Source: Lyngbya sp. HA4199-MV5
GTDB lineage: Bacteria > Cyanobacteriota > Cyanobacteriia > Leptolyngbyales > Leptolyngbyaceae
Reading direction: 5' to 3'
DNA length: 64,000 nt
Assembly: GCA_019359375.1 (NCBI GenBank)
Contig: JAHHHL010000005.1
Coordinates: 124,001-188,000 of the forward strand
The notes under the pieces were generated by a model. That model was not told the origin of the DNA and ran no database searches. It saw only the letters and a list, made by a program, of their open reading frames with translations. Below, in pieces: positions 1 to 64,000 of this stretch; the stretch's first letter is position 1; the number at the start of each line of letters is the position of its first letter. The position numbers were made by a program, and so were the translations under genes.

Positions 1-156
1 CGTCAACAGTCCAGCGATCGCCTCTGGTATACCCTCAACTGTGATCCGCTGGCGTGGCGATGGGTGGGACGTTTTGAGGCAAGGGGTGGTGGATATGGGG
101 AGTGGGGAGTGGGGAGTGGGGAGTGGGGAGTAGGGGAAGCAGAAGAAGAGTTTTGA
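1..156 (+). CDS. C-terminal fragment of an unidentified gene
   Basis: An open frame runs in from the window edge and stops at 154-156. Its first 27 or so codons read as ordinary protein (it includes LWYTLNCDPLAWRWVGRFEA). The last 20 or so are translated from a GGGGAGT heptamer tract, giving a low-complexity Gly/Glu/Trp tail. I do not recognise the family. The original stop codon may have been lost when the repeat arose, so the tail may be a read-through extension rather than a conserved domain. The sequence left of the window would be needed to identify it. Confidence 0.4.
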   Translation, partial: RQQSSDRLWYTLNCDPLAWRWVGRFEARGGGYGEWGVGSGEWGVGEAEEEF

Positions 157-400
157 GTTTTGGGTTAGGAGGGCGGAGAAGTGAGGGAGGAGGGAGGAGG
201 GATGGAAAAAGTTTTGAGTTTTGAGCTTTGAGTTTGTCCTGCTGCCTCCCCTGCTCCCCTTGCTTCCCTGCTCCCCTTGCCTCCCCTGCCCTCTGCTCTC
301 TGCCTCCTGCTAACAACTAAAAACCAACAACTAAAAACTTTTCTTGCCCTCTGCCTTCTGCCCTCTGCCCTCTACCTTATAAAGTGGGCATTCTATCAGC
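95..400. repeat. Cluster of heptamer tandem repeats
   Basis: Several adjoining tracts have a 7-base period: GGGGAGT (about 96-130), TTTTGAG (about 150-230), a C-rich CTCCCCTG-like tract (about 240-300) and TGCCCTC/TGCCTTC (about 345-375). These are short tandemly repeated repetitive (STRR) sequences as known from filamentous cyanobacteria. Apart from the end of the first gene, nothing else is seen before the start at 450. Confidence 0.85.
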
Positions 401-449
401 GGGCGCATAGGATTGATTGGGAGATTGTACTTGCATACAACGAAACGGT

Positions 450-1319
450 ATGAACTGGACTGACTTGGTTTGGTTGGGGGCAGGATTGTTGCTGGGGTTG
501 CGCCTACGATCGCGCCAGATCAACGTGGCTGAACCTGCGTCATCGCCGAAACATTCACCGGGGCAAGAGCCGCCAGCATTATTGCAACCGCTGCAACTGG
601 CTTACCAGATGGCGACGGAGATGAGCCAATTTAAGGGTGGCTTTTTGGCGCGGACATCCCACGAACTGCGATCGCCGCTCAACGGTTTGATTGGGATGCA
701 ACAGTTGATTCTGCAAGACCTGTGCGATAGCCCTGAAGAAGAGCGCGAGTTTATGGCACAGGCGCATGAGTCAGCCTTGAAGATGATCAAGGTGTTAGAC
801 AACGTGTTGGATGTGGCGAGGCTAGAGCATGGCATCGCCAAGATGGAGCTTCAACCACTTCAGCTCACGGCATTGCTGCAAACGGTCTATGACCTGACGT
901 ACCTGCAAGCCGACGATCGCAACCTAAAGTTACACCTGACTCTCCCCGATCCCGACCTGTATGTACTGGCTGATCCACGCCGCTTACGGCAGGTCTTGCT
1001 CTATCTTGTGGACTCTTCCATTGCTGCAATGCTCGAAGGGAGCATTCGCCTTTCGGTTCAGACAGAGACACAGACCGGACATGCCCACATCTGGATCGAC
1101 TGCGATCGGTCTCTCAACTTCAGTGAGCCGATCGACCTTTTGGATGCACCTCCCGGAATTGAGACAGCAATCCCGTCTTCAGGTCTTAATTTGCTGACAA
1201 GTCAGATTCTCCTATCGTTGATGCAGGGCACGCTGGCAGTGGCAGAGACTTCAGTAGAGAACGAGCAGACTCGATTGAAGTGTACAGTGCCGCTCGTTAT
1301 CCCAGACTCGATCGCCTAA
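450..1319 (+). CDS. Histidine-kinase-like protein with degenerate ATPase domain
   Basis: A 289-residue protein. An N-terminal hydrophobic stretch (about residues 3-17) is followed by a HisKA dimerisation domain with the H-box SHELRSPLNGLIG near residue 80. The rest corresponds to a HATPase_c domain, but the N-box (RRLRQVLLYLVDSSIAAM) lacks the usual NLLxNAxKFT asparagines. No DxGxG (G1) or GxGLGL (G2) box is visible. It may therefore be a pseudokinase or phosphotransfer/dimerisation module rather than an active ATP-dependent kinase; that is inference. The frame is open from a TTG at 417, but ATG 450 leads directly into the hydrophobic segment and is preferred. It stands alone between repeat tracts, with no response regulator beside it. 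Confidence 0.75.
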   Translation: MNWTDLVWLGAGLLLGLRLRSRQINVAEPASSPKHSPGQEPPALLQPLQLAYQMATEMSQFKGGFLARTSHELRSPLNGLIGMQQLILQDLCDSPEEEREFMAQAHESALKMIKVLDNVLDVARLEHGIAKMELQPLQLTALLQTVYDLTYLQADDRNLKLHLTLPDPDLYVLADPRRLRQVLLYLVDSSIAAMLEGSIRLSVQTETQTGHAHIWIDCDRSLNFSEPIDLLDAPPGIETAIPSSGLNLLTSQILLSLMQGTLAVAETSVENEQTRLKCTVPLVIPDSIA

Positions 1320-1344
1320 ACAAACAGCAGCCAGCATGAGAGGC

Positions 1345-1465
1345 AGAGGAGTTGTTAGTTGTTGGTTGTTGGTTGTTAGAAAAGGCAGCAGGGAGCGTTT
1401 TTAAGCCTTTAGCGGTCAGCTTTTTAGCCTTTATCCTTCATCCTTCATCCCTCATCCCCTATCCC
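1345..1465. repeat. Heptamer repeats (GTTGTTA / CCTTCAT type)
   Basis: Two adjacent tracts of period 7: GTTGTTAG/GTTGGTTG (about 1352-1380) and CCTTTAG/CCTTCATC/CCCTCATC (about 1405-1475). They fill the convergent space between the kinase-like gene and the SRPBCC gene. Confidence 0.8.
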
Positions 1466-1924
1466 TCATCCCTTCCCCCGATAAACCCCTTCAGCCACCT
1501 GCTTCAAGCGCCGGAGTTGTGCTTGCATATCGTCACGCGTCCAGGTGGCGGCAAAGGTGTTAAACCCAAAGCGAATGAGGGGATTGGGAATGGTGAACTC
1601 AAAGCGATTGAGCAAGCGGGTGCCTTCCAGCTCGGGGTTGCATTCCCACCGATCGCGTCCTTTAAAAAAGCCGTTGAATTCCCACACAATCAACCCTGGT
1701 TCGCGCTGAACTACTACACTTTGCAGTGCAGGCTGTACGACAGGCATCTGGATGATAAAGCGACTGCGCCCGCCCAATTCGGTAGACCATGCGTCGATCG
1801 GTTCGCAGCGCAGGGCAGGGTTGAGCCACCGATGCATTAACTCACAATCGGTCAGACAGCGTTCCACAGTGGTAGCGCTGGCATTAATTTGAATGGATTG
1901 CTCAAAAACCTGAGGTTCAGACAT
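1466..1924 (-). CDS. SRPBCC (START-like) family protein
   Basis: A 152-residue soluble protein with the layout of a one-domain SRPBCC/polyketide-cyclase-like fold. The N-terminal strand FEQSIQINASATTVERCLTD leads into the helix found in this family. A central beta-rich part contains GGRSRFIIQMPV and EPGLIVWEFNGFFKG, and a long C-terminal helix (about residues 125-145) would close the ligand cavity. Such proteins bind small hydrophobic ligands; the ligand here cannot be told. It starts at an ATG at 1924 and faces the MscS-like gene across a divergent spacer of about 330 bp. No signal peptide is visible. Confidence 0.75.
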   Translation of the reverse strand: MSEPQVFEQSIQINASATTVERCLTDCELMHRWLNPALRCEPIDAWSTELGGRSRFIIQMPVVQPALQSVVVQREPGLIVWEFNGFFKGRDRWECNPELEGTRLLNRFEFTIPNPLIRFGFNTFAATWTRDDMQAQLRRLKQVAEGVYRGKG

Positions 1925-2254
1925 ATTCTGCGTTAAAGGCGTTTTTCTACATAAAGAGAGATGACATAGTGCCCTTTACCGTATAGTTTGTATTCACTTG
2001 TTTTTTCACATAGCCAGATTTCGTGACCATGATTTAGTGACGGCTTGTGGTTGCGACATGGCTGAAATATTAAGAAATAAGCTCTTTAGAGACTTAAATA
2101 GTTGTTGCGTCTGGTGCAGGTCGTTTGCGTGATTACGCTGAGCGCAAAAATGAGGCTAAGACTTTAACGATTATGCGGTATATCTCTAGTCAGTAACCTT
2201 ACAAAAGGTCGTTTTGCACGTTTTCTGCTGAATTTGAGGTTGATCGAAGCAATC
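1925..2254. other. Divergent intergenic region, AT-rich
   Basis: About 330 bp between two divergent genes, richer in A+T than the neighbours. It must hold promoters for both, but I see no clear operator palindrome, riboswitch or repeat. It is one of the few long spacers in this window without heptamer repeats. Confidence 0.5.
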
Positions 2255-4000
2255 ATGAACGAAATTTTGCAGCACATTAGTAGTCATTCATCAGGGATAC
2301 AGCCAGCAATGCTGTTGGGGGCTTTACTTGCGCAGACCTCGCCGCCTGCACCAGTCGATTCCAACCCGGTTGTTTCTCCGATCACTCAGTTTTTAACTGT
2401 ACTGGGCTTGGGAGCGTTGGGTCCTGCCGTTTTAAATGTGGTCGGAGCCATTCTGATTCTGATCATTGGCTTGATCATCGCTTTCGTCGTTAGCAAGGTG
2501 GTGGCTGGTTTACTGAAGCGGACGGATATCGACAACCGCATTACCAATTCTGTTTTGCCACGACAAGCGGGCAGCGAGCCGTTTCCAATCGAGAATCTGA
2601 TCGCCAGTATTGTCTTTTGGATTATTGTGATCGTCACGGCAGTGGCGGTTTTAGACGCGCTGAAGCTGACGACGGTATCGCAGCCGCTGAATAACTTTCT
2701 GAACCAGATCTTTGCCTATCTACCCAAACTGGGTTCAGCAGCGGTTCTTATTGCGATCGCATGGCTGCTGGCTACTCTGGCAAAATCAGTCATCGTGCGG
2801 ATTGCGCACAGCTTTTCGCTGGATGAACGGTTCTCGCAAACAGCACCCCCTCCTGAACCAGGCGTGCCTGCAACGACAGAACCGCCCTTCTTGCTCAGCG
2901 AAACGCTGGGCACCGCGCTGTACTGGTTGATTTTCCTCTTTTTCTTGCCGCTCATTTTGGGCGTGCTGGACTTACAGGGACCACTTCAGCCTGTGCAGAA
3001 TTTGCTCAACGATGTTCTGGCAGCACTCCCCAAGATCTTGAAGGCGCTACTGATTGGGGTCGTTGGCTGGGTGATTGCGCGGGTTGTGCGCGGCATCGTG
3101 ACCAATCTGCTGACGGCTGCGGGAGCCGATCGCCTGGGCGCACGCTTTGGCTTGAGCCGTAGCACAGGTGGACAATCGCTTTCCTGGCTGGTTGGCACGA
3201 TCGTCTATGTGTTGATCCTCATTCCAACAGCGACAGCGGCATTGGATGCTCTCCAGATCCCCTCGATCTCTGGTCCAGCGACGGCGATGCTAAACCAGAT
3301 TCTCAATGCCCTACCGCAACTCTTTACGGCTGTCTTAATTCTGGTCGCGGCGTATGTGCTTGGAAAATTTGTGGCAGATCTGGTGACCAACATTCTGACT
3401 AGCGTTGGGTTCAACAACATCTTCTACTGGCTGGGCATTCAAACCACGCCTTATACGCCTGCGCCGCCTGCGGTGACGAATGTGCCACCGCCCCTGGAAG
3501 GACAGACCACTCTTCAGCAACCGGGTTTAACCACAGCACCGCCAACGCGCACGCCTTCAGAGATTGTGGGTGTCGTGGTGCTGGTAGGCATCATTCTCTT
3601 TGCCGCTGTTGCCGCGATCGATGTACTCAATTTCCCTGGCTTAAAGGCTGTAGTGCTTGGGTTGCTTGCCATCTTTGGGCGCGTGCTGTCAGGCTTGGTT
3701 GTGTTCGCGATCGGGCTTTACCTGGCGAACCTTGCCTACAGCTTGATTAGCAGTTCCAATACTTCCCAGTCTAGAGTGCTGGCACAAACCGCACGGATTG
3801 CCATTATCGCCCTGGTTTCAGCTATCTCGCTGGAGCAGATTGGCATTGCGCCCAATATTGTGAATCTGGCGTTTGGGCTGCTGCTGGGAGCCGTGGCAGT
3901 GGCGATCGCGATCGCGTTTGGTTTGGGTGGACGCGATGCGGCAGGTGAACAAGTGCGAGAATGGCTGACTTCGTTTAAGCAAAACAGACCACCGTACTAG
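2255..4000 (+). CDS. MscS-related membrane protein with repeated TM-helix domains
   Basis: A 581-residue, very hydrophobic protein. It is built from three to four copies of a module in which a short amphipathic lead (PLNNFLNQIFAYLPKL, PVQNLLNDVLAALPKI, AMLNQILNALPQL) is followed by a long membrane helix and a basic end. This is the conserved TM-helix repeat (PF05552) found in the small-conductance mechanosensitive channel superfamily, as in CmpX. Pro/Thr-rich linkers lie near residues 205-220 and 405-435. No canonical MscS beta-domain is evident, so gating should not be assumed. A TTG seven codons upstream (2234) is the alternative start. The TAG stop lies inside the left inverted repeat of a MITE-like element. 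Confidence 0.8.
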   Translation: MNEILQHISSHSSGIQPAMLLGALLAQTSPPAPVDSNPVVSPITQFLTVLGLGALGPAVLNVVGAILILIIGLIIAFVVSKVVAGLLKRTDIDNRITNSVLPRQAGSEPFPIENLIASIVFWIIVIVTAVAVLDALKLTTVSQPLNNFLNQIFAYLPKLGSAAVLIAIAWLLATLAKSVIVRIAHSFSLDERFSQTAPPPEPGVPATTEPPFLLSETLGTALYWLIFLFFLPLILGVLDLQGPLQPVQNLLNDVLAALPKILKALLIGVVGWVIARVVRGIVTNLLTAAGADRLGARFGLSRSTGGQSLSWLVGTIVYVLILIPTATAALDALQIPSISGPATAMLNQILNALPQLFTAVLILVAAYVLGKFVADLVTNILTSVGFNNIFYWLGIQTTPYTPAPPAVTNVPPPLEGQTTLQQPGLTTAPPTRTPSEIVGVVVLVGIILFAAVAAIDVLNFPGLKAVVLGLLAIFGRVLSGLVVFAIGLYLANLAYSLISSSNTSQSRVLAQTARIAIIALVSAISLEQIGIAPNIVNLAFGLLLGAVAVAIAIAFGLGGRDAAGEQVREWLTSFKQNRPPY

Positions 4001-4126
4001 GGGCTGTCATCAATTACTACTACACATTGCTTGCAGCAAGGATTCCAGCCCCTAGCCTGGTGTGTTGGGACGGGCGTGACACTGCTGATATTGCAAAGTT
4101 TCGGAGCTAATTGATGACACGCCCTA
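3998..4126. mobile_element. MITE-like element with 19-bp terminal inverted repeats
   Basis: The ends are TAGGGGCTGTCATCAATTA (3998-4016) and its near-perfect inverse TAATTGATGACACGCCCTA (4108-4126), differing at two positions in the outer part. The 129-bp unit has no coding capacity. If the element proper begins with GGGGC/GGGCG, it is flanked by TA on both sides, which fits the TA target of IS630/Tc1-type transposases; that family assignment is inference. The left TA overlaps the stop codon of the upstream gene. A related end occurs at 33261. Confidence 0.7.
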
Positions 4127-4140
4127 AGGTTCGTAGCAGG

Positions 4141-4287
4141 GCTATTTCATTCTGCCAAAGACACTCATTTGCAACGGACGCTAACGGATGAAACCGATGA
4201 GTTTCTACCCTATGCAGACAATTCATCCGCTTCATCTGCTCTTAAATCCGTTGCTCACACAACTCGGCTTCTAAAATGAAATGACCT
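4141..4287. repeat. Dispersed imperfect hairpin repeat, copy 1
   Basis: The left arm GCAACGGA..TAACGGATGAAA.CGATG (4171-4200) pairs with the right arm CATCCGCTTCATCTG..AAATCCGTTGC (4223-4254). An outer stem forms between TTTCATT (about 4145) and AATGAAA (about 4276). Related copies lie near 6603 and 15094. It sits in the promoter region of trmFO. Confidence 0.75.
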
Positions 4288-4487
4288 GAGGTTCGTAGAC
4301 TCGGCAACATGTGTATACCTGTAGTGCGAGCGTCTCGCTCGCGTTGTAGAAAGGTCATTTAACCGCTGGAAAGCTCCTGAGTCATGAGCGATCGCAGAAC
4401 CCGATCGCTTATGACTCAATGATCCAAATATCAACCACGAGAGCCGCCTGACCTCTTATCCTGGTAAAAGAGGTAGACAGGTGCGAG

Positions 4488-5852
4488 ATGGCAATGGCGG
4501 ATATAAAACCCATTCAAGTCATTGGTGGCGGTTTGGCGGGCACCGAAGCTGCATGGCAGATCGCACAGGCAGGCATTCCCGTGATCCTGTACGAAATGCG
4601 ACCGCAGCGATCGAGTCCAGCGCACCATTCGGAGCATTTGGCAGAGTTGGTCTGTAGCAATTCCTTTGGGGCACTGTCGAGCGATCGCGCCTCTGGTCTG
4701 CTGCATGAAGAATTGCGCCGTCTGGGGTCGATCGTCATTGGCAAAGCAGATGAACATGCGGTACCTGCCGGGGGCGCACTGGCAGTCGATCGCGCCATTT
4801 TCAGCCGCAACCTGACCGAAACGCTGGCAAACCATCCGCTCATAGATCTGCGACGGGAGGAAATCACCGCCATCCCAACCGACGGGATCAGCGTCCTGAC
4901 GACAGGACCGTTGACTAGCCCAGCTTTAACCGAAGATCTCCACCGCTTTACGGGCATGGAGTACATGAGCTTTTTTGATGCCGCTAGCCCGATTGTGGTC
5001 GGGGAGTCGATCGACTTTGATGTGGCGTTTCTCGCGTCCCGGTACGATCGGGGCGAAGCGGCGTACCTGAACTGCCCCATGAATCGGGAGCAATATCTGC
5101 ACTTTCGGCAAGAACTCTGTCAGGCAGAGCAAGCCGAACTGAAGGATTTTGAGCAGGAAACCGCCAAATTTTTTGAAGGCTGCTTGCCGATCGAAGAAAT
5201 GGCACGACGGGGTGAAGACACCATGCGCTACGGTCCCTTAAAGCCCGTTGGCTTATTCGATACGCGGTTAGGCGACTTCCGCGATCCCGAAAACAAAGCC
5301 AAACGCCCCTACGCGATCGTGCAGCTACGGCAAGAAGACCGTGCGGGGCAACTGTGGAACATGGTCGGCTTCCAGACCAATTTGCGCTGGGGCGAACAAA
5401 GACGGGTCTTTCACCTCATTCCCGGCTTGGAGAATGCCGAATTTGTTCGCATGGGCGTGATGCACCGCAATACGTTTGTGAATGCACCAGAGCTATTGCA
5501 CAACACCCTGCAATTCAAACAGCGCCTGCCCCTTCTAGCCGCCGGACAACTGGTGGGCACCGAAGGCTACACCGCAGCCACAGCGGGGGGATGGCTGGCT
5601 GGCACCAATGCGGCACGAGTTGCGTTGGGACAACCCCCGATCGCCCTACCCGTCACAACCATGATGGGTGCGTTGTTCAATTTCATCAGTTCCGCCTCTC
5701 CCAAGCACTTTCAGCCCATGCCACCCAACTTCGGCATCCTACCCGAGCTGCCCAAGCGCATTCGCAACAAACAAGAACGCTACGGGATGTACCGCGATCG
5801 TGCTTTCGCCGATCTGTCTGCCTGGATGCAGCAACTTCGCACAGCAGCGTAG
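4488..5852 (+). CDS. trmFO: Folate-dependent tRNA m5U54 methyltransferase TrmFO
   Basis: A 454-residue protein, normal length for TrmFO (formerly Gid). It transfers a methyl group from methylenetetrahydrofolate to U54 in the T-loop of tRNA, using FAD and NAD(P)H. The N-terminal FAD-binding motif [14 protein letters not shown] (about residues 9-22) is intact. Further family signatures are [24 protein letters not shown]-like sequence near residues 36-58 and a C-terminal [19 protein letters not shown] segment. The ATG at 4488 is followed two codons later by another ATG; an AGGT-like ribosome-binding site lies about 20 bases upstream of the first. The gene is monocistronic and convergent with ilvH. 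Confidence 0.95.
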
Positions 5853-5854
5853 AG

Positions 5855-5925
5855 AAGTTTTTAGTTGTTGTTTTTTGGTTGTTAGCTCGGAAGCGATTCT
5901 AGCTAACAACTAACAACTAACAACT
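5855..5925. repeat. Heptamer repeats in opposite senses (GTTGTTA / TAACAAC)
   Basis: GTTGTTTTTTGGTTGTTAG (about 5865-5883) and a TAACAAC tandem (about 5903-5922) face each other and could form a hairpin. The hairpin would lie in the convergent space between trmFO and ilvH, where it may act as a two-way terminator (inference). Confidence 0.7.
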
Positions 5926-5927
5926 AC

Positions 5928-6446
5928 TCAAACTTTTGCTTCCAACGACTTCAGATATTCTGTATTCACGCCAGACTCGCGCATGAGGGCGATTTTGCCC
6001 GTGCGAGCGATTTCACGAATGCCGAATTTGTTGAGCACCTGCACGATCGCCACCATCTTGCCTGGATCGCCGACCACTTCGAGGGTGAGGGAGTCTTCCG
6101 CCACATCCACCACTCGCGCCCGAAAGATCTGTGCCAGTTCCACAATCTCAGAACGATTGGTGCTGGTGGCGTTGACCTTCATCAGCATCAGTTCGCGCTC
6201 AACGCAGGGCACTTCAGTAATATCCTGCACTTTGAGGACGCTGATCAGCTTGTAGAGTTGCTTGGTCAACTGCTCAATGCTGCCATCGTCACCGGGCACC
6301 ACCATCGTAATGCGCGAAACGCCCATTTGTTCGGCAGGACCAACGGCGAGACTTTCGATATTAAACCCGCGACGGGCAAACAAACCAGCAATGCGGGAGA
6401 GAACCCCCGCTTCGTCTTCAACCAAAACAGAGAGGGTATGCTTCAT
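5928..6446 (-). CDS. ilvH: Acetolactate synthase small (regulatory) subunit
   Basis: 172 residues, the standard length for IlvH. The N-terminal ACT domain begins [23 protein letters not shown] and contains [12 protein letters not shown], which forms the valine-binding site for feedback inhibition. The C-terminal half (from about residue 85) is the ALS_ss_C domain ([20 protein letters not shown] ... [10 protein letters not shown]). The protein pairs with the catalytic subunit IlvB, which is not in this window, in branched-chain amino acid synthesis. It starts at an ATG at 6446, and the gene stands alone. Confidence 0.96.
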
Positions 6447-6602
6447 GGACTTGAGAAGGGAATGTAATAAAAGGCTGACAGCGCGGCAACAGCGCGATCA
6501 TGCCTGAGCCTCCCATTTTATCGTGAGAGCCTGCATTCCTTAACCGTCTTCAACATTTGCACAAATGATGCCAGTGACCTTTGATTTTAAGCATAAAGCC
6601 CT

Positions 6603-6695
6603 ATTTGCAACGGATTTTGTAACGGATAAAGCGGATACGTTGTCTACAAAGGGTGGGGACATTATCCGTTTCATCTGTTCCCATCCGCTGCTCAC
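6603..6695. repeat. Dispersed imperfect hairpin repeat, copy 2
   Basis: The left arm TTTGCAACGGATTTTGTAACGG (about 6605-6625, followed by ATAAAGCGGATA) pairs with ATTATCCGTTTCATCTG and CCATCCGCTGC (6661-6692). It has the same arm design as the copies at 4141 and 15094. Its right end coincides with the stop codon of the HicB-like gene. Confidence 0.7.
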
Positions 6696-6838
6696 CCACT
6701 GGTCAACGTTTCATAGATGTCAATCAGGTTTGTCCGTAGCTCGGCTTCCGTTTCGCCCTGCGTCCAGTAGTCGGGATAGTCTTCAAAGTATCCCAGCCAC
6801 ATGTCATCCTCTTGCCAATAAATATATTTTTTCTTCAT
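6692..6838 (-). CDS. Truncated HicB-like antitoxin
   Basis: A 48-residue reading frame beginning MKKKYIYWQEDDMWLGYFED and ending YETLTSG. It closely matches the small HicB-type antitoxin family of cyanobacteria (pattern YIYWQ-D-WLGYLEEYPDYWTQGE). Family members as I know them continue past this point with an IPG-VRKVGEL-like tail. Here the frame stops exactly where the dispersed hairpin repeat begins, so the C-terminus appears to have been lost to that repeat. No HicA toxin gene is recognisable upstream. It may be a solitary remnant; whether it is expressed cannot be judged. Confidence 0.65.
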   Translation of the reverse strand: MKKKYIYWQEDDMWLGYFEDYPDYWTQGETEAELRTNLIDIYETLTSG

Positions 6839-6935
6839 TGCCTGACTTTTCAGCACGCTTAAATCCACAATAAGTCAAAATTCTGCTTGGCGCGATCGCT
6901 TTCACAAGGCGTTCTACCCTCTCTGACACGATCGC

Positions 6936-7529
6936 CTAATCCATTGCAGGAGGAGCGATCGCGCCGTCTATCAGAGTGACTTTTTGATAAATCTCTGCCA
7001 ATGCTCCCGACCAGTTCAGGCTATGAAAGGTTACAGACGCATCGCCTTGATACGTAGCAACCTTCCAGGAGCCATTGATCAAACTCCGAACTTCGATCGA
7101 CCGCTCTGTTTGGCTAACCAGCACGTATTCTTCCAACGTTGGGCAGGTTTGATAATCTGCGAACTTTTCACTACTGTCAAATTTGGCGGTGGATTTAGAC
7201 AACACCTCAATCACCAGCTTTGGATAGTAAATAAAGTCTTCTGTGCCAGCCAAATCTCTAGGGTCACAGGTGACAACCACATCGGGATAGTAGTAGCAGT
7301 CTGCCACTTCGAGCCTTACCTTGATGTCAGAAGTCATGACTACGCAAGGTTGTTCCCGTAGATGTACGTTCAGAAGAGTGGTCAAGTTTGCGGCAAGAAT
7401 CACATGTGGCTTTTTAGCGCCGACCATCGCATAGACCTGCCCCCGACGGTATTCGTGCTTGATCGGGCTGACCCGTTCTGCTTCGAGGTAGTCTTCTGGG
7501 CTGATGTAGAACGTGGAGTTGGCAACCAT
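6936..7529 (-). CDS. Uma2 family (DUF820) putative endonuclease
   Basis: A 197-residue protein with the PD-(D/E)XK-like core typical of the Uma2/DUF820 family, which is greatly expanded in cyanobacteria. Visible motifs are YISPEDYLEAERVSPIKHEYRRGQVYAM near the N-terminus, the active-site pair YYPDVVVTCDP and LVIEVLSKST, and a downstream K/Y helix (KFADYQTCPTLEEYVLV). Nuclease activity is assumed by family, and the role is unknown. An upstream start at 7616 would add 29 residues overlapping the neighbouring gene. ATG 7529 (MVANSTFYISPEDYL) matches the family start and is chosen. Confidence 0.85.
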   Translation of the reverse strand: MVANSTFYISPEDYLEAERVSPIKHEYRRGQVYAMVGAKKPHVILAANLTTLLNVHLREQPCVVMTSDIKVRLEVADCYYYPDVVVTCDPRDLAGTEDFIYYPKLVIEVLSKSTAKFDSSEKFADYQTCPTLEEYVLVSQTERSIEVRSLINGSWKVATYQGDASVTFHSLNWSGALAEIYQKVTLIDGAIAPPAMD

Positions 7530-7582
7530 AAGTTTGATGGCTGAAGATTGTGCCGCTATTTTAACAAGTTGAAGTAGCTCTC

Positions 7583-8131
7583 TTACCTTTGCCCCTTCAA
7601 AGCAGCCGTTTCGCACAGCGGATTGTAGAAGAGGCGGATGTTTTCCTCACCCAGCCGATAGGACATGTAGGAGGTTGCCACGCCATCGCCCAAACAAACC
7701 TCATATTCGATAAACCCTTCATGTCCGCCGCCACCGTTGGGCAAGTCGATGGGCTGCCAATAAGACGGTTGGTAGCCAAACACGTAGGCAAAAAACTGAC
7801 TTGCCTCAGCGCGATCGTACTGGAACGATTCATTCTCGTCTGCGTTTGCATCCAGCCAGACGCTTTGCGCTCGTTGATTGCTAAAGCCAATTTGCAAAGT
7901 GGCGCGTTTGGGGAGCTTGGGTAAAATACGCCTGATACCTGCCGAACTGTAGCGGTAGGTCGCCTCCGAAAGCCGAGTTTCGGTCTGTGGGACGGGTGCG
8001 ATCGGTCTCCCAAAGTAGCGCTGTACCGTCTGAGGGCTTTGATTAAGTACATATCGCCCTGCAAGGGCAGGCATGGGCAAGACGGCACTGCCTACTAGAA
8101 GACTAACCCCAACCGTAACCAATGGTTTCAT
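7583..8131 (-). CDS. Exported protein of unknown function
   Basis: 182 residues starting with a clear Sec signal peptide (MKPLVTVGVSLLVGSAVLPM, Ala-Leu-Ala cleavage site about residue 24). The mature part resembles cyanobacterial secreted proteins of unknown role. It contains NQSPQTVQRYFGRPI, then YSSAGIRRILPKLPKRATLQIGF, and near the end GFIEYEVCLGDGVATSYMSYR with two cysteines in the last third (VCLG, LCET) that could form a disulphide. It lies 53 bp upstream of the Uma2 gene on the same strand, but no functional link is apparent. Confidence 0.7.
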   Translation of the reverse strand: MKPLVTVGVSLLVGSAVLPMPALAGRYVLNQSPQTVQRYFGRPIAPVPQTETRLSEATYRYSSAGIRRILPKLPKRATLQIGFSNQRAQSVWLDANADENESFQYDRAEASQFFAYVFGYQPSYWQPIDLPNGGGGHEGFIEYEVCLGDGVATSYMSYRLGEENIRLFYNPLCETAALKGQR

Positions 8132-8239
8132 ACGCCTGCTTGTAAGTAGCCCGTCTGTTTTTTGCGATAGAAGAAATTATGCCATCGTTTGGTGCAATGA
8201 GCGATTGATTGGGGTAAGGATGAAATCGTACCTGTAGCA

Positions 8240-8470
8240 TGAAGCGCGATCGCCCCTGCAAACGCAATGTCATCCGATGCAGAAGTAACGTATGGCAATA
8301 CATCAAGAAGCGATCGCAATCCATTCGTAACGTGACCTGATCCATTCGTAATGCGACTTGATACATTCGCAATGCATCGTGATCCAACAGCAATGTAACT
8401 CGATACAGAAGGATTGCGATCGATCGCAATGGCAATATCAGGCGATGCAGAAGGATTGTTGAGTGCAGCA
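8240..8470. repeat. Degenerate tandem repeat, unit about 20 bp
   Basis: Loose repeats of a unit like GATCCATTCGTAATGCGACTT (clearest about 8318-8400), with HIP1-like GCGATCGC motifs scattered in between. Long frames read through it on the minus strand because the repeat lacks stops. Their products are low-complexity (repeats of ALRMDQVTLRMD) and are not called as genes. It fills the 380-bp space between the exported-protein gene and the small-protein pair. Confidence 0.55.
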
Positions 8471-8518
8471 ATGCTTTCGGGTACAGACAACCATCGACAC
8501 GCAGAGCGATCGCTTCAA

Positions 8519-8755
8519 TCAGTCGTCCGGCAAATCTTCGGTGTATTGATTAATGGCTTCTACCATACTCTGCGAATATGGCTCCAGAATTGTAGCAGCA
8601 ACATGCAGTTCAGCTAACGCATCTGAGAAGGCTTCGGCAGTTGGGTCAGCCGTTTGCAAAACGTGGAGTGCGGCGATCGCTCGTTCGAGCTGCGGTTGAT
8701 AGTCAGCCAGATGCGCTTTAAGCAAAGCCAACGAGTTAGCGTAAGTTACTGTCAT
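8519..8755 (-). CDS. Small protein of unknown function, second of a coupled pair
   Basis: 78 residues, mostly predicted helix (SLALLKAHLADYQPQLERAIAALHVLQTA), acidic, ending in EDLPDD. No motif is recognised. Its ATG overlaps the stop of the upstream small gene by four bases (ATGA), which indicates translational coupling and supports both genes being real. Confidence 0.6.
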   Translation of the reverse strand: MTVTYANSLALLKAHLADYQPQLERAIAALHVLQTADPTAEAFSDALAELHVAATILEPYSQSMVEAINQYTEDLPDD

Positions 8756-8946
8756 CTTTCAAGTCTCCGTTCTAGCTTGGCAATTTGCTGTCGGCACACT
8801 GCCACTGTTTTTTCCCACTTAGCAATCAGTCCTTGCCGCTGTTGCTCCGGCGGTCTGCTCAACTCGCCTGCAATCTTCTGTAGATGTTCATCTAAAGCCC
8901 GATGCTGGCTCTCTAGCTGCCTGCGATACTCTTTATTCTTCGTCAT
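8752..8946 (-). CDS. Small coiled-coil protein of unknown function, first of a coupled pair
   Basis: 64 residues, highly charged and helical throughout (KEYRRQLESQHRALDEHLQK ... ICKLERR-type heptads), probably a short coiled coil. The stop overlaps the start of the next gene (ATGA). The pair may encode interacting partners, since a helix-rich charged protein precedes a helix-rich acidic one; that is inference from layout. No family is recognised. Confidence 0.6.
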   Translation of the reverse strand: MTKNKEYRRQLESQHRALDEHLQKIAGELSRPPEQQRQGLIAKWEKTVAVCRQQIAKLERRLER

Positions 8947-9029
8947 GCCCTTATTCGTATTCTATCGCTCTCAAGGATGACGGATGTTTTTAACAAGGCG
9001 AAGATGCTTACAGCGGTACTTTACAAACC

Positions 9030-10367
9030 CTATTCCTCAAGCAACTGCCTAAACCTCTCATCTTCTCGAATAGCATCAAAATCCGAATCAGTCTTTGCTT
9101 TCTCTCTATAGTCAGCATTCAAGTTGATTGCCTCTCGGAGATGCTTAACTGCCAATTCAACTTCTCCTTGTGACCCACAACTACAAGCTTTACTATATGA
9201 AGCTCCATCCAAGCCTAGCTTAAGGACAAGAGCTTTGTCGTGAGATGCAATCGCGGCGGCGTACTGCTGCAAAAACTCTAATGCAATGCCTCGGTTGCTC
9301 CAAGCCTCCTGATATTCTGGTTTGAGTTCAAGAGCTTTGTCGAAAGCAGCGATTGCAGCAGTGTAAAGTTGTAAGCTTCCTAATGCAACACCTCGATTGT
9401 TCCAGACTTCATAGTAGTCCGGCTTGAGTTCAAGAGCTTTGTCGAAAGCAGCGATTGCAGCAGTGTAAAGTTGCAAATTTCCTAATGCAACACCTCGGTG
9501 GTTCCAGACTTCGTAATAATCTGGGTCAAGCTCAAGAGCTTTGTCGTAGGCAGCGAGCGCTTCCTTATATCGAGCTTCATAGAAAAGAGCCTTGCCTTGA
9601 TTGAAATAATCGTCGGGAGTTAGAGTCAATTTGGGATTAGCAGCTTGAAGGGTTTCAAGCTCTGTAGTAATTGCCTGGACTCTGGGTAGATTATCAGCAG
9701 CAACAGGCTCTTTAATTGATGCAGGGAAGAGCGTGGGAAGCTGTTGAGAGAGTTGCGTCACCCTTTCTTGTACTCGTTGTAAATCTAAAGCAGCTTTGTC
9801 AAATTTAGACTTGGTTTCAGTGCTCAAGCTGTTAAGTTCTACTTGTGCAATGGCAGTCTGCTCTTTCAACGCTTTCAAGACCTGCTTTGCCTCTAAAACC
9901 ATGCCTTCAAGCTGTTTTTTTGTCTCAGAAGTCACCTCTTCAATTTCTTGCTTCGCAGCACTAATTTGCTCTACTGTCTCTCTTTTGATTTCTTCACCCG
10001 ATTTTGTAATTTCAGCCAGCAACTCACTCAGTACGCTGCGCCGCAGCAGCCAGAAACCAAGAACCGTCAGAATGGGAAACAGCGTTAAGACGACTAGCAA
10101 AACATTGAGCAGCGTTGTCGTGTGGCTGAAGGCACGATCGACCTCAGCTTGGACACGATCGCCGATCACTTTGCTCTCTTCTAAATCTTTTTTAATTAAT
10201 TCGTGCAGCCGTTTCTCTTCGCGGAGTTGCTGTAATTCTTGCTGTTGTTGCAGGTTCAGCGATGCCGACGTTTGCGGAACAGGCGATGGCTTGGGTTGAG
10301 CGATCGCAGGCGTAACTGTGACCAACAAGCCTGATAGAACAGCGATCGCTTGATATCTAAACCTCAT
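9030..10367 (-). CDS. Membrane-anchored TPR protein with coiled coil
   Basis: About 445 residues from ATG 10367. A signal-like hydrophobic segment (AIAVLSGLLVTVTPAIA) is followed by a Gln-rich coil (LNLQQQQELQQLREEKRLHE). Then come a transmembrane helix (TTLLNVLLVVLTLFPILTVL, about residue 85) and a long charged coiled coil (about 110-215). The C-terminal half has at least four TPR units, each reading A-Y/F-DKALEL-PDYYEVWNHRGVALG or close to it. Such proteins usually act as scaffolds, with the TPRs binding a partner. The middle TPRs are nearly identical at DNA level. The frame extends to a TTG at 10409, but the ATG gives a better signal sequence. Confidence 0.8.
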   Translation of the reverse strand: MRFRYQAIAVLSGLLVTVTPAIAQPKPSPVPQTSASLNLQQQQELQQLREEKRLHELIKKDLEESKVIGDRVQAEVDRAFSHTTTLLNVLLVVLTLFPILTVLGFWLLRRSVLSELLAEITKSGEEIKRETVEQISAAKQEIEEVTSETKKQLEGMVLEAKQVLKALKEQTAIAQVELNSLSTETKSKFDKAALDLQRVQERVTQLSQQLPTLFPASIKEPVAADNLPRVQAITTELETLQAANPKLTLTPDDYFNQGKALFYEARYKEALAAYDKALELDPDYYEVWNHRGVALGNLQLYTAAIAAFDKALELKPDYYEVWNNRGVALGSLQLYTAAIAAFDKALELKPEYQEAWSNRGIALEFLQQYAAAIASHDKALVLKLGLDGASYSKACSCGSQGEVELAVKHLREAINLNADYREKAKTDSDFDAIREDERFRQLLEE

Positions 10368-10547
10368 TCCATGCTGCCTGTAGAGTTTTCGTGCTGAAGA
10401 AGCAACCAATTAATGCGACTAAGATAACCGATCGTCTTCATCAAGCGATCGAAGGGCTTGTGAGCGATCGTCCTCCATCAAACCCGTTACTTAATGCAGC
10501 CCTAAACTCGATTTGAGCCATTTGGAGGAATAGGGACAAGGTATAGA

Positions 10548-10665
10548 ACCTGAGTTCGGGGTTAAGCTGAAACCCTTATACCATCGTCATCTATGTTAAG
10601 CTCTCGCCAACGTGTTTGCGGTGTTTCAGCCGATTAGCACCACATAAGCGTCTTAACCCGAACTG
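10548..10665. repeat. Long-armed inverted repeat
   Basis: The left arm AGTTCGGGGTTAAG followed by CTGAAAC (about 10553-10575) is complementary to GTTTCAG (10623-10629) and CTTAACCCGAACT (about 10652-10664). Together they could form a two-part hairpin of about 115 bases. Nothing in it codes for protein. It directly precedes the 87-bp dispersed repeat, and the two may belong to one decayed element. Confidence 0.55.
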
Positions 10666-10671
10666 ACGTTA

Positions 10672-10758
10672 AGGTGGTGTTCTAGAACTGCTGTTCACGA
10701 TTCTGTAGTAGGGGCGTGACATGTAACGTTCCTACTCGCCGACCCACACGTTTGAAAT
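10672..10758 (-). repeat. Dispersed 87-bp repeat, copy A (inverted relative to copy B)
   Basis: Its reverse complement aligns along its whole length with 29042-29128. Shared landmarks in order are TTTCAAA-GTGTG-GTCGGCG, then TAGGAACGTTACAT..CG.CCCTAC, then AGAA-TCGTGAA-A, then TTCTAGAACAC.ACCT. The palindromic core GTAGGGACGTTACA/TGTAACGTCCCTAC is also found alone at 26757. Copy A contains a perfect GTTCTAGAAC palindrome (10679-10688). Confidence 0.75.
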
Positions 10759-10824
10759 ACCACCTGTTTATAAATTCTTTTGTCTGAAAGCGGCTTTTTT
10801 TTTCAAGATCGCTTTTGATAGGGC

Positions 10825-11844
10825 ATGACGGTTTTTCCTATTCAGCAGTCGATGAAGCGCTTACAGAGTTCCTTGCTTGCCTGTTTCTTCCTGGTTGGTA
10901 GTGGCTTACTGACAGGCTGCAATGTGGAGAAGGCGCGTGCCATTCAGGGTGCCGCGATTCAGTTTAAGTCTGAGTCTCTCGCGGCAATTCAGGCGATCGA
11001 CGACATGCGGAAGCAAGAACTGGAGCCACCACCGCGATCGCCCAACGACATTCGGAGCGAGTTTGTAACGGGCATCCTGAACTCCAGAAGCGAGATTAAC
11101 GGTAATTTGATTGATCTGGCGATCGATCCCTACAAGCCGCCCGATGATCCGCAGTGGAATACGTTTACAGCCGATTTGCGGAACCAGTACGAAACCTTTG
11201 CTGCGATTTTTGACAAACTGGATGCGGGTAGCCTGGTTGCCGTGGATGAGGTTCGCCAATCGGCAGAACATGCCAAAACGTTGACAGTACAGATGGCCCT
11301 GTTTGCCGACGCGGTGAGTAAGAATCCACCCGTGCTCTACCGCTACCGGAACACGATCGTCGTGAAACTTCGCAAGCAGCGTCAAACCTACCAAACCCTT
11401 CAGGCACAGCTCAAAGCAAACCACGGCTCGATCGATGCCAGCCCTCAAGCATCGCGTGACAAACTGCGCGACATTGAAAACCAGGTCGGTGAAGCGATGG
11501 GTGAATGGCAACAGGTGAAGCAGCAAGAGCAAAAGCTGCTGGAGACAACCCTCAGCCAATGCTTAAAAGCTGCCGTACTGGGTAAGGAGTTGGGGAACCT
11601 CATCAATCGCTACGACAAACTGGATCTGAACACGATTAATCTACTGGTGCCACGCATTCTCAACACGGCTGGAGCCATTACCGGGCGTGATGTCAGCTTT
11701 CTGCGCGGCAAAACAGCCAGCGTGATTGGTGAAATCAACCAGGATCCACTCTGGAAAGGTGCAGCAAACCTGGCTCTGGAGCAAGTCAATACGGCTGTTG
11801 TCAATCGACGGAAAGCACAGGCTTCGCTCGCCGTTAAGAAGTAA
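10825..11844 (+). CDS. Predicted lipoprotein, function unknown
   Basis: 339 residues with a lipoprotein signal: a hydrophobic segment (LLACFFLVGSG) leads to the lipobox LLTGC at about residues 28-32, so the mature protein would be lipid-anchored at Cys32. The remainder is almost entirely helical and charged (for example RDKLRDIENQVGEAMGEWQQ), with no recognised catalytic motif. It may be a periplasmic helical-bundle protein. ATG 10825 has an AGGG a few bases upstream; ATG 10852 (MKRLQSSLL) is an equally reasonable start and gives a more compact signal peptide. The gene is followed by another small gene on the same strand after about 180 bp. Confidence 0.7.
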   Translation: MTVFPIQQSMKRLQSSLLACFFLVGSGLLTGCNVEKARAIQGAAIQFKSESLAAIQAIDDMRKQELEPPPRSPNDIRSEFVTGILNSRSEINGNLIDLAIDPYKPPDDPQWNTFTADLRNQYETFAAIFDKLDAGSLVAVDEVRQSAEHAKTLTVQMALFADAVSKNPPVLYRYRNTIVVKLRKQRQTYQTLQAQLKANHGSIDASPQASRDKLRDIENQVGEAMGEWQQVKQQEQKLLETTLSQCLKAAVLGKELGNLINRYDKLDLNTINLLVPRILNTAGAITGRDVSFLRGKTASVIGEINQDPLWKGAANLALEQVNTAVVNRRKAQASLAVKK

Positions 11845-12025
11845 CCCTGACTCAACCAGCTAGTGCTGATCCAAACGAAGGAACATCTGACCTTTCAACG
11901 TTTTACGCGGTGCCCAACCCAACGATAGCCATCGTCAGCTTCAAACACGATCGCGCAACCATGCCTCCCACCCAAGCTTTCACAACCGCGCCCCAAAAAC
12001 TAGGACACCCAACGATAGGAGCCTG

Positions 12026-12322
12026 ATGATGACCGATAGCAACACGATCTTTCTTCAAACAGCGGCGGCTGTGATGAACGAGTTAGATATCCGGTATATG
12101 GAAGCTGATTTGGATGGCAAAGTGCAGCTTAAGGAAGACCTGGACAGAGCCATGATGACGTTCTCAGAGATTCGCTGCCGCATTTTAGAACGTGAAATTA
12201 TCTGTAAACCAGAGGACATTGCCAAAATGCAGCAGCTACGGCAAGAGGTCAATGATGCAGAAGAAATCCAATCAGTGCTTTCGACGATGATACGGTTGAC
12301 GAAGTTTTTTGCCCGCTTGTAG
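12026..12322 (+). CDS. Small helical protein of unknown function
   Basis: 98 residues. Two ATGs are adjacent (12026, 12029), with an AGGAG ribosome-binding site at about 12018. The protein is helical and charged, with LDGKVQLKEDLDRAMMTFSE and KPEDIAKMQQLRQEVNDAEE as the clearest segments and no membrane helix. No family is recognised. It lies downstream of the lipoprotein gene on the same strand, so co-transcription is possible. Confidence 0.65.
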   Translation: MMTDSNTIFLQTAAAVMNELDIRYMEADLDGKVQLKEDLDRAMMTFSEIRCRILEREIICKPEDIAKMQQLRQEVNDAEEIQSVLSTMIRLTKFFARL

Positions 12323-12578
12323 GGTCAGTTCAATGGCACCCGATCGTCAGCCGTACGAGAGAGACGCGATCGAACGCTATACTCAAAGCCAGATTTAAAC
12401 AGAATGTGAATTTTCTAGATCAGTCCACTATATTTAGGTATTATCTGAAGCTTAAAATCGAAGTAGAATGATTCTCAAGCGCTAGATATAGCGTTTGCAG
12501 CAGTCGTAGTTGATGACGGTGGTTTCAGACAATGGGTGGTTAACAGCGAATCTAGCAAGGCTTCGGCGCGGGTGTGAG

Positions 12579-15077
12579 ATGGAACACTGGGAATTTTTAT
12601 TACAGAAAGAGGGCGATCGCTCCTGGCTACCACTCGATTCACCAGATGTGGAGATCCTGGAGGGTCGCTATCGCGTGGTTGCCCGTTCAAAGTATGCCAA
12701 TGCGGCGATCGACATTCGGATCGTTCACCTGGCAACAGACGAAGTGCCTCCAAAGCGCCGCATTCAAAAGCGATCGTGCCGCACCAATCACGATGGCTTA
12801 ATGGTGGTCATTCCCTTCACCCATCTTGAGGCAGGACAGTGGGAATTATGCTGCTCCCCCGCCGACTTGATGAGCGACCTGATGGCAGGGGCACAGGCTC
12901 ATGCCTTAAAGCTGCAAGTGGTCGCACATTCCTTAGAAGAAGACTGGGAACCTGAGTGGGTCTCGCCGGATGCTCACCTCAATGCTGCCTCCACTCCTGT
13001 CGCTCCAAGTCCGCAGCCGGAGTCAGATCGAGACCTCCAAGATGCCGTCAGCACTAATCATGCGACGATCGCCGATCCCTCTGCAACTTCCCCTGTGAGT
13101 GAGCCGTCCCCGTCGCCCACAGCCACTAATCAACCAGCCTCATTGCCTCCAGAGGTGGCTGAAATTCTTGCCGCTTCAATGGATCGGTTGTTCCAGATTG
13201 CTGAGCAAATGTCTGATCAGTTGGTGGATGAAGTGCTGCACGATTTTGACTTAAGCACGATCGCGGATGCTCCCACAACTCCAACGGAGATCGATTGCTC
13301 CATCTCCGATCCAGCGACGATCGCGTCTGTTGCTCCAAACGATCCGGTTGCTGATGAGTTAGAACAGGAGCCACTCTTCGCAGGCTATACGCTTGCAGCC
13401 CATGAAACGTTTGTGCTAACGCTCGACCAGACTGCCTTTGTTGCGTCACGGGGAGAAGTGCTGTCGCTTTCTGGTCAGGTTGCGATCGCGTCTGACTCTG
13501 AACGATTCTCTAGTCAGCCCTTAGCCCCAACAGCGGCATTGCCTCTGACGAGTAGCGCCTCAGGCATGAGTGATCCGTGGGAAAGCGATGATTCACTCGA
13601 CTTGCTGGGCGCAACGGCTCAAGAAATTCAGCTTTGCCTGCGCGATCCTCAGAGTCTACAGGTATTGGTGAGCGATCGCCAACCCCTGCTGCAGCAGACC
13701 TTACCCCATGCCTTTACCTTTTCGTGCTCACTACCCGAAGCCTTTGCGACCCATCTCGTGTTAGGTGAAGTGCTGCTCTGTGGCACGCTGGCAGGCCGTG
13801 AAACGCCCTCGATCGCGCTAGTCACCCAGGCGTTTTCCATTACGGTTGACCCTGGCGCACTCGTTGGCGAACTGACGAAGCTAAACGACGCGCTGACGAC
13901 AGACATTGAAGATGAAGAGCGCATCGATTTGCCGCTAGAACTCTCCTCTCGCCTGAAAGAGCAAGCCGCCCCCGCGCTGGATTTGTCGTTCTTAAATGAG
14001 ACCGTTGCTGAGCCGTCCGTGGAGCGATCGCCTCGCTTTCCCTCCCTGGCTGGACAACCACTACCACCCCAGATTTATCGACCTGACCCAAATCAGGTAC
14101 GCGCAAAAGCACTGGATCTGCCTGCCTTTAAGCTGGTTGCAGAACCAACGGCACCGACTCAAGCCGATCGGTCATCTGCGGACGAACAGCTTGCAACCGA
14201 GCAAGAGACCGTCGAGGCGATCGCGAGTAATTCACCTGCCGTAGCTGTGGACAATACTGAAGCGGCGCAGATGCAGCCAGATGACACGCAAATAGAGGAC
14301 GAGAGTTCTGATGCTCCGGCAAATGGGGTGAGTGAGGTTGCCTCATCTGATGCAGAGACAAGCGTTGTCGCGGAGAGCCTGAACCCAGATACCGAAAAAG
14401 CATCGCTGGATTTGCCATCGCCTACCCACATGTCGTTTCAATCGCTAAAACTTCAGGATCGGTTTCTCACCCGCCTGACCTCCTTAGCGACAGACGCTGA
14501 GCTTTCAGCCCTATTAAAAGCCAGCATTGCACCTGGTCAAGTGTCGGCTCCTTCAACGCCATCCCCATCGATCGCGGAAGACCGTTCACTCACGGATGAG
14601 ATTGTCATTGATGATGATCCTTCCCCTACCGAACGACGACGCAAAAAGCCAGCGAACTCTCCTGAACCAACGCCTTTAGATGCACCACCCAGTCATCTGC
14701 TTCTGCCAGCAGATGAGCCAGTGCCAACACCCATCCTGGAAGTGACAACGGGAGAATTGACGGCTGGCAGGCCTGTTAATATTCGGGTGAAATTGCCCAA
14801 CCTCTTGCCCCGCATTTACGTCAAGCTCTGGGTCACCGATCGCCAAACCCGATCGCTCCTGGATGGTCCTCGTTGGCTCGTCGATTTTCTCCCCAATGGG
14901 TTAGGCGAGTTAGAAGCATTGACCCCTCTGACTGTGCCCTTTGGGAGTGTAGAACTGCGTTTTGAGGCGATCGCGGTGGAAATGCACACTCAGCGCGAAA
15001 GCTACAAAGTTACGGTCGATCGGGTCGTCGTGCCGCCCGATTTGCCAAACGTCTCCCTGGATGACTTTCATCCTTAG
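12579..15077 (+). CDS. Large acidic protein of unknown function with conserved ends
   Basis: 832 residues from ATG 12579. An N-terminal domain of about 130 residues (MEHWEFLLQKEGDRSWLPLD ... GRYRVVARSKYANAAIDIRI) looks folded. So does the C-terminal domain of about 110 residues (PILEVTTGELTAGRPVNIRVKLPNLLPRIYVKLWVTDRQTRSLLDG ...), which resembles a beta-sandwich. Between them lie some 550 residues rich in Ser, Pro, Ala, Asp and Glu, probably disordered, with a few islands that repeat the theme of the C-terminal domain (for example ETFVLTLDQTAFVASRGEVL). No signal peptide or membrane helix is visible. The design matches a conserved cyanobacterial hypothetical protein. The frame is open from 12510, but the first ATGs there precede an unlikely leader. 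Confidence 0.7.
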   Translation: MEHWEFLLQKEGDRSWLPLDSPDVEILEGRYRVVARSKYANAAIDIRIVHLATDEVPPKRRIQKRSCRTNHDGLMVVIPFTHLEAGQWELCCSPADLMSDLMAGAQAHALKLQVVAHSLEEDWEPEWVSPDAHLNAASTPVAPSPQPESDRDLQDAVSTNHATIADPSATSPVSEPSPSPTATNQPASLPPEVAEILAASMDRLFQIAEQMSDQLVDEVLHDFDLSTIADAPTTPTEIDCSISDPATIASVAPNDPVADELEQEPLFAGYTLAAHETFVLTLDQTAFVASRGEVLSLSGQVAIASDSERFSSQPLAPTAALPLTSSASGMSDPWESDDSLDLLGATAQEIQLCLRDPQSLQVLVSDRQPLLQQTLPHAFTFSCSLPEAFATHLVLGEVLLCGTLAGRETPSIALVTQAFSITVDPGALVGELTKLNDALTTDIEDEERIDLPLELSSRLKEQAAPALDLSFLNETVAEPSVERSPRFPSLAGQPLPPQIYRPDPNQVRAKALDLPAFKLVAEPTAPTQADRSSADEQLATEQETVEAIASNSPAVAVDNTEAAQMQPDDTQIEDESSDAPANGVSEVASSDAETSVVAESLNPDTEKASLDLPSPTHMSFQSLKLQDRFLTRLTSLATDAELSALLKASIAPGQVSAPSTPSPSIAEDRSLTDEIVIDDDPSPTERRRKKPANSPEPTPLDAPPSHLLLPADEPVPTPILEVTTGELTAGRPVNIRVKLPNLLPRIYVKLWVTDRQTRSLLDGPRWLVDFLPNGLGELEALTPLTVPFGSVELRFEAIAVEMHTQRESYKVTVDRVVVPPDLPNVSLDDFHP

Positions 15078-15093
15078 CCGTTGTCGCTTCAAA

Positions 15094-15237
15094 GCTATTC
15101 ATTCTGTCGAGTGATGGATGAGCAGCAGATAAAAACGGATGAAACAGATGCTTTTTTCACTTTTTGTCGATCGCGTATCCGCTTCATCCGCTTCAAATCT
15201 GTTGCCAACCAAACGCGCTCTTAAAGTGAAATGCCCC
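15094..15237. repeat. Dispersed imperfect hairpin repeat, copy 3
   Basis: The left part AGCTATTCATTCTGTC (about 15093-15108) and AAAAACGGATGAAACAGATG (15131-15150) pair with ATCCGCTTCATCCGCTTCAA (15177-15196) and TCTGTTGC. The right flank AAAGTGAAATG resembles AAAATGAAATG of copy 1, and the left flank CTATTxCATTCTGxC is also shared with copy 1. The copy occupies most of the 300-bp space before psaI. Confidence 0.75.
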
Positions 15238-15381
15238 CGATTGTCGCCTTCGTGATGCAACTCCCCCCTACAGACTAAATATTCAGGCAAAATATTAAGA
15301 ATGGTTAGAAGTGAAAAACATGTCCTCGCTTCACAGTAGAGTCAGTTTTGGAACCACTTAAATCTAGATAGGAAACTTGTT

Positions 15382-15510
15382 ATGACAGGTTCATACGCAG
15401 CTTCGTTCTTACCCTGGATTCTCATTCCAGTTGTTTGCTGGCTTCTGCCAGCAGTGGTCTTTGGTCTGCTGTTTCTTTATATTGAGCGGGAAGATCCCAG
15501 CGGCATTTAA
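15382..15510 (+). CDS. psaI: Photosystem I reaction centre subunit VIII
   Basis: 42 residues ([20 protein letters not shown] ... [14 protein letters not shown]), matching PsaI, a single-helix membrane subunit at the PSI trimer interface that helps organise PsaL. The AASFLPWI and LPAVV.GLLF.YIE signatures are present. An AGGAAA ribosome-binding site lies about 11 bases upstream of the ATG. It converges with the psbEFLJ operon and shares a hairpin terminator with it. Confidence 0.95.
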
Positions 15511-15553
15511 GTACACTGTGGCTTACGATCGCCATTGCTCATAGAAAAACCTT

Positions 15554-15590
15554 AAAGCGCCCACCTAATTTGATTAAGTGGGCGCTTTTA
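15554..15590. terminator. Rho-independent terminator, likely bidirectional
   Basis: The arm AAAGCGCCCAC (about 15554-15564) pairs with GTGGGCGCTTTT (15579-15590) around a TAATTTGATTA loop that can extend the stem. The T-run on one side and the A-run on the other suit termination of psaI from the left and psbEFLJ from the right. Confidence 0.85.
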
Positions 15591-15662
15591 AATTGGCTAA
15601 ATCGTATCTTTGAAGCGAGTTAACCCCGTTGGGGGCTATTGCGCTAGCGTCTGAATCAAGAC

Positions 15663-15782
15663 CTACATGGATGATCCCAAACCCGAATACGCGCCATAAA
15701 AGAAAAGACCGAGAACGACCAGCACGCCTGTGCCCGCGACCGTTGCTACAATCCACAACGGAATTTTTCCAGAACTAGACAC
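15663..15782 (-). CDS. psbJ: Photosystem II protein J
   Basis: 39 residues ending in [13 protein letters not shown], with the PsbJ core [20 protein letters not shown]; a one-helix PSII subunit near cytochrome b559 that affects electron flow from QA. The start is a GTG at 15782, chosen because AAGAGG lies seven bases upstream. Another GTG three codons earlier overlaps that ribosome-binding site. It is the last gene of psbEFLJ, 69 bp after psbL. Confidence 0.95.
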
Positions 15783-15851
15783 AACAATCACCTCTTAAAT
15801 GAAGAAAGCTCAGCTAATGAAAATGAACGCTTATTGTGAACCAAAAAGGCA

Positions 15852-15974
15852 TTAGTTAAAGAAATAGCTTGAGAAGAGAATGCCAAGTGTAAAAATCATG
15901 AGCAAACCCAGGTAGAGCGATGTCCGGTTTAGCTCGACTGGCTGCTTGTTTGGGTTTGGACTTCTGGTTGCCAT
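15852..15974 (-). CDS. psbL: Photosystem II protein L
   Basis: 40 residues ([20 protein letters not shown] then [20 protein letters not shown]), matching PsbL almost throughout. This single-helix subunit sits at the PSII dimer interface and is needed for normal QA function. The gene starts nine bases after psbF ends. Confidence 0.97.
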
Positions 15975-15983
15975 GAGTATGCC

Positions 15984-16118
15984 CTATCGTTGAATAAACT
16001 GCATTGCGGCGATCGCGCCTAAGAAGAAAACAGACGGCACAGCCAGCGTATGCACAGCTAGCCATCTCACAGTGAAAATAGGATACGTAACGGGTTCGTT
16101 GGGGGTTCTGCTAGTCAT
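15984..16118 (-). CDS. psbF: Cytochrome b559 beta subunit
   Basis: 44 residues with one membrane helix. His23 in [13 protein letters not shown] is the axial haem ligand. It pairs with PsbE to form cytochrome b559 in the PSII core, needed for PSII assembly and photoprotective electron transfer. It lies 20 bp after psbE in the standard psbEFLJ order. Confidence 0.97.
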
Positions 16119-16138
16119 AGCGGTGAGTCATCCTTAAA

Positions 16139-16387
16139 CTACTTGGCGAGAAACTCTTCGATCTCTTGTTTCGCTTCAAAACGGTCTTTAATGATCGGTG
16201 CGGATTGCACTTGCGTTGGGTAGTATTCGTTTGGGCGAGGGGTGCCAAAAGCGTCATAGGCCAAGCCCGTTTGCACAAACAGCCAGCCTGCAATGAATAG
16301 CGCTGGAATTGTGATGCTATGAATCACCCAGTAACGGATGCTTGTAATAATGTCCCCAAACGGGCGCTCTCCAGTAGTACCAGCCAT
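16139..16387 (-). CDS. psbE: Cytochrome b559 alpha subunit
   Basis: 82 residues, standard length. The N-terminus [20 protein letters not shown] leads to His23 (YWVIHS), the haem ligand, and a single membrane helix ([19 protein letters not shown]). The lumenal tail ([13 protein letters not shown]) is conserved. It is first of psbEFLJ and lies about 180 bp downstream of ycf48, with which it forms the widely conserved rubA-ycf48-psbEFLJ block. Confidence 0.98.
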
Positions 16388-16568
16388 TTAGATTCCTCCA
16401 CTGACAACAATTAAACGCTGACTTATGTTCATCATACGAAACCACCGAACCACTCACAAGCAACTTTTTAAGATTAAGTGAAAGCGGCTTTACATCAGGA
16501 AACGATGAGTGGTAAACCGCTGCTTGATCTGGTTGCTTCATCTTTATCGTGACCGCGATCGTCCTCAA

Positions 16569-17594
16569 CTAGGCGGCTGCATCGCTATACCGGAGCAACG
16601 TGCCCTTTTGACCAATAATAAAGCCCCGATCTGACCCCAGGAAGAGGATTTTATAAAGGTTAGAGGGAACGTTCTCGATCGAGCGATCTTTTTCCCACGT
16701 TTCGCCACCATCCAGGCTACGTAAGAGATTGCCGCTGCCTCCAGAAACCCACACCTCATTCGGGGTGCGGTATGCCAGGTCTAATAAGCCCCAACTGGTA
16801 GAAAACTCTGGACTCACTGCGTTTTCCCACTCATCGGGCGTGTTAGGTACTTGAAACTGAATCTGTCCACCCCGCGCAATCATCCACAGCCGACCATCTG
16901 GCGCAAACCCCATAGTTTGAAGGCGACGCGAACTATTGCGGTTGTGGGGTTCCCATGCGGTTTGACCTGGCTCCCAGATTGAGTAGAAATTACCACGGGA
17001 GGAGACAGCGACATAGCGACCATCCGGTGCCCGCGAAATATTGCGGATGACACCCACCGCTGCTTCTACCATTGCCTTCCAGTTTTTGCCACCGTCTGCT
17101 GTGCGGTAGATCGCACCAATGTCAGTGGTCATCTCAGCGGACTTAGGACCAAGGGCAAGGACGGTATTAGGAGAACCAGGAAGCTTTGCGCTCAACGGCA
17201 CTCTAGACCAGGATTTGCCACCATCCGTCGTGTGGAGCAACAGGGAAGGTTGTCCGGCGATCCAGCCTTCGTCGCCCGAAAAGCTGACCGAATTGAAGCG
17301 ATACGCCTGATCTAGCTCTAAGCTGCGCGTCTCCCAGGTTTTACCGCCATCGGTCGTTTCTAACAACGTGGAGCTGGTGCCTGTCAGCCAACCATGCTGA
17401 GCGTCGATAAAACTTAGATCCAGCAGGTTGGCATCGGTTGGCACCGAAACAGGTTGCCAGGGAGTGCCGCTAATGGAAGGCAGATAACCGCCGCAGCTTG
17501 AGCACAGCAGCACGATCGCACACAGCACGATCGCCTGCTTGATGAAAGCCCACTGTCCGATCGTCCGCCTGAAAAATGTTGTGACTAAATGCAT
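16569..17594 (-). CDS. ycf48: Photosystem II assembly/stability factor Ycf48 (HCF136)
   Basis: About 341 residues from ATG 17594 (355 from 17636). The hydrophobic leader ends in a lipobox LCSSC, so the protein is likely lipid-anchored in the thylakoid lumen. The mature part is a seven-bladed propeller: the repeated TTDGGKTWE / TTDGGKSWS / TADGGKNWK / SLDGGETWE motifs mark the blades. Ycf48 binds newly made D1 and assists PSII reaction-centre assembly, fitting its place between rubredoxin and psbE. The downstream ATG (MHLVTTFF) gives the more usual signal length. Confidence 0.95.
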   Translation of the reverse strand: MHLVTTFFRRTIGQWAFIKQAIVLCAIVLLCSSCGGYLPSISGTPWQPVSVPTDANLLDLSFIDAQHGWLTGTSSTLLETTDGGKTWETRSLELDQAYRFNSVSFSGDEGWIAGQPSLLLHTTDGGKSWSRVPLSAKLPGSPNTVLALGPKSAEMTTDIGAIYRTADGGKNWKAMVEAAVGVIRNISRAPDGRYVAVSSRGNFYSIWEPGQTAWEPHNRNSSRRLQTMGFAPDGRLWMIARGGQIQFQVPNTPDEWENAVSPEFSTSWGLLDLAYRTPNEVWVSGGSGNLLRSLDGGETWEKDRSIENVPSNLYKILFLGSDRGFIIGQKGTLLRYSDAAA

Positions 17595-17710
17595 TGCGCT
17601 CAAATCTCTACTCAATCCAATCAAGTTATGTGTCAAGAATGTCTAAGCTGTTCCTCAGAATATGCAGATTTACGATCGAGCCAGGGCAAAAGCCTTACCA
17701 CCGATCAGCT

Positions 17711-18046
17711 TCACTGCAAGCCATAGAGGCTGATAAAAAATAGGAACCCCAAGGCAAGGGCACCGAAAATCAGAATATTCTTTTGTCCCGGCGTTAGGGT
17801 ATTCACACCAAGCCCATACCCCAAATTCTCCTTAAAACCCGATGGTGAGCCTACTTCGCCAATATTAGAGAAACGTGTTTTGGCAGCACCACAAACAGGG
17901 CAGCGCCAGTCATCAGGAACCGCCTCAAACGGAGTTTGCTCTGCGATTTGGCGGCGATCGTCTCCCTTAAGAGGCTCGTAGATGTAGCCACAGGTCTGGC
18001 ATTCGTAACGGTCTAAGGCTGTTGGTTTAGCAGCGTCTGTACTCAT
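17711..18046 (-). CDS. rubA: Membrane-anchored rubredoxin
   Basis: About 111 residues from ATG 18046. The rubredoxin domain carries both iron-binding pairs, CQTCGYIYEP and CPVCGAAKTRF. A linker (SNIGEVGSPSGFKENLGYGL) joins it to a C-terminal membrane helix (ILIFGALALGFLFFISLYGL). RubA is required for PSII (and reported for PSI) assembly, and its position upstream of ycf48-psbEFLJ is the usual one. A start ten codons earlier (18076) is possible, but MSTDAAKPTALDRYEC fits the family better. Confidence 0.95.
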   Translation of the reverse strand: MSTDAAKPTALDRYECQTCGYIYEPLKGDDRRQIAEQTPFEAVPDDWRCPVCGAAKTRFSNIGEVGSPSGFKENLGYGLGVNTLTPGQKNILIFGALALGFLFFISLYGLQ

Positions 18047-18339
18047 TGCTTTGGTGCCAGAGAATGAAGGCAACATAAACTAACGTTCTCAAATCTCAGA
18101 ATTCTGAGATCTCTGTAAACGATTATGACATGAGTGGGAATCGCTTCATCTTGACATTGCAAAAGTAAGGGAATTGGGTAGAAGCGGAGGAGCAGGGAGG
18201 CGAGGGAGGCAGGGGAGGCGAGAGGTTGATCTGGCGGAACAAGGGTGGATAAAGCGCTAAAACTTGTAGAAAGCGCCGCCAACTGTCAGCCAAATTGACT
18301 TCTGACTCCCTTCAACGCTTCTATGAACGTGGATTTATG

Positions 18340-18445
18340 AAGGTGTCATTCTGTGCGTGAGGGCGTGGGACATGCGGTAGAAAGTCCTCGTCTTCGCCCA
18401 GAGACATCTGCTGCATACCGCGCCCTTACAGCTAAAAGGCTGAGG
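18340..18445. ncRNA. Candidate structured RNA upstream of ndhC
   Basis: Outside any gene. CTGT..TGAGGGCG (about 18351-18366) can pair with CGCCCTTACAG (about 18421-18431), and inside it ATGCGGTAG (about 18373-18381) with CTGCTGCAT (about 18409-18417) through nine pairs including two G-U. The enclosed loop can form a smaller GTCT/AGAC stem. The sequence is more complex than the surrounding heptamer repeats. Strand, ends and expression are unknown; I do not match it to a named RNA family. Confidence 0.25.
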
Positions 18446-18484
18446 TGAACGAAGTTATTTAATTCCCATTCCTATCTTCTGCTT

Positions 18485-18660
18485 TGCACGCGGAGCTAGA
18501 AACGCTGCCTTCTGCCTCCTGCCCTCTGCCTTTTTCTAACAACTAACAACTAAAAACTTCCTTGCCTTCTGCCTTCTGCCTTCTGCCTTCTGCCTTTTGC
18601 TAACAACCAACAACCAAAAACTAAAAACTTTTCTTGCCTTCTGCCTCCTGCCTCCTGACC
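18485..18660. repeat. Heptamer repeats (CTTCTGC, AACTAAC)
   Basis: Tracts of CCTTCTG/CCTCCTG (about 18508-18535, 18560-18600, 18635-18658) alternate with AACAACTA/AACCAACA tracts. All have period 7. They fill much of the 740-bp space between rubA and ndhC. Confidence 0.85.
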
Positions 18661-18782
18661 GCTCTTATCTATAGAGTCCAGCGGGGCTTTTCGATACATC
18701 TTGAGCAACCCTGACCCTATAATATGAAGGCAAGTAACGTAAACGTTTATCAGTCATCCAAAGAGCCTGAGGGGTATTGCTC

Positions 18783-19145
18783 GTGTTTGTCCTCAGTGGT
18801 TATGAGTATCTGCTTGGTTTTCTTCTGGTCTGTAGTTTGGTGCCACTTTTAGCGTTAACCGCGTCTAAGCTGGTGCGCCCCAGTCGTCGAGGACCAGAGC
18901 GCCGCACAACCTATGAATCTGGCATGGAGCCGATCGGGGGTGCCTGGATTCAGTTCAACATTCGCTACTATATGTTTGCGCTGGTCTACGTCATTTTTGA
19001 TGTAGAAACCGTGTTCCTCTATCCGTGGGCAGTGGCATTCAATCAGCTAGGCTTACTAGCCTTTATCGAAGCGCTGATTTTTGTGGGCATCCTGATTATT
19101 GGTCTTGTGTACGCGTGGCGCAAAGGAGCACTGGAATGGTCATGA
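18783..19145 (+). CDS. ndhC: NAD(P)H-quinone oxidoreductase subunit 3
   Basis: 120 residues with three membrane helices. The family signature [23 protein letters not shown] follows the first helix, and [15 protein letters not shown] is intact. The start is GTG at 18783 ([12 protein letters not shown]), which matches NdhC of other cyanobacteria; a TTG two codons earlier is less likely. It is part of the NDH-1 membrane arm for cyclic electron flow and respiration. It is first of ndhC-ndhK-ndhJ and overlaps ndhK by four bases. Confidence 0.97.
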
Positions 19146-19879
19146 ATCCGAATGGGTTGACAAAAGGTGGTGTCGGAGCGTCTGAGGTGATTCTCAATCC
19201 GATCGAACGCCCCCAAGTCACCCACGATCTATCTGAAAATGTGGTGTTGACCACGGTGGATGATCTCTACAACTGGGCGCGGCTGTCGAGCTTGTGGCCC
19301 ATGCTCTACGGCACGGCTTGCTGTTTTATTGAGTTTGCCGCGCTGATTGGTTCACGCTTTGACTTTGACCGCTTTGGATTGGTACCGCGATCGTCTCCTC
19401 GTCAGGCAGATTTGATCATCACGGCTGGGACGGTCACGATGAAAATGGCTCCAGCGCTGGTGCGCCTGTATGAACAAATGCCCGATCCCAAGTATGTGAT
19501 TGCGATGGGAGCTTGCACCATTACAGGCGGGATGTTTAGCGTTGATTCGCCAACCGCTGTTCGTGGAGTCGATAAGCTGATTCCGGTTGACGTTTATCTG
19601 CCAGGGTGCCCCCCCCGACCTGAAGCGATTATTGATGCCATCATCAAGCTACGGAAGAAGATTTCTAACGAGTCAATTCAAGAGCGGGGCGATTTGCGCC
19701 AGGTGCATCGTTACTACAGCACCACCCACACCATGAAAGCGGTAGAGCCGATTCTGACCGGGAAGTACCTTCAGGCAGAAACGCGAGAAGCACCACCGAA
19801 AGAGCTACAGGAAGCAATGGGTTTGCCTGTACCACCCGCACTGAAAGCTGCTGAGAAGGAGGGTCTCGATCGTGCCTGA
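19142..19879 (+). CDS. ndhK: NAD(P)H-quinone oxidoreductase subunit K
   Basis: 245 residues from ATG 19142, which overlaps the ndhC stop (ATGA); ATG 19136 is an alternative. The protein carries the N2 4Fe-4S cluster: the tandem Cys pair in [12 protein letters not shown], Cys in MGACTITGG and Cys in [10 protein letters not shown] are all present. N2 is the last cluster before quinone. The gene is translationally coupled to its neighbours. Confidence 0.97.
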
Positions 19880-20432
19880 AGAAGAGTCAAAAGCAGCCCC
19901 AGCAGGCGATGAATCTGCTGCCCTTGCCCCACCCGTTGAGGCTGTACCTGTAGAAGCAGCGGGTACGGTTTCCAAGTGGCTCACCCAAAACGGGTTTGAG
20001 CATGAATCGCTGGGCGCAGATGCCTCCGGTGTGGAGCTGCTCAAAGTGGAGCCAGAGGTCTTGGTGCCCTTTGCTACGGCGCTCTATGCTTATGGGTTTA
20101 ACTATCTGCAATGCCAGGGAGCTTACGATATGGGACCTGGCGATCAGTTGGTGAGCTTTTACCATCTGATTAAATTGGGGGACAATGCCGATCGTCCGGC
20201 GGAAGTTCGCTTGAAGGTCTTTTTGCCGCGCGAAAATCCTCGCGTTCAGTCAGTGTACTGGATCTGGAAGACGGCAGATTGGCAGGAGCGCGAATCCTAC
20301 GACATGTACGGCATTATCTACGAAGGGCACCCGAATCTGAAGCGCATTCTCATGCCAGAAGATTGGGTGGGCTGGCCTTTGCGGAAAGACTACATCTCGC
20401 CTGATTTCTACGAATTGCAGGATGCCTATTAA
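19872..20432 (+). CDS. ndhJ: NAD(P)H-quinone oxidoreductase subunit J
   Basis: 186 residues starting at a GTG that overlaps the ndhK end by eight bases. The first 30 residues are an Ala/Pro/Glu-rich leader. The conserved 30-kDa-subunit core follows, with [27 protein letters not shown] near the C-terminus as the family signature. It is a hydrophilic-arm subunit of NDH-1. The order ndhC-K-J with overlaps is the standard cyanobacterial operon. Confidence 0.96.
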
Positions 20433-20575
20433 GTAGACACCTCAGCGTAACGGCAACTGTTTGGGCAGCAATTTTGCCTGTGGAAGCATTCCACTTCTAT
20501 AGCGAAGCCTCTCAGCCCTCACCCTGTGGTGTGGAGGATGGTGAATGCAAATGAAAACGGCTGTATGTCAGATGT

Positions 20576-20959
20576 ATGTCAGATCAACCTGCACCAGAAA
20601 TAGAATTGCTCTATGCGGCGTTTGCAGCCTTTAATGCGCGAGACATTGACGCTGCTCTTGCCCTGATGACTCCAGGCGTGGCATGGCCGAGAGCATTCAA
20701 AGGTGGTTCTGTCTATGGACCTGAAGCCGTTCGCGCTTACTGGACGGAGCAATGGAGTGAGATCAATCCGCACGTTGACCCGGTTTCCTTTTACTTAGAA
20801 GAAACCGGGCGCATTCTGGTCGATGTGCATCTGGTTGTGCGTGACCCGGCTGGAGCAGTTCTGGTCGATGAGCATGTGGGTCATCGATTCACCTTTGAGC
20901 ACGGCTTAATTCAAGCGATGGAAGTCTGTTCACCACCGTCGTCTATCTCAGAGTCCTAA
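20576..20959 (+). CDS. NTF2-like (SnoaL-type) protein
   Basis: 127 residues with the cone-shaped NTF2-like fold pattern. The N-terminal helices LYAAFAAFNARDIDAALALM are followed by TPGVAWPRAFKGG and YGPEAVRAYWTEQW, then beta strands ending HRFTFEHGLIQAMEV. Members range from isomerases to simple ligand binders, and the substrate here cannot be assigned. It stands 140 bp downstream of ndhJ on the same strand, with a weak ribosome-binding site. Confidence 0.75.
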   Translation: MSDQPAPEIELLYAAFAAFNARDIDAALALMTPGVAWPRAFKGGSVYGPEAVRAYWTEQWSEINPHVDPVSFYLEETGRILVDVHLVVRDPAGAVLVDEHVGHRFTFEHGLIQAMEVCSPPSSISES

Positions 20960-21076
20960 CCAGTTCAAACTGCTCTGCCATAACAGCGATTCCTGTGACG
21001 AAAATCAACTGGAGTCGGGCGATCGTTGCCAGCAAACGTTCCAAGGTTCACATCAGCCGATGACCTGACCCATGAT

Positions 21077-22483
21077 CTAGTTTGTGGCTTGCGACGATCG
21101 ACCCTGTTTCCAATCTTGACCGATTTGAATGGTGACATCGGAATCCAGGTCGCCTGTGCTTTCGATCCGCACTTCACCAAAACCGAGCGATTGACGAATG
21201 GCTTCAGCACCTTTGACATCGCCCTGCTGTGCCACGATGCGGGTCACATTGAGTGGTTCACGCTTTGGTTCTGCAACGCTGACATTGTTATAGCCGCCCT
21301 GCTTGAGCTTGTTCATCACGGCTGGCGTGGCGTTGCTTTGGCGGGTGCTGTCTTGAATAACGACCCGCACAGCGTCGGCGAATGAATCGTCTGCTGATAC
21401 CGTACCAAAGTCAAAGTGGCGCGCCATCATGGTTTGAATGCGCTGCACACTGGGAAGCCAATAGCTTACCCCGTTAAACTCATGGGGCTGACTGAAACTC
21501 CCTGGCACCATGAGCATCTGCACCTGCGAACGGTTGGTACGCGCCGCAAAGCCAACCAGCGCGACGAGTTCTTCCACACTCAGGTTGGTGTCGATATGCG
21601 ACTGAACGATCGACAAAATCTTGGGTAAGCGCACCAGGGTTGCCGGGTTAAGCGTCTGCTCCATGAGCGATCGCATGACCATTTGCTGCCGCTGAATGCG
21701 ACCAATATCACCATACTCGTCATGGCGAAACCGAAGGAGTTGGAGGACTTGATCACCATTCAGGTGTTGCTGACCCGCTTTCAGATTGACGTAAAGGTGC
21801 TGGCTTTCATCCTTGTATTTCATGTCTTTTGGCACAAAGACCGTCACGCCACCCAGCGCATCCACGAGGGCTTGCACTCCCTGTACGTTGATGGATACGT
21901 AGCGATCGACCCCAACGCCACCCAGCAGTTCACTGGTTGCTTTGGCGCTTAAGGCAGGACCCCCATCGACGTTGGCTTCATTGATTTTGGTGATGCCATA
22001 CCCTGGCACGGCGGTGCGAGTATCTCTGGGAATGGAAAGCGCCACCAGCTTTTTCGCTTCGGGGTTGAACCGCAGCAGCAGCATGGTGTCGGTCAGTCCG
22101 TCAAAAGAGTTCACCAACGCCTGATAGCGCAGTTTCTTCAAGTTGGCAGGCGGGTTCTGTACGTCAGTGGTCAGCACTTTGAGTCCCAGCACCAAAATGT
22201 TCACCGGGCGGGTTAATTCAGGCAGTTGCAGGCTGTTGTTTTTCGAGATGCTTTCGCTTTTAGAAAAGACCGATGCCTGTTCAGGACTCAGCTTACGCTG
22301 CATGAGGGGCGTACTGGCAAACGACATCGCCAACAGTGCGCCTGCGGTCGCTGATAGCAACGCCACTCCCGCCAATCCGCTCATCAACCACAGCCAGCGG
22401 TGTCCTTTCTGTTTTGGCACCTTTCTCAGCACTGCCTTTGGTTTCCGCGTTGCCTGCGGAGGACGTTGATTTGAACCGTTCAC
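21077..22483 (-). CDS. LCP (LytR-CpsA-Psr) family cell-wall glycopolymer transferase
   Basis: 468 residues with a basic N-terminus (KPKAVLRKVPKQKGHRW), one membrane helix (WLMSGLAGVALLSATAGALL, about residues 31-52) and then the periplasmic LCP domain. Its hallmark arginines and aspartates appear in VALSIPRDTRTAVPGYG KIN, DALGGVTVFVP and GDQVLQLLRFRHDEYGDIGR QRQQ. LCP enzymes attach polyprenyl-linked glycopolymers to the cell wall. The last 90 or so residues form a LytR_C domain (NKLKQGGYNNVSVAEP). The GTG at 22483 has AGAAG upstream. The gene is monocistronic. Confidence 0.92.
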   Translation of the reverse strand: MNGSNQRPPQATRKPKAVLRKVPKQKGHRWLWLMSGLAGVALLSATAGALLAMSFASTPLMQRKLSPEQASVFSKSESISKNNSLQLPELTRPVNILVLGLKVLTTDVQNPPANLKKLRYQALVNSFDGLTDTMLLLRFNPEAKKLVALSIPRDTRTAVPGYGITKINEANVDGGPALSAKATSELLGGVGVDRYVSINVQGVQALVDALGGVTVFVPKDMKYKDESQHLYVNLKAGQQHLNGDQVLQLLRFRHDEYGDIGRIQRQQMVMRSLMEQTLNPATLVRLPKILSIVQSHIDTNLSVEELVALVGFAARTNRSQVQMLMVPGSFSQPHEFNGVSYWLPSVQRIQTMMARHFDFGTVSADDSFADAVRVVIQDSTRQSNATPAVMNKLKQGGYNNVSVAEPKREPLNVTRIVAQQGDVKGAEAIRQSLGFGEVRIESTGDLDSDVTIQIGQDWKQGRSSQATN

Positions 22484-22816
22484 TGATTTCTTCTACCCCA
22501 CACAACGTATTAGGACTGCTGAAACGGCGGCATGGCTGCAACAGTAGACTGCATCACTAGACTGCATCACTTCGGCAAGCGAACGGTGCAGCTATAAAAA
22601 ATGATAGCTCTACTGAGAGAGACCCTGTTGCGATGCCTGCCCAGCCTTTGCCGCTTTCGATGCAACCCTAGCAGCAGCATGGTAGCAATAATTCCCGCGA
22701 TCGGCTGCAAAGGTTCAATAATCATATGCGAACCATCCAAAATTAGAACGGTCAACATCTGCCTTTCGGTAGGTTGTCTACCATCCAAGCGCCGTTCACA
22801 ACCCGATCGTCCGTGA
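22484..22816. other. Spacer without recognisable gene
   Basis: About 330 bp between the LCP gene and cupS. Short frames exist on both strands, but their products look random. A direct duplication of GACTGCATCACT (about 22547 and 22561) is the only repeat noticed. Confidence 0.45.
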
Positions 22817-23218
22817 TCAACCCATCAAAATGACGTTATCAATCACATGAATCACGCCATTATCCGCTTCAATATCCGCTGCAACCACGGTGGCATTTTT
22901 AACCTCAAACCCGTCAGTGGTGTTAATGCGAATCGGTGAACCCTCCACGGATGTAAGCGAGTTCACATTTTTCAGGTCAGCCTGCTTGAGCTTTCCAGAT
23001 ACAACGTGAAAGGTCAGAATGCGGGAAAGCTGCGGAATATTTTGCACCAGGGTTTGTATGGTTCCAGGCGGTAGTTTGGCAAACGCCTCATCCGTAGGCG
23101 CAAACACCGTAAATGGACCAGGGCTGCGTAACACATCCACTAAGCCAGCCGCCTGTACCGCTGTAACAAGCGTTTTGAAGGAACCAGAGTTGACGGCAAT
23201 ATCAACGATGTCGGGCAT
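22817..23218 (-). CDS. cupS: CupS-like fasciclin-domain protein of the CO2-uptake NDH-1MS complex
   Basis: 133 residues consisting of one fasciclin (FAS1) domain: [20 protein letters not shown], then the H1-type motif [17 protein letters not shown], and the H2 region [13 protein letters not shown]. No signal peptide is present, so it is cytoplasmic. It lies downstream of ndhF3-ndhD3-cupA on the same strand, exactly where cupS is found in the inducible CO2-uptake operon. CupS is a FAS1-like small subunit of that complex. ATG 23218 is chosen; the frame continues 30 codons upstream, but only through heptamer-repeat sequence. Confidence 0.85.
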
Positions 23219-23219
23219 G

Positions 23220-23465
23220 GGAGTAGGGGGGGTGAGGGTGTGGGGTGTGGGGTGTAGGGTGTAGGGTGCGGGGAAAGATAAAGGGGGAAGGATAAAGGCT
23301 AAAGGCAAGAGAGTTTTTGGTTTTTAGTTTTTGGTTTTTAGAAGGAGTCAGGAACAGCTCAGGCACTAACGACTAACAACTAACAACTCTTAAGAAGCTG
23401 ACCGCTGAGCGCTAAATCAACTCCTCACTCCTCACTCCTCTCTCCTCACCCCTCACTCCTCTCCC
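23220..23465. repeat. Heptamer repeats between cupA and cupS
   Basis: Tracts of GGGTGTGG/GGGTGTAG (about 23235-23270), TTTTTGG/TTTTTAG (about 23312-23340), CTAACAA (about 23368-23388) and CTCACTC (about 23415-23460), all with period 7. They make the 250-bp cupA-cupS spacer unusually long for an operon. Confidence 0.85.
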
Positions 23466-23468
23466 CAG

Positions 23469-24761
23469 CTACCGATAGTCCTGCTGCTGAATATTACGCA
23501 GCCGTGCTTCGGGTCGTTTGAAGCGATCGAGTTGTGCCTCAAAGAAGGCTCGGTTTGCCTGGAGATGTTTAGGGTTGGGGTCGTCAAGGGGGTAGAGGAG
23601 TGCGGTGCGTAGTGCCTGGATGACGGCGGAGGTGACGCAGTACATCGATCGCTGAAAGCTAACGCCCAATTGGATGAGCATGTCATCTTCGCCGCGACAG
23701 TGCTTGCCGTAATAGTCCACCAGGTAGGGCGGTAAGAAGTGCAGCATATCCTGCATTAACAGGGTGGGTGGAATGCCTGCCGTGCCGACGGGAAACACAT
23801 CTGCGTAAAGAATGCCAAAGTGAAAGTCCTTCTGCTCTTCAGGGACTTGCTTTGCCTGTGCGTTGTAAGATTTGGTGCCCCGGAAGGGTGAGGTGCGGTA
23901 GAAAACGGCTTCTACATACGGTAATGCCGCTTCGTAGAGCCACATAAACCCTTTCGACTTGGGAATAATTTCGTAGCGCTCGCCTCGAATGTAAACGTGG
24001 TGGTAAATGGGACGACCCGCGATCGCAAAAATGCCGTTCACCAGGAAATTCATGGCATCGGGCACGCTCGCTATTTTGCCTTCATCGTACAAATCCGACA
24101 TCTCGAAAAAGACTGGAGCCATAATTTCCCAAAACAGCCCCAGGTTAGAGTAGTACGACATCTGGCGGCACTGCTCCAGAAACAAATCGGGAAACAGCTT
24201 GTACAGACCCAACATCGCCGGATTGCCTTTGAAGTAGGCTTTGATTGCGCGATCGGCGTTCGCCTTATATTCATCACTGTCCAGGTAGGGGTCAAACTGC
24301 CCACCCATACCCCGATGCCACAGCATCGCCCGCATACACTCTTCGGCAAACTCCATGTTGATGCGATCGTGCCAGAGGTGATGGAACAAGCGGGGCATTT
24401 TAATGGTTTCCCCTTTCTCCATAAACGCCAGCAGCTCAGGATGTGCCGTTGCCTGTCCTCGCCAGATCCGTAGATCGGCATCATCGCCTGCGTAATGGTT
24501 GTGCAGGTCTAAATACTCCTTGGGCAGAAAGTATTTGAAAAACGGCAGTGGATTCAGAAACTCTCGCTCTGCAATGTAGAGCAAATCGCGCCAGTAAAAA
24601 TCCATCGGCACCGCATACGCCTTGTACAACCCAATGATTTGCATCAGGTTCTCTGGCGTATCTGGCAACATCGCACCACCCGCTTCCAGGCGATGCACAA
24701 CATCAGCAAACTCATGCTGAGACGGAGGGAGAATAGTTTTAGTAGGGGTTGCAGTGGTCAT
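23469..24761 (-). CDS. cupA: CO2 hydration protein CupA (ChpY/ChpX family)
   Basis: 430 residues from ATG 24761 (MTTATPTKTILPPSQHEF). This is a full-length Cup protein: LLYIAEREFLNPLPFFKYFL, HHLWHDRINMEFAEECMRAM and FHFGILYADVFPVGTAGIPP mark the family. CupA binds the distal end of the NDH-1MS membrane arm and converts CO2 to bicarbonate vectorially with a zinc site, as part of the carbon-concentrating mechanism. Pairing with a FAS1 gene favours CupA rather than CupB. The frame is open 94 codons further upstream through a 21-bp minisatellite to a TTG at 25043; I regard that extension as untranslated or optional. Confidence 0.93.
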   Translation of the reverse strand: MTTATPTKTILPPSQHEFADVVHRLEAGGAMLPDTPENLMQIIGLYKAYAVPMDFYWRDLLYIAEREFLNPLPFFKYFLPKEYLDLHNHYAGDDADLRIWRGQATAHPELLAFMEKGETIKMPRLFHHLWHDRINMEFAEECMRAMLWHRGMGGQFDPYLDSDEYKANADRAIKAYFKGNPAMLGLYKLFPDLFLEQCRQMSYYSNLGLFWEIMAPVFFEMSDLYDEGKIASVPDAMNFLVNGIFAIAGRPIYHHVYIRGERYEIIPKSKGFMWLYEAALPYVEAVFYRTSPFRGTKSYNAQAKQVPEEQKDFHFGILYADVFPVGTAGIPPTLLMQDMLHFLPPYLVDYYGKHCRGEDDMLIQLGVSFQRSMYCVTSAVIQALRTALLYPLDDPNPKHLQANRAFFEAQLDRFKRPEARLRNIQQQDYR

Positions 24762-24844
24762 GGTAGAAAAAGTTTTGAGTTTTAAGTTTTGTTCGCGAAG
24801 TGTCTCCGGAGATATTTCGAGTTTTGAGCCTGGAATATTGAAGT

Positions 24845-25113
24845 CTGAACTCGGAGTATGGCGCTTGGAACTCGAAAGGTTGAGCTTGGAACTCGAAAGA
24901 TTGAGCTTGGAGGTCGGAAGGACGTACCTGGAGGTTGAAGCATCACGCTTGGAACTCGGAGTATCGAGCTTTAAGGTCGAACGGTTGAGGTTAGAACTCG
25001 GAGCATCGAGCTTTGAGGTTGGAGTGTCGAGCTTTGAGGTCAAAAGGTTGCGCTTGGAGCCCGGAGCACCGAGCTTAGAGGTCGGAGTGTCGAGCTTGGA
25101 ACTCGGAGTATCA
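24845..25113. repeat. 21-bp minisatellite, about 12-13 units
   Basis: Units resemble TTGGAACTCGGAGTATCGAGC with substitutions but almost no length change. Because 21 is a multiple of three and the unit lacks stops, the tract is open on both strands. On the minus strand it is in frame with cupA, reading as 7-residue units such as SSKLNLS and SKLDTPT. It occupies the ndhD3-cupA spacer. Confidence 0.9.
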
Positions 25114-25139
25114 TGTCTGACCTTGAAAGCGCTGATTCT

Positions 25140-25228
25140 ATTTCACGCATTCTTCAGCCTTCAGCCTTTAGCCTTTAGCCTTTCCTACTCCCCACTCTCT
25201 ACTCCCCACTCCCTACTCCCTACTCCCA
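25140..25228. repeat. Heptamer repeats reaching into the ndhD3 3' end
   Basis: CCTTTAG (about 25163-25185) followed by CTACTCCC/CCACTCT (about 25187-25228). The second tract encodes the last 14 or so residues of NdhD3 (GVGSREWGVESGE), so the annotated C-terminus is repeat-derived. Confidence 0.8.
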
Positions 25229-26717
25229 TTGCCGCTTGATCTCCCATCGCCACTTGCTGACCACTACTGATGGGCAACGCTGCCACCAGTGCCGTCGTCG
25301 TTGGCTCACTCCAGCGCAGCAGCCAGGATGGTTGTACACCCAGAAAAATAATAAGGGCGACTAACACGAGAGCGGGAGTTTGCTCTGCCCAGGTCACATT
25401 TGGATAGTAGGCAGTCGCGTTGTCGAGTTTGCCGAAGCAGGTGCGGTTGAGCAAAATGACGAAATAAACAGCAGTCAACCCGCTTGCGATGATGCACAGC
25501 AGCGTGGGAATGGGGAAGACGGGAAAGCTGCCCTGGAAAACCAAAAATTCTGCAATGAAGCCAACCAGACCCGGAATGCCAGCGCTTGCCATGCCAGCCA
25601 GAATGAGCAAAGCACTGGTTAGCGGCAACCCACGAATGGGATTCAACAAGCCATTGAGCTTGTCCAGTTCACGGGTGCCTACCTTCGCCTCGATGACCCC
25701 GACCAGGTAGAACAGCATTGCCAGAATCAAGCCGTGGCTGACCATCTGACCGATCGCACCCAGCAAACTCAACGGTGTTCCCGCAGCACAGGCAACCAAC
25801 ACATAGCCCATATGCCCGATCGAGCTATAGGCAACCATGCGCTTGATGTCTTTTTGAGAAATCGCGGTGAGAGAGCCGTACATCACAGTGACAACGCCGA
25901 CGATCGCCAACCCCGGCGACACCAGCGACCAGGTTTCTGGAAACAACTGCAAGCCAAACCGCACAATGCCGTAGGTGCCCAACTTTGCCAGAATACCACC
26001 CAGCAGAATCGCCACGGGTGGAGAAGCTTCCACATAGGCATCGGGCAACCAGGTGTGTAGGGGAATGAGCGGCGTTTTGATGGCAAATCCAATGAGTAGG
26101 ATGGTGAGCAGAATGAGTTGGGCTTTGAGCGGCAAATCCTGCGTATGAATCGCGCCATAGTCAAAGCTGGATGCACCGCTGAGCCAGGTCAAGCCCAGGA
26201 AGCCAACCAAAATCAATACGCCCGAAACGGCAGTGTAGATGAGGAACTTCATCGCCGCGTAGTCTCGCTTGCTACCACCCCAGATGGCGATCATCAAGTA
26301 AAGCGGAATCAGTTCAACCTCATAGAACAGCACAAACAGAAGCAAATTCTGCGCCAGGAATGCGCCCGCAATGCCGCCACAAACTAGCAGGGTCAGCGCA
26401 TAGAACAAGCGCGATCGCTCTATCTTCTGACTGCTGCCATAAACCACAATCCAGATCAGCAAACTATTCAGCGCCACCAACGGTAGCGACAGACCATCTA
26501 CGCCCAAACGGTAGGTCAACCCCAGCGAGTCCAGCCAGGAAAGCGACTCCTGCATCTGAAACCCAACCTGACTGAGATCGAACTGAGCCATCAAAAACAG
26601 TGTCCAGAGCAGATTCAGGCTGGCGATCGCCAACGCCACCAACCGCGATCGAGCTTCGGGAAGAACACAAAGCGCCAACGCACCAGCAATGGGGAGCCAA
26701 ATGAGGGTACTGAGCAT
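25185..26717 (-). CDS. ndhD3: NAD(P)H-quinone oxidoreductase subunit 4, CO2-uptake type (NdhD3)
   Basis: 510 residues, about 14 membrane helices, antiporter-like NDH-1 subunit. Conserved features include the charged helix residues in LLFVLFYEVELIPLYLMI, Lys in GFAIKTPLIPLHTWLPDAYVEASPP and the broken-helix motif in YSSIGHMGYV. ATG 26717 starts the family-typical MLSTLIWLPIAGAL; the longer frame upstream reads through a palindrome and repeats. Paired with ndhF3-type and cup genes, it belongs to NDH-1MS rather than the respiratory complex. The C-terminal tail after about residue 490 comes from a heptamer tract. Confidence 0.93.
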   Translation of the reverse strand: MLSTLIWLPIAGALALCVLPEARSRLVALAIASLNLLWTLFLMAQFDLSQVGFQMQESLSWLDSLGLTYRLGVDGLSLPLVALNSLLIWIVVYGSSQKIERSRLFYALTLLVCGGIAGAFLAQNLLLFVLFYEVELIPLYLMIAIWGGSKRDYAAMKFLIYTAVSGVLILVGFLGLTWLSGASSFDYGAIHTQDLPLKAQLILLTILLIGFAIKTPLIPLHTWLPDAYVEASPPVAILLGGILAKLGTYGIVRFGLQLFPETWSLVSPGLAIVGVVTVMYGSLTAISQKDIKRMVAYSSIGHMGYVLVACAAGTPLSLLGAIGQMVSHGLILAMLFYLVGVIEAKVGTRELDKLNGLLNPIRGLPLTSALLILAGMASAGIPGLVGFIAEFLVFQGSFPVFPIPTLLCIIASGLTAVYFVILLNRTCFGKLDNATAYYPNVTWAEQTPALVLVALIIFLGVQPSWLLRWSEPTTTALVAALPISSGQQVAMGDQAAMGVGSREWGVESGE

Positions 26718-26756
26718 GGGAGGTAAGGGGTGAGGGATGAGGGATGAAAGATTACT

Positions 26757-26788
26757 TTGTAGGGACGTTACATGTAACGTCCCTACAA
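26757..26788. repeat. Perfect 32-bp palindrome
   Basis: Half-site TTGTAGGGACGTTACA followed by its exact inverse. It sits in the ndhF3-ndhD3 spacer, and its left part (on the minus strand) contains the TAG stop codon of ndhF3. The same core occurs imperfectly inside the 87-bp repeats at 10672 and 29042, so it is a family of mobile palindromes rather than a one-off terminator. Confidence 0.9.
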
Positions 26789-28618
26789 GGACGACCACAC
26801 GACGAGACAGCCAACGAGTGCAGCACCTACCACGATCGTCAGTGCATAGGACTGTGCCTGTCCCGGTGTGCTGTACTTCAAGCCCTGACCACTAAAGAGA
26901 GTAGCGATACCCAGGAAGTTAATGAAGCCATCCACGACGTAGCGATCGAACCAGAACGTCAGACGCGAGACGAGCGCCACTCCAAACACAATGCTCATGC
27001 GGTAAATCTGAGCGGTGTAGAAGTCATAGGCAAGCAAATCCTGTAGCGGCTTCCAGGGAAACTGGACGGGTTTGGGAATCGCGTTGCCCAGATACACCAC
27101 GGCACCGAGGCTGCAACCGAAAATGCTTGACCAGAGCAACAGTAGCGCTACGTCTTTGTTCAACGCTCCCCAGGCGGGTAGCAGCGACAGTGCTTGCAGT
27201 ACCAGTGGCACATGCAGTACAACGCCGAGCAACACCACCATCGGCAGCGCCATCAGCCAGTGAATTTCGGGCGATCGCTGCGCCATTGGGTTTGCCTGCC
27301 CGCCAAAGATGCGGCTAAACACACGCACCAGGCTAAAGGCAGTCAGGCTATTCACCAGCAGCACCACCCCCACGAGCCACGGTTGCGTTGTCCACAGTCC
27401 GTCCGCTAGATCCAGCAGCGCCCAAAAGCTCCCAAAGGGCGGCAAAGCAATCAACCCGGCGATGCCAACCAAAAACGCGATGCCCGATACCGGACGACGT
27501 GACCACAGACCACCCAGTTGAGTCAGATCTTGCGTAATGCTGTTCCAGATGATGGCACCAATGCTCATCACTAGCAGCGCGATCGCGACCGCATGGGTCA
27601 ACACCAGCAGCGCCGCCGCTTCCGTATGTCCTGTACCGACCGCGATGAAGACCAAGCCCATATAGGCGCTCACCGAGTAAGACAGGGTACGCTTGAGATC
27701 AATTTGGGCGATCGCAATGAGTGAACCGCCGATCGCGGTAATGCCACCAATCCATACCAGCGTTGCCATTACCACAGGCGATAGCATCAGCACAGGAGTC
27801 AGCTTAATCAGCACCCAGGCTCCCGTTGCGACCACCACCGAATTCCGCAGAATGGTACTGGGCAGTGGACCTTCCATCGCTTCATCCAGCCACAGATGCA
27901 GCGGAAACTGAGCGCATTTCCCCATTGGTCCCGCAATTAACGCCAGCCCTACCAGAGTCATTACAGTTGGATCAACCGTAGCGGTCTTTGCCCACTCCGC
28001 CAGTTCTGTAAAGTTCCAGGTGCCTGCTAATGGCAACAGCGCAATGACACCCATCAGCAGCACCAGATCGCCAACCCGCTTCGTGAGAAACGCATCGCGG
28101 GCACCTGTGACTACAAGCGACTGATTGAACCACAACCCCACGAGCAGATAGGTGCCCAGGGTCAGAATTTCGAGAATGATATAGCTGAAGAACAACGAGT
28201 TGCACAGTACCAGGGCACACATCCCACCTTCAAACAGCGCCAGCAGTGAGAAAAACCGCGCCCAACCCCAATCCATCTCCATGTAGCCGATCGCGTAGAT
28301 CTGCGCCAGCAAATTTAACCCTGTAATCAGCACCATTGCACCGACCGTCAAAGAAGATGCCTCCAGCGATAGGGTCAAATTGAGGTTGGCAACATTGAGC
28401 CACGGAAAGAAAAATTGCTGTGGCGGCTGATGCCACGTTGCGGGCAAAGCTATCAGCCCATGCAAAAACGCCAAAAGCGTCATCATGACATTCGCATAGC
28501 CCGCAGGTCGTGGTCCCGTGCGCCGTGCGATCGAGGGAAACCAAAGGACAGAAAGTGCAGCACCTGCCAAGGCATAGCAGGGCACTAACCAAACACTCTG
28601 GAGGAGGAGTTGGTCCAT
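26783..28618 (-). CDS. ndhF3: NAD(P)H-quinone oxidoreductase subunit 5, CO2-uptake type (NdhF3)
   Basis: 611 residues, about 15-16 membrane helices with the long lateral-helix region at the C-terminus typical of NdhF. Recognisable parts are YAIGYMEMDWGWARFFSLLALF, GPMGKCAQFPLHLWLDEAMEGPLPSTILRNS (the proton-channel lysine loop) and DLKRTLSYSVSAYMGL. It is shorter than respiratory NdhF1 and encoded with ndhD and cup genes, so it is the CO2-uptake paralogue. It is first gene of the operon; palindromic candidate operators lie within about 115 bp upstream. The stop codon lies in a 32-bp palindrome. Confidence 0.94.
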   Translation of the reverse strand: MDQLLLQSVWLVPCYALAGAALSVLWFPSIARRTGPRPAGYANVMMTLLAFLHGLIALPATWHQPPQQFFFPWLNVANLNLTLSLEASSLTVGAMVLITGLNLLAQIYAIGYMEMDWGWARFFSLLALFEGGMCALVLCNSLFFSYIILEILTLGTYLLVGLWFNQSLVVTGARDAFLTKRVGDLVLLMGVIALLPLAGTWNFTELAEWAKTATVDPTVMTLVGLALIAGPMGKCAQFPLHLWLDEAMEGPLPSTILRNSVVVATGAWVLIKLTPVLMLSPVVMATLVWIGGITAIGGSLIAIAQIDLKRTLSYSVSAYMGLVFIAVGTGHTEAAALLVLTHAVAIALLVMSIGAIIWNSITQDLTQLGGLWSRRPVSGIAFLVGIAGLIALPPFGSFWALLDLADGLWTTQPWLVGVVLLVNSLTAFSLVRVFSRIFGGQANPMAQRSPEIHWLMALPMVVLLGVVLHVPLVLQALSLLPAWGALNKDVALLLLWSSIFGCSLGAVVYLGNAIPKPVQFPWKPLQDLLAYDFYTAQIYRMSIVFGVALVSRLTFWFDRYVVDGFINFLGIATLFSGQGLKYSTPGQAQSYALTIVVGAALVGCLVVWSSL

Positions 28619-28636
28619 AAAACGACCCCAAATTTT

Positions 28637-28735
28637 TCAAAAGACTGGATGTTCAAAAGACTGGATGAATGTGAGCGTTCGCTACAGTTGCTTAATACAA
28701 CTGAACGCTCTAGGAGCAAACGATGCTTGCTCTAA
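28637..28735 (-). promoter_or_regulatory. Candidate operator region of the ndhF3 operon
   Basis: Directly upstream of the ndhF3 start is a 16-bp direct repeat (TTCAAAAGACTGGATG-like, two copies within about 28637-28667). Next comes a nested inverted repeat GAGCGTTC/CAGTTG ... CAACTG/GAACGCTC (28673-28710). Beyond it is a second inverted repeat GAGCAA ... TTGCTC (28714-28732). In other cyanobacteria this operon is repressed by the LysR-type regulator CcmR/NdhR. Linking these sites to that regulator is inference, and no LysR gene is nearby. Confidence 0.5.
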
Positions 28736-29041
28736 TCAAGATAATATGACATTAACGCATCACTCATGTTCGATGCTTTTTATGAATCAGATAGATTCTA
28801 ATCTATTCATGGGTGACTGCCACCTTAAACGAAAAAACTGCAAACGCCTTGTGTTTCAAAGGTTATGGAAATTGCTCGATCGCCAACCGATAAGCACCAC
28901 AAATAATACCTTTAAAAAGATGTTCTTTTAGAACTTGTGCAAAACTCGGCAGTTTAAGCAAGCATCCCAACCAATGTAGTAGCTCAGACCTCCGAAGTTC
29001 TGGTCAAAACGCGTCAGTTTTGCCCTTAGGTCAAGGGTAGC
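28736..29041. other. AT-rich spacer upstream of the ndhF3 operon
   Basis: About 300 bp with lower GC than its surroundings. A plus-strand frame exists but has no ribosome-binding site and a random-looking product. Near 28990-29018 there is a relative of a repeat also found at 35627-35656 (core ACCTCCGAGGT-like with a GACCAxAAC flank), inverted here. Confidence 0.5.
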
Positions 29042-29128
29042 GTTTCAAATGTGTGGTCGGCGATCCGTAGGAACGTTACATATAACGTCCCTACAGAAAT
29101 CGTGAATAACATTTCTAGAACACTACCT
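29042..29128 (+). repeat. Dispersed 87-bp repeat, copy B
   Basis: Aligns along its whole length with the reverse complement of 10672-10758 (see that entry), with roughly four of five bases identical by eye. The central near-palindrome GTAGGAACGTTACA/TATAACGTCCCTAC is conserved in form while individual bases vary. It lies just past the 3' end of the EamA transporter gene. Confidence 0.75.
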
Positions 29129-29143
29129 CGATCGCCATATCTG

Positions 29144-31108
29144 CTAAGCTTTCGCTGCTCTTGCTGCCGCCTGCCGCTGGCTTTTCATCCGTTCAAAGCT
29201 CAGCGCACCAACGCCCAACGTTACCAGCAAAATGCCAAAGACCTGTATCTGCTGCAACGGATCGTTGATGAGCAAGATCGCCAATAATGCTGTCACCACC
29301 GGACCGCTGGAAGCAACAATAGACGCTAATGCGGCTCCCATGTAGCGCACACCAAAGTTATTGGTTAAATAACCAACCAAGGTCAACGCACCTAAAAGGA
29401 TGCCACCCAGCAAAAAGCCAAGGGGCTGATCAACCTGAACATCCGTGGGCGGGGCAAAGGTCAAAATGACGCTCGAAAGCACAAAAATGGTTGAAAACTG
29501 AATCAACGTCACGGGAATCGGATGGAGCTTCTTAAAGCCAAGCTGCATACAAATTAGATAGAACGCAAACGCGATTCCTGAAGCGACTGCAATCAGGATG
29601 GCGACAAACGCGCCGCCGTTTGATAGCTTGTCACTCGCTGATGTGATGCGTGGCAGCGCTGTAAAAATCACCCCCAGCAGAATGGTAAACATCACGATCC
29701 ACCGTAGGGGAGTCGGACGATCACCAAAGAGAAACCATGCCAGAGGAACAGTGACAATGGGGTACATGAACAAAATCGTCACGGCTGGTCCCGCGCCAAT
29801 CTTACCGATCGCCATGTAAATGAGCACCTGCGAGAGAAACAGAAACACGCCACTGCCCACGACGTTGAACAAAGGGCGGCGATCGGGAGCCGTTAAAAAG
29901 CGCTTCAAATCTCGCCAGACGGGCGGATACAAAAACATCGCCACCGGAATCATTAGTGGCAGCACCACCAACATCCGCAGCCACAGAATCAACAACGAGT
30001 TCCCCAGGCTGAGCTGAATGAAGCCTCCTAGCTGGATGCCGCCGCCCAACCAACCCAAAATGACGCTCTCTCGCCCAATAATGCGCACAACAACATTGTG
30101 GATGGACAGTGCCGCTGTGGAAATGAGCACCAGCACCAGCCCGATTTGAAAATGAGAAAGCTCCTTTTTCGGTGTCGTCGGTAAGGGTAGAGGAGCACCC
30201 GGAGCCTCCAGCGGGATCGGCTGTGCCGTTGGAGGTACCTGAAGTTGAGGAGACGGTGGGTAAGGGTGCCCTGATGCTGTACGGAGTGGGGGGGGGAGTG
30301 ACGGATAAAGCGGATTTGCGCCACCATTCGCTGGTGCAGAGGAATAGCCTGTAGGCGCAGAGGGGTAGCCGCCGTCTCTAAGGTAACTGCCCTCTGTCGC
30401 GTAGCCATTTTCTCTGGGGTAGCCATTCTCATGTGGTAGATGCGTCTCCACCGATCGGCTAGCCTCCATTTGAAGCTGTTCCCGAAGTCGCTGAATCAAC
30501 GCTTCTAAAATCGCTTCGCCCTGTTGTTCCAGGCTTTGCATCCGGTTAAGCTGCTGCGAGAGCGAACTTTGATAGCTGTTGAGGTCTTGCTGTAGTGCTT
30601 TGAACGTTGTGCTAAAGCTGGAGTCCAATGATGCTAATAAGCGATGCGCGTGATCACTATGACTATCAGCCGTGGCTAAGGACGTACCCACATGGGGCTG
30701 TGTAGAAGATGACGCTTGATGTGGGTTGGCAAGCTGATTGAGCCGCTGAATCATAAGCGCTTGCAAGTGGCTTGACAGCACCTGAGCCAGTTGTTTCGCC
30801 CAAAGCTGCTGTTGTGCAATTTGCTGCTGCGAAAGCGTTTCTAACTGCCATGACTGCAATGTTTGATGGTAAGCTTGCAGCTTTTCAATATCCGCGATCA
30901 GCCGCAGCTTTTCGGCGTGCAGTCGAGCGACATCGCGCGAAAGCTGACCAATGACCCCCTGTTGCAGGCTGGTAAGATCCTGCGTCACAGCTTGCAGGAT
31001 ACTCTCCACTGCCTGAGCGCTTTGCGCCCCAGGTTCTAGCTGCCCAGGAGGTAGATTCGATCGCGGTATGCGCCCTTCAGACATTGGAGAATCGCCCAGT
31101 TGCCCCAT
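29144..31108 (-). CDS. EamA/DMT-family transporter with long N-terminal extension
   Basis: 654 residues. The C-terminal 330 or so contain two EamA repeats (ten membrane helices; FQIGLVLVLISTAALSIHNV begins the first), as in drug/metabolite transporters. The N-terminal 315 residues are unusual: a helical coiled-coil part (about 25-220, rich in Gln/Leu, for example LSQQLNRMQSLEQQGEAILE) is followed by a Pro/Gly/Tyr-rich linker (about 230-310). The start ATG has AGAGGAAACC at good spacing. The extension may bind a cytoplasmic partner or drive oligomerisation. Substrate unknown; EamA members export or import metabolites. Confidence 0.85.
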   Translation of the reverse strand: MGQLGDSPMSEGRIPRSNLPPGQLEPGAQSAQAVESILQAVTQDLTSLQQGVIGQLSRDVARLHAEKLRLIADIEKLQAYHQTLQSWQLETLSQQQIAQQQLWAKQLAQVLSSHLQALMIQRLNQLANPHQASSSTQPHVGTSLATADSHSDHAHRLLASLDSSFSTTFKALQQDLNSYQSSLSQQLNRMQSLEQQGEAILEALIQRLREQLQMEASRSVETHLPHENGYPRENGYATEGSYLRDGGYPSAPTGYSSAPANGGANPLYPSLPPPLRTASGHPYPPSPQLQVPPTAQPIPLEAPGAPLPLPTTPKKELSHFQIGLVLVLISTAALSIHNVVVRIIGRESVILGWLGGGIQLGGFIQLSLGNSLLILWLRMLVVLPLMIPVAMFLYPPVWRDLKRFLTAPDRRPLFNVVGSGVFLFLSQVLIYMAIGKIGAGPAVTILFMYPIVTVPLAWFLFGDRPTPLRWIVMFTILLGVIFTALPRITSASDKLSNGGAFVAILIAVASGIAFAFYLICMQLGFKKLHPIPVTLIQFSTIFVLSSVILTFAPPTDVQVDQPLGFLLGGILLGALTLVGYLTNNFGVRYMGAALASIVASSGPVVTALLAILLINDPLQQIQVFGILLVTLGVGALSFERMKSQRQAAARAAKA

Positions 31109-31272
31109 GAATGGTTTCCTCTAGTCTGCCAATCTTAAGTGCAAGTGCTTATCGATCGACGTATAGCAGTAAGAATGCCCCATTAGCTGGTTAAATTCAT
31201 GCTTTCTATACAAATCGTCCGTTCTTACGTTACTCGCCCTTTGCGTGAACGATGACTCAACGGCGAAAAAAT

Positions 31273-32700
31273 TTAAACGCAGAACGTAGATGTGACGAAA
31301 TGGTAAACTCCACGATCGAGCACTAACCAGCGAATGAGGCTAAAAATGGCGGCTCCAAAGACAGCCGCTAGCGGTACTGTCACCACCCAAGCAAGCCCGA
31401 TCGATCGCAGCGTTTGGATGCGTATCGCGTTCGTTGCCTGAATCAAGCCAATCCCCACCACTCCACCCACCAGCGCGTGAGACGTTGAAACAGGCAATCC
31501 CAGTCGTGATGCAACTAAAACGGTGATGCCCGTAGCCAGTTCAGCGCAAAAGCCAGTGCTGGGCTGGAGTGGAAGGATACCCTCCCCAATGGTTGCAATC
31601 ACCTTTTTGCCCCATACGGCTAAACCTGCAACAATGCCGATCCCTCCCACCACCAAAATCCATAGCGGCACCTCAAAGCCTTCCAAGGGAACGTTGCCTG
31701 TGCGGAGAATGTAGGCGATCGCGGCTAGCGGTGCCACAGCGTTCCCCACATCGTTTGCCCCGTGGGCAAACGCCACAAAGCAGGCGCTCAAGACCTGGAA
31801 ACGAGCCAAAAGAGCTTCAGCGGCTGAACCCTGTTGTGAGGATGCTGGTTGTTCGGCACCATCACGACTCTGCACCTCTATCGTTGCTTGCTCCAATTGA
31901 TGCCAACTCGAAACCGACAAGGCAATGGCACCGATCGTCCCGATCGCTAGCGATACTGTGTGCGATGGCAACGGCACGGCAAGGAATTTGTCTACTACAC
32001 CTGGTAACACAATGACCCCAAAGGAACTCAAAAGCGCAACACTCAGCCAGGGAATCCACTCTCTCAATTGCGCGAGTACATTTTGTTGATCGAGAATCCA
32101 GCGCCTGATTTGGCTGTAAAGCACTGCTGTGATCGCCGCACTCACGATGGGAGTCACCAGCCATGAGACCGAAATCACACCAATAAATTGCCAATCAACG
32201 GCTTGCGGTCCCATTGCCACAAACGCAAAGCCCACGATCGCGCCAACCACCGCATGAGACGACGAGACTGGCAGACCTTTAAATGTTGCAAGATTCAGCC
32301 AAATGCCGCAGGCTAACAACACAGCGATCATCCCCGCTACCAGCACTGCTGGCATCGCCTCAAAGAGCGCAGGATTGATCAACTTTGTGGCTAAAGATGC
32401 CGACACTTGCCGCCCAAACAGCACCGCTCCCGCAAACTCCAGCACGGCAGCAATGACCAGCGCCTGAGCTAGCGATACAGCTTTGGAGCCAACTGAAGTA
32501 CCCATCGAGTTCGCTACATCGTTGGCTCCCAGATTCCAGGCAAGGTAGAACGCAAGAAAGCTCGTGACCGTTAAAATAAACACGCGATCGTCCACAGAGG
32601 TCTGTCTTAAGGTTTGATGTGTTGGAGCTTCTCTTGCCCAGTCAACCAGGTTAGCGTCTGCTTCTCGGCTTTGCCAGCCTGCGCTTAGGGCTTCACGCAC
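31273..32700 (-). CDS. PiT family inorganic phosphate transporter
   Basis: 475 residues, about 11-12 membrane helices. Both inverted PiT signature copies are present: WNLGANDVANSMGTSVGSKA near the N-terminus and FAHGANDVGNAVAPLAAIA in the second half, with the SSSHA and STSHALVGG motifs after each. These proteins import phosphate (often as a metal complex) with a cation gradient. The start is uncertain: GTG 32700 gives about 40 hydrophilic residues before the first helix, and GTG codons around VDDRVF would give a shorter protein. The gene stands alone; no PhoU-like gene is adjacent. Confidence 0.92.
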   Translation of the reverse strand: MREALSAGWQSREADANLVDWAREAPTHQTLRQTSVDDRVFILTVTSFLAFYLAWNLGANDVANSMGTSVGSKAVSLAQALVIAAVLEFAGAVLFGRQVSASLATKLINPALFEAMPAVLVAGMIAVLLACGIWLNLATFKGLPVSSSHAVVGAIVGFAFVAMGPQAVDWQFIGVISVSWLVTPIVSAAITAVLYSQIRRWILDQQNVLAQLREWIPWLSVALLSSFGVIVLPGVVDKFLAVPLPSHTVSLAIGTIGAIALSVSSWHQLEQATIEVQSRDGAEQPASSQQGSAAEALLARFQVLSACFVAFAHGANDVGNAVAPLAAIAYILRTGNVPLEGFEVPLWILVVGGIGIVAGLAVWGKKVIATIGEGILPLQPSTGFCAELATGITVLVASRLGLPVSTSHALVGGVVGIGLIQATNAIRIQTLRSIGLAWVVTVPLAAVFGAAIFSLIRWLVLDRGVYHFVTSTFCV

Positions 32701-32917
32701 GCTAAAGTGAACGTATCGAAGGCATACATATCTAGACTGTACAGGCGTTTAGTCCAGGGCTGTGCGTCGAAAATCTGGCATACAGCCGAAATCTCGCCTT
32801 GCAGAGCTTGCTTAAACGAACGGAAACGCTTTCCTGTCACCTGTGATGGATGTCAAACTTAAGCATTTTTGCCACTATTCTTAGAGCAAGTTCAAAATTT
32901 CATCCACACAGAGCATT

Positions 32918-33232
32918 ATGGTCTCCACACCGACTGGGCAGACAGATCCAACTGAAGACTCGGACTCTGTGCTCTCATCAGATAGCCGTAACGCCTCAAG
33001 AAAGACAACAACTCACGATTTCACCAAATATCAGTGTGGTGTTGATTACTATTTTGAATTGAGCAGTCTTCCTACAGAAGCATATATGACTGGTCAGGGA
33101 AAGGGGATCAAGCCCGATGATTACATCCTGCTTCAGCTTGAAGCAGCGCCGCAATGCTATCAAGTCGAAATCATTGATTACTATAGCCAGCCGCCAGATA
33201 TGTGGGTTGCGTTGCTTAAGCCGATCGCTTGA
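32918..33232 (+). CDS. Small conserved-looking protein of unknown function
   Basis: 104 residues. The first 35 are Ser/Thr/Asp-rich and probably disordered. The remainder looks like one small beta-rich domain: FTKYQCGVDYYFELSSLPTE, then GIKPDDYILLQLEAAPQCYQVEIIDYYSQPPDMWVALL. I recognise no named family. It has its own promoter space, divergent from the phosphate transporter gene. Confidence 0.65.
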   Translation: MVSTPTGQTDPTEDSDSVLSSDSRNASRKTTTHDFTKYQCGVDYYFELSSLPTEAYMTGQGKGIKPDDYILLQLEAAPQCYQVEIIDYYSQPPDMWVALLKPIA

Positions 33233-33259
33233 CACAAACCTATGCATTTGAGAGGGTGT

Positions 33260-33385
33260 CTAGGGGCTGTCGTCAATAATCAACCAATCGCTACAGCCTC
33301 TCAAGGTCTCAGTCCAGAATAAAGCATCAATTGTCACCCCGTGATCGATGTACCAGGGTATCAGTGCTTTCACCCAATCTTCCAT
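33260..33385 (-). CDS. Possible 41-residue small protein ending in a transposon-like terminal repeat
   Basis: The frame MEDWVKALIPWYIDHGVTID ... SDWLIIDDSP is preceded by GGAG seven bases upstream of the ATG. The composition (Trp, Ile, Asp) is protein-like. Its final codons and TAG stop lie in TAGGGGCTGTCGTCAATAA, which matches the terminal repeat of the MITE-like element at 3998. It could be a real small gene, or the last coding remnant of a decayed insertion sequence. No matching family is known to me. Confidence 0.35.
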   Translation of the reverse strand: MEDWVKALIPWYIDHGVTIDALFWTETLRGCSDWLIIDDSP

Positions 33386-33417
33386 ACTGATCTCCGACAG
33401 GATGATAGCTTACTCGA

Positions 33418-35226
33418 TTAAAAACCGCTGTCAGTGAGAAAAGGGGCAATCTTGTTTGCCTCCATCGGTCTAAAGAAGAAAAAGCCCTGTGCAAAGTCGC
33501 AGTCTAAGGCTCTTAGATGATCAAGCTGTTGTTGAGTTTCAATGCCCTCCGCGACAACATTCATACCCATTTTGTGAGCGATGTTAATGATCAGAGGCAC
33601 TAAACCTAACTCGTCCGACTGCTCACCCATCTGTTGTACAAAGAACCGATCGATCTTGAGCGTATTGACTGGAAAGGAATGTAAATAGCTGAGTGATGAG
33701 TAGCCCGTACCAAAATCATCAAGGCTGAGCTGAATGCACCGTTGGCGCAGTGCTTGCAGAATGGTTGCTGCCAACTGAGCATTCTCCATGAAGGTAGTTT
33801 CCGTGATTTCCAGCTTGAGATGTTCAGGGCTCAGGCAAGTCTCAGCCAAAATCTGGTCAATTTGCTCGACTAAATCGATCTGGGCAAATTGACGTGCTGA
33901 TAGATTCACGCTCATGGTCAGGGGCAAATCAGTGATGGTCTTTTGCCACTGACGCAATTGCTGACAGGCTTGTTTGAGCACCCAGTGACCAATTTGAGTG
34001 ATCAGACCCGTTTCTTCGGCAATGGGAATAAACGACAGGGGCGAGATGAGACCGTGTTGAGGATGTAGCCACCGCACGAGTGCTTCTAGCCCAACTATTT
34101 TGCCCGTAGCGATCGCCACGATCGGTTGATAGTGGACGATTAGCTCTTGCTGCTGAATGGCTTTGCGGAGGTCAATTTCAAGCTGCAACCGCTTGAGCGC
34201 ATCTTGGTGCAGGGTTGGATCAAAGATCTGGTAGGGCTCTTTGCCAGAAGCCTTGGCACGATACATCGCCATATCGGCATCGCGCAAAATATGCTCTGGT
34301 TGGCTGTACTCGCCATGCCCGATCGCCACCCCAATACTGACGGTAATAAAGACTTCCCGGCTTTCAAGCTGAAACGGTTGTGCAAAAACCGCTAGCATTT
34401 GTTGTACGGTGTGAATCACACCCGGCACATCGGCAAACCCCGTGAGCAGTACGGTAAACTCATCGCCACCCAAGCGTGCGAGCATGGCTGTGGGTGGTAA
34501 GGATTCTGTCAGACGACGGGCGATCGCCACTAAAAGCTGGTCGCCCACAAAGTGCCCCAGAGAATCGTTCACTACTTTGAAGCGATCGCAATCCAGAAAC
34601 AGGACCGCAAACTGCGTAGTTGCATCGGCTTTGATGGCATCCAGCGCTTGCCTGATGCGATCGATAAACAACGCACGGTTGGGTAAACCTGTCAGCGCGT
34701 CATGCGTGGCTAGTTCCAAAAGCTGAGACTGAAGCACTTTACGCTCAAGGATTTCACGGTACAGTTCTCGATTCGCCAATTCGAGTTGGTGCGTCCGCTC
34801 TTTGACCCGCTCTTCGAGGTGTGCGCTAAGCTGCTGATTTCTGGCTTCAGCCGCCAAAAGTGCCAATTGGTTTTGCACCCGCGCAATCACTTCCTCTAGA
34901 TGAAAAGGCTTGCTAATGTAGTCTGCGCCACCCACCGTAAACGCCTTGGCTTTATCAGAACCATCCGTAAGGGCACTCAAAAAAATGACGGGAATGGCAG
35001 CGGTCTCTTCCTTCGCCTTCAACGCTTGACAAAAGGTATAGCCATCCATCTCTGGCATCATAATATCCAGCAAAATTAAATCTGGCAGCACCGCCTGGAT
35101 TGCAGTCATTGCCATCTTGCCGCTCAGTGCTTGACGTACTTGATAGCCCTCCTTCGTCAAAATATTAGAAAGAAGGCGAAGATTTTGCGGGGTGTCATCA
35201 ACAACAAGAATGTCTGCTCTGGTCAT
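33418..35226 (-). CDS. Response regulator with GGDEF and EAL domains (c-di-GMP turnover)
   Basis: 602 residues. The receiver domain (about 1-120) has the acidic pocket LVVDD and phospho-acceptor Asp54 ([13 protein letters not shown]). A short coiled coil leads to a GGDEF domain (about 175-335) with intact [12 protein letters not shown]. The EAL domain (about 350-598) has [21 protein letters not shown] and [15 protein letters not shown]. Both active-site sets look intact, so it could make or break down cyclic di-GMP; which prevails is unknown. No partner kinase is adjacent. Confidence 0.93.
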
Positions 35227-35720
35227 GTCAACTAATGGCTTTTTCTGGAAGCGGCTTGGCTACTGGTCTGGTATGGCTGAGCAACTAGCGGCGATCGTCA
35301 ACGCAAGCACCCTTAACCCCCAAGTAATACGTCAAGTGATATGTGCCTATCATTCCACCCTCCGTACCAGTTCACCACTGGATGAAGCATCAATTTGTCG
35401 CAGCTTTGAGCTAGTATGCCCAAAGGTTTTTCAGGCATAGCGACATCACTTGTATTGATAACCGTTGGCTCAGGCAAGGTGCTCATTGCTGTGGGCGCAC
35501 GATCGCTCTACCAGAAGCGGAGCGTCAGCAGCCGTCTTGATGGCGTTAATCTAACGTTAAACCGAAACAGCAAGGCAAGATCGTGCACGATGGGCAGTCT
35601 GAGCAACAACTCAACCAGATTTACGCAGTTTGACCAAAACCTCGGAGGTTTAAGCCAATCGATTGGTTATGCTGTTTGATGCGTGATTCAAACCTCTGAG
35701 GTTTGCGTAATTCCTACAAG
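35227..35720. other. Spacer with short palindromes and a duplicated ychF end
   Basis: About 490 bp between the response regulator and ychF, no convincing gene. It holds two AACCTC-GAGGTT palindromes (about 35642-35656 and 35692-35705). It also has a 21-bp match (ACGTTAAACCGAAACAGCAAG at about 35553-35573) to the 3' end of ychF at about 35726-35747, in the same orientation. Confidence 0.55.
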
Positions 35721-36812
35721 CTACACGTTAAACCGAAACAGCAAGACATCGCCTTCCTGTACCACGTATTCCTTGCCTTCACTGCGAAGCAGCCCTTTTT
35801 CTTTTGCCGCACCCATGGAGCCAGTCGTGGTGAGATCTTTATAAGCCACCGTTTCAGCCCGAATAAAGCCACGCTCAAAATCGGTGTGGATGACCCCTGC
35901 CGCCTGAGGAGCCAGCATCCCCGCGTGAATTGTCCAGGCGCGGGTTTCTTTAGGACCCGTGGTGAAGTAGGTACGGAGTCCCAGCAGTTCATAGGTGGCG
36001 CGAATAAGTGATTTCAGCCCACCTTCTTGCACACCCAACGATTCCAGAAAATCGGCGCGATCGGCTTCGGGAATATCGACCAGTTCCGATTCCACTTGAG
36101 CCGAGATAATGACAACCTGCGCGTTTTCGGTAGCGGCGATCGCCCGCACTGCTTCCACCCAGGCATTGCCCGTTGCCAGATCATCTTCCGAAACGTTGGT
36201 GGCGTAAATAATAGGTTTGCGCGTCAGTAATCCCAGTGCTTTAATAGCAGCTTCTTCGTCTTCGGTGAGAGTCACCTGACGCGCAGGCTTGCCTTCGTTG
36301 AGGACAACCATCAGCTTTTCGAGCGCATCCACTTCGACTTGCAGTTCTTTGTTGCCACGGGCTTGCTTACGGGCGCGATCGATCCGTTTTTCGATCTGCC
36401 CCAAATCTGCCAGCGCCAGTTCTAGATTAATGACCTCAATATCGCGGGCAGGGTCTACCGAACCAGAGACGTGGATGATATCGTCATCGTCAAAGCAGCG
36501 CACCACATGCACGATCGCATCCACTTCACGAATATTCGCCAAAAATTGGTTGCCCAACCCTTCGCCCTTGCTAGCACCTTTCACCAATCCCGCAATGTCC
36601 ACAAACTCGACTCGCGTGGGCACAATCTCTGCCGAACTCGAAATTCTTGCCAGCACTTGCAGCCGTTCATCCGGTACGGCAACGACCCCCACATTCGGTT
36701 CGATCGTACAAAAGGGAAAATTGGCAGCTTGCGCCTTGGCATTAGCGACCAACGCATTGAACAAAGTCGATTTTCCCACGTTGGGCAACCCAACAATCCC
36801 AGCTCTTAGCAT
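35721..36812 (-). CDS. ychF: Ribosome-associated ATPase/GTPase YchF
   Basis: 363 residues, the usual length. The Walker A motif [16 protein letters not shown] is at the N-terminus. [26 protein letters not shown] covers switch II. The NxxE-type specificity site ([10 protein letters not shown]) replaces the NKxD of true GTPases, in line with YchF hydrolysing ATP. The C-terminal TGS domain ends [20 protein letters not shown] ... [10 protein letters not shown]. It binds ribosomes and affects stress responses; the precise role is unsettled. Confidence 0.96.
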
Positions 36813-36963
36813 GAAGTTTAGATTCTAGATGAGTGGTTTAGCGCGATCGATCCGATGGTCTACAAACAGACATCGACTCTCATTCTAAGTTTTGGCTGGT
36901 AGTTTCGGCTCGATCGCGCAAGCTAAAATCGTTCTTCATGCTCTAAAACCGACGATCGCTCAA

Positions 36964-37176
36964 CTAAACTGGCTCTGGAATGGTTTGCGGAATCGTTTCG
37001 GGTACCGTTTGCGGAATCGTTCCGGGTACAGGTTCAGGCACAGGACCAGGGATTGGCTCAGGCACAGGACCAGGAATCGGCTCAGGCACAGGACCGGGAA
37101 TTGGTTCGGGTACAGGACTGGGACCTGGACTGGGCGGTTCGGGCATGGGGACGGGTATATCGGGAGCGTAAATCAT
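36964..37176 (-). repeat. 24-bp tandem repeat, possibly coding for a Pro-rich peptide
   Basis: Units of GGCTCAGGCACAGGACCAGG type repeat between about 37022 and 37115, with related half-units on both sides. On the minus strand a 70-residue frame reads MIYAPDIPVPMPEPPSPGPS and then PEPIPGPV repeats and PQTVPETI units. Such P-E-P repeats occur as periplasm-spanning linkers, but here there is no domain at either end. The plus-strand frame is Arg/Gly-rich and less likely. It may be a microsatellite only. Confidence 0.55.
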
Positions 37177-37371
37177 CTAAGGTGCATCCGGCATAGAACC
37201 CTATCACAATAGAAAGTGAACCGAAGGATTGCATCTTCCTAACTAGACATGACCTTTGATGGAGAATGTAAATTGGCTGGTGGTTAGAAGCTGGCGATCG
37301 CGCCTCTCGCGTCTATTTGCGAACTAATCTGCTGATGCAGCATTACTAACTTCGAGTTGTGGCACCTTGAT

Positions 37372-37638
37372 ATGCGAGATGCAGAAGACTATTCGTCCTC
37401 CTATGCACGTATTCCAGCACGAGTCTTGGGATGCCTACGTGGTGGCGAAATTACCATTAGCCTGTTTCCCGGTCATGGAATAGTGGTGACACAAGCGATC
37501 CAGACTCATCTCGTTCCTGAAACCTTGAGAATGCCCAATAGTGAATTTGATGTGGTAGTCAGAAATCCTGACGCAGAAATAATCAGGGTCTTGCGTTGCG
37601 GCGAATCATGCTCAGAAATGGATAGATGTAATGAGTGA
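37372..37638 (+). CDS. Small protein of unknown function overlapping the decarboxylase gene
   Basis: 88 residues from ATG 37372 (MRDAEDYSSSYARIPARVLG). The middle (GEITISLFPGHGIVVTQAIQ) and end (EFDVVVRNPDAEIIRVLRCG) look like alternating beta strands. Its stop (37636-37638) overlaps the start of the decarboxylase gene at 37631, suggesting coupling. No family is recognised and the ribosome-binding site is weak. A TTG at 37357 would add five residues. Confidence 0.5.
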   Translation: MRDAEDYSSSYARIPARVLGCLRGGEITISLFPGHGIVVTQAIQTHLVPETLRMPNSEFDVVVRNPDAEIIRVLRCGESCSEMDRCNE

Positions 37639-39169
37639 GGTTCAACAGAATTCTGTGCGCTTGCAAACCGATATGCCTTTACTAAAGGCTCTTCAAATAT
37701 GTGCTCACAAACCTCATGCGCCGTTCTATGCACCGGGACACAAGCACGGGCAGGGCATTCCAACCCCTTTAGCTGCGTTGTTTGGGCAGCAAGTGTTTCA
37801 AGCCGATTTGCCAGAACTGCCGGAGCTGGATAACTTGTTTGCGCCGCAAGGGGTGATTCAGGAAGCACAAGCATTGGCAGCAGAAGCGTTTGGAGCCGAT
37901 CGTACCTGGTTTTTGACGAATGGCTCCACCGCTGGTATCGTCGCCGCCATCCTGGCAACCTGCAATCCGGGTGACAAAATTATCCTGCCGCGCAATATTC
38001 ATCAGTCAGCCGTGTCAGGGTTGATCTTGTCCGGCGCTGTCCCCATATTTGTCCAGCCAGATTATGATTCCATCCTGGATCTGGCTCATAGTCCTACGCC
38101 TGCGGCAGTGGCGGAAGCACTGTCACTGCATCCAGACGCAAAAGCCGTGCTGATGGTGTATCCCACCTATTACGGCGTGTGCGGGGATGTGGCAGCGATC
38201 GCTCAACTGGCTCATCAACACAACCTTCCCTTACTGGTGGATGAGGCACACGGCGCACATTTTGCCTTTCATCCAGAGTTGCCGCTCGCCGCACTCGCAG
38301 CCGGAGCAGATTTAGTAGTGCAGTCTACCCATAAAGTGCTGTCGGCAATGACCCAGGCGGCAATGCTGCATACCAGAGGCGATCGGGTGAGGGGCGATCG
38401 GGTGAGCAAGGCACTTCAACTTGTGCAGTCCACCAGTCCCAGTTACCTCTTGCTGGCTTCGCTGGATGCGGCACGGCATCAAATGGCAACGCAGGGCAAG
38501 TTACTGCTGGAACACACGCTAAAACTGGCAGGCAGGGCACGATCGCGCCTTGAGCAAATCCCAGGGCTGTCAACGCTAAAACCGGAGCAGGCAGGGCGAT
38601 CGGCTGGGTTTCAAGCGCTCGATTGTACCCGTTTAACCGTGACCGTGACGGGATTGGGCGTGGATGGCTTCACGGCTGACCAGATCTTGAATGAGCAATT
38701 GGGAGTCACAGCAGAACTCCCCTCGCTGCAACATTTGACGTTTATTGTGAGTGTGGGCAACACCGAAGCAGATATGAAAGCATTAGTACAAGCGTTTGAG
38801 GCGTTGGCAGAAAAGCAAGGGGGCACCGCAGAGGCGCGGAGGCGCAGAGAGCAACAGTCAATCCCACCCTACTCTTGCCGCCTTACTCCTCACTCCTCAC
38901 TCCTCACTCCTCACCTCTCGCCCCTCACCCCTCGCGCTGCCTTCTTCGCCAATACTGAAACGGTGTCGATCGCCCAAGCCATCCATCGCATCAGCGCTGA
39001 GTTGGTGTGTCCCTATCCACCGGGAATTCCCGTGTTGATGCCAGGTGAGGTCATTACGGCAGAGGCGATCGCTGACTTGCAAATGATCCTGGCGATCGGT
39101 GGCTTGATTAGCGGTTGCGCTGATCCCAGCCTTGAAACATTAAAGGTGGTAGCGTCTTCTCATCTGTGA
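37631..39169 (+). CDS. Orn/Lys/Arg decarboxylase-type PLP enzyme with repeat insertion
   Basis: 512 residues, fold-type I PLP enzyme of the short bacterial Orn/Lys/Arg decarboxylase group. Visible are HAPFYAPGHKHGQG near the N-terminus, NGSTAGIVAAI (phosphate-binding), LLVDEAHGAHF (Asp contacting the PLP ring) and QSTHKVLSAMTQ with the Schiff-base Lys. The C-terminal domain (ELVCPYPPGIPVLMPGEVIT) is normal. Between EALAEKQ (about residue 395) and ANTETVSIAQA (about 439) lies a foreign-looking block of about 40 residues translated from heptamer repeats. HIP1-containing GGCGATCGGGTGAG is duplicated near 38380. Substrate is not assigned; such enzymes feed polyamine synthesis. Confidence 0.9.
   Translation: MSEVQQNSVRLQTDMPLLKALQICAHKPHAPFYAPGHKHGQGIPTPLAALFGQQVFQADLPELPELDNLFAPQGVIQEAQALAAEAFGADRTWFLTNGSTAGIVAAILATCNPGDKIILPRNIHQSAVSGLILSGAVPIFVQPDYDSILDLAHSPTPAAVAEALSLHPDAKAVLMVYPTYYGVCGDVAAIAQLAHQHNLPLLVDEAHGAHFAFHPELPLAALAAGADLVVQSTHKVLSAMTQAAMLHTRGDRVRGDRVSKALQLVQSTSPSYLLLASLDAARHQMATQGKLLLEHTLKLAGRARSRLEQIPGLSTLKPEQAGRSAGFQALDCTRLTVTVTGLGVDGFTADQILNEQLGVTAELPSLQHLTFIVSVGNTEADMKALVQAFEALAEKQGGTAEARRRREQQSIPPYSCRLTPHSSLLTPHLSPLTPRAAFFANTETVSIAQAIHRISAELVCPYPPGIPVLMPGEVITAEAIADLQMILAIGGLISGCADPSLETLKVVASSHL
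38822..38938. repeat. In-frame repeat insertion inside the decarboxylase gene
   Basis: A GAGGCGCGGAGGCGCAGAG motif (about 38830-38848), common in cyanobacterial intergenic repeats, is followed by CACTCCT heptamers (about 38886-38935). The block keeps the frame and adds Arg-rich then Thr-Pro-His-Ser-Leu repeats (LTPHSSLLTPHLSPLTP). Confidence 0.85.
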
Positions 39170-39560
39170 GCCTGGAGTGGTTTTGGGAACACCCATCGCC
39201 GAGCAAATCGATTAGGCTTGAGACACAGACTCCCATCTAGCTTGAGCTTGCAATCACCTCTACTCTCAATAGTTGGAAGCAGTGCGGTCAGTAGTCAGCC
39301 TGGGAGTTTTGAGTTTTCAGTCGAACGGAGAGGAGTGAGGGGTGAGGGGTAAGGAGTTAAATTTCTTTAGCCTTTTGCCTCCTGCCCTCGTTCGACTGAG
39401 CGCTCACGCCGAAGTCTGCCTTCTGCCTTTTTTTAGCCTTCATCCTTTAGCCTTTAGCCTTATAGCCTTCATCCTTTAGCCCTTTCATCCCTCGTCCCTC
39501 TGCCTCCTGCCTTCTGCCTAACCTTCCTCCCTCATCCTTCATCCCTTAGCTTTCCTCCTC
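39170..39560. repeat. Heptamer repeat cluster
   Basis: After about 130 bp of unique sequence, tracts of GAGTTTT, GGGTGAG, CTTCTGC, CCTTTAG and CCCTCAT (about 39305-39550) follow one another. A CGTTCGACTGAGCGCTCACGCCGAAG-containing stretch (quoted in part: TTCGACTGAGCGCTCACGCC, about 39391-39410) and its partner GTCGAACGGAGAGG (about 39322) could pair. No gene is seen. Confidence 0.8.
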
Positions 39561-40163
39561 ATGCCCTCCCCCCTCTGGTCTTACGTTACTCCTGGCATTC
39601 CCGATGATTTGTTTGAGCGATTGCCGGGTATTCCCATGAGTCCGCGCGAAGTGCGGTTGCTCATTTTGTCGGCGTTACGGCTCCAGGCAGATTCCATTCT
39701 GTGGGATATCGGCGCGGGCACAGGCACCATTTCGGTGGAAGCGGGTCTGCTGTGTCCGCATGGAAAGATTACGGCGATCGAGCGAGATGAAGACGTGGCT
39801 AACTTGATTCGACGGAACTGCGATCGCTTCGAGCTTCACAACGTTGAGGTCATTGAGGGCAGCGCTCCGGAGTGCCTGACCAGCCTTCCTGAGGCTCCAC
39901 ACCGCGTCTGTATCGAAGGGGGACGATCGATCAAAGCCATTCTCCATGAAGTGTGGCAACATTTACAGCCGCAAGGTCGTATTGTGGCGACGGCTGCGAC
40001 GTTGGAAGGTCTCTATCAGGTTTCGGAGAGTTTTGCTACCCTGCAAGCGCGCAATATTGAAGTGGTGCAATCGGCAGTCAATCGTTTGGAGAAGCGTGGC
40101 ATGAACCAGACCTTTGCGGCGATCGATCCAATTTTTGTTCTGAGTGGGGAAAAACTAGACTAG
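39561..40163 (+). CDS. cbiT: Cobalt-precorrin-6B C15-methyltransferase (decarboxylating) CbiT
   Basis: 200 residues. The SAM-binding glycine loop WDIGAGTGTISVEAGLL and the following acidic residue (ITAIERDED) are clear. GIPMSPREVRLLILSALRL at the N-terminus and VCIEGGRSIKAILHEVW in the middle match the CbiT/CobL C-terminal domain. The enzyme methylates C15 and removes the C12 acetate carboxyl during cobalamin corrin-ring synthesis. It is encoded alone, separate from CbiE, as in many cyanobacteria. Its ATG lies right after a repeat tract, so regulatory sequence upstream is short or disrupted. Confidence 0.92.
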   Translation: MPSPLWSYVTPGIPDDLFERLPGIPMSPREVRLLILSALRLQADSILWDIGAGTGTISVEAGLLCPHGKITAIERDEDVANLIRRNCDRFELHNVEVIEGSAPECLTSLPEAPHRVCIEGGRSIKAILHEVWQHLQPQGRIVATAATLEGLYQVSESFATLQARNIEVVQSAVNRLEKRGMNQTFAAIDPIFVLSGEKLD

Positions 40164-40610
40164 AGAAGTGAGCGAGTGACCACTCCGTTTCACTCAGTCC
40201 ATGTCATTCAGATCGTTGAGCCCCACTGCACGATGGGCGATCGTCGTCCGATCGCTGGTAGCATACAGTTGATGTTTACCCATCTGGCAGGCTGTTTTGG
40301 GTGTTTGGCGACTCAACCGCTCAAAAAATGCTGGGAGAACACCCTGGATTCAGTTAAAGTGTTCCAAAGGATTCTTAACCTTCTTAATCTTTCGCTAATC
40401 TAAATGTCTGTTTGCATCTTGGCTGGCTGCTTTAAGAAGTCTTTCAATCGTTTAACGAGCGTGAGTGTCACTCATCCATAAAGGCTCATAGCCCACATAT
40501 TCAGCCTCATCAAAGTCTCGTTTGTGGCTGTGAGGTGATATCCGTTCATGGTGTCGTAGCGTTCAACCGAGTCATTGTCCATCGAAAGTAGGTCAAACCA
40601 AGCTAGTCTC
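40164..40610. other. Spacer without recognisable gene
   Basis: About 445 bp between cbiT and cdsA. Short frames are unconvincing. The stretch 40375-40450 is T-rich and may contain the cdsA promoter. No heptamer tract or palindrome family member was noticed. Confidence 0.5.
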
Positions 40611-41498
40611 ATGTCGTTTCCCCGTGTTGCAAGTGGAGTTGTCGCGATCGTCCTGGCACTCAGCATGATTGTGCTGGGAGGCTGGTACTTCACGGTTGGG
40701 TTTGGCATCATCATTTATCTGGGGCAGTTGGAATACTTTCAACTGGTACATGCAAAAGGCATTGCACCTGCCGCCAAAACAACGCTTGTTGTGAGTCAGG
40801 CGTTGCTGTTAATTTCTACCGTCTCGCCAACGCTGGCAGATGCGATCTTTCCGGTTGCAGGCACGTTCATTTGCTTTTACCTGCTGTTTCAGCCCAAACT
40901 TGCCACGATCGCCGACATTTCGACCTCAATCCTGGGTTTGTTCTATGGCGGGTATTTACCAAGCTACTGGGTCAGGCTGCGATCGCTGGGACAAGCGACT
41001 GCCAGCAACATACCCTTCGATGGCTATTTGCCCCACACCTGGACAGATTTGCAGAGTCTGCCACAAGGCTTAACCACCACCTTGCTAGCATTTAGCTGCA
41101 TTTGGGCTGCGGATATTGGCGCATATGTGTTTGGCAAAACATTTGGGCGCACACGACTCTCAAATATCAGCCCCAAGAAGACAGTGGAAGGAGCTGTCTT
41201 TGGGGTCGCGGGTAGCATTGTGGTGGCGATCGTCGGTGCCTGGTATCTTCACTGGTCAGGATGGCCCATTACAGGTGCAGCGCTGGGCCTACTGGTGGGT
41301 ATTGCCAGCTTGCTGGGCGACCTCACCGAATCGATGATGAAGCGCGATGCAGGGGTCAAAGATTCTGGTCAACTCATTCCAGGTCATGGTGGCATTCTCG
41401 ATCGTGCTGATAGTTACGTCTTTACAGCCCCATTGGTGTACTACTTTGTAGTGTTGCTCCTGCCCTTGCTTCCCTACTGGTCTGTCAATTTTAGTTGA
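40611..41498 (+). CDS. cdsA: Phosphatidate cytidylyltransferase
   Basis: 295 residues from ATG 40611 (MSFPRVASGVVAIVLALSMI), with about eight membrane helices. The family signature near the C-terminus is intact: SLLGDLTESMMKRDAGVKDSGQLIPGHGGILDRADS (metal- and CTP-binding residues). WAADIGAYVFGKTFGRTRLS and SPKKTVEGA are also conserved. It makes CDP-diacylglycerol from phosphatidate and CTP for phosphatidylglycerol synthesis. A TTG twelve codons upstream is the longer alternative. Confidence 0.95.
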   Translation: MSFPRVASGVVAIVLALSMIVLGGWYFTVGFGIIIYLGQLEYFQLVHAKGIAPAAKTTLVVSQALLLISTVSPTLADAIFPVAGTFICFYLLFQPKLATIADISTSILGLFYGGYLPSYWVRLRSLGQATASNIPFDGYLPHTWTDLQSLPQGLTTTLLAFSCIWAADIGAYVFGKTFGRTRLSNISPKKTVEGAVFGVAGSIVVAIVGAWYLHWSGWPITGAALGLLVGIASLLGDLTESMMKRDAGVKDSGQLIPGHGGILDRADSYVFTAPLVYYFVVLLLPLLPYWSVNFS

Positions 41499-41547
41499 TC
41501 GGTGAGATTGACGTGGAGACACAGGGGCGCGGAGACACGGGGAAGCG

Positions 41548-42249
41548 TCAGGTCGCTCCCAGTAAGGGTGCGGCGGTGTTGGTGAGGCGACCATCCTCCA
41601 TGTTCACAATGCGATCGGCAATGTCTAGAATGCGATTGTCGTGCGTTACCAGCAAAATGGTGCAGCCTTGTTCTTTGGCTAAAGTTTGCATCAACGTGAC
41701 TACATCGCGCCCAGATTTGCTGTCGAGGGCAGCGGTGGGTTCATCGGCAAGGACAAGTTTGGGATGACTAACCAGGGCGCGGGCGATCGCCACTCGCTGC
41801 TTTTGCCCACCTGACAGATCATCGGGGTAATAGTTGAGACGATCGCCCAAGCCCACCTGCTCTAACATTTCAGCCGCACGAGACTGCATCTCAGCCGTGG
41901 AAAGGCTTTGGTGCAGTTCCAGTCCCATTCTCACGTTTTGGAGCGCGGTCAAACTGCTGTGCAAATTGTGCGCCTGGAAAATGTAGCCATGCTGCCGTCG
42001 CGCTTCGGTGAGTTGGTTTGCCGTTGCGCCGCAAAGCTCTTGCCCCAGCACCTTTAAGCTGCCGGACTGTGCCGATCGCAAGCCTCCAACTAAGGTTAGT
42101 AGCGTTGTTTTGCCAGAGCCAGAAGGTCCGGTCATGATGATAATCTCACCACTGTTAATGTCGAGGTTGATATCAAACAGCACTTGCTTTTGCAGCCGAT
42201 CGTGACCAAAGGTGTGATCAAGGTGCCGTACCGAAATGGCAAGACTCAT
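41548..42249 (-). CDS. devA: DevA-family ABC exporter ATPase
   Basis: 233 residues, one ATP-binding cassette. Walker A GPSGSGKTTLL, Q-loop YIFQAHNL, signature LSGGQKQRVAIARAL, Walker B LVLADEPTAALD and the H-loop VTHD are complete. It is closest in style to DevA/LolD-MacB-type ATPases that power a permease with a periplasmic adaptor. It is last of a devB-X-devC-devA-type operon, 39 bp after devC. In Nostoc relatives this type of pump exports heterocyst glycolipids; the substrate here is unknown. Confidence 0.9.
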   Translation of the reverse strand: MSLAISVRHLDHTFGHDRLQKQVLFDINLDINSGEIIIMTGPSGSGKTTLLTLVGGLRSAQSGSLKVLGQELCGATANQLTEARRQHGYIFQAHNLHSSLTALQNVRMGLELHQSLSTAEMQSRAAEMLEQVGLGDRLNYYPDDLSGGQKQRVAIARALVSHPKLVLADEPTAALDSKSGRDVVTLMQTLAKEQGCTILLVTHDNRILDIADRIVNMEDGRLTNTAAPLLGAT

Positions 42250-42288
42250 TGTTTATGCTCCTATAGCCGTGTTCCTAAAACTCTGCTC

Positions 42289-43464
42289 CTAAAACATGTC
42301 AGCGGGATCAGCGGATTGCAGTTTGCGGGTGGCGATCGCGCCCGACAGCGTACACATCACGATCGTCAACGTGAGCACCAGCACCGCTCTGAAAACCGTC
42401 ATGTAGAGCGGCAGGGCGGTAGCTTTAGCGGCTAAGGCATACAGACCGATCGGCAGTACCGCCCCCGGAATGAACCCTAGAAACGCCAGAATAATCGCCT
42501 CTTCAAACACCACACTCAGCAGGTAGCTGTTGTGGTAGCCCATCGCCTTGAAGGTGGCGTATTCTTTGAGATGGGCATTCACATCGGTGGATAGCACCTG
42601 GTAGACAATCACAACGCCGACGACAAATGCCATTGCGGTGCCCAAACCGAAGATGAAGCCGACTGGGCTGGCGGTTTTCCAGTAGTCTTCCTCGAACTTG
42701 ACGAACTCGGATGCAGTCAGCACGTAGACATCTTCTGGCAGATGCGCTTTTAAGCTGGCAGCAACGGTCTGCGGCTCGTAGCCTGGTTTGAGCCGAATCA
42801 GTCCAAGGCTCACACTGGCAGCATCACGACGCGGAAAGAGGCGTAGAAACGTTTGATCACTCGCCATTAGGGTGGCATCGGCACCAAACGACGCGCCCAA
42901 GCGGTAGATGCCGCCGATCGTCAATGTGCGGCGATCGACCTCAGTGGTCACCGTTTTGCCCTCATCAACCTGGGCAATGGCGTTGGCGTACTCTCCCCTG
43001 GCACCGCGATCGAACAGCACCACATCGGGTACTTTTAGCTTGTTGAGCTGCTGGTTCACCTCTGGCAGGTTAAAAGCGGGCTGATCGGGGTCAAAGCCCA
43101 TCACCTGAACAGTCGCACTGAGGCGTGTTTGCGGATTTTTCCAGGTGATGTTGTTAATGTACAAAGCGTTTGCCGTTTGCACGCCTGAAACATCCATTGC
43201 CTGAAGCAAGCGCCGCCGCGAAAAGGTCGAGAGGTTTTGCAGGTTGAGCGCTTTGGGGCTGAGTAAGACAATATCGGCTAACATCGCACGATCGGCACGA
43301 GTATTGCTGTCATACAGCGCATTTTGAAAGCCAAGCTGCATAAACATCAGCACATCGGCGAAGGCAATGCCTGCCAGTGCCACCAGTAAGCGCCCTCGAT
43401 CGTGGCTCAGTTGCAACCATCCCAGTGGCGTGCGACGTTGCATTTGCTGAATGAGTTTCATCAT
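42289..43464 (-). CDS. devC: DevC-family ABC exporter permease
   Basis: 391 residues. The DevC pattern begins RRTPLGWLQLSHDRGRLLVALAGIAFADVLMFMQLGFQNALYDSNT, with the first membrane helix at about 27-47. A large periplasmic domain follows (about 50-260), then three C-terminal helices (the last near 355-380), the FtsX/MacB-like topology. It pairs with DevA and contacts the DevB adaptor. Two ATGs in a row mark the start (43464, 43461). Confidence 0.92.
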   Translation of the reverse strand: MMKLIQQMQRRTPLGWLQLSHDRGRLLVALAGIAFADVLMFMQLGFQNALYDSNTRADRAMLADIVLLSPKALNLQNLSTFSRRRLLQAMDVSGVQTANALYINNITWKNPQTRLSATVQVMGFDPDQPAFNLPEVNQQLNKLKVPDVVLFDRGARGEYANAIAQVDEGKTVTTEVDRRTLTIGGIYRLGASFGADATLMASDQTFLRLFPRRDAASVSLGLIRLKPGYEPQTVAASLKAHLPEDVYVLTASEFVKFEEDYWKTASPVGFIFGLGTAMAFVVGVVIVYQVLSTDVNAHLKEYATFKAMGYHNSYLLSVVFEEAIILAFLGFIPGAVLPIGLYALAAKATALPLYMTVFRAVLVLTLTIVMCTLSGAIATRKLQSADPADMF

Positions 43465-43531
43465 GACTAATTCATCGCTTTGACATACAAAAACTTACAA
43501 AATACAGATTGAATCAACACAAAAAATGCCT

Positions 43532-44044
43532 TCACCTTTGCTTGTTCATGCTGCTTGTACGATTGAAAAATTCAATCAAGAAATGGCGATACGTTCGATA
43601 CAAAAAGAAGATTGTAATTCCCAGCAGCAGAACGCGAAAGCCATTGAGAATTGCCCATTCTAAATACAAAAGATGGATTCTTTCCCCAACGCGATCGACA
43701 TTGCCAAAAAACAACTTGAGATTGTATTGAGTCACAATGTAAACGGTGAGAGCAATTGCCGCTCCAGACGTTATCGCTGCACGACGTACTAACGACTTGA
43801 TCTTAGAAGGTAAATCGGTTTTGAAGGCAAGAAATAAGACCAAAAGAAAGCCAATCTGCGTGAATGGAATGTAGTAGTAATAAGGCTTTGTGATGGCAAA
43901 ATAGCGATTGTATGCATTGATTTGTTCAATTGACGCGACAACGTTGTTAGGTGTGAGAATCTCTTCATAAAGATTGCCAAAAAACCATTGAAGGTGGAAT
44001 AGCAATGCGAGCGCCAAGACAATTTCAGTGCTTTTATGCTTCAT
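43532..44044 (-). CDS. Four-helix membrane protein of unknown function in the dev-type operon
   Basis: 170 residues from ATG 44044 (MKHKSTEIVLALALLFHLQW). About four membrane helices are visible: residues 7-25, about 60-80, about 93-112 and 135-155. The topology recalls small DUF1772/anthrone-oxygenase-like proteins, but I cannot confirm that. Base composition is clearly more AT-rich than the flanking devC and devB genes, and many A-rich codons are used, which suggests a separate origin. It lies between devC and devB on the same strand, so it is probably co-expressed and under the same TetR control. Confidence 0.7.
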   Translation of the reverse strand: MKHKSTEIVLALALLFHLQWFFGNLYEEILTPNNVVASIEQINAYNRYFAITKPYYYYIPFTQIGFLLVLFLAFKTDLPSKIKSLVRRAAITSGAAIALTVYIVTQYNLKLFFGNVDRVGERIHLLYLEWAILNGFRVLLLGITIFFLYRTYRHFLIEFFNRTSSMNKQR

Positions 44045-44161
44045 CTTAAATTTCCTCAACTTCTTTTTCGATTCTTAGAGGAGAAATGGTAGCCTGACAG
44101 CTTCATTTTTTGCGTGCAATCCGATTGCTTGAACCACAACAGACAACGATCGCCTCATCCA

Positions 44162-45382
44162 TCACGGCTCAATCACCACCTGAATTTGTAGGTTCGTAAA
44201 TTTGGCGGCTTTTTGACTGGAAGCCCCATCCAGCGTGGCATGTACTTCCACCACTCTGGAGTCAATATTGGCGCTGGGGTCAGTGTTGACGATCGTCTGT
44301 CGCAGCACTTGAGAACCCACGCGCTCAACCGTTCCTGTCAATTCACCCGGAAGGGCATTGCTGCTGACCCGTACATGCTGCCCAGGCTTCACCTTGCCCA
44401 CATCGCTTTGATACACTTCCGCGATCGCCTGCATCTGCCGTGTTTGACCGATTTCCACAATGCCGTCGGTCGAAACCACTTCACCGGAGCGGGTGTGAAT
44501 GTACAGCACTTCTCCGTTGACGGGCGATCGCACCACAGATTGAGCGAAACTTGCCTTTGCCTGATCTCGCGCCGCGATCGTCCGGTTCACTTCGGCTTGC
44601 GCCGATCGCACATCCACTGGGCGCACCTCAGCAATCTGCGCCAGCGTTGCCTTCGCTTTATTCAACTCCTGGGGACTGGTAGAGCGAATGCGATCGAGCG
44701 TGGCTTGGGCTTCCTGTAACGATTTTTGGGCAGTGTCTCGCTTAAGACGCTTGCTGTCGCGATCGGATGCCGAAAGCGCACCTTGCTCATACAGCGCTTG
44801 ATAACGGTTGTACTCAGTCTGCGCGTTTTGCAATTCCGACTGCAACCGAGCCACCGTTGCGGCTTGCGCCTCAATATCACCCTGACGTTCTGCACTCAAG
44901 CGAGCAATGTCAGCGCGTTGTGCCTCAATCTCGCCTTGTTTTGCCCCAGCTTCGGTGACAGCAAGCTTTGCCTGAGCCACACTCACTTGTTCCTGGGCTT
45001 CGTCTAATGCCGCTTTGCGCTGATCGTAGGAGTCTAAAACCGCCACGATTTGACCCGCTTTTACCCAATCCCCCTCCTTCACCAGCAAGCGATCAACCCG
45101 ATTGCCTTGATTTGCGGTCGGAGCCGACAATTTGATCACTTCACCACGGGGTGCTAGTCGCCCAAGAGCCGTCACGGTTTGAATGGTGGGTGTGTTCACC
45201 GCTGTCGGTTTCGCAGGAGCCGATAACATGGCATGGAACCGCCACACCCCAAGCGCTGCACCACCAACACCCAGCCCGATCGCCGCCCCAAGCAACCACC
45301 GAGGCAGATGCCCCTTGGGAAGCAAGATCGCTAAACCAGAATCGTTTGAACCAGAGCCTTTTTGAGTTGTTGCGTTATGCAT
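44162..45382 (-). CDS. devB: DevB-family membrane fusion protein (HlyD type)
   Basis: 406 residues. After a short cytoplasmic start there is one membrane helix (LLGAAIGLGVGGAALGVWRF, about 30-50). The periplasmic part begins with the lipoyl half LAPRGEVIKLSAPTANQGNR / VKEGDWVKAGQIVAVLDSYD. A long alpha-hairpin coiled coil follows (about 115-255), then the beta-barrel and C-terminal strands (VRSPVNGEVLYIHTRSGEVV). It would bridge DevAC and a TolC-like outer-membrane channel. ATG 45382 is chosen because GGAGG sits eight bases upstream. A TetR-type operator overlaps its promoter region. Confidence 0.93.
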   Translation of the reverse strand: MHNATTQKGSGSNDSGLAILLPKGHLPRWLLGAAIGLGVGGAALGVWRFHAMLSAPAKPTAVNTPTIQTVTALGRLAPRGEVIKLSAPTANQGNRVDRLLVKEGDWVKAGQIVAVLDSYDQRKAALDEAQEQVSVAQAKLAVTEAGAKQGEIEAQRADIARLSAERQGDIEAQAATVARLQSELQNAQTEYNRYQALYEQGALSASDRDSKRLKRDTAQKSLQEAQATLDRIRSTSPQELNKAKATLAQIAEVRPVDVRSAQAEVNRTIAARDQAKASFAQSVVRSPVNGEVLYIHTRSGEVVSTDGIVEIGQTRQMQAIAEVYQSDVGKVKPGQHVRVSSNALPGELTGTVERVGSQVLRQTIVNTDPSANIDSRVVEVHATLDGASSQKAAKFTNLQIQVVIEP

Positions 45383-45406
45383 CGTCAATGCCTCCTCTCT
45401 GGAGAG

Positions 45407-45462
45407 CTATACTAATCGGTTTCGTTTAGCCGCATGAATCTAAACTAAACTGATTAGTATAG
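45407..45462. promoter_or_regulatory. 23-bp inverted repeat, probable TetR operator
   Basis: CTATACTAATCGGTTTCGTT+TAG (45407-45429) and its near-perfect inverse CTAAACTAAACTGATTAGTA+TAG (45440-45462) are separated by ten bases. The core ACTAATC/GATTAGT is exact. The repeat lies between divergent devB and the TetR-type gene, the classic position for a shared operator, so the regulator probably represses both. Confidence 0.85.
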
Positions 45463-45510
45463 TTATGTCAAGCTAGAATTCAATGTTTAGATCTAAAAAG
45501 CCAGCACAGC

Positions 45511-46146
45511 ATGAGACAGACAAAGACCGGACGCGCCGATCGCCATCTCTCCGCAGAGAAAACGGAAGCGATTTTAGAAGGGGGTATGCAAGAATTTTTA
45601 GCGCATGGCTATGCAGCGACCAGTATGGATCGCGTGGCGATCGCGGCAAAGGTCTCAAAAGCGACTGTGTACAATCACTTTCAAGATAAAGAAAGCTTAT
45701 TTAACGCACTCATTCAGCGCTTGGTCGAGCACAAATTTAGCGCGATTTTTGATGGCTCTGATGCTCGCCTTTTGCAGACGGATCCCCAGGATGTCCTCAA
45801 AGAGTTTGCCAATCGAGCCTTAAATGTAGGGATGCAGGAGCCACAATTTCTCAATTTTATGAGAGTCATTTTAGGTGAGTCAGGTCGCTTCCCAGAGTTA
45901 GCGCGTGCCTTTGTGCGTAACATCGAGCAGACTGCCTTCAGGGGGCTTTGCGAATATTTCACGCACTGCCCTCAGCTAAACCTGGCTGATCCAGAGGCAA
46001 CCGCGCGCATTTTTATCGGCGCGATCGTGCATTTTCTCATCGTCCAGGAAATGCTGCATGGAAAGGATATTTTGCCCATGGAGCGCGATCGACTCATTGA
46101 AACCTTAGTGAATATGATCGTCATCAATCCAGCCGAAACACTTTAA
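45511..46146 (+). CDS. TetR/AcrR family transcriptional regulator
   Basis: 211 residues. The N-terminal helix-turn-helix (about 17-63) reads AILEGGMQEFLAHGYAATSM DRVAIAAKVSKATVYNHFQDKESLF, a typical TetR DNA-binding domain. The C-terminal ligand-binding domain resembles the TetR_C group of AcrR/RutR-like repressors (NFMRVILGESGRFPELARAF). It is divergent from the DevBCA-type operon with a long inverted repeat between them, so autoregulation and control of the exporter are likely. Confidence 0.93.
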   Translation: MRQTKTGRADRHLSAEKTEAILEGGMQEFLAHGYAATSMDRVAIAAKVSKATVYNHFQDKESLFNALIQRLVEHKFSAIFDGSDARLLQTDPQDVLKEFANRALNVGMQEPQFLNFMRVILGESGRFPELARAFVRNIEQTAFRGLCEYFTHCPQLNLADPEATARIFIGAIVHFLIVQEMLHGKDILPMERDRLIETLVNMIVINPAETL

Positions 46147-46204
46147 GTGAAAGCCACCACTGCTGGTTTGCCTATGCCTCAACGCCACCACCGATCGCGC
46201 TCAC

Positions 46205-46267
46205 AAAACTCAAAACTCTTAACTCAAAACTCTTAACTCTTTGCCCCTACTCCCCACTCCCCACTCC
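46205..46267. repeat. Heptamer repeats (AAAACTC, TCCCCAC)
   Basis: Tracts of AACTCAAAACTC (about 46205-46235) and CTCCCCA/CTCCCTA (about 46248-46275). The second runs into the last codons of the DUF2993 gene. Confidence 0.8.
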
Positions 46268-47008
46268 CTACTCCCCCTCCGGTGTCACCATAATCTGCCC
46301 CTGACAGCGAAGTTGCCCAGGTTCCAGGCTCAGCGTTTGGAGCGAAACGTCCGCACCCAGATCGAACGCAAACCCATCCAAATCGCGCAGAGGCATCCCT
46401 TGCCGAGCCTTTGCGTGGGGAAGCCAATGAGGACGATCGAGATGCAGCTTGTTGCCATCACTCAACCTTAAGCCGGTCCGAATGACAACAGCGGTTGGCT
46501 GACCACTCGCCGACAACAGCGTTGCCGCCAGCGTGACCTGCCCATCTCCTAGAGCGACTTGGGGATCTTGCAAATGAATTTCCTGGGGCGTTTGCCTGGT
46601 CAACGCATCGTCTTGCTCCCCGTCTGCTTGCAGTAGCGTGAGCAAAAATTCGATGACCCCTTGTGCTAACAAAGGTCCCTGCAAAGAAGCGTTTACGTCC
46701 GCTTCGTAGAGTAATACGTCGCCCACGATCGGAAATGCTTGAGTCAGCCGAAACGGCTTGCCCCGCAGCACTTGCGTAAAGTTTGTACAAATCTGCTCGC
46801 CCACGATCGACACCTGGCTGAGGTGTAACCCCCGATAGACAGCATTCCGAGCCGAAACCGATACTTGCTTAATGCTTCCAGACAGAATTTGGCGATCGCC
46901 CGCTTCAATAGACAATTGCAGATCGTCTACATGCTCCAACTGCGATCGCACCCAAAGCCGCACAGCAGGCGATAGCACTTTGCTAATCAAGCGACTCTGA
47001 TTGGACAT
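46268..47008 (-). CDS. DUF2993 (LmeA-type) lipid-binding-like protein
   Basis: 246 residues from ATG 47008 (MSNQSRLISKVLSPAVRLWV). The DUF2993 pattern is visible: an amphipathic start, then VDDLQLSIEAGDRQILSGSI, QVSVSARNAVYRGLHLSQVS and later GDGQVTLAATLLS. The family has a tubular lipid-binding-like fold related to phospholipid carriers. No signal peptide is clear, so in cyanobacteria it may act inside the cell. The last residues (TPEGE) abut a heptamer tract. Confidence 0.85.
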   Translation of the reverse strand: MSNQSRLISKVLSPAVRLWVRSQLEHVDDLQLSIEAGDRQILSGSIKQVSVSARNAVYRGLHLSQVSIVGEQICTNFTQVLRGKPFRLTQAFPIVGDVLLYEADVNASLQGPLLAQGVIEFLLTLLQADGEQDDALTRQTPQEIHLQDPQVALGDGQVTLAATLLSASGQPTAVVIRTGLRLSDGNKLHLDRPHWLPHAKARQGMPLRDLDGFAFDLGADVSLQTLSLEPGQLRCQGQIMVTPEGE

Positions 47009-47017
47009 AAACACCAA

Positions 47018-47561
47018 GCTCTAAACAAACATTGTTAACCCTACCTGGGTCGCTAAGCTACCTATCAGTTAAGCCCAATAGCGACGCTTGAAAGGGCTAC
47101 GTGACTGCCCACGATCGCGGTCGATCGCAGCTTCCTACCGAGTATACCGATATCGGTATGCGACATCGTAGCCAAAAGATGAAATGCCCAGAGCTACTGC
47201 CTCTCAGGTATTTTGTGGTCATTAACGGCTACTCCAACATGCTCCTCGCTAAATAGAAGGGGATCACAGTAGCAAGATTTCCTGACATTGCGATCCCCTT
47301 CCAGTTCAAAATGTTATGGTTTCCTGACATTATGATCCCCGTGTTGCCCGACAATCCGTATATATGCCTAAAATTGGCGCTTAAAACCCTTGACCCAATT
47401 TTTACTTTGCCGCAACATGAGCCTAGCTGCGATCCCCACACATGTCCCACACATGTAATGCCGTATGGTTCTCAGGACGTATCAAAATTCACTGCTTAAA
47501 CAGAAATGACTATCGATAGCAATGACCATCAACGAATTCGCACATTGGAGCGTGAACGACC
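47018..47561. other. Divergent spacer with palindromes and a repeated motif
   Basis: About 540 bp. It contains a perfect 16-bp palindrome ATACCGATATCGGTAT (about 47144-47159). An inverted repeat GAAGGGGATC/GATCCCCTTC (47256-47265 and 47292-47301) lies further on. The motif TTTCCTGACAT-xxGATCCCC occurs twice (about 47278 and 47321). Frames here look random. It holds the promoters for DUF2993 and DUF4912 genes. Confidence 0.6.
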
Positions 47562-48806
47562 ATGACCAAAGAACGCCCACCACTCGAAGATATGACCTTA
47601 CGGCAACTTCGCCGCGTCGCCAGCGAATACGGTGTCTCTCGCTATAGCCGTATGCGTAAAGAACAACTCCTCGCATCAATTCAAGATATTCAACGTAGTC
47701 AAGGTTCATCTACCCCATCTCGACCTTTGGAGGCTCAAGCAGAAGTGGAAGCAGCAAAATTTGACCTTGGGCAAGACGATCGCGTCGGTGGTTCCCTAGC
47801 CGCTGTTGATGAAGGTCTCGTAGACCTCCCGGCAGGCTATGGCGAAAGCCGCATTGTACTCATGCCCCGCGATCCACAGTGGGCTTATACCTACTGGGAT
47901 ATTCCCAATGAACATAAAGAGGCACTGCGCCGCCAGGGTGGACTGCAAATTGCTCTGCGGTTGTACGATGTCACCAATATCAGCCTGGATTACCAGTCGC
48001 CTCACAGCATTCAAGAGTATCCCGGTGACGAACTCTCGCGGGAGTGGTATCTACCCATTCCAGTGAGCGATCGCGACTACGTAGTTGACATCGGCTATCG
48101 GTGTGCAGACGGTCGCTGGTTAGTGCTGGCTCGGTCTGCTCCAGTACGCGTCCCTCCGGTGTACCCCTCAGATTGGATTGATGATCAGTTCATCACCGTT
48201 GCATGGGAAGAACGACTGGCTGGCAAAACCTTCTTGGAACTGGTGCCACCTAGCCAGAAAGCAGCTAGAACTGGCGCTGGTGCAGGCACTACAGGCAACG
48301 CCATCTACGACCAAATTTTTAGTCTGGCGGAAACAACCGAAGCGCAGCGGGTGGCAGGGTCATTGTATGGCTCAATGCAGCAGGTGCCTGTGCATGAGCA
48401 GGCTATTAGCTCCTATGTTTTCCCGTCAGGTGTTGGGTTATGGGCTGTACCCACTGCCTCAGGCTTAACCATGTCAGGGGTCGGCATGTCGGGCGTTGGC
48501 TTCTCTGCTTCTGCATCACCCATTCGTCCTCGTCAATTCTGGCTCGTTGCCGACGCTGAGTTGATCGTTTATGGCGCAACGGAGCCTGATGCAACGGTGA
48601 CGATCGGCGGTCGCCCCATCAAGCTCAACTCTGACGGCACCTTCCGCTTTCAAATGTCCTTCCAGGACGGGCTGATTGACTATCCCATTCTGGCAGTGGC
48701 AGCAGATGGTGAGCAAAACCGCGCCATTCACATGAAATTTACGCGCGAAACCCCTGAACGCAGAACAAACACCAAAGAGGAAGCCGTCCAAGAATGGCTG
48801 GCGTAA
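47562..48806 (+). CDS. DUF4912 protein with N-terminal Rho-N-like domain
   Basis: 414 residues. The first 45 (LEDMTLRQLRRVASEYGVSR then YSRMRKEQLLASIQ) form a Rho_N/SAP-like helical hairpin. A linker leads to the DUF4912 domain (about 95-205: SRIVLMPRDPQWAYTYWDIP ... LRLYDVTNI ... YVVDIGYRCADGRWLVLARS). After a Gly/Ser-rich part, a small beta domain (about 325-395: FWLVADAELIVYGATEPDAT VTIGGRPIKLNSDGTFRF) recalls Ig-like folds. Function is unknown. It ends at a strong terminator. Confidence 0.88.
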   Translation: MTKERPPLEDMTLRQLRRVASEYGVSRYSRMRKEQLLASIQDIQRSQGSSTPSRPLEAQAEVEAAKFDLGQDDRVGGSLAAVDEGLVDLPAGYGESRIVLMPRDPQWAYTYWDIPNEHKEALRRQGGLQIALRLYDVTNISLDYQSPHSIQEYPGDELSREWYLPIPVSDRDYVVDIGYRCADGRWLVLARSAPVRVPPVYPSDWIDDQFITVAWEERLAGKTFLELVPPSQKAARTGAGAGTTGNAIYDQIFSLAETTEAQRVAGSLYGSMQQVPVHEQAISSYVFPSGVGLWAVPTASGLTMSGVGMSGVGFSASASPIRPRQFWLVADAELIVYGATEPDATVTIGGRPIKLNSDGTFRFQMSFQDGLIDYPILAVAADGEQNRAIHMKFTRETPERRTNTKEEAVQEWLA

Positions 48807-48835
48807 GCGCAGTTTGATGATCCTGTTACTCCCTT

Positions 48836-48865
48836 GCCCTCGATCGCGCGATCGAGGGCTTTTTT
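48836..48865 (+). terminator. Rho-independent terminator after the DUF4912 gene
   Basis: A perfect hairpin with arms GCCCTCGATCG and CGATCGAGGGC (48836-48859) is followed by six T residues. The GATCGCGCGATC centre is HIP1-like. Confidence 0.92.
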
Positions 48866-48987
48866 ACGCTTTAGCGACAGGAACAGACTGAAGAGCACGA
48901 TCGCACCCCCAACCATGAGCGATCGCCTGCCAAAGTTGCTTAAATTGGGAAAGACCGTCCTTCCGCACTCAACGAGGTAACATCCGC

Positions 48988-50190
48988 ATGGTCGAGCATA
49001 ATTTCCCGCAAACGCTACCAGCGGCTAGTAAAGCGATCGACGACGGCTCCTACATGGACTACTTCTACGACATCCCAGGGAGTATGCCGGGAACCCTCAA
49101 TATCGAGACAGATTCCTCTCCACCCGTTATCGTGCTCATTGACTACGATGAAGCGAACGCTGTCCGACAAGAGATTGAAACCCCCGAAGACACCATTCCC
49201 TTTCTGGATACGGAGTCGGTCTCCTGGATTGATGTCAAAGGTTTGGGTAGTGAAGATGTGCTACGCCGCTTGGGGAAAGTGTTTAGCCTCCACCCCCTGG
49301 TGCTCGAAGACATCGTGAATGTGCCCCAACGCCCTAAAATCGAAGAATACGACGAACAGTTGCTGATCATTGCCCGGATGGTCACCATCAAAGCCTCTGG
49401 CAGCGGTTTTATTAGCGAGCAGGTGAGCCTGGTCTTGGGCAAACATTACCTGCTGACCGTGCAGGAAGAACCCGAATACGACTGCTTTGGTCCGATTCGG
49501 GAGCGCATTCGCACCAACAAAGGCACGATCCGCAAACACGGAGCCGACTATCTCGCCTACGCACTTTTAGATGCCATTATTGATGGATTCTTCCCAGTCT
49601 TAGAAGAATACGGCGAAAAGATTGAAGAACTAGAAGATGAAGTCGTCTCTAATCCCTCCCATCAAACCTTAGAAAAAATTCATTCGGTTAAACGCGAATT
49701 ATTGGGCTTACGGCGTGCTATCTGGCCTCAACGAGATGCGATCAATGCACTGATCCGCGATGGCAGCGATTTGATTAGTCATGATGTCCATATCTATCTC
49801 AGAGACTGTTACGACCACGCTATTCAGGTGCTAGATATGGTAGAAACCTATCGTGAACTAGCCGCGAGTTTGATGGACGTTTATCTCTCCTCCGTCAGCA
49901 ACAAAATGAACGAAATCATGAAACTGCTAACTGTGATCTCGTCTATTTTTATTCCCCTTACATTCATTGCTGGCGTGTATGGCATGAATTTTAATACCGA
50001 AAAGTCACCGTTCAACATGCCTGAACTCGACTGGTACTGGGGCTATGTTGCCTGTTGGGCTGTCATGCTGGCGACAGCATTCAGTCTTATCTTCTTTTTC
50101 TGGAGGCGAGGATGGTTTGAAAGCCTTTCGACTGCTGCCCCTCAAGTTGAACCGTCTAAGAAGTCACCCAAATCTTTGCTTCACCGATGA
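48988..50190 (+). CDS. corA: CorA-type magnesium/cobalt transporter
   Basis: 400 residues. The cytoplasmic N-terminal domain (about 70-300) carries typical CorA segments (SLHPLVLEDIVNVPQRPKIE, ALLDAIIDGFFPVLEEYGEK). The long stalk helix ends in two membrane helices. The channel signature YGMNF lies between them (FIAGVYGMNFNTEKSPFNMP). The protein forms a pentameric Mg2+ channel. The first 60 residues are a variable acidic leader. Translation of the next gene is coupled (ATGA overlap). Confidence 0.95.
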   Translation: MVEHNFPQTLPAASKAIDDGSYMDYFYDIPGSMPGTLNIETDSSPPVIVLIDYDEANAVRQEIETPEDTIPFLDTESVSWIDVKGLGSEDVLRRLGKVFSLHPLVLEDIVNVPQRPKIEEYDEQLLIIARMVTIKASGSGFISEQVSLVLGKHYLLTVQEEPEYDCFGPIRERIRTNKGTIRKHGADYLAYALLDAIIDGFFPVLEEYGEKIEELEDEVVSNPSHQTLEKIHSVKRELLGLRRAIWPQRDAINALIRDGSDLISHDVHIYLRDCYDHAIQVLDMVETYRELAASLMDVYLSSVSNKMNEIMKLLTVISSIFIPLTFIAGVYGMNFNTEKSPFNMPELDWYWGYVACWAVMLATAFSLIFFFWRRGWFESLSTAAPQVEPSKKSPKSLLHR

Positions 50191-50903
50191 ATCTTGTCGA
50201 TCCAATTATTCTCACAGCGTATGTGCTGTGCATCATCTACTTTCTCTATCTCATTGTTGATGCATTCAATGATGAGTTTACGATTAAGTTAGATGCCGAT
50301 TTTTTGAAGCAGCAGCTAGAAGAACAAGGTCTCCAGAACTTGCTTGCTGTTAGCGTCAAATTTGACAGTCGTTATGAGTTTGACAAGCTAAAGCAACTGT
50401 CCGTTAGTATTAGTAACAAAGCGAGCCATGAGAAAGTGGATGATAAACCATATGGCATTTCAGTGTATGTCGATTGGGATTATTGCGCCTTCACCGATTT
50501 AGACGGTCGATCGCGCCGCGTCACCCGCCTCATGCCCGGTACAACAGTCGATCTCTTTCAAAATCAAGTCTCCAGCACGATCGCCCCCAGCACAACACTT
50601 AAAGAAGCCATCACAGCCGAAGATTTGCTGCAACGCAAAGGCGATCGCAAAGCTGACAAACTCGATGCCGCCTCGCCACTCAATTTAGAAGTCGAAATCA
50701 CCAAGCCACTTATTGACCCAGGCGCACTGAAGAAAAATGACAAATTTATGAAGCGCTACACCGATCTGGAATTTTTTTTAGGATTAGCGTTTCGGATCGT
50801 TGGTCCAAACCACTCCATTGGCGGCGATCGCGTCTACATCCTGTGCAAATTTGTCATGCACAAACTCCACTGGACGGCTGGATTACCGTGGAATCCAAAG
50901 TAG
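50187..50903 (+). CDS. Membrane-anchored protein of unknown function coupled to corA
   Basis: 238 residues with one N-terminal membrane helix (PIILTAYVLCIIYFLYLIVD, residues 5-24). A cytoplasmic-looking domain follows: FLKQQLEEQGLQNLLAVSVKF, a beta-rich middle (YGISVYVDWDYCAFTDLDGR SRRVTRLMPG) and a C-terminal part ending DRVYILCKFVMHKLHW. Its start overlaps the corA stop by four bases. A role linked to CorA is plausible from layout only. No family is recognised. Confidence 0.7.
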   Translation: MNLVDPIILTAYVLCIIYFLYLIVDAFNDEFTIKLDADFLKQQLEEQGLQNLLAVSVKFDSRYEFDKLKQLSVSISNKASHEKVDDKPYGISVYVDWDYCAFTDLDGRSRRVTRLMPGTTVDLFQNQVSSTIAPSTTLKEAITAEDLLQRKGDRKADKLDAASPLNLEVEITKPLIDPGALKKNDKFMKRYTDLEFFLGLAFRIVGPNHSIGGDRVYILCKFVMHKLHWTAGLPWNPK

Positions 50904-50950
50904 GAGGTAAACCCCTCACGTCCTCCCTCTCACAGACTAGACTAAGAATA

Positions 50951-51431
50951 GAGGAGAGTAGGCGCAGGCAGTTGCGGGTCACTGTGAAAAACGGTGATCC
51001 GAGGAAAGTCCGGGCTTCCGAAAGACCAAACTTGCTGGGTAATGCCCAGTGCGAGCGATCGTGAGGATAGTGCCACAGAAAGATACCGCCGATGGAGAAG
51101 GTAAAAGGTAAAAGGTAAAAGGCAAATTTCCTTTTATCCTTTTCATTTTTCCTTTTACCCTTCTTCTGGTAAGGGTGCAAAGGTGCGGTAAGAGCGCACC
51201 AGCAGCATCGAGAGGTGCTGGCTCGGTAAACCCCGGTTGGAAGCAAGGCTGCGGAACAAGGGTTGGTCTTTGACCCGTTCCACGCAAAGGTGGGTGCGCC
51301 CATCTCTGCCCGTCCGCTTGAGGAGCTTGGTAACAAGTGTCCCAGATAGATAACTGCCCTCTTAAAGGACTGTCCTTCTAAAGGCAGCGCGTTTAAGAGA
51401 ACAGAACCCGGCTTATGTCCGACTCTTCTCC
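50951..51431 (+). ncRNA. rnpB: RNase P RNA (M1 RNA, bacterial class A)
   Basis: The conserved cores are present: GAGGAAAGTCCGGGC near the 5' end (about 51000-51015, helix P4/CR I) and ACAGAACCCGGCTTATG near the 3' end (about 51400-51417, CR V). The 5' GAGGAGAGT and 3' ACTCTTCTCC can form P1. Between them lie the expected P7-P11 and P15 elements. The P12 region (about 51095-51175) is enlarged by AAAAGGT heptamer repeats paired with a CCTTTTAC-rich strand, as described in some filamentous cyanobacteria. The RNA cleaves 5' leaders from tRNA precursors. Ends are approximate. Confidence 0.95.
51095..51172. repeat. Heptamer repeats inside rnpB helix P12
   Basis: GGTAAAAGGTAAAAGGTAAA (about 51103-51122) faces TCCTTTTATCC/TTCCTTTTACCC (about 51129-51160). 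The two strands form a long extra hairpin, so the inserted repeat is accommodated as a helix extension. Confidence 0.85.
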
Positions 51432-51720
51432 ATTCACACAAACCTTTCACACAAACCTTACAGTTCCCCAAACTCACACCCACCAAACGGACTATCAGCT
51501 TAGTTTTATCTAACTTTGTTGATTTAACAAAGAAATGTATAGATTCCGCAAAGGGGCATGAGTCCGCTGTACGACCTTTTGAACCTGCACTAGGATGAGG
51601 GCACCAGTGATTCGCTTCACTGCATGTATTGTTGAGTACTCGTCGAGCCAGACGTACTGAATGATGCCTTGAGGAGTTTAGTGGCAGTGGCTTAGGTGGC
51701 AGCGTTTATAGGGCAAGGGT

Positions 51721-52332
51721 GTGAGTAACCAGACCTCCCAAATCTTAGTAGCAAGCGAACTAGAGGCAGCGTTGAGTGCTCAACAGCTAGTGGCTGTCGG
51801 TGAGCATAAGCGCAGCGGCTTAATTATTTGCAAGGCTCATCATGCAGAATTTGCCGGACCTGGTGCCATTGTAGGAAGCCCAGTCGAGCAAGCCTGTGTA
51901 AGCATTATTGCGATCGGCGCTCCTGAAATGATGCCCGTTGTTACCTCCAAACAGCGTCAAACAGCCTACAGCCGCCGTATTCAATGGATTCGCTGGCTCC
52001 AAAAAATTACTGAACACGCGGATGCAACCCAGAGAGCCGAAAAGCTCTTTGCTAGTTTTGAGGAGTTTTTTGGCGCATCAGCGTTGATGGCGCTATCGGA
52101 CGAGGTGTTGGCTTTATTAATTGGGGTGATGCCGTTGACGATCGCTGCGGTGCGATCGCACTACACATGGCCGCTGCCAGTGGAGGAGCCTACGCTCATC
52201 ACAGCCTATGAGCCAAACCAATTTAACGCTGCTCGTTTGGTCTCACGATCGGTACCGCTTAATGGCTATCTGCCAGCTAAAACCTGTGCCAGCCTTTGGT
52301 CGGGGTTTTACAACACGCCGAGTCGAGATTAG
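51721..52332 (+). CDS. Protein of unknown function
   Basis: 203 residues from a GTG at 51721 (MSNQTSQILVASELEAALSA). The N-terminal 75 residues look like a small alpha/beta domain; the middle is helical (RRIQWIRWLQKITEHADATQ RAEKLFASFEEFFG); the end is rich in loops. No membrane helix or motif is recognised. It lies 290 bp downstream of rnpB and 140 bp upstream of rnc on the same strand. Confidence 0.6.
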   Translation: MSNQTSQILVASELEAALSAQQLVAVGEHKRSGLIICKAHHAEFAGPGAIVGSPVEQACVSIIAIGAPEMMPVVTSKQRQTAYSRRIQWIRWLQKITEHADATQRAEKLFASFEEFFGASALMALSDEVLALLIGVMPLTIAAVRSHYTWPLPVEEPTLITAYEPNQFNAARLVSRSVPLNGYLPAKTCASLWSGFYNTPSRD

Positions 52333-52473
52333 TGGTTTGTTAACCTTGAAGTTAACGGAGTCGGTTGGTTATGAAAGCGGTTTTGCAAGGGTTTCCGTCT
52401 CTCAAAACATTCTTGCTACCTCACTCGCTTGTCCTCCCGTTCTGGGCTTAAAAGACCTGATACACTGTCAGGC

Positions 52474-53190
52474 ATGACACTTCAGTACCCTCGTCGCCAG
52501 CAGCAGCTTCAAACTCTGGTGCAAAAATTAGGACTCTCTGAGCAAGCACCCATTCAATGGCATCTGCTCGATTTGGCGCTGACTCATCCTACCGTGTCGG
52601 CAACAGCGAATTATGAGCAACTCGAGTTCGTCGGAGATGCTGTTGTACGGTTAGCGACGGCTGTTTTTTTGCTGGAAACCTCACCAGAGCTTCCAGTAGG
52701 AGAGTTTGCAGCCCTGCGATCGGTGCTGGTGAGCGATCGCATCCTGGCACAACTGGCGGCAAGTTATCGGCTCGATCGATACTTGCTGGTTTCCGACAGT
52801 GCCCTGAAAGATAAGCTCGGTCAAGAATCGCGGTTGGCGGATGCGTTTGAAGCTGTGCTGGCAGCGCTTTATCTGAGCACGCATACCTTAGAACTGGTGC
52901 GACCCTGTTTGGATCATCACTTTCGGCAGTTAGTGACCGAAATTTTGAGCGATCCGGCTCGCCAAAACTATAAGGCAGCGCTTCAAGAGTGGAGTCAGGC
53001 ACGGTACAAAACGCTGCCGGAGTACCGCGTGATTCAAGCAGAGCAGACTCACGACAACTCGCAACGCTTTATCGCTGAAGTGTGGTTGCGGAATGAGCGA
53101 TTGGGTCAAGGCAGTGGGCGATCAATTAAAGCCGCAGAGCAAGCCGCCGCTCAAGTTGCCTTTACGATGGTGCGTGAACAGTTACTTTAA
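52474..53190 (+). CDS. rnc: Ribonuclease III
   Basis: 238 residues from ATG 52474. The nuclease domain has the catalytic box NYEQLEFVGDAVVRLA and the second acidic cluster ESRLADAFEAVLAALYL. The double-stranded RNA-binding domain (about 160-235) contains NYKAALQEWSQARYKTLPEY and SIKAAEQAAAQVAF. It cleaves double-stranded RNA in rRNA maturation and mRNA decay. The frame is open 15 codons upstream, but ATG 52474 is typical. Confidence 0.93.
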   Translation: MTLQYPRRQQQLQTLVQKLGLSEQAPIQWHLLDLALTHPTVSATANYEQLEFVGDAVVRLATAVFLLETSPELPVGEFAALRSVLVSDRILAQLAASYRLDRYLLVSDSALKDKLGQESRLADAFEAVLAALYLSTHTLELVRPCLDHHFRQLVTEILSDPARQNYKAALQEWSQARYKTLPEYRVIQAEQTHDNSQRFIAEVWLRNERLGQGSGRSIKAAEQAAAQVAFTMVREQLL

Positions 53191-53231
53191 GTAGTTGTTA
53201 GTTGTTAGTTGTTAGTTGTTAGTTGTTAGTA
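53190..53231. repeat. GTTGTTA heptamer tract
   Basis: About five uninterrupted GTTGTTA units begin right after the rnc stop codon. The related inverse sequence AACCAACAAC (about 53261-53270) could pair with them to form a hairpin terminator. Confidence 0.85.
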
Positions 53232-53327
53232 AGCCGCACTACTCAAGCGATTAGTCTAATAACCAACAACCAATGACTTCACAAGCCCTGAGCGGTGCTT
53301 TCTTGCCAATACTCTAGAAAATTAGCC

Positions 53328-55382
53328 TTAGCCGTTTGTTGCCGAGCCAACGGACGAAACAGAAGGCTCAGCAACATTACGGGGTGCGACTGTACCTATG
53401 CTTTCTCGATCGTGCCCATTGGTGGACGGGTCGATCGCGCTGGTGGCTTCTACAGGCACTTGGGTTTCCTGGGAGGGGAACCAGATGCGAAACGTGCTGC
53501 CTTTCCCGATCGTCGATTGAAACGAGACGGTGCCGCCATGCAGTTCGGCAAAGCGTTTTGTGAGCGCTAATCCCAAGCCAGTCCCTTCATGCCGACGGGT
53601 GAGAGACGAATCGACTTGTTGAAACGGGCGGAACAAGAGATGCCATCGTTCGGGTGGAATGCCAATCCCGGAGTCCGTGACTTCAAGGCAGAGGTAAGGT
53701 GTGTTGGCATTAACGGGGCTGCGATCGGGACGGGCATCTTGCTCTAGCTCGTGACCATAGGCGATGCGACCACTTAGTTTGACGTGTCCACCTTCTGGGG
53801 TGAATTTCACCGCATTTGACAGCAAGTTGATGACCATTTGACGCACGCGAAGCTGGTCAAGCGCAACACGGCTGAGGTGCTTCTCCACATCAATTGAAAG
53901 CGAGAGCCGTTTCTTTTCGGCGGCTGGTTGCACCATCTTCAGGCATTCCTGGCATAAATCCTGGATTGAAATGGGCTGAAGGCTAAGTTCAAGCTGACCT
54001 GCCTCAATTTTGGCAATGTTGAGCAGATCATTAATAATATCGAGCAGGTGTTTGGCAGAATCATCGGCTTGCTGTAACAGTTCGAGTTCTTCGTCACGGC
54101 TGTCGCAGCACCCGTCTTTGACTAACCCAATGCAGCCGAAGATGGCGTTTAAGGGTGTCCTCAGCTCATGGGAGGTGGTTGCCAGGAATTCGCTCTTCAT
54201 CTGGTTGGCAGCCTGTGCTTCTTGCCAAGCGGTTTCCAGTTCTTCTGCCCGGTCTTCAAGGCGTTCAACCATGATATCGAGCGCGCCAGCAAGCTGGTTG
54301 ATTTCTTTGATCCGGAAGTCTTTGGGTGCCTGATCAGACGGTTGGCGATGATAGATCTGGAGCGCGTAGTTACCAAGTTGCTCTAGCGGTCGTGCGAGAT
54401 CGCGGGAAATGTAGATGGTGGCTAGGAGGTTTGCGCCCAACAGCCCTATGGTAAGAATCAGGAGCACTTGCTTAATGTCTTCTAGTCCAGAGAGGGCGTT
54501 CTCTAGTGGAGCAACGGCAAGGACAATCCAGGTGAGGTTTTCACCCGATGCAGCCGAAATTTGCACTCGATTGTACCCAGCTAGCCAATCTGTGTTGCTG
54601 TCTTTGAACGAGACGAATTGGAGAACGTCTTCTTTGCCGGCGATCGCGCTATTTACAATGTTTTGTAAGCGTGGAGCATCGGATTCTTGTCGAATGTTGC
54701 GACCAATGCGATCGGCTTTGGGATGAGCCAGAATGGTGCCATCTTCATCGACGACAACGGTATAGCCAGAGAGTGACCCTGGCTGGCTGGTTTCCTGACG
54801 GTGGACGGCCCATTGCACGCTGAGGGCATAGCGTAACCGCCCAAAGGAGTCGTACACAGGCGTGCTAAAGACGAGATCAAGCTGGCGTAGTGGCGTTGAA
54901 GGTCTGGTGGCTCTGGTCTGGTTGATGGGGGAGACGCGAACACCTGCGAGGGGGGCGCGCATCACCTGGCTCTGGCTAGGCCACGGGTTATCAAGCACCT
55001 GGTTGCTAATGGAGCGATTGCCGCAGGTGCTACCATCCACCTGTCCCGTTTGAATATTGATGAGCTGAACGCATTGGACACCTTTCGGTAGCCAGCGATT
55101 GACGCGTGTGACAAATTCTTGTGGCTCCTGTGCCTGATCAATCTTGGTGGAAAAATCTTCGCTGGCACTCACAAGGTTCGATCGCATCACTTCGATCAAA
55201 TCACGAATGTTTTCACCCTTTCTCACGGCGCTTTCGGTCAAGTTTTGACTCGCCGTTGCAAGCATACTGTCGCGCACTTTCTTATACGCCACCAGCTCAC
55301 CCAGCAGCAAGACAGGGATACTCAGCAGCAAAATCCGCGATAGGAGGATGCGGCGAAACGAAGACTGACCTGGTTTAGCCAT
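53328..55382 (-). CDS. Membrane sensor histidine kinase (Cache-HAMP-HisKA-HATPase)
   Basis: 684 residues from ATG 55382. Two membrane helices (about 14-32 and 312-334) enclose a periplasmic sensor region with Cache-like features (VYDSFGRLRYALSVQW, VVVDEDGTILAHPKADRIGR). A HAMP domain and coiled coil follow. The HisKA box is SHELRTPLNAIFG. The HATPase domain is complete: N-box MVINLLSNAVKFT, G1 DSGIGIP, F-box LFRPFQQ and G2 GTGLGLALTKRF. It is active-type but orphan: no response regulator lies nearby. The last 50 residues are a variable Ser/Thr-rich tail. Confidence 0.93.
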   Translation of the reverse strand: MAKPGQSSFRRILLSRILLLSIPVLLLGELVAYKKVRDSMLATASQNLTESAVRKGENIRDLIEVMRSNLVSASEDFSTKIDQAQEPQEFVTRVNRWLPKGVQCVQLINIQTGQVDGSTCGNRSISNQVLDNPWPSQSQVMRAPLAGVRVSPINQTRATRPSTPLRQLDLVFSTPVYDSFGRLRYALSVQWAVHRQETSQPGSLSGYTVVVDEDGTILAHPKADRIGRNIRQESDAPRLQNIVNSAIAGKEDVLQFVSFKDSNTDWLAGYNRVQISAASGENLTWIVLAVAPLENALSGLEDIKQVLLILTIGLLGANLLATIYISRDLARPLEQLGNYALQIYHRQPSDQAPKDFRIKEINQLAGALDIMVERLEDRAEELETAWQEAQAANQMKSEFLATTSHELRTPLNAIFGCIGLVKDGCCDSRDEELELLQQADDSAKHLLDIINDLLNIAKIEAGQLELSLQPISIQDLCQECLKMVQPAAEKKRLSLSIDVEKHLSRVALDQLRVRQMVINLLSNAVKFTPEGGHVKLSGRIAYGHELEQDARPDRSPVNANTPYLCLEVTDSGIGIPPERWHLLFRPFQQVDSSLTRRHEGTGLGLALTKRFAELHGGTVSFQSTIGKGSTFRIWFPSQETQVPVEATSAIDPSTNGHDRESIGTVAPRNVAEPSVSSVGSATNG

Positions 55383-55544
55383 AGGACGTTTAAACTGAAG
55401 TGCGATACCCAATAGCAACCATGATCAACCGAAGCAGACCAAAACCGGATCAGACTAAGCCCTCACGCATCCATCCTATGCGCGACCGTTAACAGTGAGC
55501 AGAAGCGCCGTCAAAAAAAGGGCTATCCACAATTATTACAACGG

Positions 55545-56276
55545 TTGTACCGAATATTCCAGTTGGACGCAGATTTAAACATCAAATCAGTCTTGAACGA
55601 TCGTCCCAAAACAACCGTCATTCTGGCGATGAGCGCGGATGGCAAGATTGCCGATGTGAGTCGTACCGCTGCCCGGTTTGGCTCTCCTCACGACAAAGCA
55701 CACTTAGAACACCTCGTCGCTGAGGCAGATGGAGTGCTGCTTGGGGCAGGCACACTGAGAGCTTACGGTACTACGCTTCGAGTTGCCACCCCTGAGCTGT
55801 TAAAGCAACGTCAGCAGCAGGGCAAGCCGCCTCAACCTGTGCAGATTGTTTGCTCCCGATCGGCGATGCTTGATCCCCGTCTTCCCTTTTTTCGCCAGCC
55901 TGTGCCTCGTTGGTTACTCACAATAAGCGAAGGTGCCCGTCAATGGCAAGAAGGTGAGCACTTTGAGCGGATTCTCGTTGCAGGGACAAACTCCGAAGCG
56001 ATTGATTGGGTAGCCGCCTTGCAGCAACTAAAGGCATATGGGCTAAACCACCTGGCTGTGTTGGGCGGTGGCACCCTAGTTGCGTCTCTACTGGAGGCAG
56101 GCTTGCTGGATGAATTACATCTCACAATTTGTCCGTTGCTGTTGGGAGGCGATCGCGCACCCACCCCGATCGACGGCTCAGGTCTAACGACCGCTCTAGC
56201 ACCGCGCTTGCAGCTTTTGAACGTGAGGGCGATCGATGACGAAGTGTTTTTGCACTACAGGGTGGGAAAGTTTTGA
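55545..56276 (+). CDS. RibD C-terminal domain (DHFR-like) reductase
   Basis: 243 residues. The domain begins PKTTVILAMSADGKIADVSR and includes DGVLLGAGTLRAYGTTLRV, a central Rossmann-like region and LNHLAVLGGGTLVASLLEAG LLDELHLTICPLLLGG, all typical of the RibD_C/DHFR-like reductase fold. Stand-alone forms in cyanobacteria are thought to reduce the pyrimidine intermediate in riboflavin synthesis or related substrates with NADPH. No ATG start is available: TTG 55545 or TTG 55563 (LDADLNIKSV) must serve. Confidence 0.85.
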   Translation: MYRIFQLDADLNIKSVLNDRPKTTVILAMSADGKIADVSRTAARFGSPHDKAHLEHLVAEADGVLLGAGTLRAYGTTLRVATPELLKQRQQQGKPPQPVQIVCSRSAMLDPRLPFFRQPVPRWLLTISEGARQWQEGEHFERILVAGTNSEAIDWVAALQQLKAYGLNHLAVLGGGTLVASLLEAGLLDELHLTICPLLLGGDRAPTPIDGSGLTTALAPRLQLLNVRAIDDEVFLHYRVGKF

Positions 56277-56425
56277 AGGCAGAAGGCAGGAGGCAGGAGG
56301 CAGGGGGCAGGGGAGGCAGGGGAAGCAGCAGAACAAACTCAAAACTAAAACTCAAAACTAAAAGCTTTTTATCCCTCATCCCTCACTTCTCCGCCCTCCC
56401 TACTCCGCCCTCCCTACTCCCCCAT
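56275..56425. repeat. Heptamer repeats (GCAGGAG, AAACTCA, CCCTCAT, CCGCCCT)
   Basis: Four successive period-7 tracts fill the space between the reductase and FemAB-like genes. They begin right after the reductase stop at 56274-56276. Confidence 0.85.
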
Positions 56426-56463
56426 CAATGTATTACGCTGTATGAAGTCCTTCAAGCCCTCGT

Positions 56464-57663
56464 ATGGTGGAACAACTGAAGCCGAGCTACTCGATCGCCT
56501 GGATGAATTCCCTTGCCGAGGTGCCCAAAGCGGAGTGGGATGCCCTCGCAATGCCTTTGCAAACCCCATTCTTTGAGTGGGAGTGGCTGCGAAATATGGA
56601 AACGTCGGGTAGCACGACTGCTGAGACGGGTTGGTTGCCCAATCACTTAACCATCTGGCGAAACCGGAGCCTGATTGCCGCTGCCCCTCTCTACGTGAAA
56701 GGGCATAGCTACGGTGAATTTGTCTTCGATCACCAGTGGGCGGATGTTGCAGCGCGTTTGGGCATTGAATACTATCCAAAGCTACTGGGCATGTCACCCT
56801 TTACGCCTGCGGAAGGGTATCGCTTTTTGATCGCACCAGGAGAAGATGAGGATGAACTCAACGGGTTGATGGTGAGCGCGATCGACCAGTTTTGCGTTCG
56901 CAACAACATTTCGGGCTGTCATTTTCTGTATGCCGACCCAGAGTGGCGAGAGACGATGGAACAGCACGGCTTTCTGAGTTGGCTGCACCATAGCTTCATT
57001 TGGCAAAACCAGAATTACCAGACCTTTGATGATTATTTGGGCGCGTTCAATGCCAATCAGCGTCGCAACATCAAGCGAGAACGCAAAGCCGTTGAGAAAG
57101 CAGGGTTGACGATTCGTACCCACGCAGGCGACGAGATTCCCCAAGCGCTGTTTCCGTTGATGTACCGCTTTTACAGCGATACCTGCGACAAGTTTGGCTG
57201 GTGGGGGAGCAAATACTTAACTCCCCAGTTTTTTGAGCAGCTTTATGACAGCTACCGCGATCGCGTCCTCTTTGTCGCGGCGTATGACGAGAAGCATCCC
57301 CAGCCGATCGGGATGTCGTTTTGCCTTACGAAAGGGGCGAATTTGTATGGGCGCTACTGGGGATCATTTCAGGATATTGACTGTCTTCACTTTGATGCGT
57401 GCTATTACACGCCGATCGAGTGGGCGATCGACAACGGCATCAAGCTCTTTGATCCCGGTGCAGGCGGACGACACAAAAAACGGCGTGGCTTTCCAGCAAC
57501 TCCTAATCATTCGCTCCACCGCTTCTACAATCCTCGCCTGATGCGGGTTTTTCGTTCGTACATCGGTCAGGTGAACGAGATGGAGCAGCGAGAAATGGAT
57601 GCCATCAATCAAGGGTTGCCGTTTAAGCAAGAGGATGCAGGGGTGGGCTGTGAGGAGACGTGA
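56464..57663 (+). CDS. FemAB-like GNAT-fold protein (peptidogalycan biosynthesis family)
   Basis: 399 residues of the PF04339-type family. Landmarks are PLQTPFFEWEWLRNMETSGS near the N-terminus, SLIAAAPLYVKGHSYGEFVF, the basic segment FNANQRRNIKRERKAVEKAG and the second GNAT half with NLYGRYWGSFQDIDCLHFDA CYYTPIEWAIDNGIKLFDPGAGG. The fold is related to FemAB aminoacyl transferases that add amino acids to peptidoglycan precursors, but the cyanobacterial substrate is unknown. ATG 56464 follows a repeat tract. The end runs into another heptamer tract. Confidence 0.88.
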   Translation: MVEQLKPSYSIAWMNSLAEVPKAEWDALAMPLQTPFFEWEWLRNMETSGSTTAETGWLPNHLTIWRNRSLIAAAPLYVKGHSYGEFVFDHQWADVAARLGIEYYPKLLGMSPFTPAEGYRFLIAPGEDEDELNGLMVSAIDQFCVRNNISGCHFLYADPEWRETMEQHGFLSWLHHSFIWQNQNYQTFDDYLGAFNANQRRNIKRERKAVEKAGLTIRTHAGDEIPQALFPLMYRFYSDTCDKFGWWGSKYLTPQFFEQLYDSYRDRVLFVAAYDEKHPQPIGMSFCLTKGANLYGRYWGSFQDIDCLHFDACYYTPIEWAIDNGIKLFDPGAGGRHKKRRGFPATPNHSLHRFYNPRLMRVFRSYIGQVNEMEQREMDAINQGLPFKQEDAGVGCEET

Positions 57664-57722
57664 GGGGAGAGGGGAGAGGAGTGAGGAGTGAGGAGTGAGG
57701 AGGGGTGAAGGCTCAAGGCTAA
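57660..57722. repeat. GAGTGAG / GGGAGAG heptamer tract
   Basis: GAGGGGAGAGGGGAGAGG followed by GAGTGAGGAGTGAGGAGTG, period 7, directly after the FemAB-like stop codon. Confidence 0.85.
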
Positions 57723-57774
57723 AAAGCTGATCGCTGAATCAAAGGCAAGCGATGCAGGTTCAATTTCTGGATGG

Positions 57775-58425
57775 ATGGTTGCTAAATCTATGACGATGCC
57801 ATCGTTAGCGGCGATCGTGCTTGCGGGTGGGCAGAGCAGACGAATGGGTCAGGACAAAGCTCTGGTGTCGATCGGTGGCGTTCCCCTACTGCGACGAGTG
57901 TGTGAGGTGGCGCTGCAATGTACCCGGATCGTCTATGTCATCACGTTTCGTCCAGAGCGCTACCGGGCGATCGTGCCGCTGCCATGTCATCTACTACAAG
58001 AACGGGCTTTAGCAGGAGCAACCGAACCACACGGTCCCTTACTCGGCTTTGCTCAAGCATTAGAAACTGTACAAACAGAATGGGTGCTGCTGTTAGCGTG
58101 TGATATGCCTCAGTTATCAGGCGAAACACTGCAACAGTGGGCAAAAGAGCTAGAAAACGCAGGTGACGCGATCGCCCTTCTGCCCCGCTCACACAAAGGT
58201 TGGGAACCCCTCTGCGGTTTTTACCGCACTAATTGCTTAGCAAGTTTAAGAACCGCGATCGCGCAGAGCGATCGTTCCTTCCAGCGCTGGCTTTCCCAGG
58301 AAGTCGTACAAGAACTCCCCGTTGAAAGTGATCAAATGCTATTTAACTGCAACACCCCAGAAGATTGGGAGAGGGTTTTGAATTGGCAGAGAGGGGTGAG
58401 GAGTAAGGAGAAAAAAGAGTTTTAA
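57775..58425 (+). CDS. mobA: Molybdenum cofactor guanylyltransferase
   Basis: 216 residues. The nucleotide-binding signature LAAIVLAGGQSRRMGQDKAL is complete, as is LLLACDMPQLSGETLQQW (metal-binding Asp) and EPLCGFYRTNCLASL. MobA joins GMP to molybdopterin to give the dinucleotide cofactor used by nitrate reductase and related enzymes. ATG 57775 is used; ATG 57790 or 57796 is also possible. The last ten or so residues (RGVRSKEKKEF) come from a heptamer tract. Confidence 0.93.
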   Translation: MVAKSMTMPSLAAIVLAGGQSRRMGQDKALVSIGGVPLLRRVCEVALQCTRIVYVITFRPERYRAIVPLPCHLLQERALAGATEPHGPLLGFAQALETVQTEWVLLLACDMPQLSGETLQQWAKELENAGDAIALLPRSHKGWEPLCGFYRTNCLASLRTAIAQSDRSFQRWLSQEVVQELPVESDQMLFNCNTPEDWERVLNWQRGVRSKEKKEF

Positions 58426-58499
58426 GTTTTGAGTTTTGCTTTCAGCGCTCAGCTTTTTAGCCTTTTGCTTTCTGCCTTCTGCCTTTTTTAGCCTTTAGC

Positions 58500-58657
58500 T
58501 GTAATGACAAACTAAGTTGGTTTACGTAACGCATCGAGTAGAGTATCTAATTAGACTTGCTCAAACCCTGATTTTAAGCTCTAAATGTTTGGCACTTAGT
58601 TTTACAAGCTACTAATTTTCGACCACGGTACGCATGCTAATTTGAAATGTCATTACA
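58500..58657. mobile_element. MITE-like element nested in a heptamer tract
   Basis: The termini TGTAATGACA (58500-58509) and TGTCATTACA (58648-58657) are perfect inverse copies. A second pair AAACTAAGT (58509-58517) / ACTTAGTTT (58594-58602) continues the left arm. The 158-bp element is AT-rich and noncoding. It is flanked on both sides by TTTAGCC heptamers, as though it had inserted into one continuous tract. Confidence 0.5.
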
Positions 58658-58701
58658 TTTAGCCTTTAGCCTTTATCATTCCTCGCTCCCCTCCCCCCTC
58701 T

Positions 58702-59484
58702 TCAACTCGACGCACTGGTATAAAACCGTAGCGCAAACCGCCAGAAAGCCGCAGATGCAACCAGCAGCGCGATCGCCAGCACACCTGCTGCCAGCGTCCA
58801 AACCCATTCTCCGCGACCGAGAATCACCTCTGCGGGAACGGTTGTCAAGAATGCCACTGGCACAACGAAAGTAAAGAAAAAGCGATACGCCGTGGGATAC
58901 GCCACCATCGGATACCGTCCCGCTTCTAGCAAGCCCCGCAGCACTTCCGTCACGTTATAGATTTTGACGAACCAGATGCTCATCGCGCCCAGCATAAACC
59001 AAAGGCTATAGAGAATGAGAAACCCAAAGCCGATCGGTACCAGGCTCAATGCATAATCATTCGCGTGCAAGCCCAGCTTTGTTCCTGCATAGCCCACCAC
59101 AAATAGTCCAAACACGATATCTGGTAGACCCCACGGCGATAGCGTATGCGCCGACAGCCAGAACTGTGAGCTAATCGGCTTTAGCAGCACAAAATCGAGC
59201 GTGCCCTGCTGAATGTGGCGCACAATGCGATTGAGATTTGGTGCCAGGAATGTACTGGAAAAGCCTTGCAGGATGGTGAATACGCCCAGTACAACCAGCG
59301 CTTGCTCCCAACTCCAGTTTTGAAAGGAATAGCCCGTCCGGTAAAACAGAAACAGCCCAAACAGACTGCCTGCCAACCCACCCAGGCTGCTGAGTGCCGC
59401 CAACAGAAAGTTCAGCCGATATTCCAGTTCTGCCGCGATCGCCGTTGCCCAAAATAATCGCAACACGTTCCAGTAGCGTTTCAT
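58702..59484 (-). CDS. ABC-2 type permease subunit (ABC2_membrane_6 type)
   Basis: 260 residues from ATG 59484 (MKRYWNVLRLFWATAIAAEL), six membrane helices. The family signature between helices 2 and 3 is present: RIVRHIQQGTLDFVLLKPIS SQFW. These permeases usually come as two paralogous genes plus an ATPase; neither partner lies in this window, so the rest must be elsewhere. Substrate unknown. Confidence 0.88.
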   Translation of the reverse strand: MKRYWNVLRLFWATAIAAELEYRLNFLLAALSSLGGLAGSLFGLFLFYRTGYSFQNWSWEQALVVLGVFTILQGFSSTFLAPNLNRIVRHIQQGTLDFVLLKPISSQFWLSAHTLSPWGLPDIVFGLFVVGYAGTKLGLHANDYALSLVPIGFGFLILYSLWFMLGAMSIWFVKIYNVTEVLRGLLEAGRYPMVAYPTAYRFFFTFVVPVAFLTTVPAEVILGRGEWVWTLAAGVLAIALLVASAAFWRFALRFYTSASS

Positions 59485-59656
59485 TGGTCTTGCCTGCATA
59501 CTCCTGATCAGGCTAACAAGAAATGGTGATCGCTGTAGAGCGAATCAGCCGTACGCCCATTGATGAGAACGCATCATAACCGTCAAAGCCCCAGGAGAAA
59601 AGGCTTTACTTCTGCCCTCTGCCTTCTGCCTTTCCCTGAGCGCCCATTGCCCATCC

Positions 59657-61522
59657 TTAATTGACTCTGACTCGGAAGCGCACCAGCCCAAAGTTGCTGC
59701 CAGCCGTGTTGGGAATATCGCCCAGGTCAAAAATCAGTGTGCCGTTTTGATTGTTGGCATCGGGGCAGGTATTGCCTGCGGGCAGCGGTGCGAGTGGGGC
59801 AAACACGGTGCCCGCAGTTGAAATTGCGCCGTTGTTCCGTCGCAGTTGCGCCGAATTTGCAATCAGCGATGTCCCTAAAGGAATAGGGTCACAGATGCTC
59901 ACGCCGATCGCGGCTCCCGTGCCATCTGACAGGTAGTACACCGAGTACTCGACATCATCACCGCTCTGGAGCTTCGTTGTGGTGGGATCCAGGTTGATTT
60001 GTCCGATCGGTGCATTGCCCGGTTGCAGTTGGGAAAACCCAGCCGCATTATCATCATCGCCTGCACCATCCACAAAGCTACTGAAATTCACGCCACCCAG
60101 TACTGTGCCATTGCGTACAACGCTCGTAATCCGCTTAATCAGCCGGAAAGCACCAGACCCGGTTGGTCCGCCCGGTCTGAGAGAAACAGTCGTTGGGGTG
60201 TTGTTATTACCAGGATTCCCATCATTATCTGGGTCAACATTTCCACCATCATTTGACTGATCGCGCACAGGCGAACCGAGTTGATTGGTCGCTGTTGCGG
60301 TCGTCGTGTTGTTAAAGGGTCCAAAGCCATTCGCACCTGTACCTGGCGTAATATTCACGCTAAACGTAATGGTGGCGGTAGCACCTGCCGCCAGTGTATC
60401 CGTTCCCAGTAACAAATTCTGGTTGCTGCTACCGTTGAAGCCCGTATTCTCAGCCAGGGTCGCACTTTGGATGTTGGTGACAGAATTTAGTGTTGCCGCC
60501 GCAAACGTTTGTGCCAGATTATCCGTCAGTTGCAGATTAAAGAGGTCAAGCTGTGGTGATAGACCTGCCTGCCCAAGGTTTCGCACAGTAATGGTGTAGG
60601 GAATCGTGTAAGTCCCATCTGCGTTTTGGGTAGGTGTACCCGCTTGCTTTGCCACCCCCAGCGGCGGAGTGTTGGGGACGCACTGCCTAATACTCAGAGC
60701 CGTGAAGCCAAAATCATCCCCAAACGTGTTATTCGCCTCGTCCAGGATTTGCACAATGGCGGTAGTCTGGGCTGGTCCTGTGGTGAACGCAAACTGAGTT
60801 GGGATCCATGCCTGACGGGTATTAGCAATCGTAGGAAAGCCCGGAACAGCAGAGCCATCGCCCACATTCAACGTAGTGGTAGGTTGAATAAACGTTGTGC
60901 CAGTACCATCAGTGCTAACTTGGAGACGAATCTGGGGCGGCACGCCATTACTACCCGGTGCCCCTGTGTTTACCAGCAGGTTGAAGAAGAGACCTTTAAA
61001 GTTATAGGTCGTATTTGGCGTGAGATTGGTTACCGTTTGTCGCCAGACGATCGGATTCGGGAACGCAGATTGGGGCACCCCAGGAGTAAGTGCGCTCGCA
61101 TTTGGGTTGGAATAGAGGTAGGTGTTGATGGGTGTGTTGCCTACGTTAGCCTGTAGGGCTTCGGCGGCTGTAACACCCCGACCATTCACCACAGCAGGCG
61201 TAGTGGGGTCGGTGAGCGGACCATTTTGAATCGAAAGACCGCCCACATCATCGCTTGGGTATACCCCGTCTCCCCGATAGGGCGTTGTGCTGGTGAAGCT
61301 AGCGGGATTGTTAGGCGCAAGGGGTCCCACAGCGCCTGGAGAGATCGTGAAGGTGCTATTCGCAACGAGGTTCGTTGAAGGCGATTCGATCGTGCCAGCA
61401 GGGCAACCGTTTGCGCCAAGGGATGTTTGAGCCTGAGCGGGCTGTGAGGGTAGCAGGGTCTGAGAACCAAGAAGCAGGCTCACAGAGGAAAGGGATAGAA
61501 AGCGTTTTAGAGGGCGGTTCAT
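59657..61522 (-). CDS. Exported DUF11-repeat protein
   Basis: 621 residues from ATG 61522. A signal peptide (FLSLSSVSLLLGSQTLLPSQ, then PAQAQ) is followed by a beta-rich region of about 270 residues (NLTPNTTYNFKGLFFNLLVN, TTAIVQILDEANNTFGDDFG). Two DUF11/isopeptide-like domains follow: YTIPYTITVRNLGQAGLSPQ LDLFNLQLTDNLAQTF near 305-345, and DDVEYSVYYLSDGTGAAIGV near 545. The composition (Asn, Thr, Gly; few Cys) suits a cell-surface protein. It is last gene of the surface operon, 61 bp after the OmpA-type gene. Confidence 0.85.
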   Translation of the reverse strand: MNRPLKRFLSLSSVSLLLGSQTLLPSQPAQAQTSLGANGCPAGTIESPSTNLVANSTFTISPGAVGPLAPNNPASFTSTTPYRGDGVYPSDDVGGLSIQNGPLTDPTTPAVVNGRGVTAAEALQANVGNTPINTYLYSNPNASALTPGVPQSAFPNPIVWRQTVTNLTPNTTYNFKGLFFNLLVNTGAPGSNGVPPQIRLQVSTDGTGTTFIQPTTTLNVGDGSAVPGFPTIANTRQAWIPTQFAFTTGPAQTTAIVQILDEANNTFGDDFGFTALSIRQCVPNTPPLGVAKQAGTPTQNADGTYTIPYTITVRNLGQAGLSPQLDLFNLQLTDNLAQTFAAATLNSVTNIQSATLAENTGFNGSSNQNLLLGTDTLAAGATATITFSVNITPGTGANGFGPFNNTTTATATNQLGSPVRDQSNDGGNVDPDNDGNPGNNNTPTTVSLRPGGPTGSGAFRLIKRITSVVRNGTVLGGVNFSSFVDGAGDDDNAAGFSQLQPGNAPIGQINLDPTTTKLQSGDDVEYSVYYLSDGTGAAIGVSICDPIPLGTSLIANSAQLRRNNGAISTAGTVFAPLAPLPAGNTCPDANNQNGTLIFDLGDIPNTAGSNFGLVRFRVRVN

Positions 61523-61583
61523 CAAACCTCACACAAAATCAGGGAAAACAATGCAATCGAAACGGGGACGATCGCAGGCTAAG

Positions 61584-63776
61584 TCATGGTTCAATCTGTA
61601 GATCTTGTTCCTGGATGATGACTTCAATCTCTCTGGCATCCCGGTAGATAAATTCGGCACGACGATCGCGGGCATAGTCCAGTCGGGTATTGCCGCCCGC
61701 AATGGGTCGCCGTTCACCCAGTGATCGAATGGTCATGCGCTCTGGTGCAATGCCTCGTCGGAGCAGATAGTTCCGTGCCGCGATCGCCCGTCGTTCTCCC
61801 AGCGCCAGGTTGTAAGCATCCGTTGCCCTTGGGTCAGTGTGTCCTTCGATCGTGACCAGAATGTAGGGGTTTTCGACCAGCACTTGAGCAATGCGATCGA
61901 GCACTTTAGCCGTCGCAGGGCTGATCGTAGACTTATCCAGCGCAAAGTGAATGTTTTTGGGCACCGTCAGGCGAACGACTTTTGGCGGTGGTTCAGGTGG
62001 AGGGGCTGGCTGCTGGGCTACCGGAGTCGTACAGCGAGGAGGGGAAGTAAGCGGCTGGGGATTTGGCTGAACGACAGCAGCAGAAGGGCTAATCGCTTTG
62101 ACAACCGCAGAACGGGCAGGCTCAGAGGTGCCATAACGCGGATCTGTGGCGATCGCGCTAATTTGCGTACTGGGAGGAACGGCGATCGTGGTACTGAAGT
62201 TACCCTTTGCGTCGGTTTCCGTGGTGGCGATCGGTTCACTCAGCGCACCGTATCCGTCATCACTACCAGCTACTTGATACAGCTCGATTTTAGAGCCAGG
62301 ATCGGCTTTGCCCAAGACCTGCACCGATGGTTTTGCCGCCTGAGCGTCTAGAATGAAAAACTCTTTGCTGGCAAACTGGGGTGCATCGATCGCGCTATTC
62401 CCGGTATCTTGACGACGATTAGACGTATCCCGTTGCGGGTTGGCACCATCGCCGCGCTGGTATTCATACACACCTGTACCCGCAGAAATCACCGGGTCGG
62501 CATAGCCGTACACACCCGTGCCTTGCTGCGTTACCAGATCAATACTTAACCCTTCCAGGTTCGAGAAGCGGTTGGTTTCGATCTGATTCTGGCGGCTGGG
62601 TGGATAGGCTGCAACGACGACACCGGGTCCCGTTTGATAGCGAATCTGATTGCCCGTCACTTGATGGTTGCTGCCCATCAGGTAAACCGCTGCCCGCCGC
62701 AAGCGCCGCCCGTTGTAAATGATCTGATTATCTTTAATCGCCACAGCTCCGCTGGGCTTAAAGAGATACACGCCGCTGCCATCATTCGCGCAGATCAGGT
62801 TGCCCGTGATCTGCGACTGGTTCACAGCCCCCTCCAAGCGAATGGCATCCGGCATTCCAGCCACCCCGTTGCCGATGATGACGTTCTCACTCACTTGCAG
62901 CTTTTCAGCCTGAACGGAGGTAATAACGGCACTGCCATCGTGATCGGCAATCCAGTTGCGGCGAATGGTCGTGCCAATACTGCTAAACACAGACACCCCA
63001 AAGGCAGAACGGGGAGCGTTTTGAGTTGCTCCCGACTCCCCATTTGACGGTGCAAGACCCAACCAATTCTGCTCAATCACCACGTTTTGAGCGGGCACGT
63101 CATCTTTGTAATACGGCGCGAAGTTCGCAGGCGTGGGGCGTTTGCTGATATCCGGTGGTGGCAGCCGATGGGTGATAAAAATATCGGCAGGGGGCGTGCT
63201 GGCAGTCGCTTGATGGGTGGAGGTGAAGCCGTAGAGACTCAGCCCACGAATGATGATGCCATCCGCTGCAACCGTGAGTCCTCGAAAGACTTCTTTGCCA
63301 TCTGCCGGGGCGATCGCCACCACAGGGACAGGCATGGGCAGTTCGTTGATGGCAGATTTATCCGCCTGGTAGCCCGGTTGGGTGGTGCCGTCAATGACCA
63401 AGCCAGGACGCTGGAGGGCAGGCAGAACGTCTACCAGTCGAATGGTGGTTTGTCCCTCTGGCAGCTTGAACGCAATCTGTGCAGGTGCGTCGCCCATCAA
63501 CTGTTCCACCTGCGCTTGTTCGGTTGGCGAAAGCTTGTCGAGCGGCAGAGTACCGTTGACGATCGCGATCGCCTCTCGCAGCGTCAGCAACTCATCTGCC
63601 TGCACCCCATCCTGATTGCTATTCACCGTCACCCGCACCGAGGGGGTTGCTGGTGGAGTTTGAGCCAGCACCGTACTGGCTGACAGCGCAATTAGAACGG
63701 CTGACAGTGTAACCATATGTGTTTTCCGACATCCCATACCCGACACCCTAACTCTGCCGCTTAATTGTTCCCTCAT
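61584..63776 (-). CDS. Exported beta-helix protein with C-terminal OmpA domain
   Basis: 730 residues. A signal peptide (MVTLSAVLIALSASTVLAQ, from residue 21) leads to a right-handed beta-helix region (about 60-450) with many asparagines and turns (IRGLSLYGF, VVIEQNWLGL, IRRNWIADHDGSAVIT, ITGNLICANDGSGVYL). An Ig-like part and Pro-rich linker follow. The OmpA/MotB peptidoglycan-binding domain (about 615-715) reads VLVENPYILVTIEGHTDPRA and LGERRAIAARNYLLRRGI. It may tether a surface structure to the cell wall. ATG 63776 overlaps the upstream stop (ATGA) and is kept; ATG 63716 starts the signal peptide itself. Confidence 0.88.
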   Translation of the reverse strand: MREQLSGRVRVSGMGCRKTHMVTLSAVLIALSASTVLAQTPPATPSVRVTVNSNQDGVQADELLTLREAIAIVNGTLPLDKLSPTEQAQVEQLMGDAPAQIAFKLPEGQTTIRLVDVLPALQRPGLVIDGTTQPGYQADKSAINELPMPVPVVAIAPADGKEVFRGLTVAADGIIIRGLSLYGFTSTHQATASTPPADIFITHRLPPPDISKRPTPANFAPYYKDDVPAQNVVIEQNWLGLAPSNGESGATQNAPRSAFGVSVFSSIGTTIRRNWIADHDGSAVITSVQAEKLQVSENVIIGNGVAGMPDAIRLEGAVNQSQITGNLICANDGSGVYLFKPSGAVAIKDNQIIYNGRRLRRAAVYLMGSNHQVTGNQIRYQTGPGVVVAAYPPSRQNQIETNRFSNLEGLSIDLVTQQGTGVYGYADPVISAGTGVYEYQRGDGANPQRDTSNRRQDTGNSAIDAPQFASKEFFILDAQAAKPSVQVLGKADPGSKIELYQVAGSDDGYGALSEPIATTETDAKGNFSTTIAVPPSTQISAIATDPRYGTSEPARSAVVKAISPSAAVVQPNPQPLTSPPRCTTPVAQQPAPPPEPPPKVVRLTVPKNIHFALDKSTISPATAKVLDRIAQVLVENPYILVTIEGHTDPRATDAYNLALGERRAIAARNYLLRRGIAPERMTIRSLGERRPIAGGNTRLDYARDRRAEFIYRDAREIEVIIQEQDLQIEP

Positions 63777-64000
63777 TGCCCTTGCCCTCGATCAACGGCA
63801 GGTTTTGCGTCTGGAGCCACAGATGCATCTGCTACAGGCTTCACAACCGACTCCTGCTGCTGCGGTGGCGCAACATTGCGTTTGAAGCCAAAGATATCAG
63901 AGAGTTGATCGAGCTTCAGGCTCAGACCGACAAAGAAGCCACCTCGATCGCGATCGCCAAAGTCTCGATCTTGAGCATCACCAAAGCTGTAGCCTGCTGC
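63773..64000 (-). CDS. C-terminal part of an exported or outer-membrane protein (runs off the window)
   Basis: 75 codons visible. A segment AAGYSFGDAQDRDFGDRDRG GFFVGLSLKLDQLSDIFGFK looks like the final strands of an outer-membrane beta-barrel or a surface-protein domain. A Pro/Gln/Val/Ala-rich tail (KPVADASVAPDAKPAVD) follows. Its stop overlaps the start of the OmpA-type gene, so the three genes form one operon. Identification needs the sequence beyond 64000. Confidence 0.65.
   Translation of the reverse strand, partial: AAGYSFGDAQDRDFGDRDRGGFFVGLSLKLDQLSDIFGFKRNVAPPQQQESVVKPVADASVAPDAKPAVDRGQGQ

Follow-up and report, generated by a model that had tools for sequence, protein, structure and literature searches.

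The interdomain linker of a cyanobacterial Orn/Lys/Arg decarboxylase is encoded by tandem repeats that are dispersed through the same genome, lie in frame and change rapidly between related species, and comparable in-frame arrays recur in decarboxylase linkers of other lineages and in loops of RadA, MutS and further proteins. This looks like a recurring route from repeat DNA to protein sequence, followed in the decarboxylase of several lineages as well as in DNA-repair and other core proteins. We consider it likely that dispersed arrays of the STRR type repeatedly colonise disordered loops and replace one another there, with selection preserving the reading frame.

A repeat-derived linker in a decarboxylase

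The window, the whole stretch of 64,000 bp analysed here, is C82:124001-188000 of the 6.9-Mb cyanobacterial genome G000. An open reading frame on its forward strand (37631..39169, +) encodes a 512-residue protein whose profile matches place it in the Orn/Lys/Arg decarboxylase family, and this is the only full-length copy in the genome, two further matches being short and weak. The major PLP domain OKR_DC_1 (PF01276; residues 16-325, 37676..38605, +) scores 252.9 bits against a cutoff of 27, and the C-terminal domain OKR_DC_1_C (PF03711; residues 440-486, 38948..39088, +) scores 45.5 bits against 24.2. The protein is thus predicted to be a fold-type I PLP enzyme of this family. By sequence its nearest solved structure is 2x3l (E 1.1e-62), and the top Foldseek matches of its model are lysine, ornithine and arginine decarboxylases together with mycobacterial Rv2531c; none of the NCBIfam cutoffs for lysine, arginine or ornithine decarboxylases is reached.

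Between the two domains lies a linker of 38 residues (residues 394-431; 38810..38923, +), delimited by homologue anchors and model confidence and derived from repeats. It begins with a purine-rich octamer array, GCAGAGGC/GCGGAGGC/GCAGAGAG (38828..38851, +), recognised from the sequence and from comparison within the genus, and continues into a pyrimidine-rich array of 7.6 tandem copies of the 7-bp unit CCTCACT (38881..38933, +), found by tandem-repeat detection. The final CCTCACT units overlap the LTPR codons of a conserved (L/I/V)(S/T)PR motif, which homologue comparison places at the start of the C-terminal part (38924..38935, +). In an AlphaFold2 model built from 46 sequences the linker has the lowest confidence of the whole protein (mean pLDDT 45-58 in linker blocks vs 81-98 in the adjoining ones, and below 50 at residues 410-420). 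Residues that are invariant in 46 aligned homologues, including D204-E-A-H-G208, H210, S232, H234 and K235, are all preserved, and none falls within the block. A sequence-only reading of this DNA had described a repeat block set in frame at a probable domain linker, with undamaged catalytic motifs on either side, and in these respects the open 512-residue frame, the position of the arrays and the conserved residues bear it out.

The heptamer is a dispersed repeat, as that reading had also proposed. Allowing up to two mismatches, the CACTCCT double unit has 20 matches in the window vs 0.40 expected, four of the 20 falling within the block. Tandem-repeat detection and pattern counts give a second array of the CCTCACT family at 23419..23463 (+) and a third at 57670..57704 (-). 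Across the 6.9-Mb genome the 16-mer CCTCACTCCTCACTCC has 254 overlapping matches at up to one mismatch, and blastn of the block against its own genome finds at least 41 further places, in all of which the match lies in its 3' half (40 of 227 candidates scored). The second repeat of the reading, GGCGCGGA, was said to fill intergenic spaces of the window; its three occurrences there vs 2.69 expected are at chance level. It is one unit of the octamer array, and the array pattern is found at 18 places in the genome at up to one mismatch, some of them overlapping and one of them being the block itself. Reversed-pattern controls are unusable for both genome searches, because CCTCACTCCTCACTCC is identical when read backwards and the reversed octamer array is the same repeat in another phase. 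With its tandem 7-bp units and many dispersed copies in a cyanobacterial genome, the block has the traits of STRR repeats.

Some other repeats of the window were noted in passing. An ORF at 25185-26798 (-), by eye similar to a NADH dehydrogenase subunit, carries the heptamer-derived tail GVGSREWGVESGE, apparently by reading into an array at 25184-25227. About 12 copies of a 21-bp repeat (24850-25112) lie at the 5' end of the ORF at 23469-25043 (-) and give SSKLDTP-like peptides, possibly upstream of the true start. A small ORF at 36964-37176 (-) contains 24-bp repeats encoding PVPEPIPGPVPEPIPGP, and a 102-bp tandem repeat at 9322-9556 (2.3 copies, 88%) perhaps belongs to a protein-repeat gene.

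Decarboxylase linkers across the genus and the class

All seven genus members (G000 and six other genomes) have the gene in frame, and their linkers occupy the same place in the decarboxylase, varying between 25 and 38 aa. The octamer array is clear by eye in four of the seven species and degenerate in a fifth, and the linker of G005 contains a purine-rich repeat other than the octamer. The downstream half of the linker varies between species: a strong heptamer array is detected by the lag-7 test in G000, G004 and G001, and the linkers of G002, G003, G005 and G006 fail the strong test, that of G006 being without any obvious repeat. The block had been expected to be absent from close relatives, and the idea of an insertion was to be abandoned if close homologues had the same block as a conserved folded segment. 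Neither describes what is seen, since all six congeneric genomes have a variable, fast-changing linker at that place. By comparison of the sequences, the block is best read as an old loop with young contents, neither missing in near relatives nor a conserved folded segment.

The same holds at a greater distance. The gene is present in 355 of 388 sampled genomes of the class, and 156 distinct linkers were taken from fetched loci, which represent part of the gene-bearing genomes; L040, L045 and L145 were left out for weak anchors, and loci identical around the linker were merged. A linker is present in all 156 of these distinct cyanobacterial homologues, with a length of 18-81 aa, a median of 26 and a lower quartile of 23. 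Because the linkers of homologues already have a median of 26 aa and that of G000 has 38, the net gain is about 12-20 residues and not the roughly 40 first supposed. The core of the original description, in which translated repeats form the linker between undamaged catalytic parts, is supported; a single private insertion into an otherwise uninterrupted enzyme is not. The sequence-only reading was right in kind and too narrow in scope, with one of its repeats wrong and the size of the addition overstated.

A period of seven nucleotides gives a measure of how often such arrays occur. A period-7 array was counted as strong if 17 or more of 21 positions match at lag 7. By this measure 17 of the 156 linkers contain one, vs a mean of 0.24 and a maximum of 2 in 200 codon shuffles; the other 139 do not. 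Extending each linker by 12 nt downstream raises this to 19 of 156, vs none of the 156 gene bodies (5164 control windows). Since codon shuffling preserves both amino-acid and codon content, the period is not explained by a preference for Pro/Ser or Arg. Lags 8 (8 linkers), 14 (10), 16 (8) and 21 (6) are raised as well, as expected of octamers and of heptamer multiples. A second round of shuffling gave the same mean, and most of its hits come from one array linker, L124, which is so pyrimidine-rich that 33 of 200 of its own shuffles pass the lag-7 test.

The 19 array linkers come from six cyanobacterial families and the 17 from five (by family labels, with L037 unplaced), and the repeat families vary by lineage: CCTCACT in G000, CAAAATC in L034, GGAAGAA arrays in the G265 linker and GGGGAGT in two genomes of one genus. 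The linker of G021 combines GGCGTCA, AATTCAA-like and CCCCACT arrays and has at least 45 other matching pieces in its own genome (40 candidates scored), one of which is 93% identical to it over query positions 48-148, a stretch that covers three different arrays. In G349 the linker (L172:1156-1308) is a dispersed repeat that is not tandem, again read in frame, with at least 48 other matching pieces in that genome, some overlapping on both strands (40 candidates scored). The conserved LTPR codons (CTCACTCCTCG-like) were considered as a seed of the heptamer array; matches across the boundary at lag 7 (0.340 vs 0.294 for permuted anchors) are accompanied by an excess at lags 5, 6, 8, 9 and 10 too, and the signal is not specific.

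Arrays in RadA, MutS and other proteins

The decarboxylase is one of several carriers in G000. Loci were assigned to 30 of the 42 block-matching places, and one of these is the block itself, leaving 29. An open frame of at least 150 codons runs across the array in 12 of the 29, and an open frame crosses the array in three of ten further loci taken from the CCTCACTCCTCACTCC search. The insert is bracketed or covered by profile matches in six of the 29 loci (MutS, MutL, NadE, MoeA, a CHAT protein, a WD40 protein) and in three of the ten (RadA, an SNF2 helicase, a histidine kinase). Probable further cases are an AIR-synthase-like protein, another array within the SNF2 gene and an oxidoreductase-like protein that has no Pfam match. 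Not every open frame is a gene: that of L074 looks spurious, the array of L063 precedes the ABC domain, and the array of L058 is spanned only by a stop-to-stop frame. RadA of G000 reaches an equivalog score of 660.9 bits (cutoff 403) despite an insert of 73 residues. The octamer-derived peptide TAETQRRG is common to MutS and to the decarboxylase of G002. To judge from these frames and profiles, repeats appear to have been inserted in frame into unrelated protein genes.

The WD40 protein (L048:3-3065, on C39) contains six in-frame heptamer arrays, of which the final four fall where the propeller repeats lie.

Both RadA and MutS show the pattern across genomes. Strong period-7 arrays are found in the RadA loop in 9 of 28 genomes measured, including five of six within the genus, and period-7 arrays in the MutS loop before the Walker A strand in 13 of 29, including seven of seven within the genus; codon shuffles of the RadA and MutS loops give none. 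Of 30 loci each, L271 and L285 were dropped for RadA, with weak anchors, and L300 for MutS. RadA inserts are 34-82 residues long in the genus. Among the 22 genomes outside it they measure 13-31 residues in 13 and 34-69 in G019, G022, G031 and G041, and those of g5 (four genomes) and G007, at 54-82 residues, are unlike heptamer arrays and fail the lag-7 test. MutS inserts have 22-76 residues in the genus vs a median of 14 elsewhere.

Turnover is fast at all three sites. Within the genus, insert identity is 0.28 for the decarboxylase (7 genomes), 0.37 for RadA (6) and 0.29 for MutS (7), calculated per longer sequence and hence including length change, and the flanks of the three inserts are 0.77-0.97 identical. 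Genomes with longer inserts at one of the sites tend to have longer ones at the other two (Spearman 0.63, 0.52 and 0.71; n 19-28, uncorrected for phylogeny). Correlation with a proxy for repeat load was set aside as support, because the proxy is a candidate count from a repeat-containing query and is partly circular. In G021 both RadA and MutS (L318/L319) are interrupted by a frame break, which in each gene lies downstream of the in-frame repeat insert. These breaks may be sequencing errors; as they lie outside the arrays, the arrays were rejected as their cause and the breaks are no evidence for slippage.

Origin of the arrays and comparison with known repeats

How might dispersed repeats come to lie in genes that still work? 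The decarboxylase linker consists of purine-rich octamers and, after them, pyrimidine-rich CCTCACT heptamers, both of them dispersed tandem repeats of the cyanobacterial STRR kind. At this site arrays would be gained, lost, lengthened and swapped, probably through slippage and through recombination or template switching between arrays; it is their dispersal, recurrence and turnover that point to movement by slippage and exchange. No array was caught passing from one site to another. Insertion into a gene would usually destroy its function, and survival would need three things together: a disordered surface loop between folded parts, a coding strand free of stops and a total length that keeps the frame. 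Once a loop has an array, other arrays would keep replacing it, so that the loop is old and its sequence young, a pattern that seems to hold for the linker of the decarboxylase and for the loops in RadA and, ahead of the Walker A strand, in MutS. The arrays are presumably translated, and in the protein they would be neutral rather than useful.

The unit length has consequences of its own. As 7 is not a multiple of 3, a heptamer array gives one seven-residue peptide whichever frame it is read in, and it passes through all frames in 21 bases, so that an orientation is open or closed whatever the landing frame. The CCTCACT array reads as repeating TPHSSLL, and its complement has a TGA in every cycle. 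In silico, one unit fewer makes the 512-residue protein stop at residue 467 and one unit more at residue 445, points that lie within the C-terminal domain or where it begins. Since a one-unit change shifts the downstream frame, this and the orientation rule together would leave only stop-free, frame-keeping states, in loops, among working genes. About 55% of array consensus units are stop-free on a given strand vs 69% of random heptamers; with units no more stop-free than random ones, there is no sign of general selection for translatable units.

Compound arrays have a marked polarity. In 38 stretches of G000 (173.5 kb, 144 arrays, intergenic elements included), neighbouring classified arrays run from purine-rich to pyrimidine-rich 20 times and in reverse never (examples are window 23233-23464, window 90-382, L049 and L096), from purine to mixed 11 times vs 0 in reverse, and from mixed to pyrimidine 15 times vs 2. 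The same polarity is seen in 15 of the 17 array linkers (two are level), in 33 of 36 linkers of at least 33 aa, in 9 of 9 RadA and 13 of 13 MutS array inserts and, weakly, in short linkers as well (50 of 77 at 25 aa or fewer). In coding DNA it could arise partly from amino-acid needs, though the surveyed stretches include intergenic elements. Strict order of this sort, together with the folding of 11 of 26 compound elements at z below -2 (26 of 27 were taken, one being excluded by a position and length filter), is what would be expected if the compound array were a functional nucleic-acid element, such as an mRNA hairpin, pause signal, G-quadruplex or binding site, that needs the polarity and is tolerated by the protein. 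Against this, the decarboxylase linkers fold no better than shuffles: an mRNA hairpin was rejected for the linker of G000 (z -0.54), and only one of nine chosen linkers lies below -2. A perfect-palindrome element was likewise rejected, the arms matching at 4.48 of 7, a value that 1998 of 2000 permutations equal or exceed, vs 4.97 of 7 when arms are permuted among elements, and exchanging the two halves has little effect on fold energy. We regard a nucleic-acid function as unlikely. A compound element of strict polarity that is resident in protein loops, moving or being copied as a unit, settling in disordered loops of core proteins and exchanging arrays with its copies elsewhere, is a possibility that we hold only tentatively. 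Were it to exist, many housekeeping proteins would share a common pool of linker sequence that is renewed in concert.

The protein side offers other accounts. Ordinary evolution of low-complexity linkers, with selection for Pro/Ser/Thr- and Arg-rich flexibility mimicking intergenic repeats, accords with a linker in every homologue measured, with many linkers that are Pro-rich and have no strong array, with the weak polarity of short linkers and with the partly compositional array of L124; it does poorly with a 7-nt period that is not a multiple of 3 and is nearly gone after codon shuffling, with the dispersal of the same arrays through the genome and with TAETQRRG in both MutS and the G002 decarboxylase, and is improbable on balance. 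A contingency locus for phase variation, in which gain or loss of one heptamer toggles the C-terminal domain of the enzyme, draws on the truncations predicted in silico for a one-unit change. It is very improbable given that all seven species of the genus are in frame (one genome per species), that the gene is metabolic and not a surface gene, and that the same effect would fall on RadA or MutS, where switching off is probably harmful. For a block that is never translated, being spliced out, bypassed or the product of an assembly error, no supporting points were found. A removed block needs no open frame, yet the frame is kept throughout the genus, in all seven members, and also where linkers of other families contain arrays, and the breaks in RadA and MutS of G021 fall downstream of the arrays and not inside them; such a block is hardly credible.

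Repeated colonisation of loops by STRR-type arrays, the reading preferred here, has several partial precedents. STRR repeats were reportedly described in cyanobacterial RNase P RNA by Vioque in 1997, inside a structural-RNA gene; the present arrays too lie inside genes, but in protein genes. They are likened to STRRs as dispersed, tandem 7-bp units in cyanobacteria, by these traits and not unit by unit with the named Calothrix STRRs, and they differ in standing in frame within protein genes, repeatedly at the same loops, and in being joined by octamers and mixed compound arrays.

Heptanucleotide repeats of Calothrix are mentioned in passages of one account, which describes GGGNATC-type heptamers of Xanthomonas and Nostoc as mainly intergenic and under-represented in coding regions (PMC4692102). 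TAACTGA heptamer arrays are likewise described, in the sections available of another, as mainly intergenic, with one orientation containing stops and the other open as LSVISYQ; a few lie within ORFs of Microcystis and Cyanothece, and the terminating orientation, it is suggested there, might also be tolerated between subunits of modular proteins (PMC4679880). Both resemble the present case as dispersed heptamer arrays, but the available portions of these accounts report no recurrent in-frame arrays in core proteins (PMC4692102, PMC4679880). In the P6b stem-loop of the Nostoc tRNA-Leu intron, according to an excerpt, one class of seven-nucleotide repeat has been replaced by another at one place in independent lineages (PMC4476775). 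Replacement of repeat classes at a single site is the shared feature; in Nostoc the repeats sit in an RNA and ensure that its stem pairs, whereas here the host is a protein linker and pairing is unsupported (PMC4476775). Rickettsia palindromic elements (RPE), in the part of the source that was available, are dispersed repeats in frame within unrelated genes, giving translational fusions (PMC10969869). The likeness lies in dispersed repeats being in frame in unrelated protein genes, but RPE are palindromic, of about 150 bp and with a conserved encoded peptide, whereas the present arrays are tandem and fast-changing with no single consensus (PMC10969869). A palindromic unit with a conserved encoded peptide does not describe them, arm complementarity being no higher than chance and insert identity 0.28-0.37. 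A limited literature search, with few subscription papers, found no report of recurrent in-frame heptamer arrays in loops of core cyanobacterial proteins, which is weak evidence of absence. New relative to known STRR arrays is their role as recurrent, fast-renewed protein loops in core genes.

These loops offer a clear bacterial system for following noncoding repeat DNA into protein, in which the RadA, MutS and decarboxylase loops can be tracked with their conserved flanks as clocks. Insertion frequency, loop tolerance and array exchange between distant sites become testable. Such blocks can also lead homology searches, alignments and gene annotation astray in this group: among the weak matches of the decarboxylase query in sister genomes, three covered only the repeat block.
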